In this document: positions 1 through 35,507 of the stretch, in pieces
Numbering within the stretch: the first letter of the stretch is position 1
Layout: the number at the start of each line of letters is the position of its first letter
DNA from: Persephonella sp.
Lineage (GTDB): Bacteria > Aquificota > Aquificia > Aquificales > Hydrogenothermaceae
Reading direction: 5' to 3'
Length of the DNA: 35,507 nt
Assembly: GCA_030949555.1 (NCBI GenBank)
Contig: JAUZSJ010000037.1
Location: 1 to 35,507, forward strand
The notes under the pieces: model-generated
Seen by the model: the letters and a program-made list of their open reading frames with translations, nothing else
What the model was told of the DNA's origin: nothing
Databases searched by the model: none
Program-made: the position numbers and the translations under genes

Positions 1-1326
1 CTCAGAATAGAAGATACAGACAGAGAAAGGTCAAAAAAGAATACGAAAATATGCTGATAGACGACCTGAAATGGCTATGGAATAGAATGGGACGAAGGAC
101 CTGACATTGGAGGAGAATCTGGACCATACAGACAGTCAGAAAGAACAGAGATTTATAACCAGTATGTGAAAAAATTACAGGAATCAGGACATATTTATAG
201 ATGCTTCTGCACGCCAGAAGAGTTAGAAGCAGAGAGAAAAAAAGCATTAGCAGAAGGAAAACCTCCCAGATACAGTGGAAAGTGCAGGAATCTGTCAGAA
301 GAAGAGATAAACAGACTTGTATCTGAAGGAAAGCCTTATGTCTGGAGATTTAAAGTTCCAGATGGAGAAGTTATAGCATTCAAGGACCTGATAAAAGGAG
401 AGGTTGAGATAAATGTTGATGAGTTTGGAGATTTTGTTATAGTCAGGTCTGACGGCTCTCCCGTTTACAACTTTGTGGTAGTGGTTGACGATGCTCTGAT
501 GAAAATAACCCATGTTATAAGGGGAGAAGACCATCTATCAAACACCCCAAAACAGATACTGATATACAGAGCTTTAGGATTTGAAGAACCAGAATTTGCA
601 CACCTGCCTATAATATTAGGAGAAGACAGAAGCAAATTATCCAAAAGACACGGAGCTGTCTCTGTAAGAGCCTTCAGAGATGACGGATATGTATCAGAAG
701 CTATGTTTAACGGCCTTGCCCTTTTAGGGTGGCATCCTAAAGGAGACAACGAAGTATTATCAAAAGAAGAGATTATCTCACTGTTTGACATAAAAGACGT
801 TCACAATGCTCCTGCAGTTTTTGACAGGGCAAAACTAAAATGGCTTAATGGCGTTTACATAAGAGAAAAGTTAGACATTGATGACCTGACAAAAAGAGCT
901 GTCCCATTTTTTGAAGGCTTTGGCTACAGAGCAGACTTTGAGTATTACAGAAAGGTTATGGAGGTTATAAGGGACAGTCTTGAAACATTGATGGACATTG
1001 AAGAAAGAGCAAAACCATTCTTTGTTGACGACTTTCATTACAGTGAAGAAGGTCAAAAATTTTTAGAAGAGGAAACAGGATACAGGGTAGTTCAGCTGTT
1101 TTATGAGAAAATAAAAAACTTAGACAGTATATCAGCACAGGAATTCAAAAAAATAACAAAAGAGATACAGAAAGAACTCGGAGTAAAAGGAAAAAATCTA
1201 TTTATGCCCCTGAGAGTTGCTCTCACAGGAAAAACCTCAGGAGTTGACATATCTATGCTTGTTGAAGTTTTAGGAGTAGAAAGAGTAAAGCACAGAATAC
1301 ACAGAGCACTGGAGTATTTTGGATGA
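1..1326 (+). CDS. gltX: Glutamyl-tRNA synthetase, 5' partial, two compensating indels
   Basis: Charges tRNA-Glu with glutamate in the cytosol (class I aminoacyl-tRNA synthetase). The gene enters the window from the left, and the first visible codons read LRIEDTD, a signature of this family. EDHLSNTPKQ follows, then the KMSKS-type loop as KLSKRHG, then a full C-terminal anticodon-binding region. The ORF track begins only at a GTG at 166, because the frame is lost by a missing A in the run near 33-38 and regained by one extra T near 85; reading the shifted frame between them gives the expected EYE...LIDDLKWL. About 25 N-terminal residues lie outside the window. The two indels cancel each other, which points to sequencing error in an essential gene. 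It overlaps the next gene by ATGA. tRNA-Glu itself is encoded at 6024. Confidence 0.95.
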
Positions 1327-1754
1327 TAAGATGGATAACAGATTATCTTGGGGGCAGTAGAGTTCCGGAACCTGAAGAACTCCTTCAGTGGAAGGAAGAA
1401 GGAATTAGCACTGTTGTAAATCTGCTAAAAGGAGAATACGGAGATTTTATTGCTGACAGACAGAGAGATTTAGGATTTGAGGTAATCAGAATTCCATTTG
1501 ACATGTACCAGATAATACCTGAAGAAGACTTTTTGGCCGTTTATCAGTATATAGACGAGATAAAAAATGAAAAAAAGACTGTGGTTCACTGCAAGTATGG
1601 ACAGGCGAGAAGTGGAACATTTTTGGCTGGATATCTTATACATTCAGGAGTTCCTTACGAAGAAGCCTTGAATAAGGTAATAGAAAAAGGTTTCCAGCCT
1701 CACACATTTCATCAGATTAATTTTTTAAAAAATCTGTCTGAAAGAAAAAAATGA
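1323..1754 (+). CDS. Dual-specificity / tyrosine-type protein phosphatase
   Basis: A 143-residue protein with the cysteine-phosphatase P-loop HCKYGQARSG (CX5R) at about residues 85-94. The Asp general acid is probably in the preceding loop region around PFDMYQIIPEEDF. It belongs to the PTP/DSP superfamily, is close in size to small archaeal and bacterial DSPs, and has no signal peptide, so it should be cytoplasmic. The start ATG at 1323 overlaps the gltX stop (ATGA), and its own stop overlaps the next gene the same way, so the three genes are very likely one translationally coupled operon. The substrate cannot be read from sequence; a phosphoprotein, phosphoinositide or nucleotide is possible. 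The family call is firm, the role is unknown. Confidence 0.8.
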   Translation: MIRWITDYLGGSRVPEPEELLQWKEEGISTVVNLLKGEYGDFIADRQRDLGFEVIRIPFDMYQIIPEEDFLAVYQYIDEIKNEKKTVVHCKYGQARSGTFLAGYLIHSGVPYEEALNKVIEKGFQPHTFHQINFLKNLSERKK

Positions 1755-2147
1755 TACAGCCAGAAAAGCTAAAGAAACTTAAAATAGTCTTACAAAGAGA
1801 AGGCAAAATTCTGAAAACTGCAGATTTACAGGATATAATAAAAAAAACAGAAGATATAAATCTAAAAAATTTCTTTACAGCACTGAAACACATAACAGAG
1901 AGGCATTACACAGAAGCAATAAAAATGGCTTCAGCTATCACAGTGTAAAGATGCAGACATGATTATATCTCTTCTTTCTTTCAAAGTGGGAGACTACTTT
2001 TTATACGAAGAGTATATGAGAGAAGACTCATCAGAAGACTGTTTGAGAAAAGAAAATATCCAGATAACCATAGAATTTGGGCACATAAAGAAAAAATTAG
2101 ACACAAAAACTTTAAAATTACTACCAGAAATATTGGAAAACAAATAA
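1751..2147 (+). CDS. Unknown protein, one frameshift
   Basis: I do not recognise this family. The ORF track shows two pieces (1751-1948 and 1959-2147). Removing one A from the five-A run at 1921-1925 joins them into one protein of about 131 residues (…EAIK-WLQLSQ…). It is charged and helical, with many Lys and Glu, and has no signal peptide or membrane segment. The start ATG lies in an ATGA overlap with the phosphatase stop, which supports expression as the third gene of the gltX operon. It ends 8 bases before the first CRISPR repeat, which is read from the other strand. Confidence 0.55.
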
Positions 2148-2155
2148 TAATCCTG

Positions 2156-2838
2156 GTTTCAATTCCTCATAGGCACGCTAAAACAAAATGAGTGGTTACA
2201 ACAGAACCAATTAATGAAGTTGAGTTTCAATTCCTCATAGGCACGCTAAAAACAAAGAGCTGATCTCGAACTTACAGTATTCTACGATGCTTCCTCATAG
2301 GCACGCTAAAAACTTATCAATTTCAGCAGATACTTGAGATTGTAGATAAATGTTTCAATTCCTCATAGGCACGCTAAAAACACCAGCCCCAGCATATTGT
2401 CCATTTCAAATAAAAACAGGACATTATTTCGTTTCAATTCCTCATAGGCACGCTAAAAACTGAGAGTGAACAGAAGGATGAGCTGTATATGATGACAATG
2501 GTTTCAATTCCTCATAGGTACGCTAAAAACCCAAGTCAACATGCAATTCTATTAAATCCGTTTAAGAATTGTTTCAATTCCTCATAGGTACGCTAAAAAC
2601 CATGTATCATACAATATAAATAACTCTAGTAGTTTAGAATACTTCCAATATGTTTCAATTCCTCATAGGTACGCTAAAAACATTATGCTAGGCACTGCGA
2701 GTCTCCATGTCAAATCATTTACTATTGCAGTTTCAATTCCTCATAGGTACGCTAAAAACCAGGGTGATGGATATTCTCATACATGACTGTTTTGCACTAG
2801 CAGACATAGTTTCAATTCCTCATAGGCACGCTAAAAAC
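2156..2838 (-). CRISPR. CRISPR array, 10 repeats and 9 spacers, transcribed leftward
   Basis: Ten copies of a 30-base repeat start at 2156, 2224, 2284 (degenerate), 2352, 2431, 2501, 2571, 2652, 2730 and 2809. On the plus strand the unit begins GTTTCAATTCCTC and ends GCTAAAAAC. Its reverse complement ends in ATTGAAAC, the usual 8-base crRNA 5' handle of type I-A/I-B/III systems, so the array is almost surely transcribed from the minus strand with its leader on the right. Leader-distal decay fits: the repeat at 2156 lacks one A (29 bases), and the repeat at 2284 has lost its first seven plus-strand bases, i.e. the handle. Spacers run 39, 30, 38, 49, 40, 40, 51, 48 and 49 bases from left to right. 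Repeats differ at one position: GGCACG in copies 1-5 and 10, GGTACG in copies 6-9. Confidence 0.97.
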
Positions 2839-3133
2839 CACAGAAATCTATTTCCTATTCTGTTGTCAAGAAACCATTGTAAAACTTGGTTGATTTTAAA
2901 TATACATAAAACTACAAATCCTGTCAAATGAAGTTAATTTTCTGTCAACCTCCAATCCTGCAAAAAATACTGGACATCGACAAAGCATTGATACACTAAG
3001 CTAAAAGTCCAATTTTTGCCAGTTTAACTTATGAAAATGAGTCTCAAAAATTGCTAAAATTGGATGGTCGACAGACTATTGATACTTCTTATTTGTATGA
3101 CCTTTGTATCACATATAAAATCTAATTGAGATT
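2839..3133 (-). promoter_or_regulatory. Probable CRISPR leader between cas3 and the array
   Basis: This is a 295-base A+T-rich gap with no ORF, lying at the leader-proximal end if the array is transcribed leftward. It carries a near-repeat in direct orientation, TCGACAAAGCATTGATAC at 2977 and TCGACAGACTATTGATAC at 3068 (15 of 18 bases equal). It also has an inverted repeat of 11 bases with one mismatch, CCAATTTTTGC at 3009 and GCTAAAATTGG at 3053. Such repeats could be binding sites for adaptation factors or a promoter regulator; that is inference. A short A+T palindrome at 3116-3136 overlaps the cas3 stop and might slow transcription leaving cas3. Confidence 0.5.
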
Positions 3134-5461
3134 TTATTCTTTACAAAACATAAAAAACCCATTTTTCATCTTAAATCCTGTTTCAATATCGTAATAATCT
3201 TCTAAATTTTCATAAGGAACATAATAAAATCCATTTTCTACTGGAGGAATATTATCCTGAACTGGGACAGATATGATGTAGTTGTAAAACTTTGATTTTA
3301 TACTGTCAAAAGCTTTTCTTCTTTCAAATATCTCTTTTATCTGCATAATCTTTTTGAACTCTTCCCAGACTTTGACAGCTTCTTTGTCTATCTGAACAAA
3401 AACATCAGATTTATAAGGTTCTTTTTCTATTAATTTAAAATCTGCAACTGATAAAATTTCATTAGGTTCTCTTTCTCCTGAAAACTTCAAAGAGTATAAA
3501 TACTCTAAAAGTTTATAACTTTCATCTTGAGACTTTCTTTTTAAAATAGTTTGAAAGTATTTATTTACAAGCTCTAAAACTTCTTTTTCTTCATACTCAC
3601 CTTTTACAAATATATCATCGGTAGCAGTTAAAAGAGTAGTATCATAAATATAACTGCTAAAAAGTCTGTTTTTCTCATCTAAAGTTTTAAAAACATAGAT
3701 TTCTCCTTGTTCTTTTTTTCCTTCTCTATTACATCTTCCGGCACTTTGAATTATGCTATCTAAAGGTGCAAAATCTCTATAAACAACATCAAAATCTATG
3801 TCAACTCCAGCCTCTACAATCTGGGTAGTTATTGCTAATTTTGTGTTTTCTTCTTTTAATTTTTTAATTCTTTTTGCTCTTTCAACTGGAACTATATATG
3901 TTGATAGAAAGACTGGATTTTTATCTTTAAACTGCTCATAAATTTTAGTTGCCTGTTTGATTGTGTTGGCTATAAATAAATATCTTTTACCTGTATCTAA
4001 ATTTATACCTTTCAAAAACTCATCTAAACTTTTTTGTTCTTTATTAACTACAATTTTATACCTGTTAAACTTTTGAAAATATTTAGTATGTCTAACCAGT
4101 GGAACTGTTTCATTTTCTTTAAAAATAAGTGGCTGTGTAGCTGTTGAAAATATTACATAAAAGTTAAATCTATTTGCTAAAGACTTTATAACTTCTTTAA
4201 TAACAAGCCAGTATTTAAAAGGTATTGACTGGATTTCATCTAAAATAATTATGCTGTTGGTAAATCTGTGAAACTTCCTTAAAGCTTTATTCTTGTATCC
4301 TATTAATGTATGAAAAAGCTGAATAAATGTTGTTACTACTATTTTACTGTTCCAGCCTTCAACTAAAATCCTTGAGCTGTCATAATCAAACTCGTTATCT
4401 TCATATCTGTATTTAAAATCTGATAGGTGGTGATGTTTTAAAATCCTCAGGCTGTCTGTTTTTATTCCATTTTCTTTTAACACATCTTCAAAAACTTTAA
4501 AATTTTGCTCAATAATTGACAAAAAAGGTAAAGAATAAATAATTTTTGGGTTTATACCTTTTTCTTTTTCTAACTTTTTAGACAGTTTTAAAGCAAATGC
4601 TAAAGATGTAAGAGTTTTTCCCATTCCAGTTGGAAGGGTTAATGAGTAGATTTTATTATTTAAATCAATCTCTTTTTCTAAAACTTCATTTAAAGCCTGA
4701 GTTCTTAGTTTATTTATTTCATTTTCTTCAAAATTTTTAGATTTTATAAAATTTTCAACTAAATTCTCTGGAAGATTTATTTCTTTAAATAATACATGTG
4801 AGCTTTTATCTAAAACAACATCTGATTTGTCCGCATCTACAAGATATGAAAAAAGTAAAGCTGTAGTTATATAGTAGTTAAGGTCTTTTTCCTTATTTAT
4901 TTTTCTAAAAAATCTCCTTAATTTTTTTAACTTTTGTTGGATTTCTTCTAAATTTATCTCTTCAAATGAAAAACTTAGTATCTTTTTATTATCCATCTGC
5001 AGGTTTTCAAAAAAGGCTTTAAATTTTTCTCTATCTATTGAGTTTATTTGATTTTTTAACACTTCTATCTCCTCATCTGACAGTATTAAATCTTCATAAA
5101 AGTATTTCAGGTCTGAATGGTGTCTTTTAGGCAGAACAAAGGATAAACCTGACAAAAATGGGCTTTCTATATTTTTGCTTTTTAGATATCTTTCTGTTAG
5201 ATAAAATCCAATAATACCTCCAAGTAATGAGTGTTTAGTTTCCGGTTTATTTTTAAAAGATTTTTCTCCTCTTATATATTCCTGAAAGAAGGAAGTAGAT
5301 TTTCCTATGTCGTGGGAGAAAATTATTATTGTCAAAATATCTTTTAATATTTCATCATCTATTTTCTCATTTTCAAGTAAAGATTTCCCTGTTTTATAAA
5401 CCTGAGATATATGTTTTTCCAAAAACTTATCTGGATGTGAAAGTAAGTCTGAAGGTTTCAT
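3134..5461 (-). CDS. cas3: CRISPR-associated nuclease-helicase Cas3 (HD + DExD helicase)
   Basis: The signature protein of type I CRISPR interference: it degrades target DNA after Cascade binding, using ATP. This 775-residue protein is intact. The N-terminal HD nuclease has SHDIGK at about 49-54 and RHHS near 113. The helicase has Walker A LPTGMGKT at about 276-283, the Walker B variant LDEIQS at about 407-412, SATQP further on, and motif VI QSAGRCNREG. DEIQ rather than DEAH, together with a handle of ATTGAAAC in the neighbouring repeats, suggests subtype I-B or a relative, though a subtype cannot be fixed without Cascade genes. It is codirectional with the array. No cas1, cas2, cas4, cas5, cas6, cas7 or cas8 occurs in the window, so it is an orphan effector here. 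It is the longest intact frame in the left half, with no sign of decay. Confidence 0.95.
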   Translation of the reverse strand: MKPSDLLSHPDKFLEKHISQVYKTGKSLLENEKIDDEILKDILTIIIFSHDIGKSTSFFQEYIRGEKSFKNKPETKHSLLGGIIGFYLTERYLKSKNIESPFLSGLSFVLPKRHHSDLKYFYEDLILSDEEIEVLKNQINSIDREKFKAFFENLQMDNKKILSFSFEEINLEEIQQKLKKLRRFFRKINKEKDLNYYITTALLFSYLVDADKSDVVLDKSSHVLFKEINLPENLVENFIKSKNFEENEINKLRTQALNEVLEKEIDLNNKIYSLTLPTGMGKTLTSLAFALKLSKKLEKEKGINPKIIYSLPFLSIIEQNFKVFEDVLKENGIKTDSLRILKHHHLSDFKYRYEDNEFDYDSSRILVEGWNSKIVVTTFIQLFHTLIGYKNKALRKFHRFTNSIIILDEIQSIPFKYWLVIKEVIKSLANRFNFYVIFSTATQPLIFKENETVPLVRHTKYFQKFNRYKIVVNKEQKSLDEFLKGINLDTGKRYLFIANTIKQATKIYEQFKDKNPVFLSTYIVPVERAKRIKKLKEENTKLAITTQIVEAGVDIDFDVVYRDFAPLDSIIQSAGRCNREGKKEQGEIYVFKTLDEKNRLFSSYIYDTTLLTATDDIFVKGEYEEKEVLELVNKYFQTILKRKSQDESYKLLEYLYSLKFSGEREPNEILSVADFKLIEKEPYKSDVFVQIDKEAVKVWEEFKKIMQIKEIFERRKAFDSIKSKFYNYIISVPVQDNIPPVENGFYYVPYENLEDYYDIETGFKMKNGFFMFCKE

Positions 5462-5618
5462 ATTTCGTATTTTACCATATTAAAAAAATGAGTATTTTAA
5501 CGCTGTAGCTCAGGCTTTAAAAAAACCTGTAGATAAAGTTATTAATTTTTTCAAAAGGTTATAAAAGTGGAGAAAATTCCAAAAGGTATCCTCATCTCTT
5601 TTTCCTATCTCAAAAAAT

Positions 5619-5920
5619 TTAAAGCTCCTTATTAAATACTGCTTTCACATATGTCCACATTTTATCTAAACCTGCTTTCTCAGACTCTTTGTTTTGAAAC
5701 TTTCTCTTTCCTGACTCTATTTTTTTTATTGCTTCTTCTCCTGCAGCTCTAATCCACAAATCTATGACTTGAGCATTCCGAAGGAAGAGCAGTTTCTACA
5801 CTATCAGTACACAGTATTACTGCTATACTATTTTTTCTGAACTACAATATACGCACCTCTTAATCTACCCTTTAACTGAATACCCACTGGATACATCGTA
5901 TTGACAAAAATTTCTGGTGT
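5619..5920 (-). pseudogene. Decayed reading frame, possibly a transposase C-terminus
   Basis: No ORF is listed in the stretch 5462-5944. On the minus strand, joined frames read PEIFVNTMYPVGIQLKG, then IAVILCTDSVETALPSE, then LWIRAAGEEAIKKIESGK, ending AVFNKEL and TAA at 5619-5621. At least two indels separate the pieces. The order (basic beta segment, TD, then a helical RW-like region) resembles the C-terminal half of some DDE transposases, but I cannot name a family. It could equally be an unrelated lost gene. The part from 5462 to 5618 shows nothing I can support. Confidence 0.35.
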
Positions 5921-5944
5921 GCATATAATATTTGCCTGTTGGTT

Positions 5945-6020
5945 GAGTCGCTAGCTCAGTTGGTAGAGCACCGGTCTTTTAAACCGGTGGTCCCGGGTTC
6001 GACCCCCGGGCGACTCACCA
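5945..6020 (+). tRNA. tRNA-Lys (anticodon TTT)
   Basis: A complete cloverleaf: acceptor GAGTCGC pairs with GCGACTC. The anticodon stem CCGGT/ACCGG encloses CTTTTAA with anticodon TTT at 5978-5980. The T arm is CCGGGTTCGACCCCCGG. The CCA end is encoded. The stems are very G+C-rich against an A+T-rich genome, as expected for a thermophile. Confidence 0.97.
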
Positions 6021-6023
6021 TCT

Positions 6024-6098
<75 letters not shown>

Positions 6099-6539
6099 CT
6101 ACTTTAAAAACTTCTCAACTTCCTCAACAGAAAAAATCTCAATAATACCTTTAACCTTATGGGTTCTGTATCCTAATACTGTTTTTCCATATATGAGGCT
6201 GTAAGCTATCTCAGACAGGGTTCCGTAATTCCCTCCTATCGCTACAACAAATTCTCCCGAGGATACTACAATAGGATTTCTCCCGTGTCCCATTCCCGTA
6301 TTTATTTTTATGTCCACATATGGATTGGCATCTTCCCCAGTTAAAGAAGGCATTATTCCAACTGTCAATCCTCCTTCCTCTTTTGCCCCTCTGCACACAG
6401 CTTCCATAACTCCTGCCCTGCCTCCACACACAACTCCCCAGCCTTTCTGGGCTATCAGTCTGCCTAATCTGTAAGCAAAGTTATACTCTTCAGAATCAGG
6501 TGAAATCTGAGAACCTCCTATAACAGATACAAATCTCAT
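6099..6539 (-). CDS. LOG-family / TIGR00725-type Rossmann-fold protein
   Basis: A 146-residue protein related to the LOG (lysine decarboxylase-like, nucleotide 5'-monophosphate phosphoribohydrolase) fold. Visible motifs are SVIGGS at the N-terminus, CGGRAGVMEAV near residues 37-47, and GGNYGTLSEIA in place of the classic PGGxGTxxE. The small size and GGNYGT loop match the subgroup annotated as TIGR00725; the activity of that subgroup is less well established than that of true LOG enzymes. The listed ORF runs on to 6707, but the start must be the ATG at 6539, which overlaps the upstream gene's stop as ATGA and leaves MRFVSVIGG as the N-terminus. It is the last gene of the minus-strand operon 8301-6099. 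Confidence 0.8.
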   Translation of the reverse strand: MRFVSVIGGSQISPDSEEYNFAYRLGRLIAQKGWGVVCGGRAGVMEAVCRGAKEEGGLTVGIMPSLTGEDANPYVDIKINTGMGHGRNPIVVSSGEFVVAIGGNYGTLSEIAYSLIYGKTVLGYRTHKVKGIIEIFSVEEVEKFLK

Positions 6540-7003
6540 TTTTCTTCCTCCGGTGGCCTGTAAAATAGAGAAAGGGTTATCCCCCACATTATGTGAAGCA
6601 AATACAGAGAAATATGAGAACTGAAATCCATGTTTATCAGGGCTTGCAGCCATCTGGCTCCTAACATTCCGTAAAAAAAGGAGACTATTAAAACAAGAAT
6701 GTGCCACAGGGTAGCAAATACGAATCCCTTCAAAATCAGGTTTCCCGGCAGTTTTTTATAGGCAAAAGGATGGGCAAAGAAAAATCCAAAAAGTATACCG
6801 TTAAACTGATGCCCCAAAAAAAGAGCTATATCCTCAAAACCTGTGAAAAGACCTGCATCAACAAGCCACTGCTTATAGATTCTGTATGTTCCAAAAAGAC
6901 CTAAAAATCCGTCTAAAGCAAGGTCAACAACATACATAACATAGCCAGCAACAAATCCTGCAAACAAAACAGAGCTGATGTTAACCCCTTTAATCAGACT
7001 CAT
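6536..7003 (-). CDS. Unknown integral membrane protein
   Basis: 155 residues with about four hydrophobic segments (starting near residues 10, 55, 90 and 130) and a charged PPEEEK tail. I recognise no family. Polar and aromatic residues (H66, H78, H101, H138) sit in or near the membrane segments, but no cofactor motif can be claimed. It overlaps the TPR lipoprotein gene upstream by 14 bases and the LOG-family gene downstream by four, so all are translated together. Confidence 0.6.
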   Translation of the reverse strand: MSLIKGVNISSVLFAGFVAGYVMYVVDLALDGFLGLFGTYRIYKQWLVDAGLFTGFEDIALFLGHQFNGILFGFFFAHPFAYKKLPGNLILKGFVFATLWHILVLIVSFFYGMLGARWLQALINMDFSSHISLYLLHIMWGITLSLFYRPPEEEK

Positions 7004-7460
7004 ATATCTTTTCCTCTATCTCCTTCATAGTCTGGATATACTCCCTTTTCATCTTTTTAGATATGGCCTTTTTAATGTAGTAGTAAGCTTTCTGATAATC
7101 TCCTAAAAGATAGTAAAGGTAAGCCATATTGTTGAGAGCATCACTGTTATCTGGATTGATTTTTACAGCCTTTTTATAAAACTGGATTGCTTTCTGGTAA
7201 TCCCCCTTTTTGTAATACAGATTCCCTAAATTAAAGTAAGGAACATCCCAGTTTGGTTTCTTATTTACAGCCTTTTCATACTCCCTTTCTGCAAGACTGA
7301 GCATCCCTTTTTTCTCGTATACCACCCCCAAATCATTATGCTCTTCAGCTGATAAAGGGTCTTCAAGAACAACTATTTTAGGTACAGAGCAGGAGTGTAA
7401 AAGTATTGAAAACAGTATTATCGATAAACAGCTAAATAGACCTTTCCTGCTTTTTTCCAT
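6990..7460 (-). CDS. TPR-repeat lipoprotein
   Basis: A 156-residue secreted protein. Residues 1-24 form a signal peptide ending in a lipobox-like LLHSC, so the mature protein is probably membrane-anchored through Cys-24. Three TPR-like repeats follow, e.g. AEEHNDLGVVYEKKG, PYFNLGNLYYKKGD and ALNNMAYLYYLLGD. The gene overlaps the C39-like peptidase by 43 bases. In proteobacterial PA2778-type proteins the C39-like and TPR parts are one polypeptide; here they are two overlapping genes, so they probably work as one unit on the outside of the inner membrane or in the periplasm. Confidence 0.8.
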   Translation of the reverse strand: MEKSRKGLFSCLSIILFSILLHSCSVPKIVVLEDPLSAEEHNDLGVVYEKKGMLSLAEREYEKAVNKKPNWDVPYFNLGNLYYKKGDYQKAIQFYKKAVKINPDNSDALNNMAYLYYLLGDYQKAYYYIKKAISKKMKREYIQTMKEIEEKIYESD

Positions 7461-7903
7461 AACTTTTCAAACATCCTGTAAGGAATTAACTTATTTTTTT
7501 CATATCCTGTATGAGCTATAAATCCAACTTCATTATAACCTGTTATCACAACATAGTGGAGTTTTGTAAACATCAAAAAACCGTAATCAAGAAGAACGAT
7601 AACAGGAATTTTTCTGTCTATATACCTTTTTAAGGTTTCTACATTTCCCTGAGCTGATTTAGTCTGAAATCCTGAGGACTTTGCGTAATTTTCAAGGTCT
7701 GATATTAATGCCCCTTTTAGCTCTGGAATGTAAACCTTTTCAGCTATTTTTTCCTGAGATATGTTCAAACCGTAATAAGAAAAAACAGAAGAGAGAGCAG
7801 CCGGACCGCAAAACTCCGACTGCTGTTTAACAAACGGAACATTTAGCGTTATGCTGTAAGAAAGATTAAACAGAAGCAGTAAGAATAAAATATATCTCTG
7901 CAA
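7418..7903 (-). CDS. C39-like cysteine peptidase, PA2778 family
   Basis: 161 residues with a signal peptide (about 1-17). The papain-like C39 core shows QQSEFCGPAALSSVFSYYG with the catalytic Cys at about 32, and HYVVITGYN with the His at about 115. The next polar position (HTGYE) may supply the Asp/Asn. The fold normally processes peptides at double-Gly leaders in bacteriocin transporters, but PA2778-family proteins are free-standing secreted members. It sits between a PA2779-like peptide gene and a TPR lipoprotein gene, the arrangement that defines the PA2778/PA2779 pair. Its substrate is unknown; the neighbouring small protein is the natural candidate. Confidence 0.8.
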   Translation of the reverse strand: MQRYILFLLLLFNLSYSITLNVPFVKQQSEFCGPAALSSVFSYYGLNISQEKIAEKVYIPELKGALISDLENYAKSSGFQTKSAQGNVETLKRYIDRKIPVIVLLDYGFLMFTKLHYVVITGYNEVGFIAHTGYEKNKLIPYRMFEKLWKKAGKVYLAVYR

Positions 7904-7905
7904 TT

Positions 7906-8301
7906 TCAGGCTATTATTATTTCTTTCCCCATCAGTTTAAGTATCAGAACAACGAGGAGAATTATTATAAGAACTGCTATTGTTGTTCCCAACAGGTCTC
8001 CACCTGCCAGAACCTTATCTGAAGCCTGTGCGAGCATATGTATCTGCTGGTCAGACATCTGAGAGAGCTTTTCATTAATTTGTTGAGGTGTCAGTCCATA
8101 CGCCTGCAGTTTTTCTCTCACAAGCTGATTTTCAAGAGCTCTCTGTATTTTGTTTATCTCCATTTCTCTGAGTGACTGGACAGATTTTCCTTCAGAGGTT
8201 AATGAGCCTACCATCCCGGCTACTGCAGGAGCAGTATGGAGAAAGATAAAGTAAAATGCCATAGAAAAAACCACAAAGGGATGAACTACTCTTTTAAGCA
8301 T
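7906..8301 (-). CDS. PA2779-family protein (small secreted, C-terminal membrane helix)
   Basis: 131 residues. A long signal-like N-terminus ends near AVAGMVGS, followed by a helical middle with EMEINKIQRALENQ and YGLTPQQINEKLSQMSDQQI, a GGDLLG turn, and a very hydrophobic C-terminal helix (TIAVLIIILLVVLILKL). This domain order is the hallmark of the PA2779 family, found beside PA2778-type C39 peptidases. It ends two bases before the peptidase start, so the two are coupled. I infer that it is processed, held or presented by the peptidase/TPR partner. The function is not established. Confidence 0.8.
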   Translation of the reverse strand: MLKRVVHPFVVFSMAFYFIFLHTAPAVAGMVGSLTSEGKSVQSLREMEINKIQRALENQLVREKLQAYGLTPQQINEKLSQMSDQQIHMLAQASDKVLAGGDLLGTTIAVLIIILLVVLILKLMGKEIIIA

Positions 8302-8363
8302 TTTTCAACCTCCCATCTTTTTTCTTATAATATCTTTCGTCAATTAATATATCGGAGCTTGAG

Positions 8364-8774
8364 TTGGAATACAACCTTGTTCACGCAATGCTTGGAAGAT
8401 TTGGTGTTCTTATTCCACTGCTTGGCCTTTTTTTTGAACTTGGAGCAGCCATTACTGGGAAAAAAGAAGTATCTAAAATATCTGGAAGCATTGTTTTATC
8501 TGGATATGTTATTGTTATTCTTGCAGGAATTACAGGATTTGAAGAGATAAAGTATCTTCAATCTGTTAATGTTTTTACTGACAGATACAGCCTCCACATT
8601 ATACTTGGCAGTATTATCATTTTTTTGTTCACAATTATTTCATTCATAAGAATATATTTATTTAAAAATGTTGTAGAAAAACTTGTTATTACATATTTTG
8701 TTCTTTATGTGGTAATGGTTTTCTTAAATCTGATTAGTAATGAATTTGTTATCAGAGCTGTCTGGGGAAGGTAA
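8364..8774 (+). CDS. DUF2231-like membrane protein
   Basis: 136 residues with four hydrophobic helices and an early His in helix 1 (NLVHAMLGRFGVLIPLLG), as in DUF2231 and related predicted quinone/heme-linked membrane proteins. It begins at TTG 8364 after GGAG at 8354; there is no ATG in this frame that would keep the conserved first helix. The gene starts 62 bases from the divergent PA2779 gene and ends one base before kamA, so it leads the plus-strand operon. The family assignment is tentative. Confidence 0.6.
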   Translation: MEYNLVHAMLGRFGVLIPLLGLFFELGAAITGKKEVSKISGSIVLSGYVIVILAGITGFEEIKYLQSVNVFTDRYSLHIILGSIIIFLFTIISFIRIYLFKNVVEKLVITYFVLYVVMVFLNLISNEFVIRAVWGR

Positions 8775-8775
8775 T

Positions 8776-9954
8776 ATGATAAAACTTGAAAAAAATTACT
8801 GGAAGAAGTTTCCTATATGGAAAGATGTCTCAAGGTGGGACTGGGAAGACTGGAAATGGCAGATAAAAAACAGAATAAGGTCTATTTCTCAGCTTGAAGA
8901 AATATTAGGCATTGACCTGTCCTCTGCCAAAAAAGTGGAAAAAGTGTTCAGGACAGGAACTACTCCATACTATTTATCCCTAGTCAAAGACCTTTCAGAC
9001 CTGAGTAATCCTATTCTCAAACAGATACTCCCTTCCTGTGAGGAAATAGACCCACAAATACAGTCAGAAGGCAGTTTTGACCCTTTCAAAGAAGAGATTA
9101 TGAGCCCCGTTAAAGGACTGACTCACAGATATCCTGATAGAGTTCTTTTCAGGGTTACAACATTCTGCTCTGTTTACTGCAGACACTGTATGAGAAAAAG
9201 GATTTTTTTAGAAGAAGAAAGGGCAAAGAAGTATGAAGATTATATAAAAATGATTAATTACATCAGAGAAAATCCTGCCGTAAAAGAGGTTCTCATATCT
9301 GGTGGAGACCCATTAACACTTCCCAACAGAAAGTTAGAGTTTATATTAGAACATCTCAGTAAAATTGAACATGTTGAGATTATAAGAATAGGAACAAGGG
9401 AGTTGGTTGTTAATCCTTATAGATTTTTTGACGATGGGCTTCTTGAACTGTTAAATAGATACGATAAACTGTGGATTGTTACACATTTCAATCATCCAGA
9501 TGAAGTTACAGATATTGTCAAAAAGGCTGTTAGAAACATACTTTCAACAGGAACTCCAGTTTTAAATCAGGCAGTTTTGCTGAAAGACATAAATGACAGT
9601 CCTAACACAATTGAAAATTTGATGAGAAGCCTTCTTCATGTAAAGATAAAACCTTACTATCTATTTTACTGCGACCCAACAAAAGGGGTTTTGCATTTCA
9701 GAACCGACATTAAAAAGGGAGTAGAGATATTAGAGCATCTGAGGGGAAATCTGTCTGGAATAGGTATTCCAACCTATGCAGTAGACCTGCCAGGAGGATT
9801 AGGCAAAATTCCTTTAACTCCAGAATATGTGTTAGAAGAGACAGACGAGTATATACTCCTCAAAAGTCCCTACGGAAAGACAGTAAAAATAAACAGGCAC
9901 AATTCTGATATAATAAACAATCATACAAAAAAACAGGAGGATTTATGCTTATAA
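8776..9954 (+). CDS. kamA: Lysine 2,3-aminomutase (radical SAM, PLP)
   Basis: 392 residues. Radical SAM cluster motif CSVYCRHC at about 133-140 (spacing C-x3-C-x2-C), preceded by LTHRYPDRVLFRVT and followed by SGGDPLTLPNRKLE, all typical of KamA. It converts L-lysine to L-beta-lysine with a 4Fe-4S cluster, SAM and PLP. The W-rich N-terminus (DWEDWKWQIKNRI) and the length favour KamA over the shorter EpmB, which modifies EF-P. The start is ATG 8776, eight bases after GGGGAAGG; the track's earlier Met at 8740 lies inside the previous gene. It overlaps the aminotransferase start by ten bases. No beta-lysine acetyltransferase is nearby, so the product's fate is open. Confidence 0.88.
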   Translation: MIKLEKNYWKKFPIWKDVSRWDWEDWKWQIKNRIRSISQLEEILGIDLSSAKKVEKVFRTGTTPYYLSLVKDLSDLSNPILKQILPSCEEIDPQIQSEGSFDPFKEEIMSPVKGLTHRYPDRVLFRVTTFCSVYCRHCMRKRIFLEEERAKKYEDYIKMINYIRENPAVKEVLISGGDPLTLPNRKLEFILEHLSKIEHVEIIRIGTRELVVNPYRFFDDGLLELLNRYDKLWIVTHFNHPDEVTDIVKKAVRNILSTGTPVLNQAVLLKDINDSPNTIENLMRSLLHVKIKPYYLFYCDPTKGVLHFRTDIKKGVEILEHLRGNLSGIGIPTYAVDLPGGLGKIPLTPEYVLEETDEYILLKSPYGKTVKINRHNSDIINNHTKKQEDLCL

Positions 9955-11088
9955 AGGAAAGGCTGTTTACACCGGGACCTGTTCCTCTACCTCCACAGGT
10001 TATAAAAGCCCTTGGACAGCAGATTATCCACCACAGAACACCAGAGTTTACCCATATATTCAAAGATGTAAGGGAAAAATTGCAGAAACTGTTAAAAACA
10101 GAAAGGGATGTTATTCTGTTTTCTTCATCCGGAACAGGGGCTATGGAAGCATCTGTTTTAAACTTTTTCAGGAAAGGTGACAGGGTTTTAATAATAGAAA
10201 TGCAGGTAAGTTTGGACAGGGATGGAAGGAGATAGCCTCACAGTTTGAGCTGAAAGTAGTTGATTATGAGATAGAATGGGGCAAAACATACGATAAAGAC
10301 AGAATAGTTGAGATAGTTGGCGAGTTTCCAGATATTAAAGGAATATTTGTCCAGCAATCAGAAACTTCCACAACAACATATCACGATGTTAAGTTTTTAG
10401 GTGAGATTTCTGCAAAGCTTGAGGACTGTATATTAGTTGTTGACGGTATAACCTCTGTAGGGGTTTACGAAGTTTATCCAGAGGATACAGGAATAGATGT
10501 TCTTGTTACAGGCTCCCAAAAAGCATTGATGCTTCCACCAGGATTATCTGTCCTTTACTTTAGCGAAAAGGCTGAAAAAAGACTATCCAAAAGTAATATA
10601 CCAAAGTATTACTTTGACGTTGCAAAGGAAGTAAAAAACAGCAAAAAGGTCAGACTGCATACACCCCCGCCATAAATCTGATTATTGCCCTGAAGGAAAG
10701 TTTAAACCTTATGCTTGATGAGGGTGTTGAAAACCTTGCAAAAAGACATCGGATACTTGCTCAGGCAACAAGAGAGGCTGTAAAGGAAATAGGTCTTAAG
10801 CTTCTGTCAGAAAGTCCTTCAAACTCAGCCACAGGTGTTTATGCTCCTGCAGGAATAGATGCTGACCAGCTGAGGGAAAAGTTGTTAGAATTAGGCTTTA
10901 GAGTTGCAGGAGGACAGGACCATCTAAAGGGAAAGGTTTTTCGCATAGCCCACATGGGATACTTTGATTTTAACGACGTTATACAGGTTATATCAGGATT
11001 AGAGATGGCACTATACAAAATAGGACTGAATGTTGAACTTGGAAAAGGTGTCATAAAAGCTCAGGAAGTAATAGTAAACAACATCTGA
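9945..11088 (+). CDS. Class V aminotransferase (alanine/serine-glyoxylate type), two frameshifts
   Basis: A PLP-dependent aminotransferase of the AGXT/serine-pyruvate group. Pieces in three frames join into about 382 residues. FTPGPVPLPPQV and HHRTPEF are near the N-terminus, FSSSGTGAMEAS binds phosphate, VVDGITSVG holds the PLP Asp, and TGSQKALMLPPG holds the Schiff-base Lys. The breaks are a missing base near 10200 (IE-NAGKFGQGW restored) and another near 10647 in an A run (NSKK-GQTAYTP restored). The start ATG follows a perfect AGGAGG. A histidine phosphatase follows directly. In Hydrogenobacter, relatives of both genes serve the phosphorylated serine pathway, so a phosphoserine or serine role is plausible; plain alanine-glyoxylate transamination is the alternative. 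Confidence 0.88.
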
Positions 11089-11101
11089 AGGAGAGAGAGA
11101 A

Positions 11102-11741
11102 ATGGCTGTAAGGATTATATACGTAAGACATGCAGAAAGCCTGTGGAATCCTATAGGAAGATATCAGGGAAGGCTTGACCCTGAGCTGTCAAGAAGAGGG
11201 CATAAACAGGCAGGAACTTTTAGCCCTCACCCTCAAGAAATATAAACCTTCAGCCCTTTACTCAAGTCCTTTAAAAAGAACTTACATGACCGCTGAATAC
11301 ATATCTAAAGAGTTAGGTCTTGAGATACAAACAGACAAGGACATTATAGAGATAGACCACGGGGAATGGTCTGGAATGTTAGTTGAAGAGGTAAAGGAAA
11401 AATACCCAGATATGTTCCGTCAGTGGCTTTATGAACCGGAAACAATCAAATTTCCCCATGGAGAAACACTGGTTGATGTTTATAACAGGGTTAAGAGATT
11501 TCAGGAAAGGATGCTTGAAAAACACGATGGGGAGACAGTAATTGCAGTATCACACACAGTACCTATAAGGGCATCTTTTGTTGTAGGTCTTAATCTGCCT
11601 CTGGCAAAATTCTGGAGCTTTGGATGTGATAATGCTTCTTACTCAATACTGGATTACGAAAAGGTAAGACCTATCCTGTATAAACTGAACAACACATATT
11701 TCTTAGGTGATTTGTTTATTCCTGCATTAGATGCACTGTGA
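11102..11741 (+). CDS. Histidine phosphatase (phosphoglycerate mutase-like), one frameshift
   Basis: The start ATG at 11102 follows GGAGAGAGAGAA. The N-terminus reads IIYVRHAESLWN with the phospho-acceptor His, then GRLDPELSRRG. One extra G near 11213 breaks the frame; without it the sequence runs QAELLALTLKKYKP into the listed ORF. SSPLKRTYMTAE, DHGEWSG and AVSHTVPIRA (second catalytic His) complete the superfamily set, giving about 212 residues. Cofactor-independent family members from Hydrogenobacter thermophilus were shown to be phosphoserine phosphatases rather than mutases, and position beside a class V aminotransferase fits that role. It could also be a broad-specificity phosphatase such as an alpha-ribazole phosphatase. 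Confidence 0.85.
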
Positions 11742-11751
11742 TGGGGAAGTG

Positions 11752-13009
11752 ATGAATATAGACTTACCAGCAGGCGTAAGAACATTCAGCAGAGCTGAAA
11801 CCTTTGAGATAAAACAGATAATAAAAAAGATAAACAATGTTTTTGAACAGTGGGCTTATGAAGAGATAAAGTTACCACTTTTTGAATATCTCTCTGTCCA
11901 CAGCAGAGGATTAGACGAGGGTATAATAAGCAAAAGCTTTAAAATCGTTGATAGAAGCAGTGGAGATATACTGACACTGAGGGCAGATTTTACCGCACAG
12001 ATAGCACGATACTTTTCCTCTTTGAAGAAAAAAGAACTACCTAAAAGATATTACTACACAGGCACAATATTCAGATATTCACCTCCGAAAGGAGATAATC
12101 TGTGGGAAAAAGTACAGACAGGTATTGAACTGATTGGTTCAAACAAAATTGAAGCAGATGCTGAAATAATAGCAGTAGCAAGTCAATCCCTGAAAGATTT
12201 AGGTATAGAAGACTTTCAGATTGATATAAACAACACACAGATTTTTAACTTTTTAAAAGGATATCTCAATCTGTTAGAAGAAGAATATGCAGAACTTATG
12301 GAGTTTATAAGAAGAAGAGAAATTTATAACCTGAAAAAGTTTGTCAATAGCAAAGGCATAACAGGGAAGATTAAAAAGTTTATAACAGAGATTCCTGCTT
12401 ATCAGGGGAACATATCACTGATAAACAGGTTGTCCCGGGAGTTCAAAATAAAAGGACTGGAAGAGATTTTTAATCAGCTCAAACAGATATACAGCATACT
12501 GAAAGAGTATGGTCTGTCAGACAGAATTATGTTTGACCTTGGAGAGACCAAAAGAGATTTCCTATTACACAGGTATTGTTTTTGAGATTTTCATTAAAGA
12601 TTTCTCAAAACCTGTAGGTCAGGGTGGAAGATATGACAATCTCATATCAAAATACAATGGGAATGTGCCAGCCACAGGATTTGCCTTTGACGTTCTGAGT
12701 ATATGGGAGTATATGAAGGAAAACAAACTTATAGAAAAGAAAAATTACAAAGATTTTTTTATTATTGATATAACCTCTGATAAGTCCCTTGCATACAAAA
12801 TAAGTAAAAAGCTCAGGGAAAAGGGTTATAAGGTAGGAAGAGACATTATAGATAGAGAAATTAAAAGCTCTATAAGATTTGCTTTTAACAACAGATACAG
12901 AAAAGTGATAGTTATTGGACTGGACAGCACTGAAAAAAGTATATATATTTATTCAACTGAAGAAAGTTTTGAGAAAAAAAGCGTTCAGGAATTTTTGAAA
13001 GAAGTATAG
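11752..13009 (+). CDS. hisZ: ATP phosphoribosyltransferase regulatory subunit, one frameshift
   Basis: A histidyl-tRNA-synthetase-like regulatory partner of the short HisG, for the first step of histidine biosynthesis. LPAGVRTFSRAE, LRADFTAQIAR (HisZ form of motif 2 lead-in) and FRYSPPKGDNLWE are visible. One extra A in the run near 12551 breaks the frame; without it FDLGETK-EISYYTGIVFE is the normal class II core, then GQGGRYDNLI. The whole is about 419 residues. After the core a further domain (FFIIDITSDKSLAYKISKKL … KVIVIGL) looks like the anticodon-binding fold that most HisZ lack. The start is ATG 11752, not the upstream Met at 11731, since GGGGAAG lies just before it. hisG is not in the window. 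Confidence 0.85.
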
Positions 13010-13050
13010 CACTTCTCAGGTGCTAAATACATATAAAAGGAGTTTTTTTT

Positions 13051-13539
13051 ATGAAGGCTACAGGTAACAAGGTGGTAACATTCCACTACACACTCAAGGA
13101 CAAAGAAACCGGAGAAGTCCTTGACAGCAGTCAGGCTTATGGTCAGCCTCTTACTGTACTGTTTGGTGCTGAAAACATTATTCCCGGATTAGAAAGCAGA
13201 ATGGAAGGTATGGAGGCAGGAGAAAAGAGAACTATTGAAGTTCCAGCTTCAGAGGCTTACGGAGAAAAGAATCCCGAGCTGGTTCAACAGGTTCCAAGAG
13301 AGTATTTTCAGGGCATTGAACTTCAGGAAGGTATGCCACTGCAGGCTCAGACACCAGACGGCCAGATTATAAACATGATTGTGGTAAACTTTGACGAAAC
13401 CAGTGTCACTGTTGACATGAACCATCCATTAGCTGGAAAAGACCTTGTCTTTGAAGTAGAAGTTGTTAATGTTAGAGATGCGTCTTTAGAAGAGATTAAA
13501 CATGGACATCCCCACGGAGAAGGTGGCGTCCAGCATTAA
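13051..13539 (+). CDS. slyD: FKBP-type peptidyl-prolyl isomerase, SlyD-like
   Basis: 162 residues. It catalyses cis-trans isomerisation of prolyl bonds and acts as a chaperone. An FKBP half (GNKVVTFHYTLKDKETGEVLDSS) is split by an inserted flap domain (VPREYFQGIELQEGM … DMNHPLAGKDLVFEVEVV), the SlyD layout; DMNHPLAGK is diagnostic. The C-terminus HGHPHGEGGVQH is a short His-rich tail, a reduced form of the metal-binding tail in E. coli SlyD. AGGAG precedes the ATG. A small stem-loop (AGCAC/GTGCT, 13008-13024) separates it from hisZ. Its last 44 bases overlap the convergent glycerophosphodiesterase gene. Confidence 0.93.
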   Translation: MKATGNKVVTFHYTLKDKETGEVLDSSQAYGQPLTVLFGAENIIPGLESRMEGMEAGEKRTIEVPASEAYGEKNPELVQQVPREYFQGIELQEGMPLQAQTPDGQIINMIVVNFDETSVTVDMNHPLAGKDLVFEVEVVNVRDASLEEIKHGHPHGEGGVQH

Positions 13540-14272
13540 GATAAAAGGGGGTACTCCCCCTTATCTTTTCTTTCCACTTAACAGCCAAATCAGGATAATC
13601 TGATGCAATTGCATCAATACCTCTGCTGTGCATAAGCTTCGCTGTTTCATAATCATTTATAACCCATGAAACTACCTTCAGATTTAACCTGTGGGCAAAG
13701 TTTACCGCCTTTCCCGTAGAAAGTCTGTAAAGGGAGAGGACAAACTCACAGTTTATTTTCTTTGCCTGATATATCTTCCCGGGAGGTTTCATATAAATCA
13801 GCCCAGTTTTCAGTTGAGGGTTAATCTCTTTCACCTTTATCAGTGCTTCTTCAAAAAAGGATATAAATCCTACCCACTTTTCAGCATTATAAGAGATTAC
13901 TGTCTCAACAACTTTTTCTGTAGTTTCAGGCTCTTTTATCTCAACAAAAAGACCTGCTTTTCCACCTACTGTTTTTATAGCATCTTTCAAAGAAGCAATA
14001 GGTTCTCCATCTATCGTTATGTTTTCTTTTATGAAATCATAGCTCAGCTGTGAAGGGATAAAAGCTCTGCCTGTAAGTCTTTTAAAATCCCTATCGTGTA
14101 AAAGGATAAGCTCACTATCTTTTGTCTGCCTGACATCAACTTCCACTATATCAGCTCCAACCTTAATAGCATACTCAATAGCAGCCAGTGTATTTTCAGG
14201 CTTTCTTCCCTTTGCACCTCTATGACCAACAACAGCAAAGGGTTTCTTTGAGATAATATCAATAATATCCAC
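13496..14272 (-). CDS. ugpQ: Glycerophosphodiester phosphodiesterase
   Basis: 258 residues, TIM-barrel GDPD family: hydrolyses glycerophosphodiesters to glycerol-3-phosphate and an alcohol, a phospholipid-turnover step. Motifs VGHRGAKGRKPENTLAA (catalytic His, Arg, Glu), VEVDVRQTKD and LLHDRDFKRLTG are intact. There is no signal peptide, so it is cytosolic. The GTG start at 14272 lies two bases after the restored P-type ATPase stop, with GAGGT upstream, so it is the second gene of that operon. The final residues (about 15) past the barrel overlap slyD and may be ragged. The paralogue within the family (ugpQ or glpQ) cannot be settled from sequence; the symbol is a best guess. Confidence 0.88.
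   Translation of the reverse strand: MDIIDIISKKPFAVVGHRGAKGRKPENTLAAIEYAIKVGADIVEVDVRQTKDSELILLHDRDFKRLTGRAFIPSQLSYDFIKENITIDGEPIASLKDAIKTVGGKAGLFVEIKEPETTEKVVETVISYNAEKWVGFISFFEEALIKVKEINPQLKTGLIYMKPPGKIYQAKKINCEFVLSLYRLSTGKAVNFAHRLNLKVVSWVINDYETAKLMHSRGIDAIASDYPDLAVKWKEKIRGSTPFYLNAGRHLLRGDVHV
13542..13569. terminator. Stem-loop after slyD
   Basis: AAGGGGG and CCCCCTT pair around TACT at about 13545-13562, followed by ATCTTTTC. This fits a rho-independent terminator for slyD. It lies within the 3' coding end of the convergent gene, so it may serve one strand only. Confidence 0.6.
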
Positions 14273-14274
14273 AG

Positions 14275-16519
14275 CTACCTCTCTAAATTTTTGAACTGTA
14301 TTCTAAGGGCATTCAAAACTACAGTAACAGAGCTAAAAGACATGGCTATTCCTGCAAATACAGGTTTCAGCATAATTCCAAAAGGATACAGGACTCCTGC
14401 AGCTATGGGTATTCCAATAAGATTGTAAATATAAGCCCAAGAACAGGTTCTGTTTTATTATCTGGAAAGAATGTTTTGAAAGATTTATAGTTTTTATAAG
14501 TAGATTCAGGTCTTTTTTATCAGGACTATATCACCTGCCTCTTTTGCTATATCTGTCGCCTGTAAAACAGCTATCCCGACATCAGAAACAGCCATTGAGG
14601 GAGCATCGTTTATTCCGTCCCCTACAAAGGCTACTTTTCTGCCCTTTTTCTGTTCTTCTTTGACAATTCTGTATTTTTCTTCTGGAAGAAGCTGGTAATA
14701 ACATTCATCTATATTTAGAGTCTCACACACCCTTTTACCTGCATTCTCTTTATCTCCAGTAAGAAGAACTGTTCTAAAGCCCATTTTTTTAAGCTGTGAT
14801 ATTACCCACTTTGCCTCTTCTTTTAATCTGTCTTCAAGATAAAACTCAGCAACAACAGTTCCATCTACACCTATAAACAGCTCTGTATAATCTGAATCAG
14901 ATTTTACTGTGTAACCATTTTCAGAAAGGAATTTCCCATTACCTGTGATAACAGTTCTGCCGTCAACCTTTCCTTTAATCCCTTTACCAGGAATAGATTT
15001 TATACTTTCAGCTTTTACATCAGTTTCTGGAATATATGGAAGGACAGCCTGAGAAACAGGGTGACTGCTACTTTTCAGCAGGGGATATGCCAGGAAGAGA
15101 AGATTTTCATGGTGTATCAACTTTTTAATAACAGATGGTTTCCCCTCTGTCAGGGTTCCTGTCTTGTCAAAAATGATTGTGTTAATACTGTTTATCTTTT
15201 CAACAATCTCAGGATTTTTTATAAGAATCCCCTCTTTTGCACCTCTTCCAACAGAAGCAACAACAGCAATAGGAGTGGCAATTCCAAGAGCACAGGGACA
15301 GGCAATAATCAGAACAGATACCGCAGACAAAAATGCAATGTCCGGTCTATCAAGCATATACCATATATCAAATGTCAGGATGGAAATAATAATTATGGCA
15401 GGAACAAAAATAGCAACAATCCTGTCTGCAAGCCTTCCAACTGGAGGTTTTTTTTCCTGAGCTTCAGATAAAAGTTTAATCATCTGGGAAACAAAACTGT
15501 CTTTTCCTGTTTTTTCTGCCTTTACAAGAATAAATCCGTCTGTGTTAACAGTTTCCTCCTATTACTGTATCTCCCTCTTTTTAAAAAGCAGGAACAGACT
15601 CTCCAGTAATCATGGACTGGTCAATCTCTGCAGAACCTGAAATAACTATACCGTCAACAGGTATCTTCTCTCCTGTTTTTACAGCAACAGTATCACCTTT
15701 CAGTATATTTTCAACGGGAATTTTTATCTCTTTTCCATCAACTATAACAGTTGCTTCCTGAGGTTTTAGATTGAGAAGTTTTTTCATAAAGTCAGAAGCT
15801 TTATTTTTGAACGACTTTCTAAATATCTTCCCAAAAGAACAAAGGTTATGATAGCAGCAGCACCGTCAAAATACAGGTTTCTCATATCTGGAGGAAAGAA
15901 CTCAGGAAAGAAAAGGACAGAAAGAGAGTAAAAGTAGGCTGCAGATGTCCCTATTACAACAAGAAGGTTCATGTCTGCAATTCTGTTTTTTAGGCCAGAA
16001 AATGCTGATTTATAAAACTCAAAGCCTCCGTAAAACTGAACAACAGTTGCAAGTATCAATACAATAAAATTTTTACATCTGATTGGAACAGATTAGAAAA
16101 ATGGACTATGAATATAATAGCAGTCAGAACACAGGCAACTGTAAACCTATATTTCAGTTCCCTTTCTTCTTCTAACTTTTTTTTTCAAAATCCTCCAGAG
16201 ATTCTGAGGCCTGATAACCAAGCTCACCAATCTTTTTTATTATCTGCTCTTTTGTTATTTTTGAGGGGTCAAACTCAAATATTCCCTTTGATGTTGCAAG
16301 GTTGACAGATGCTGTTATTATCCCTTCTGTTGCTCCAAGTGTTGCCTCAATACCAGCAGCACAGCCTGCACAGTGCATCCCTGATATGTTCAGCTCAATT
16401 TTCTCAATGCCGGTAGCTTTTTTCTCTGAACTTTTTTTCTCACCTTTTTTTCCAAAGAAAAACCAGCTGATGCCCCCAATAAGTGTTATAGAAACTGTCA
16501 GAACTGCCCATTTATCCAA
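14275..16519 (-). pseudogene. copA: Copper-type P1B ATPase, broken by about seven indels
   Basis: A heavy-metal transporter moving Cu(I) or a similar ion out across the inner membrane with ATP. Joined fragments give about 745 residues in correct order. A single N-terminal helix (WAVLTVSITLIGGISWFFFG) precedes one HMA domain with GMHCAGCAAGIE, then membrane helices, TGES actuator, ACPCALGIATP (CPC ion site), DKTGTLTEG phosphorylation site, SSSHPVSQ (HP motif), GDGINDAPS and a last helix pair. Frame breaks lie near 16180, 16068, 15800, 15590, 15550, 14510 and 14450, nearly all in A/T runs. Every motif is intact once the frames are joined, so error is likelier than decay. The restored stop TAG is at 14275, two bases before the glycerophosphodiesterase start. 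CPC plus HMA favours copper; silver is possible. Confidence 0.9.
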
Positions 16520-16609
16520 GTATCAGACCTCCTTCTGGTATAACTATAATTTATAACTTTTTGCCACAAAATAAAAGGTTTTTCTGATAAAATTACGAAA
16601 AGAGTAAGT

Positions 16610-17716
16610 ATGGTTAAAGGAGAGAAAAAGATATATCTGAAAGGTTTTAGAAGCTGGGCAGAGATTAACAGAAAAAGGCTGACAGAAAATGTATCTATGA
16701 TTTATAACTTTACAGGAAAATATATATTTGCAGTTGTTAAGGCAGATGCATATGGACACGGAGCTGTCAATGTATCAAAGATACTGGAAGAAATTCCAGA
16801 GGTTAGATATCTGTGCGTTGCCACAGCAGAAGAGGGCAAAGAACTGAGAAAAGCAGGTGTTTCCAAAAAAATTCTTGTCTTAGGTGGAATTTTAGATGAC
16901 GAAGTAAAATGTTTTAGAGATTACAGCCTCATTCCTGTTGTGTCTGACTTTTATCAGCTTAATCTTGCCCTGAAGGAGAACCTTAAAACTGTACATCTTA
17001 AGTTTGATACAGGCATGCACAGGTTAGGATTCCTTTCTGATGAGATTGAAGAGGTAATCAAAAAAGTAAAAGGTTTAGATATTGAAGGTCTGATGTCCCA
17101 CTTTCCTTCAGCTGATACAGACCGTGAACTTACTGAAAAGCAGATTTTAACTTTCCGCAGTATTGTAAATACTTTCCAGCGTTCAGGAATTTATCCTAAA
17201 TACATCCATTTGCAAAACAGTGCAGGACTTGTTTACAACTGTGATTACTGTAATGCTGTAAGAGTTGGTATCTCTATATATGGGGGAAAACCCTCTAACA
17301 ATTTTCCTCTTCCTGTAAAAACTGTTATGTCAGTAAAGGCAAAGGTCATCACTGTTAAAAAACTGAAAAAAGGCGATACTGTCTCTTATGGTGGAACATT
17401 TAGAGCTCATAGAGATATGGATATTGCTGTAGTTGCATTTGGTTATGCAGACGGACTCCCACGGGAGCTGTCTAATAAAGGATTTTTCCTCTTCAAAGAC
17501 AGAAAGCTAAGAATATTAGGTAATATTACAATGGATATGACAGTAATTGATGCTACAGGAATAAAAATTAAACCTATGGATACTGTAACAGTTATTGGAA
17601 AAGATTGTAAAAAGGAGATATATTTTGAAGATATTGCAAAAATGTGCAGAACAATACCTTATGAAATTATGTGCAGGATATCAAAAAGGGTAAAAAGGGT
17701 AGTAGTTGATGAATAA
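16610..17716 (+). CDS. alr: Alanine racemase
   Basis: 368 residues, a PLP enzyme making D-alanine for peptidoglycan. The pyridoxal Lys is in AVVKADAYGHG at about 42-52. LKFDTGMHRLGF, NSAGLVYN, VRVGISIYGG and the catalytic Tyr region VSYGGTFRA are all present, and GNITMDM is near the C-terminus. The start ATG at 16610 follows AGAG and is close to the family's usual N-terminus (SWAEINRKRL). It is divergent from copA across about 90 bases. Its stop overlaps the response-regulator start. Confidence 0.95.
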   Translation: MVKGEKKIYLKGFRSWAEINRKRLTENVSMIYNFTGKYIFAVVKADAYGHGAVNVSKILEEIPEVRYLCVATAEEGKELRKAGVSKKILVLGGILDDEVKCFRDYSLIPVVSDFYQLNLALKENLKTVHLKFDTGMHRLGFLSDEIEEVIKKVKGLDIEGLMSHFPSADTDRELTEKQILTFRSIVNTFQRSGIYPKYIHLQNSAGLVYNCDYCNAVRVGISIYGGKPSNNFPLPVKTVMSVKAKVITVKKLKKGDTVSYGGTFRAHRDMDIAVVAFGYADGLPRELSNKGFFLFKDRKLRILGNITMDMTVIDATGIKIKPMDTVTVIGKDCKKEIYFEDIAKMCRTIPYEIMCRISKRVKRVVVDE

Positions 17717-19070
17717 TCAGAACATAACAATCCTGGTTGTTGACGATGAGAAGAACATAACAGACCTGCTTAAGGATATATTGGAAGACGAAGGTTTTTC
17801 CGTAGAAACTGCATCAGATATAAAAGAAGCAAAAGAAAAGCTTAGAGAAAAAGATTATGAGGTTATTTTCCTTGATGTGTGGCTCCCTGATGGTGAAGGG
17901 ACAGACCTTATACCTTTTATAAAAGAAAGTAGCCAGATAACAAAAATTATTATGATATCCGGTCATGCAAACATTCCTGTTGCAGTCAAAGCATTAAAAG
18001 AAGGAGCCTATGACTTTTTAGAAAAACCTATATCAACAGATTCAATCCTTGCTGTTCTTCAGAAAGCAATAAACGAGATAAAGAAAGACCTTGAATATAT
18101 ATTTCTGAAACAACAACAGACAAAAGATATTGAGATAATAGGAAATAGTCCTCCAATAATAAAGCTTAAAAAGCAGATTGAGAAGGTAGCAAGAACAAAT
18201 GCATGGGTGATGGTTTTTGGTGAAAATGGAACAGGAAAGGAGCTTGTAGCAAAATCTATACATTTCTTGAGTGAGAGGGCAAATAAACCATTTGTTGACA
18301 TAAACTGTGCTGCCTTGCCAGACGACCTTATTGAAGCAGAGCTGTTTGGTTATGAAAAAGGAGCATTTACAGGAGCTGTAAACAGAAAAATTGGAAAGTT
18401 AGAGATAGCAGACGGAGGAACACTGTTTTTAGATGAAGTGACAGATATGAGTTTATCTGCACAGGCAAAACTCCTCAGAGTTTTAGAGGAAAAAGAGTTC
18501 ACAAGACTTGGAAGCAACCACAAAATAAAGGTAGATATCAGAGTTATATCTGCTACAAATAAAGATTTAGAAAAGGAGATAGAAGAGGGAAGGTTCAGAC
18601 AGGATCTGGCATTCAGACTTGCAGTTGTTCCCATATATGTTCCTCCTCTCAGAGAGAGGGGAGAAGACATAATACTACTGGCAGAACATTTTCTGAAAAA
18701 ATCCTGTATTGAAAACAAGATGAACCCTATAAAACTGTCAGAAGAAGTTAAAAAAGTACTCCTGCGGTATAGCTGGCCGGGAAATGTAAGGGAGCTGAAA
18801 AACCTGATGGAAAGGCTGTGTATATTTGCTACAGGAGAAGAGATTACACTGGAAGATATCCCTCCACACATGTTTAAAGGAAAATCACCAACAGGCACTA
18901 AAAAAATAGAGATAAAGCCACTGAAAAAAGTGAGAGAAGAAGCTGAAAGGGAAGTTATAAAGCTTGCCCTTAAAAAATACGGCAGAAACCTGAGGGAAGT
19001 GGCAAAAGCACTGGAAATAGACCTCTCTTCCCTTTACAGAAAACTAAAGCAGTATAATCTGGAGGAGTAA
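17709..19070 (+). CDS. NtrC-family sigma-54-dependent response regulator
   Basis: 453 residues. The receiver domain at 1-120 has VVDDE, FLDVWLPDGEG (phospho-acceptor Asp near 54) and the conserved Lys in EKPIS. The AAA+ domain has Walker A GENGTGKE at about 172-179, GAFTGA (sigma-54 contact) near 223, and RVISATN. A Fis-type helix-turn-helix closes the protein (KYGRNLREVAKALEIDLSSLYRKLK). It should activate sigma-54 promoters after phosphorylation by a histidine kinase, and no kinase lies in the window. The ATG at 17709 overlaps the alr stop; the track uses a TTG three bases earlier. Targets are not visible. Confidence 0.93.
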   Translation: MNNQNITILVVDDEKNITDLLKDILEDEGFSVETASDIKEAKEKLREKDYEVIFLDVWLPDGEGTDLIPFIKESSQITKIIMISGHANIPVAVKALKEGAYDFLEKPISTDSILAVLQKAINEIKKDLEYIFLKQQQTKDIEIIGNSPPIIKLKKQIEKVARTNAWVMVFGENGTGKELVAKSIHFLSERANKPFVDINCAALPDDLIEAELFGYEKGAFTGAVNRKIGKLEIADGGTLFLDEVTDMSLSAQAKLLRVLEEKEFTRLGSNHKIKVDIRVISATNKDLEKEIEEGRFRQDLAFRLAVVPIYVPPLRERGEDIILLAEHFLKKSCIENKMNPIKLSEEVKKVLLRYSWPGNVRELKNLMERLCIFATGEEITLEDIPPHMFKGKSPTGTKKIEIKPLKKVREEAEREVIKLALKKYGRNLREVAKALEIDLSSLYRKLKQYNLEE

Positions 19071-19072
19071 CC

Positions 19073-19258
19073 ATGCCATATGTAAACGTTAAGGTTGCCG
19101 GAAACCTGTCTAAGGAACAGAAGAAGAAAATTGTAGAAGGTATAACAAAACTTCTGCAGGAAGTGGCCAATAAGCCTCCATCTGCAACTTATGTTGTGAT
19201 AGAAGAGATAGACAGGGATAACTGGGGAAAAGAAGGAAAACTGTTATCAGAAAAATGA
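19073..19258 (+). CDS. 4-oxalocrotonate tautomerase family protein
   Basis: 61 residues, the usual size of this family. The mature protein begins with the catalytic Pro right after Met (MPYVNVKVAGN), and LSKEQKKKIVEGIT follows the family pattern. It is two bases after the ntrC-type gene, after GGAGGA overlapping its end. Known members tautomerise 2-hydroxymuconate or act as related isomerases. With no aromatic degradation genes nearby, the true substrate is open. Confidence 0.85.
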   Translation: MPYVNVKVAGNLSKEQKKKIVEGITKLLQEVANKPPSATYVVIEEIDRDNWGKEGKLLSEK

Positions 19259-19283
19259 AAAGCCCCCCTACATGGGGCTTAAA
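19259..19283. terminator. Shared stem-loop between convergent genes
   Basis: AAGCCCC and GGGGCTT pair around CCTACAT, flanked by A-rich and short T/A-rich sequence. It sits in the gap of about 20 bases between the tautomerase stop and the stop of the convergent outer-membrane gene, so it can end both transcripts. Confidence 0.75.
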
Positions 19284-20049
19284 AGAGAATACCAGCAGAT
19301 ATATACGGCTGTTTTATCTTCACATCTGCACTTGTGTTATCAACATCATCTATTTTTAGTTTTTCATATCTGTAGCCACCACCTATATAAAAGTCTGCAA
19401 GAATATTTCTGATAGGTTTTATTCTCACCTCTCCAGTGATATCGTAATAATGACTTCCCTGATACGCTATGCCATTTGCCTCAACTAAAAGGGAGAGAAA
19501 TCCTGCAGGCTTAATCTCTAATGAACCGTAAAGCATAGGAATAGGAGCTAAAAATGAGGTAGAATCTTCTATGTTTCCTGTTACATCCCTTACCTTTGCA
19601 TAAAAGTCTACCACTCTTATGTTCAGACCAATCTCAGCATCAATAATCTGAAATATATTTATAAAGGGCAGGTTATAAAAAAGAACAGCGTCATAATGGT
19701 CAAGGTCTAATTTTGTCTGAACTCTATCGTTTACGTTAACGGTTATATTCCCGAATGTATAACTTTTTGTAACTGTTCCATCTCCTGTAAATCTCATTTT
19801 GGTATATTGAAGTTTGATGTTAGGTAGCAATGGCACAGGATGTTCAAGTTTTACTCTGATAAAATAGGAGTTTTTGTCCCCAATGTTTAGGTCATCTTTT
19901 ATGTCTGCTCTATCCCCTTTGTACTGAACCCAGCCAGAGATTTTCTGCTTCATGTAACCTGCAGAGATTTCTCCATCAATTCCCGGAACAGCAAAAGAAG
20001 AACAGAAGATAGCTGAAGACAGGAATAAAAGCCCTACTGCTTTTTTCAT
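19279..20049 (-). CDS. TIGR04219-type outer membrane beta-barrel protein
   Basis: 256 residues with a signal peptide (about 1-20, cut after CSSFA or AVPG), alternating hydrophobic beta strands through the rest, and a terminal aromatic (GILF), the usual outer-membrane signal. The start PGIDGEISAGYMKQKISGWVQYKG and the tail KIKQPYISAGILF match the TIGR04219 outer-membrane family. No channel or enzyme function is known. GGAGG precedes its ATG. It is the third gene after serA and the inositol-phosphate synthase on the same strand, but across a gap of about 26 bases, so it may be cotranscribed. Confidence 0.75.
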   Translation of the reverse strand: MKKAVGLLFLSSAIFCSSFAVPGIDGEISAGYMKQKISGWVQYKGDRADIKDDLNIGDKNSYFIRVKLEHPVPLLPNIKLQYTKMRFTGDGTVTKSYTFGNITVNVNDRVQTKLDLDHYDAVLFYNLPFINIFQIIDAEIGLNIRVVDFYAKVRDVTGNIEDSTSFLAPIPMLYGSLEIKPAGFLSLLVEANGIAYQGSHYYDITGEVRIKPIRNILADFYIGGGYRYEKLKIDDVDNTSADVKIKQPYISAGILF

Positions 20050-20075
20050 AAGGAAAACCTCCTGATTTTTTTATA

Positions 20076-21185
20076 TTATCTTTCTCGGATACCGGCTACA
20101 AATTCTTCAACCATTTCTCTTGCCTGCCAGTCTTTATACTGGATAGGTGGATGTTTCATCGTGTATGCAGATATAGAGTATAAAGGTCCTCCTATTCCTC
20201 TGTCCTGAGCAAGCTTTGCACATCTGATTGCATCTATGGCAACTCCTGCACTGTTTGGAGAGTCTTCAACATCAAGTCTCAGCTCAATATGCATAGGAAC
20301 ATCACCAAAAAGTCTCCCTTCAAGCCTTATAAAGGCAATTTTTCTATCTTTCAGCCACGGAACATAGTCTGATGGACCTATATGTATATTACGAGAGTCT
20401 ATTCCGTAAGGTATGAGAGATGAAACTGCCTCTGTTTTTGATTTTTTCTTCGTGGCAAGTCTGTTTCTCTCAAGCATATTCAGAAAGTCTGTATTACCTC
20501 CCACGTTAAGCTGATAGGTTCTGTCTATCTTTACTCCTCTGTCTAACAGGAGTTGTGTTAAAACCCTATGGGTTATCGTTGCTCCAACCTGAGATTTTAT
20601 GTCATCTCCTACAGCTGGAATGCCCTCAGACTCAAATCTTTTTGCCCATTCATCGTCTGAGACAATAAACGTAGGCATACAGTTTATGAATGCCACTCCT
20701 GCTTTAAGACATGCTTCTGCATAGTATCTTGCTGCCTGTTCCGCTCCAACTGGGACATAATTTATCAAAACGTCTGCTCTACTTTCTATCAGAACTTTTG
20801 CAACTGTGTCAACACTGTCTTCCCTTGCGTCTGACAAAACAAAGGCATTTTCTGGTGGATAATTTTTCATATGTTCAGGGAAACCATCTAACACTTTACC
20901 TTTTCTTACTTTTACCCCTGTTTTAGGAATATCTCTCTGAAATACTGCTGTGCAGTTTGGTGGATTAAAAATAGCCTCTGAAACATCATATCCAACCTTT
21001 CTCTCATCAATGTCCCACGCAGCAACAATCTCTATATCCCATGGCTTGTATCCTCCAATATCCTCATGCATAAGACCACTTGCTTCAATGTCCTGCTTTT
21101 CTTTGTAATAATAAATCCCCTGAATCAACGCACTGGCACAGTTTCCAACACCAGCAATAGCCACTCTTATCTTTCTGTCTGACAC
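20076..21185 (-). CDS. Inositol-3-phosphate synthase (Ino1/MIPS family)
   Basis: 369 residues. Rossmann start [19 protein letters not shown] near residues 5-23, [20 protein letters not shown], and [12 protein letters not shown] are hallmarks of the actinobacterial/archaeal-type enzyme that turns glucose-6-phosphate into inositol-3-phosphate with NAD+. In hyperthermophiles this feeds inositol lipids or the osmolyte di-myo-inositol phosphate. The cytidylyl/transferase genes for DIP are not in the window, so which product is made is open. The start is GTG 21185 after AGGAGGAATAAA. It lies ten bases after serA. Confidence 0.88.
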
Positions 21186-21195
21186 TTTATTCCTC

Positions 21196-22785
21196 CTAAA
21201 GTATTATCTGTTTTGCCTTTAATATTTCTGGTATGCCGTTTATCTCTTCTAAAACTGCGTCTGTAACTTTTTCGTCAAGCTGAAGAGCACCAAGGGCTAT
21301 TTTGCCCTTTTCTAATCTGCCCAGTCTAAAACCTGCAATATTGATGTTGTGTCTTGCAAGTATCTCTCCAATTTTTGCTATAACCCCGGGAACATCTTTA
21401 TTTTCAAACATCAGTATAACCCCTTCAGGGTCAATATCTATCCAGTATCCGTCAACAAGCATTATTTTAGGTATCTGTCCATAAAATGCTGTTCCTCCCA
21501 CAACATGTTCTTTGCCGTTCTGTGAAACTGTAATTTTTATAAAATCTTTGAATACTAAACCTTCCTCCCTTGAAGACTCAACAATGTTTATACCTCTTTC
21601 TTTTGCCAGAAATGGAGCATTTATTATGTTGACAGGCCTGTCTAATACAGGCTCTAAAAATCCTTTCAAAACGTAAGCTGTTATCGGTTTTATATGCTCT
21701 GCAATAGAGCCCCTTACTTCCACATTAAGCTCCTTAAAGTTTCCTCCTGCATACTGGGTGAGAAAACTTCCCAATCTCTCTGATAAAAGCAGAAAGGCTT
21801 TAATGTTTTCGAATCCTTCTGTTATGGTAAATGGAGCATTTACAGCAGCCTCAACAAACTGTCCTTTAAGGGCAGCTATAACCTGCTGGGCTATTTTTAC
21901 AGCAACCTTGTCCTGAGATTCGTATGTGTTAGCTCCGATGTGTGGGGACAGGCTGATGTTAGGAAACTCAAAAATCCTCCTTATCCTGTCATCTGGAGGC
22001 TCTTTTCCAAAAACGTCAAGACCAATGCCTGCAAACTTTCCTTTTTTCATATATTCATACATAGCATCTTCATCAACTATCCCTCCCCTTGCACAGTTTA
22101 TGAAGTAAACCCCATCCTTCATCATCTCAAACTCTTTTGCTCCAATCATACCCCTTGTCTCTTCTGTTAAGGGACAGTGTAGAGAAATGATGTCTGACCT
22201 TTTTATCAGCTCTTCCAATGTATTTACAAGTTCAACACCTAATCTATCTCCCTTTTCCCGTGGAATGTATGGGTCATATGCTATAACTGTAGCCCCTGCT
22301 GCTTTGCACCTGATAGCAACCTGTGAGCCTACATTTCCTAAACCTATAATACCTACCACCTTACCATCTAATTCCTCTCCCATAAACCTTTTCCTGTCCC
22401 ACTCTCCCCTCATCATAGATTCGTGGGCAAGGTGAAGCTTCCTTAAAACAGCATACAGATGGGCTATGGTCAGCTCTGCAGCACCAACAGTGTTTGCACC
22501 TGGGGCATTAACAACTAATATTCCTCTCTTTGAGCATGCCTCAAGGTCTACATTATCTACACCAACCCCAGCTCTTCCAACAACCTTCAGGTTTTTAGCT
22601 CTTTCTAACAGTTCTTCAGTAACAGGTGTTCTGCTTCGTGTTATTATTGCATGATAGTCCTGAATTATCTCAAGTAGCTCCTCCCATCTGATTTCAGGCT
22701 GATAGTCAAGGTCTATCTCTGGGTCTGCATTAAGAATGTTAAGGCCTTTGCTGGAAATATGGTCTGTTACGAGAACTTTATACAT
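21196..22785 (-). CDS. serA: D-3-phosphoglycerate dehydrogenase, long form
   Basis: 529 residues: first step of serine synthesis, 3-phosphoglycerate to 3-phosphohydroxypyruvate with [36 protein letters not shown] (NAD site), [12 protein letters not shown] (Arg) and [13 protein letters not shown] (His) are present. The protein continues through the intervening domain to a C-terminal ACT domain ([35 protein letters not shown]) that normally senses serine. This is the long, type-1 form. GGAGG lies before the ATG at 22785. The inositol synthase follows on the same strand. The later pathway steps may be the class V aminotransferase and the histidine phosphatase at 9945-11741. Confidence 0.96.
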
Positions 22786-22808
22786 TTAATAAAATCCTCC
22801 TTAAGGTT

Positions 22809-22934
22809 TTAAGGGTAAATAATATTATACTTGATAAGAATAGATATGTTGAAAATTACTTCTTTCATACCTATTAAAATACTTACAAAAACTAAAACCA
22901 TAAAAAAGACCATAATAAATACTAACTTTTCCAT
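22809..22934 (-). CDS. Possible small single-helix membrane peptide
   Basis: 41 residues beginning MEKLVFIMVFFMVLVFVSILIGM, a clear transmembrane helix, then a short tail ending IIYP. The listed ORF starts upstream at 23000, but the ATG at 22934 has GGGGAG seven bases before it. It lies in the gap before serA on the serA strand. Small size and lack of a known family keep this weak; it may not be a gene. Confidence 0.3.
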   Translation of the reverse strand: MEKLVFIMVFFMVLVFVSILIGMKEVIFNISILIKYNIIYP

Positions 22935-22950
22935 TGCTCCCCAACTGCAT

Positions 22951-22978
22951 TTATTGTTAATATACACTAACTTATAAT
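22951..22978 (+). promoter_or_regulatory. Probable sigma-70 promoter
   Basis: TTATTG at 22951 and a perfect TATAAT at 22973 are 16 bases apart, about 42 bases before the ATG at 23020. It would drive the small membrane genes and the following operon. Confidence 0.45.
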
Positions 22979-23019
22979 ACATTATGATAAAATTAAACAT
23001 CTATCTGGGAGGTTTTGTC

Positions 23020-23157
23020 ATGGAAAATAACTGGTGGGAGTTAGCTGGAATTATATTCTTTACTTTTATGGTTATCACTGTCGCACTGATATGGGGACTT
23101 GCTGTAAAAGCAAGCTACAACGAAGAAAAAGAAAAACAGAAACAGGAAAATAAATGA
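23020..23157 (+). CDS. Small membrane protein, 45 residues
   Basis: Below the track threshold. ATG 23020 follows GGGAGG. Reads MENNWWELAGIIFFTFM … IWGLAVKASYNE then a Lys/Glu tail (KEKQKQENK), i.e. one membrane helix with a short charged cytosolic end. ATGA overlap with the next small gene supports real translation. I recognise no family; small helper subunits of respiratory oxidases look like this, which is only a guess. Confidence 0.55.
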   Translation: MENNWWELAGIIFFTFMVITVALIWGLAVKASYNEEKEKQKQENK

Positions 23158-23316
23158 AGAGGAACTGGCCTTTCATTATTATTACAGGGATTGGTGTCTT
23201 TGCCACACTTATATTTCTCTACATATTTGTTTACAGTCTTGCAACAAATACGGTTAAATCAGCTGCCTTTACTTGAAAAAGCATATCCCCACATAAAACC
23301 TCAGGAATACGCATGA
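23154..23316 (+). CDS. Small membrane protein, likely one frameshift
   Basis: ATG 23154 overlaps the previous stop. MKRNWPFIIITGIGVFATLIFLYIFVYSLATNT is a membrane helix. As read, it stops at 23274-23276. Dropping one A from GTTAAATCAG near 23256 gives …TV-NQLPLLEKAYPHIKPQEYA and a stop at 23314-23316 that overlaps the next ATG as ATGA, which fits the operon style of this genome. Length would be 53 residues. No family is recognised. Confidence 0.5.
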
Positions 23317-23750
23317 ACTTTCTCAAGAAAAAAGCAGAGAAAAACAATCTAAAAATTATCCGGATAAAGGCTGAAAAGCACTACTTTCTGGTTCAGATAA
23401 TTAACAAAAAGATTACCAGCGAGTTGTTTTCTCTTGCTCCACAGGTTGCACCCTTAGGAATTGTAAACTTAGTTATATACGACCTTGGAGATGGAACAGG
23501 TATAGTAGGCAATAATCCTTACCTGTGGGACATTGTTATTGACAGCAAAAGAATAGATGAGATAGCACAGGATTACTCTGAATTCCTATCTGACCTTTTG
23601 GACAGTATATACTGGGATTACAAAAAGGAAAAGGAGATGTTAAGCAATGCCTTACATAGTAAGAGTAAGAAGGGAATTTCAGGCAGCCCATTATCTAACA
23701 GACTACCACGGAAAACCAGAACCACTCCACGGTCACACATGGGAGGTTGA
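23313..23750 (+). CDS. Unknown protein, C-terminus probably overrun by an indel
   Basis: Intact in the track at 145 residues, but its last 104 bases overlap the PTPS gene, and those residues (HSKSKKGISGSPLSN …) look like out-of-frame noise. A TAA in the next frame lies near 23640, so the natural end is probably there, just before the RBS AAGGAGATG of the next gene, giving about 110 residues. The body NLKIIRIKAEKHYFLVQI … VNLVIYDLGDGTGI has alternating strands; I do not recognise a domain. It is the third gene of the small-membrane-protein operon. Confidence 0.5.
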   Translation: MNFLKKKAEKNNLKIIRIKAEKHYFLVQIINKKITSELFSLAPQVAPLGIVNLVIYDLGDGTGIVGNNPYLWDIVIDSKRIDEIAQDYSEFLSDLLDSIYWDYKKEKEMLSNALHSKSKKGISGSPLSNRLPRKTRTTPRSHMGG

Positions 23751-23994
23751 GCTTTTTATAAAGGCTGAGAAGCTGGACAAAGGAGGAATGGGTTTTGATT
23801 TTGTGGAAATACACAGATTTTTAGATGAGATACTCCCAGATTATAAATGTATGAATGACATATACGATTTTTCTCCCAGTGCTGAAAATGTAGCAAAGCA
23901 CATATACCAGCAGGTCAAAAAAAGGTATCCTACCCTCCAGAAAGTTGTTGTATGGGAAACAAAACACGGGGGAGCTGAGTATTACGAAGAGTAA
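23647..23994 (+). CDS. 6-pyruvoyltetrahydropterin synthase family, PTPS-III-like
   Basis: 115 residues of the PTPS/QueD fold. Zinc ligands are the His in FQAAHYL and the two in LHGHTWEVE; the catalytic His region ETKHGGAEYYEE closes the protein. QueD has Cys four residues before the first His of HGH, but here the sequence is PEPLHGH with no Cys there and Glu three residues before, the pattern of the Plasmodium-type PTPS-III enzymes, which can replace FolB in folate synthesis. Automatic annotation would name it queD. I favour the folate role, at moderate confidence. The RBS is AAGGAG at 23630. No other queuosine gene is in view. Confidence 0.85.
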   Translation: MPYIVRVRREFQAAHYLTDYHGKPEPLHGHTWEVELFIKAEKLDKGGMGFDFVEIHRFLDEILPDYKCMNDIYDFSPSAENVAKHIYQQVKKRYPTLQKVVVWETKHGGAEYYEE

Positions 23995-23997
23995 ATA

Positions 23998-24025
23998 TTG
24001 ACAGTATTTAGACAAGTAATATCTT
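23998..24025 (+). promoter_or_regulatory. Probable sigma-70 promoter of the KaiC-like operon
   Basis: A consensus -35 TTGACA at 23998 is 16 bases from TATCTT at 24020, 33 bases upstream of the KaiC-like ATG. The PTPS stop lies just before it, so this may start a new transcript. Confidence 0.5.
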
Positions 24026-24057
24026 AATTACTACAAACAAACATTAAGGAGGGTAGG

Positions 24058-24956
24058 ATGGCCGACGACCCAAAATTTCATGGAGAAGAGGAAAGAGTCC
24101 ACGAATATAGAGAACCTAAAGTAGTAAAAGAAAGTATATTCACAGGAAGTAAAGCCCTTGAGAAAGCTCCGAAAATCTATGGTATTCCAACAGGAATAGA
24201 AGGATTAGACGACCTTTTTTTCATTGTTGAGTCAGAAAATGGGAAAATAGTTAAAAAAACATTGGGAGGCATTCCAGCTTACTCTGTATTTAACATAACA
24301 GGAGTTTCAGATACAGGGAAGTCATTAATGGTTGAGCAGTTTACAGTAGAACAGGCACGGAAAGGACACAAAGTAGCATTTATCACTGTTGAGTCCCCGG
24401 CAAACTTTGTTATCGCTTCTATAAAGCTGAGAGCTGCAGCAATGGGGTATAACTTTGATGAGTTTGAAGATAATGTGATACTGATTGATGCTGCATCCCA
24501 TTCAACACTTAGAGAAAACATACCAGACCTTCTTGCAACATTAGCCTATGCTATAAAAACCTACCACATAAAGTTCACAGTAATAGACTCTGTAACAGGG
24601 CTGTTTGAAAACAGAGAGATGCTGGCAAGGGGGGTAGTCAGAAGGCTGTTTAACTTTATGAAAAAATGGTACCAGACCGCCCTGTTTGTATCTCAGAAGA
24701 GAAGCGGACACGAAGAACTTACAGCTGAAGCTGCAGGTGGTTATGCAGTAGGACATATTGTTGATGGAACGATGGTTTTAGCAAAGGAGCTAATAGATTC
24801 TTCTTTTAAGGCAAAACTTTACAAAAAGAGGTGGGAGACATTGTCAGACTATTCAGGATAGACGGATGCAGAATGTCTGGACATGACACAAAAACCCACT
24901 ATCTTGAGATTACAGACACAGGACTGGTAAAAATACTTGAACCAATAGGAAAATAA
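24058..24956 (+). CDS. KaiC-domain ATPase of thermophiles (TIGR03878-like), one frameshift
   Basis: A RecA/KaiC-fold ATPase of about 299 residues. YGIPTGIEGLDDLF precedes Walker A TGVSDTGKS at about 81-89; FITVES and TVIDSVTGLFEN supply the Walker B region; RSGHEELTAEAAGGYAVGHI is a conserved stretch of this subgroup. One base is missing near 24833; the next frame gives KKR-GDIVRLFRIDGCRMSG and a stop at 24954. From memory the family is found almost only in thermophiles, across archaea and bacteria, beside a partner of the near-KaiC type, and that partner follows 21 bases later. Role: presumed signalling or regulation by ATP-driven assembly, unproven. The ATG at 24058 follows AAGGAGGGTAGG. 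Confidence 0.8.
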
Positions 24957-24977
24957 AAAACAAAGGAGGGTAATAAA

Positions 24978-25661
24978 ATGGTAGTGTTAATTACATCAAA
25001 ACCTGTTGAGGAGGATGAGCTTGAGCAGTTAGTGGGTAGAGTGTTTTTCAAAGCTATAGATCTTTTAGGAGGTCTCCACAGGTTAGCTGAATACAGAACA
25101 TTAACATGGCTTCCCTCTCTGGCAAGAGCAGCATTTGCCATAGTTTTGAGGGAGGAATATCTGAAGACAGAAGAAGAAATAGCAGAAATAGTAGGTCTTA
25201 CAAGAAACACTGTAAGAAACATTCTCAGAGCAGACCCAAATGCTGCAATGTTTAAGATTGAGCATATGGACGAGCTCTCACAAAAGAAGAGAAAAAAGAG
25301 CTGAGGGTTCACACTGCAGGAGGAGTTGCAAAACTTGCATACAAACTTGTGAAAGAAGGAAATGAAGCCCAGACACTTTTAGAGTTCTGTAGAGAGATGT
25401 CAGCAAAAGCTGTTCAGGTGTGTGAAGCTCCATGGGCTTACACAGTGCTCAAACATACTAAAGGGTTAAAATATCCTGTTGAAAATCCTGAACCACTGAA
25501 AGAAAAACTTTCAGGCATCACAATAAAAGGTCTATCTGCAGAGGAAGTGATGGAAAATCTTACATACCCCGTAAAAAATCCTGCTCAGCTACTTCACGAA
25601 ATAAAAGAATATCTCCAGATGAAAGAGATTAGCGGAGTGGGCTTACAGCCCGTTCTTTTAA
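24978..25661 (+). CDS. Near-KaiC partner with helix-turn-helix (TIGR03879-like), one or two frameshifts
   Basis: Partner of the KaiC-like ATPase, from AAAGGAGGG-ATAAAATG. The listed ORF is 108 residues. It holds a helix-turn-helix at about 64-84 (KTEEEIAEIVGLTRNTVRNIL) and ends KKRKKS by a missing base near 25285. The next frame continues LTKEEKKELRVHTAGGVAKLAYKLVK. The second half has two related blocks, LKYPVENPEPLKEKL and LTYPVKNPAQLLHEI. The end is uncertain: the listed ORF runs on to 25735, but its last residues (VPLIYKNMCPN) belong to reverse gyrase, and a TAA at 25659 one base off-frame is the likely true end. It may be a DNA-binding or adaptor regulator. Confidence 0.7.
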
Positions 25662-25683
25662 TTACTACAGGAGAGAGAGCAGA

Positions 25684-28600
25684 ATGGAAAAAAAAGGCTG
25701 TTCCCCTGATATACAAGAATATGTGTCCAAACTAGGGAGAGGAGTATCATGAACATCTGAAAGACTGTTTAAAGGTCTTGTATGTGAAAACTGCCTTCCT
25801 GAAGAGGTAAAAAGAGAAGAACTGTGTGAATTTTTAGGATACGGCAGATTTACAGAGATTTGCAGTTTGTGGGAAAAGGTCAGGGACTTTAAACAGTTTT
25901 TCGGAAAAATAATAAAAAATAACCTGTGGTCTATACAGGAAACATGGGCTACCAGATTTTTTATGAACATATCATATGCTCTGCTGGCACCAACAGGAAT
26001 AGGAAAAACAACATTTGGTCTTGTTCTTTCAAAATATCTGAAGGAAAAAGAAAATAGAAAAGCATATCTGATTTTCCCGACACAGATGCTTGTTAATCAG
26101 GCTTACGAAAGGCTTATTTCCTTTGGCGTTTCAGAAGAAGATATACTGGCCTACACATCAAAATTCGCCAGTACAAAGAAAAAACAGGAAGAGCTGAAAG
26201 AAAAAATAAAAAATAACGATTTTCAGATACTTTTAACAACAACTATGTTTTTATACAAAAATATAGACATTATTCCAAAAGGTGAGTATGCCCTTGTTTT
26301 TGTTGATGATGTGGACAGTGTTTTAAAAACAGCAAAGAATATAGACAAAGTATTAATGCTGTTAGGATTCTCTCAGGAGGATATTGATTATACCCTGAAG
26401 TTTATAACATTTAAACAGAACCTGTTTAAAAAAGGACAGCCTTCAGAAGAAGATTTAGAGCTTTACCAGCACTGGCAGTCAAAAATCCAGAAAATTGCAG
26501 AAAAAAGAAAAGGTGTCCTTATAGTCTCATCAGCAACATCAAATCCCCGCTCAAAAAAGGTTAATCTGTTCAGGGAGCTTTTAGGTTTTGAGGTGGGAAG
26601 ACCATCCCTTACACTGAGAAATATAGAAGACGTGTATGAGAAGCCAGAAAAGGTGTGGGAAAGGAGCATAGAAGTTATAAAAAAGTTAGGAAAAGGCGGT
26701 CTGGCCTTTCTGTCTTCATCAGAGACAGTAGAAACACTGGAAAAATATGTGGAATTTTTAAATAAAAACGGGATAACTGCTGTTTCCTATCAGGATTTAA
26801 TGGACAGAATAGATGAGTTCAGAGAAGGAAAAATTCAGGTTGCCGTAGGTTTTGCCAGTTATAGAAACCCCCTTGCAAGGGGAATAGACCTGCCTGACGT
26901 GATTAGATATGCAGTATTTGTAGGAGTTCCCAAACTACAGTTTAACATCAGGTTTGAAGAAGAGTTTATACATCTATACTACTTCCTTCTCTCTTTAACA
27001 CCTTTCCTTGCAAAGAAAAAACTGATAGACCCTATTCAGATAAAACAGCTTTACGATTACATAAACTATCTTAAGATTTACGCCTTTATTCCTTCTGAAA
27101 GGTTAGAGCCTGAAAAATTAGAAAAAATGAGGAAAATACAGCTATCTGTGAGAGAGATGATAGAAAAACCTGAAATCTTTGCAGCTGTCCAGCAGTCTCC
27201 AGAAATAACGCTAAAAAAAGAAGAGGACAGCTTTGTGCTGACAACTGCAGACGTTACAGGATACATTCAGGCTTCAGGAAGAACATCAAGACTTTATGCA
27301 GGAGGTTTAACGAAAGGTCTTGCCTACCTGCTGGTAGATGACGATAAAGCATTCTACTCCCTTCAGAAAAAGGTAAGATGGTTCAGCGAAGACATACAGT
27401 TCAAAGATGTCAGGGAGATAAATCTTGATAAGCTGTTAGAAGAGATTGATAGAGACAGGGAAAAGGTAAAAAAAGTTCTCTCAGGAGAGATGATTACAGA
27501 GGAAAAACAGTCATTCCTTACAACCGTTGTTGTTGTTGAATCTCCAAATAAAGCAAGAACAATAGCAAACTTTTTTGGCAAACCCCTAAGGAGGAAACTG
27601 AAAAATCTTGATGCCTATGAGATAGCCATAGGAGAGAGATTTTTAACGATAGTTGCAAGTAAAGGACATGTTTTTGACCTGAATAAGGAGGAAGATTACT
27701 TTGGAGTCAGAAGAAACAGCTCTTTCATTCCGGTATTTGAACCAATTGATGAAGGAAAAAATCAGATTATCCAGAGTATAAGAGAGTTAGACCTTGAGGT
27801 GAACGAGATTTTTATAGCAACAGATCCTGATACAGAAGGGGAGAAAATAAGCTACGACTTTACCTGAACTCTCTCCCCTACAACTATAACATCAAAAGGG
27901 CAGAGTTCCATGAAGTGACAAAATGGGCGTTTCTAAATGCTGTAAACAACCCGAGAGAGTTTGATACAGACCTTGTAAAGGCACATGCTTAGTTAGAAGA
28001 GTGGCAGACAGATGGATAGGATTTACCTTAATCCCAGTAGATGCAGGCAAAACTCCACAGACACCGGCTGTCTGCAGGAAGAGTCCGGTACTAACCTGTA
28101 TTATTAGGAGTGGATTATAAACAGAACTGACGAAGCAAAACAGAAGATAGCTGTGGTGCGTTGGAGATAAATGGTTATCCTTTGAGTTTCAGTTTGAAGA
28201 CAGAAAAAATGGGAAATGGTTTTATCGGCAAACTTACAGTTTGTGCCGGTAGAGGAAAAAGGAGAAAAAAAGAAGAGCAACCTGTTTGTCAAGCCTTTCA
28301 CCACAGACCTTATGCTGTCAGAGGCAGGCAAGGGAGCTCAGGTGCTTCGCCTCAAGAAACAAATGCAGCTTGCACAGGATTTGTTTGAAGCCGGCCTGAT
28401 AACATACCACAGAACAGACAGTTTCAGGGTTTCTGAGGCAGGGGTTTTGTGGCAAAGGAGCATATAATAGAGAGTTTTGGAGAAGAATATCTAAAAATAA
28501 GAACATTTTCAACGGCAGGTGGAGCCCACGAATGTATCCGCCCAACAAAACCTATGGATGCTGATGACCTGAGGTCAACAATATTCACAATGAACATTCA

Positions 28601-29175
28601 GGGGATAACAAACAGACACATAAAACTTTATGACCTTATATTCAAAAGATTTATAGCTTCCCAGATGAGAGAAACAGTTATTGAAAAAACAGCCTATCAG
28701 GTAAGAGCTTTTGATGAGACAGTTGAAGAGGAAATTCCAACAAGAATTGTCCAGCATGGTTATGACCTTGTTCTCCCTGTAAAAGTATATACTATTCTCA
28801 CAGGAAAAGTGGAAGTGAAAGGCAAAAAATCATATCACCTTAAACCAAAGGTTCCTTATTACACATTTGCAACAGTGATTCAGGAAATGAAAGAAAAAGG
28901 AATTGGAAGACCATCCACATATGCTGTCACCGTTCAGAAACTGTTAGACAGACACTATATTATTGAAAGGAGAGGATACCTGTTTCCAACAAAGCTTGGG
29001 AGAGCGGTTATATCTCTTATAAAGAAAAGGGAAGATATATACAGATTTGTAAATGAAAACTTTACAAAACAGTTAGAAGAGATTATGGATAGAGTAGAAA
29101 GGGGGGAAGCAGACTATCAGAAAGGGATTAGAAAACGTGTTCACACAGCTAAAGGAAAAAAAGCTAATTCTTTAA
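25684..29175 (+). pseudogene. rgy: Reverse gyrase, broken by about nine indels
   Basis: A helicase-like plus topoisomerase IA fusion that introduces positive supercoils, a marker of hyperthermophiles. The joined gene is about 1160 residues, the normal size. The ORF track starts only at 25867; the true start is ATG 25684 (RBS AGGAGAGAGAG), where removing one A from eight gives MEKKAVPLIYKNMCPN, the first zinc-finger half, then SERLFKGLVCENC. The helicase part has APTGIGKTTFG, VFVDDVDSV and SATSNP. The topoisomerase part has VVESPNKARTIANFFG, ATDPDTEGEK (Toprim), GLITYHRTDSFRVSEAG with the catalytic Tyr, ECIRPTKP and GIGRPSTYA. Breaks cluster at 25690-25760, 27860-28240, 28440 and 29120. The restored stop is TAA 29173. 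Archaeal origin is typical of bacterial rgy genes. Confidence 0.92.
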
Positions 29176-29302
29176 AGTGCGGTTAGGAGAATATGCATTA
29201 CGAAGAATGAGAGAAATATGACCAACATCATTAATTATATTTCCGACATTACATAATAATATTAAAATTATTAAGCTTAGATATAGATTTTGGAGGATCC
29301 AT

Positions 29303-29640
29303 ATGAAAAAAAATTGTTATCTTTATACTACTTGTGTTATCTACTTTTGTATATGCTAGACCAGAAATCGTAGAGCCAAGAATATGTATGCATGGTTAAT
29401 GATAGATTTATGGGAATTAAGCAAATCCCCGTAGAAGTAAAAGGAAAAACATACTATGGATGCTGTAAAATGTGTATAAGTAGATTAAAGAATAATGAAA
29501 GGTTCCGTTATGCCACTGACCCTGTTTCAGGTAAAAAAGTAAAGACAGAAGCCAAAGCTTTAATTATAAAACAAAAAGATGGCACTGTTCTTTACTTTGA
29601 AAGCAAAGAAAACTGTAAGGAAGTTTTTAGAAAAAACTAA
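29303..29640 (+). CDS. Secreted TRASH/YHS-like metal-binding protein, two frameshifts
   Basis: ATG 29303 follows GGAGG. With one A removed from eight, the N-terminus is a signal peptide MKKIVIFILLVLSTFVYA. A second break near 29393 separates ICMH from VNDRFMGIKQIP. The rest is listed from 29392: TYYGCCKMCISRL and then TDPVSGKKV. The arrangement (Cys before VNDRF, about 20 residues, then CCKMC) is the Cys cluster of TRASH-type metal domains seen in secreted copper/heavy-metal proteins. It is probably periplasmic and about 112 residues. The stop at 29640 lies eight bases before the left end of an insertion sequence. It may pair functionally with copA, but no direct link is visible. Confidence 0.7.
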
Positions 29641-29648
29641 CCAACCCG

Positions 29649-30601
29649 AGTTCGGAAATAAAAAAAGCCTCCAGTTTCAGCTAAAATTAAAAAGTCAAAA
29701 GACTGGAGGTTTCCAAAATTGCTCGTAATAAAAACATACTGCCAATTAGATGACTTTTACAGGCTCTTTGAAAAACATCTTAAATCGCAAACTCTTTCCG
29801 AGAGTCTAACAAAGGCAGAAAAGCTAATCTAATTATACCCGAAGTAGCTACCATACTCGTTCTATTTCATTTGTCAGATTTCAAAACCTCAAAAAGTTTT
29901 ATAAAAAACATCTATCAGTTAATATGAAAAACTATTTTCCAGATTTGGTTAGTTATAACAGATTTGTTGAGCTAATTCCTTCATCCATATCACTACTTCA
30001 AGCATTTTTAAAATTTATAATCAGCTTAAATAGTTTTATTTCCTTTGCTGACTCTACAAAACTGCCAATATGTCAAAATAGCAGAATACATTCTCACAAA
30101 GTATTTAAGGGATTGGCACAAAGAGGTAAAGATAGTGTTGGATGGTTTTATGGTTTCAAACTACATCTTGTTATCAATGAGAAGGGAGAGATACTTTCTT
30201 TTGATTTAACTGCTGGGAATGTAGATGATGGAAAGGCTTTAAAGAAAATGATTAAAAGCTTAAGAGGTAATTATTATAAAAATATTCGGTGATAGAGGTT
30301 ATGTTTCACAGAAGCTGTCAGAGAAGTTTTTATCAGAAGGTATTGAGCTTATTGCTAAACCAAGAAAAAACATGAAATGTAGGATAATTTTATATACAAA
30401 AAGGGCATTGATAGAATCAGTAAATAATATTTTAAAAAATCGATTAAAGATAAATCACACGAGGCATAGGTTTCCTGTGAATTTTATAGCAAATTTGCTT
30501 CAGGTTTAGTTGCTTATCATTTTAGAGAAAACAAACCTGAGATTGATTTATTATCTCAATGTTAAAAGTAATATCCTTTTTATTGATTTAATTTCCGAAC
30601 T
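29649..30601 (+). mobile_element. IS982-family insertion sequence
   Basis: About 950 bases, bounded by the perfect inverted repeat AGTTCGGAAAT at 29649-29659 and ATTTCCGAACT at 30591-30601, with weaker identity beyond. It encloses one transposase. An internal hairpin close to the left end, CCTCCAGT at 29668 and ACTGGAGG at 29702, can block outside transcription from entering the transposase, a common insertion-sequence feature. No target duplication is clear: the flanks are CCAACCCG and GACGCTAAA. It lies between the TRASH gene and the WYL gene and marks the left border of the defence-type island. Confidence 0.8.
29719..30565 (+). pseudogene. IS982-family DDE transposase, several frameshifts
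   Basis: The transposase starts near 29719 (TTG) as LVIKTYCQLDDFYRLFEKHL. Joined frames give LTKAEKL-NLIIPEVATIL, then MKNYFPDLVSYNRFVEL, FADSTKLPICQNSRIHSHK (first Asp), GWFYGFKLHLVINEKGEIL, IFGDRGYVSQKL (second Asp), ALIESVNNILKNRL (Glu) and NFIANLL-SGLVAYHF, ending TAA 30563. That is the full IS982 set. At least four indels separate the parts. Either the copy is dead or the assembly here is poor. The DDE residues themselves are unchanged. Confidence 0.85.
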
Positions 30602-30619
30602 GACGCTAAAATAAATAGA

Positions 30620-31681
30620 ATGATTAAACCTTACATAGAGATACTTAAATACCTGTTTGAGAAAAGTAGATTTGTAAAAACAAGAGATTTACAGAGAGTT
30701 TTAGAAAATCAAGGACTGCTTACAAAATCCTATCACTCAAATAGAAGACTGCTACAAAAATATTTAGAAAACCTTGAGTATGAAGGATACATAATGAGAA
30801 GATACGAAAACATAAAAGGAAGGAAATCTCAAGAATGGAAAATAAACCCAAAAAGCTTTCCTAAAATTGTAGGTATATCTGAAAAGGAGTTTATATCACT
30901 TCTTATAACTACCAGCTTTATGCCAGATGATTACAAAAACTTAAGCTTTTTGTCTGATATACAGAATATTATTAACAGAACATATTTTGAAATTACAGAC
31001 GAAAAAAGAGAGATTTTAGAAAATGCATTTAAATATGTTCCAGAGTTTCACGAAAAGTTTTCAAAAGATAAATTCCTATCTACTTGATAATATATTTAAA
31101 GGAATTTTGAAAAAGTATATCTGAAACTCTTATACAAAGACAAATGGCTAAAAGTAGCCCCTATAAAAATATTTTTGTATCAAGGAATTTTATATGTATC
31201 AGTAATAGATGAAAATAACAAGCACAAAATACTAAAATTTAGCTGTATAACAAACATAATAAAAACACAGGAAAAAGCCCAAGAATTTTTTATAAAAAAA
31301 TACAGAAACCTAAACTTTGGATTTGAAGATGAAAAACCATTTGTTTTTGCAGTAGATATTCCAGATTGGTATTTAAGATGTGAGAACATTCAAACAACAA
31401 AGCTAATAAACACACAGTTTTATATAGAAGAAAACGGAGAATATATTAAAGTTTTTCTAATCGGTTATACCGGCTGGAGATTTCCATCAAGAATGTTTGT
31501 GCCACATATTGAAAAGATTTACAAACCAGATGAAGGAATATTAGAAACAGCAAAAAAGTTTAAAAAACAGATAAAACAGATAGACGAAAAAATTAGTTTT
31601 TCTTTAAATGAAAACTTAAAAAGGTTTAATGAGTTTTTAGACAATTTTAAGTATTACTTGGAGCAGAGGAAAGGTTATTAG
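30620..31681 (+). CDS. WYL-domain transcriptional regulator, about two frameshifts
   Basis: Two listed ORFs (30620-31087, 31175-31681) join through 31085-31175 as SYLLDNIFKGILKK … LKLLYKDKWLKVAPIKIFLYQGILYVSVID, giving about 350 residues. The N-terminus is a winged helix (VKTRDLQRVLENQG … YLENLEYEGYIMRR). The middle WLKVAPIKIFLYQGILYVSV matches the WYL fold. The C-terminal part (EYIKVFLIGYTGWRFPSRMFVPHIEKIY) is the WCX-like extension. Regulators of this make (BrxR and CapW are examples) control anti-phage systems. It is followed by an operator-like site and a Fic gene, so it may govern that gene. It starts 19 bases after the insertion sequence. Confidence 0.75.
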
Positions 31682-31705
31682 AAGATTTTTAATAAAATAT
31701 ACTTT

Positions 31706-31807
31706 TGTCCCGATTGAAAAAAATTGCATTTTCGGGACAGTTGCTATAGTATGATATGACGTTATATTTAAAGAATAGTGTAATATAAATGAAAATTTTC
31801 GGGACAG
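31706..31807 (+). promoter_or_regulatory. Repeat-bearing promoter/operator upstream of fic
   Basis: TGTCCCGA at 31706 and TCGGGACA at 31732 form an inverted repeat. The 12-mer TTTTCGGGACAG occurs at 31729 and again, exact, at 31796, just before the Fic start. Promoter-like boxes lie between: TTGCAT at 31724 with TATAGT at 31745. The layout suggests a repressor binding three half-sites and looping. The WYL regulator upstream, or Fic itself through its DNA-binding tail, is the likely ligand. Confidence 0.6.
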
Positions 31808-31811
31808 AATA

Positions 31812-32770
31812 GTGGATGAAAAATTAATTGTAGAAAGGAAAAAACTGTTAGACAAATTAGGGTCAGTTCCAGAGCCTGTAATAGAAAATAAAGAATGGCT
31901 TTACCTGCTTGAAGAAGAAACGAGAAATTCTATACTTATAGAAGGATACTTTTTAAATGAGGAAGAGTTAGAACAGGCATTAGCAGGAAATAAACCTGTT
32001 TCTAAGTCTCAAGAAGAAGCAATTAAGTATTTTAAGACAGCAAAATTTATATATGGTCTTGCTTATGAAAATTTTAAATCAAATGAACTTTTGTTTGGTA
32101 TTCCCTTAATCAGACAGATAAACAAAGAACTTGGTTTTAGCGGTGAATTTAGAAAAGAAAAAATTAAAATAGGAGGAGCAAAATTTGAACCTCCAGAAAA
32201 CTATATAGAAGACTGGGTAAGAATTTATATTGATTATGTTCATAATTTAAATGAAAACTTTTTTAATAGATTGTGTGTATCACACGCATTTTTTGAAGAG
32301 ATACATCCATTTATAGACGGAAACGGTAGAACTGGAAGGATACTTCTAAACTATATATTAATAAGCAACGGATATCCATTGGTTATAATAAAAGGCACTG
32401 ATAAAAAGAAGCAGCTCTACTACAAAGGATTAGAAGAATTAGACAACCAGTTATCTGATTTATTTGTTAAATACGAAAATATACCACCTGATAAACAGGA
32501 AGTTTCCAAAAGTTAAAAGAAGCAAAATCAGATATTTTAAAAAAACTTATACTTGAAGCATTGAGAGAAAGCTTAGATAGACTAATAATTGCAAAACATA
32601 AAGAGAAAGGAGCAAAGCTTGAGCCTGTAAGTAAATTACTAAAAGGTTTAGGATACTCTCCAGAAAGCACAAGACAGTTAATAAAAAGAGGCAAGATAGT
32701 AGCTGTGAAAATAAAAAAAACATGGTATTCTACAGAAGATTTAATAACACTGTTCTTAGTTTCATATTAA
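31812..32770 (+). CDS. Fic-domain AMP-transferase with HTH-like tail, one frameshift
   Basis: A Fic protein: transfers AMP (or another nucleotide part) to a target protein Ser/Thr/Tyr. The active-site motif HPFIDGNGRTGR is at about 167-178. An N-terminal inhibitory helix has the (S/T)xxxE(G/N) motif, SILIEG at about 37-42, so the protein is class II and self-inhibited. A frameshift near 32510 ends the listed ORF at VSKS; the next frame gives FQKLKEAKSDILKKL through a C-terminal winged/excisionase-like segment (LLKGLGYSPESTRQLIKRGKIVAV … WYSTEDL), for about 319 residues. The start is GTG 31812, directly after an operator-like repeat. No antitoxin partner is needed for this class. Confidence 0.85.
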
Positions 32771-32794
32771 ATCCAGTTTATAGACACTCCCTTA

Positions 32795-33075
32795 TCAAAG
32801 CTTTAAATCCTTATATATATCCTTCCTTCTTCCTACTCTCAGTATAAGAATTATCAGTTTATCATCTTCTACTTCAAAAATTGCTCTGATTTTTCTTGAA
32901 ATCATGAATCTATAATAGCTATCGTATCCTTGCAGTTTCTTTACTTTTTTGTTTTTTGTAAAAGCTCAAAATTATCTGCAAGATATTTCAATTTTTCGGC
33001 TATAAAAACTCTCTCATCTACAGAAAACTTTTCTAAATCTTTTTCGGCAATTTCAGAAATAAGAAGCTTATACAT
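32795..33075 (-). CDS. RelE/ParE-type toxin, one frameshift
   Basis: Not in the ORF track. On the minus strand ATG 33075 starts MYKLLISEIAEKDLEKFSVDE; after KLKYLADNFELLQKTKK one base is missing in an A run, and the next frame gives VKKLQGYDSYYRFMISRKIRAIFE and VGRRKDIYKDLKL, stop at 32795. YRFMISRKIRAIF is the RelE/ParE core strand pair. The size is about 93 residues. It overlaps the antitoxin stop by eight bases, the antitoxin-first order usual for this group. It would cut mRNA on ribosomes (RelE) or act on gyrase (ParE); which one cannot be told. Confidence 0.75.
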
Positions 33076-33301
33076 CTATATTTAACCTTTTGAAAACTTC
33101 ATCTGCTTCTTTTACTTTTATTTTGCCTTCTTTTATACCTTTACTTACTTTTTCTGCTATAATCCCATCAATATAATCAAGATAAAAGTCCAGAGCTTTT
33201 TCTACAATTTCACTTTGAGGAATTTTCAAAATTTTTGATATATTTTCCAACTCTTTAGCAAGACCTTCTTCCATACTTATTAATTTTTTAACTGTTGCCA
33301 T
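33068..33301 (-). CDS. Ribbon-helix-helix antitoxin of the RelE/ParE-type pair
   Basis: 77 residues. ATVKKLISMEEGLAKELENISKILKIPQSEIVEKALDFYL is a ribbon-helix-helix DNA-binding fold, which should repress the pair's own promoter. The charged C-terminus (KIKVKEADEVFKRL) would bind the toxin. It overlaps the toxin gene by eight bases. The gene is intact. Confidence 0.75.
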   Translation of the reverse strand: MATVKKLISMEEGLAKELENISKILKIPQSEIVEKALDFYLDYIDGIIAEKVSKGIKEGKIKVKEADEVFKRLNIDV

Positions 33302-33375
33302 TTAAGCCACCTTAAACATATGGAATTATATATCTAATATTATATCTGATTGTATATTAAATCAATGGTTATTTA

Positions 33376-33711
33376 TCATTTAAACCCTAAAACAAATAAA
33401 ACAGCTTCCTCTATAAGTTTTAATTCATTATCTGATAAAGAAACTATAGGATTCCCTATAATCCTACCCTTATCTATAGCCCTAATTTGCTCTATAACTA
33501 CATCGCTGTCTTTTTCAAGTTTTCTTTTTTTGAAATTATAATTCTTAATGGGAACCATCTGTCCTTTAAATGAGTTGTTAAAGGAATAACCATTACTGTT
33601 GGTAAATCTTTTAAATAGATAGATTGAAATAGTATAACTGGTCTAATTTTGCTAATTTCAGAACCTTTTGCTGGATTTAACTTAGTTCAGATAAATCTCT
33701 CCTTTATTCAA
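33376..33711 (-). CDS. mazF: MazF-type endoribonuclease toxin, frameshifted
   Basis: Joined frames from TTG 33711 give MNKGEIYL, then KLNPAKGSEISKIRPVIL, IPLTTHLKDRW, and, listed as 33376-33558, KDSDVVIEQIRAIDKGRII. These are the MazF/PemK signatures (GEI, RPV, IPxT, QIRxID). MazF cuts single-stranded mRNA at short motifs. Two breaks at least: near 33687 (LN*V) and near 33545. About 110 residues. TTG overlaps the antitoxin stop, the expected coupling. Confidence 0.78.
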
Positions 33712-33948
33712 TAATATCCTCACTTAACATTTCGTATTCTTTAATTTCTTTCAAGTAGCTTTTATCTTTACTTAGCTGTTTTGCAAGTTTTTCCATTTTT
33801 TGATGAATTTTTTCTCTTTTTACTCTTTCTCCATACTCAATGACAGCTTCTCTAATTATTTGAGACTTTGGTTTACCCTGGCTTTTTAAGCTGAGATTAT
33901 TCAGATATTCAAAAATTCCTCTTCAGTTTTTAATGTTATAGTTTTCAT
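33704..33948 (-). CDS. Antitoxin of the MazF-type pair, ribbon-helix-helix, one frameshift
   Basis: Not in the ORF track. ATG 33948 starts MKTITLKTEEE; after one missing base near 33915 it runs FEYLNNLSLKSQGKPKSQII, then REAVIEYGERVKREKIHQKM and ends SEDIIE, TAA 33704. The start and KSQIIREAVIEYGE match ribbon-helix-helix antitoxins rather than the AbrB-type MazE, a common swap. The stop overlaps the toxin start by eight bases. Length is about 81 residues. Confidence 0.65.
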
Positions 33949-34104
33949 TGATTTATTCCTTAAAATTTTAATTAATTTATTACTTAAAATTATAAAACTT
34001 TAAGTTTAAATGTGTAAACTTTTCACAAAATTTCCTGTATATGGAATATTTCATTCTAAAAAAATCTATAAACTAAAATTCAAAACAGCTTCAGGAGGAT
34101 TAAA

Positions 34105-34458
34105 ATGAAAATCTTAAAAGGCTTAATTTTATTCACTGTTATTTTTTCTATTATGGCTTGCTCATCAAGAAACTCCAAAGTGCAGTGATAGTGAAACAAA
34201 AAGATTTAGTGATTAACATTGTAAAACAGCAGTTATCAAGGGTAGGTTTTGGTAATGACTTGAAAGCAAACTTGAAATGAAAGTTGAACATATAAGAACA
34301 ATTGAATATCAGAAAAGTATTGATAAATATACCTGTAAAGCAAGAACTTATTATGAAAAATAAAAGAAAACAACCAACAACAGAGCTTTCCAATAACTTA
34401 TACAGTCCAGAAAACAGATGACGGCAAGAGGTTTTATGTTGAGGTGTTTGGGTTGTAG
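34105..34458 (+). pseudogene. Lipoprotein of unknown family, at least three frameshifts
   Basis: Starts ATG 34105 after AGGAGG with a lipoprotein signal MKILKGLILFTVIFSIMACSS (lipobox ending in Cys). Joined frames then read VKQKDLVINIVKQQLSRVGFGN, MKVEHIRTIEYQKSIDKY, then KENNQQQSFPITYTVQKTDD and YVEVFGL, stop 34456-34458. This is about 117 residues in total. I recognise no family, but many conjugative or phage regions carry such a lipoprotein. The frame is lost three times within 350 bases. Confidence 0.5.
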
Positions 34459-34495
34459 TAGAATAATTAAAACTTTGGTTGGGGAGTTGTTTGAG

Positions 34496-35507
34496 ATGTC
34501 GGATAATTCTAAAAATTTAGAACCTAAAAGGTTTTTAAAATTTGGGACGCTATTAAATGAGGAAATTAGAAATTCCAAACTTCAAAAGAGCCACTACGAA
34601 TGGGAAAAGAGAAGAGTTAAACAGTTTATAAAAGATTTAGAGGAAGTTTTTAGAAAAGAATATTTAGAAAAAGGAAAACCCAACAATTTTGAATACTTAA
34701 TTGGGAATATGGTTTTTCACAAAAACTCTAATGGAGAATATGAAATAGTAGATGGACAGCAAAGGATAGTTTCTTTAGGGATAATTTTTTATGTTCTGAA
34801 TAAGAATGAAGACAACAACTTTCTTAAATTAAATCTTCAAAAGAAAACTCGGTTTTAAAACAGTTAAAAAAAATTTTGAAGTTGTAGAAAATCTTTTAAA
34901 AAACTACAATGAAAAAAATAGTTTCAAGGAATTTTTACAAAAAAATCTAATTGTTAATGCATTGATTACAGAAGATTTAGATTTTGCGTTTTTCTTGTTT
35001 TGACGCACATAATACAAAGAGGGAAGCCGATTAGACAGAAAGGATTTATTAAAAGTTCACACCATATAAGGCTTATTAAAAAGGAAAGATTTAAAGGAGT
35101 AGATTTGCCAGCCCCAAAAGTGGGAAAAATACGAAAAGGACAGGAAAGAGAAGACAGATAAACCCATAGATAAATTAAAACAAATCCTTCAGGATACCCA
35201 TCAGTTGCAAAGAAAAGAGAGTAAAAGAGGTGAGCTTAAAGGTGAAAAGACCTTAGCAGAAAGTGATGTTTATAAAAGGGTTTTTATCTGAAGACGAAAG
35301 GATATAATTTAAACGATTACAATCAACCACCAATTTTTGAAGATTTTGAGTTTGATTTCAAGCAACAACTATTTTAAGGTTAAAAACAAAACCTTTAAGA
35401 ACATATTCATTTTCAGACATCATTGTTGGTTATAAATATCTTCCTTTTGAAATCCCCCAATCTATAGAAGGGAGGAGAAAGATTACTTTACCACTTTATA
35501 ATCAAGT
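34496..35507 (+). pseudogene. DUF262 (GmrSD-like) protein, 3' partial, several frameshifts
   Basis: ATG 34496 (RBS GGGGAG) starts MSDNSKNLEPKRFLKFG. The DUF262 core is EYLIGNMVFHKN and EIVDGQQRIVSLGI, the conserved DGQQR motif of the GmrS/ParB-like NTPase-nuclease fold. Joined frames after 34858 give KNFEVVENLLKNYNE, then DAHNT-RGKPLDRKDLLKVHHIRLI (the second family motif, NTRGKPL…DLLK), and later QKWEKYEKDRKEKTDKPID. The gene runs out of the window. Full GmrSD enzymes cut glucosylated phage DNA and also need a DUF1524 part. The listed ORF begins at 34418, but the first 26 residues overlap the lipoprotein gene. Confidence 0.7.

Follow-up and report, generated by a model that had tools for sequence, protein, structure and literature searches.

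The three CGGGACA half-sites that lead up to the Fic gene of the window (the whole stretch of 35,507 nucleotides of Persephonella DNA analysed here) serve, with a probability of about 0.84, as an operator through which a Fic AMP-transferase represses its own gene. The reading is built on the conservation and spacing of the sites in relatives, on a motif that changes with the fic allele and on a C-terminal tail with a predicted DNA-binding fold. The roles of most bacterial Fic enzymes are unknown, and an operator that can be read from sequence offers a direct way into the question of when such a gene is expressed.

The promoter region and the Fic protein

The first-pass annotation had described three half-sites, with an inverted repeat and an exact 12-base direct repeat around promoter-like boxes; all of these are present exactly (Table 1). 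The centres of sites 1 and 2 lie 27 bp apart, and together they place an inverted pair of the type TGTC[C/A]CG-N19-21-CG[G/T]GACA at the gene's own promoter, beside the promoter boxes. Judged from the window alone, the triplet and the 12-base repeat are weak evidence: a 7-mer triplet with two direct copies and one inverted copy arose in 4281 of 20000 dinucleotide shuffles of the 133-bp region (21%) and a 12-mer direct repeat in 71 of 20000 (0.4%), while the box pair, at 9/12, is by itself not above shuffle expectation. Relatives keep only the 7-base core of TTTTCGGGACAG, and it is from conservation in relatives, rather than from window statistics, that the half-sites draw their significance. 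Within its own genome the inverted pair of the CGGGACA type occurs once, at fic. The genome search proposed in the first-pass annotation returned two further exact matches to TTTTCGGGACAG beyond the window (on contigs C29 and C46), both in coding-like DNA and without an inverted partner at the correct spacing.

Table 1. Positions of the half-sites, promoter boxes and genes around the fic promoter
Feature	Position	Strand	Remark
WYL-type regulator gene	30620..31681	+	frame-broken near 31070-31120
Half-site 1, TGTCCCG, inverted	31706..31712	-	exact match in window
12-base direct repeat TTTTCGGGACAG, copy 1	31729..31740	+	exact
Half-site 2, CGGGACA	31733..31739	+	N20 after site 1; 1 bp before -35-like box
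Sigma-70-like boxes TTGCTA-16-TATATT	31741..31768	+	between sites 2 and 3
12-base direct repeat TTTTCGGGACAG, copy 2	31796..31807	+	exact
Half-site 3, CGGGACA	31800..31806	+	N60 after site 2; 5 bp before fic start codon
Fic, N-terminal and catalytic part	31812..32516	+	GTG start at 31812
Class II inhibitory motif SILIEG	31929-31946		in window Fic
Fic catalytic motif HPFIDGNGRTGR	32304-32339		in window Fic
Fic C-terminal tail	32498..32770	+	shifted frame; stop 32768-32770
Predicted winged-HTH part of tail (GYSPESTRQLIKRGK...W)	32618..32734	+	AlphaFold, Foldseek, weak Pfam HTH_17

By its sequence motifs, the encoded protein is a Fic AMP-transferase of class II. The catalytic signature HPFx[D/E]GNGRxxR appears as HPF.DGNGR.GR in 16 of 16 aligned orthologs, the Pfam Fic family matches at 1.6e-15 in one of them (L014), and in the inhibitory motif (S/T)xxxE(G/N) the residues S40, E44 and G45 are invariant throughout the alignment (A1). 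The aligned orthologs are each encoded in a single intact frame of 313-343 amino acids. The tail, which had been called HTH-like from the letters, is modelled by AlphaFold as a long helix followed by a winged HTH (pLDDT 90), so that a C-terminal DNA-binding domain on Fic is present by prediction. Its Foldseek matches are to BldC, the excisionase RdfS and Xis of phage and are weak by E-value (0.22 at best, with a probability of 0.95), and the Pfam HTH_17 match in the Fic orthologs is likewise weak and below that family's cut-off.

Conservation of the triplet

A protein search across 136 genomes of the phylum detected Fic relatives in 27 of them, from which 21 upstream regions were extracted, 17 of family f1 (the window included) and four of family f2. 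The first-pass annotation had made its proposal depend on conservation in homologous loci, and the triplet was found in all 17 of the aligned f1 upstream regions. Close f1 orthologs have the form TGTC[C/A]CG-N19/20-CG[G/T]GACA-N60-62-CGGGACA, and those about 65% identical have TGTC[C/A]CG-N20/21-[CG]GTGACA-N49-51-[CG]GTGACA. Four of the latter group (L024-L027) have one deviating base each, and a frame-broken fic copy in G067 has three in its triplet; half-site 1 keeps the form TGTC[C/A]CG across the f1 loci, except that G078 and G067 each deviate at a base. The half-sites of 15 f1 loci (the 17 copies less near-duplicates) share a mean pairwise identity of 0.85, compared with 0.45 for the spacers and 0.36 for the flank upstream.

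Identity to the window Fic is about 52% in the four f2 orthologs, which keep the triplet layout with a different motif, TGTTRCG-N20/21-CGAAACR-N49-CGAAACA, the last site lying within ATGCGAAACA and overlapping the ATG start codon. In all of the aligned loci the spacer between sites 1 and 2 is N19-21, and site 3 is at the start codon. Site 3 follows site 2 after N60-62 in the CGGGACA group but after N49-51 where the motif is CGTGACA/GGTGACA or CGAAACA; the difference of about 11 bp amounts to one helical turn.

The promoter boxes of the window fall where boxes can be read by eye in two other loci of the CGGGACA group (L014 and L019), TTGTTA/TTGTCA-17-TAAATT/TATATT, beginning 1 bp after site 2. 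In L022, L023, L024 and L040 the GTGACA of site 2 itself stands 17 bp before TATCTT or TATAAT, again by eye, and in several CGTGACA/GGTGACA loci site 2 could thus serve as the -35 box, as judged by inspection rather than by statistics.

An action at the level of RNA, in which the inverted pair would form a hairpin and the third copy compete with it, by attenuation or by masking of the ribosome site, would make use of the complementarity, in the window, between site 1 and the two direct copies, and of the position of site 3 at the ribosome-binding site. We consider it very improbable, since the promoter boxes, situated after site 2 and before site 3, would leave sites 1 and 2 off the transcript; moreover, changes at half-site position 3 are uncompensated in L018-L021 and L040, and that same position is non-complementary in the f2 pair TGTTRCG/CGAAACA.

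Specificity of the motif and orphan triplets

When the 136 genomes were searched for the inverted pair with no mismatches allowed, the CGGGACA type was found in 19 places, 11 of them promoters of fic orthologs. One more is a second copy, at a contig end, of the G092 promoter region (L186). Four are followed by a fic stub (L187 in G076, L189 in G080, L190 in G098 and L188 in G111), and two (L191 in G034 and L192 in G071) are solo complete triplets, correctly spaced, at which no fic was detected. The last lies in an array of short repeats that looks CRISPR-like by eye (L083, G087:C19), the unit of which, GTTGAAATTGTCCCGAGTTATGAGGGCATTGCGAC, holds TGTCCCG by coincidence. In the G076 and G098 stubs the catalytic core has been deleted, leaving N-terminal codons fused to tail codons out of frame, and the deletion junctions of the two differ. 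The whole, correctly spaced triplet thus survives even where fic has been cut short, has suffered an internal deletion or is missing. For the f2 type of pair, TGTTRCG/CGAAACR, there were five matches in the 136 genomes, four at fic promoters; the fifth, in G132, falls within a long coding frame and was rejected as a promoter.

The motif tracks the fic allele rather than the host. G087 has two fic copies, each with a different form of the motif, and two genomes of one genus, G068 and G069, have CGGGACA-type and CGTGACA-type sites, respectively, that match their fic types. A regulator encoded elsewhere, unlinked to fic, that recognises CGGGACA and acts in trans has in its favour that unlinked regulators can serve conserved operators, and that binding by Fic is itself a prediction. 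Such a regulator seems unlikely to us, as the mismatch-free search of the 136 genomes showed the inverted pair in the promoter of no further gene, the fic remnants and the two solo copies apart, and as the motif differs according to allele both within one genome and within one genus. The tail residues vary together with the motif in a suggestive way, if not cleanly: the region of the predicted recognition helix reads SPDSIREL in the f2 Fics and S[PS]xS[TSAG]RQL in the f1 Fics, and Thr at the variable helix position goes with CGGGACA but occurs also in L024, which has GGTGACA.

Neighbours of fic and the likely binder

The first-pass annotation had placed a WYL regulator directly before Fic, which is correct, and had left control to the WYL protein, to Fic, or to both. 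Of that proposal, the Fic half has strong support: the sites travel with fic and change with its subfamily, and Fic has the predicted winged-HTH tail. WYL-type proteins are often regulators of transcription, and in the window the WYL gene is on the same strand as fic and ends 24 bp before site 1, which is what would speak for its product binding the sites and controlling fic. That this is so we hold to be extremely doubtful. WYL homologs and fic reside in largely different genomes: of the 24 that have a WYL homolog, G000 and G069 alone have a fic match too, and outside the window the two are together only in G069, on separate contigs. A WYL gene adjoins fic in none of the other loci examined, the fic loci have no recurring neighbour, none of 29 WYL-homolog loci has the inverted pair, and the window copy of the WYL gene is frame-broken (the G069 ortholog, 88% identical, is intact). 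WYL control is unsupported because the homologs lie elsewhere and without the pair, and we judge the gene a chance neighbour of fic. Just upstream of it, the sequence at 29924-30560 has the look of a broken transposase, a possible reason for the present position of WYL next to fic.

Among 16 fic loci, ORFs of at least 100 amino acids gave no neighbour gene that recurs across independent loci; the few cross-matches are at differing distances and on differing sides. A toxin-antitoxin module resembling Phd-Doc was also considered and rejected, no conserved antitoxin gene adjoining fic: among ORFs of at least 80 amino acids within about 1.3 kb of fic, nothing recurs apart from near-identical loci and one ORF shared by the window, G081 and G088. 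Small ORFs downstream of fic, at 32770-33301 on the minus strand, resemble a toxin-antitoxin pair by eye, and an ORF related to this region lies near fic in G081/G088 (60.9% over 69 amino acids).

With no conserved neighbour and a motif that follows the allele, Fic itself is the remaining conserved candidate for binding the sites and, since their spacing is fixed whatever genes adjoin them, it most likely does so through its own tail. In such an autorepressor, the winged HTH at the C-terminus would make the contacts with the half-sites, a Fic dimer spanning the inverted pair of sites 1 and 2, next to the -35 region or across it, and one more protomer or dimer occupying the helically phased site 3 at the ribosome-binding and start-codon region. 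Once Fic is abundant, transcription would stop, and perhaps early elongation or the start of translation as well. Binding, repression and stoichiometry, like any coupling of DNA binding to AMPylation, are here what we infer from these patterns, and the odd number of half-sites counts against the scheme in that it does not fit one simple dimer.

Comparison with known Fic-HTH systems

The best reading, by analogy, likens this Fic in its mode of action to CccR of Yersinia pseudotuberculosis, with a three-site operator layout instead. CccR is a Fic-HTH protein that represses its own promoter via AGATAATCAT-N26-ATGATAATCT, as established by reporter, gel shift, footprint and calorimetry; the inverted repeats lie near the -35/-10 elements and the dimer recognises widely spaced half-sites (PMC9755527). 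Both combine, here by prediction, a Fic domain and a C-terminal HTH in one protein, and the inhibitory Ser/Glu pair described for CccR has its counterpart in the inhibitory motif here. CccR, however, has one inverted repeat with 10-bp arms and N26, in contrast to 7-bp arms and N19-21 here, and the phased third half-site at the start codon is found here and not in CccR. CccR is also a secreted protein encoded beside a type VI secretion locus, while no recurring neighbour turned up here. The tail here resembles, by prediction, winged HTHs of the BldC/excisionase type.

The available sections of a report on CbFic2 of Coxiella burnetii (PMC10628234) describe it and SoFic of Shewanella as class II Fics with a C-terminal winged HTH, as here. 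CbFic2 binds DNA through the winged HTH, and DNA raises its AMPylation activity; the DNA used was random, and those sections describe no own-promoter operator for CbFic2 and state that DNA binding by SoFic had not been shown. Against the NCBIfam SoFic cut-off of 550 bits the Fics analysed here fall far below, at 38-39. Kinch et al. (2009) foresaw a possible role in the regulation of fic expression for HTH domains fused to Fic (PMC2686095); theirs was a prediction from domain architecture, whereas here the operator itself is found, following fic. In the type II toxin-antitoxin system Phd-Doc, a Fic-fold protein is coupled to a DNA-binding part through which the operon is autorepressed (cited in PMC2686095); inhibition motif, enzyme and predicted DNA-binding tail are here united in one polypeptide, with no recurring partner gene.

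CccR was the one case of such self-repression found in the literature searched, and the present reading would extend it to many genomes of the phylum and tentatively beyond. A scan of genome contigs with alignment A1 gave, among the matches listed, distant Fics only. Upstream of tailed fic genes, inverted repeats of the TATCGGATA type were found in the Bacteroidota loci L175, L176, L183-L185 and L096, some of them partly degenerate; these adjoin sequence resembling the Bacteroidota -7 box. The deltaproteobacterial locus L095 has ATATGGTAT-N17-ATACCATAT, and L106 a related repeat. Among the matches listed, 10 tailed and 37 short Fics were compared; upstream inverted repeats reached p<=0.05 against shuffles in three of the former (median p 0.21) and one of the latter (median p 0.79), a modest and suggestive enrichment that we regard as a lead.

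It is possible, though we would put it well short of probable, that Fic-HTH proteins form a broad class of one-gene autorepressors, with operators that co-evolve with the tail and DNA occupancy that sets the AMPylation state. The class would then include the phased three-site operator of this phylum, the TATCGGATA type in Bacteroidota and the ATATGGTAT type in Deltaproteobacteria; the enzyme's own promoter would be its off- or on-switch, and operators would outlive the enzyme. Matched pairs of tail and operator are available for asking whether DNA binding controls AMPylation.

Assembly state and other features of the window

The window assembly is 55% complete, and there are frame breaks in both the WYL gene (30620-31087/31175-31681) and the Fic gene (31812-32516/32498-32770). 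As intact Fic orthologs exist, these breaks may be assembly errors; real decay may be the alternative. Further apparent splits are seen at 9945-11088, 11731-13009 and 25867-29186, and several split genes in a genome of this completeness suggest errors of assembly. At 3134-5461, on the minus strand, an ORF of 775 amino acids resembles a Cas3-type helicase-nuclease, with HD and DEAD-type motifs recognisable by eye.
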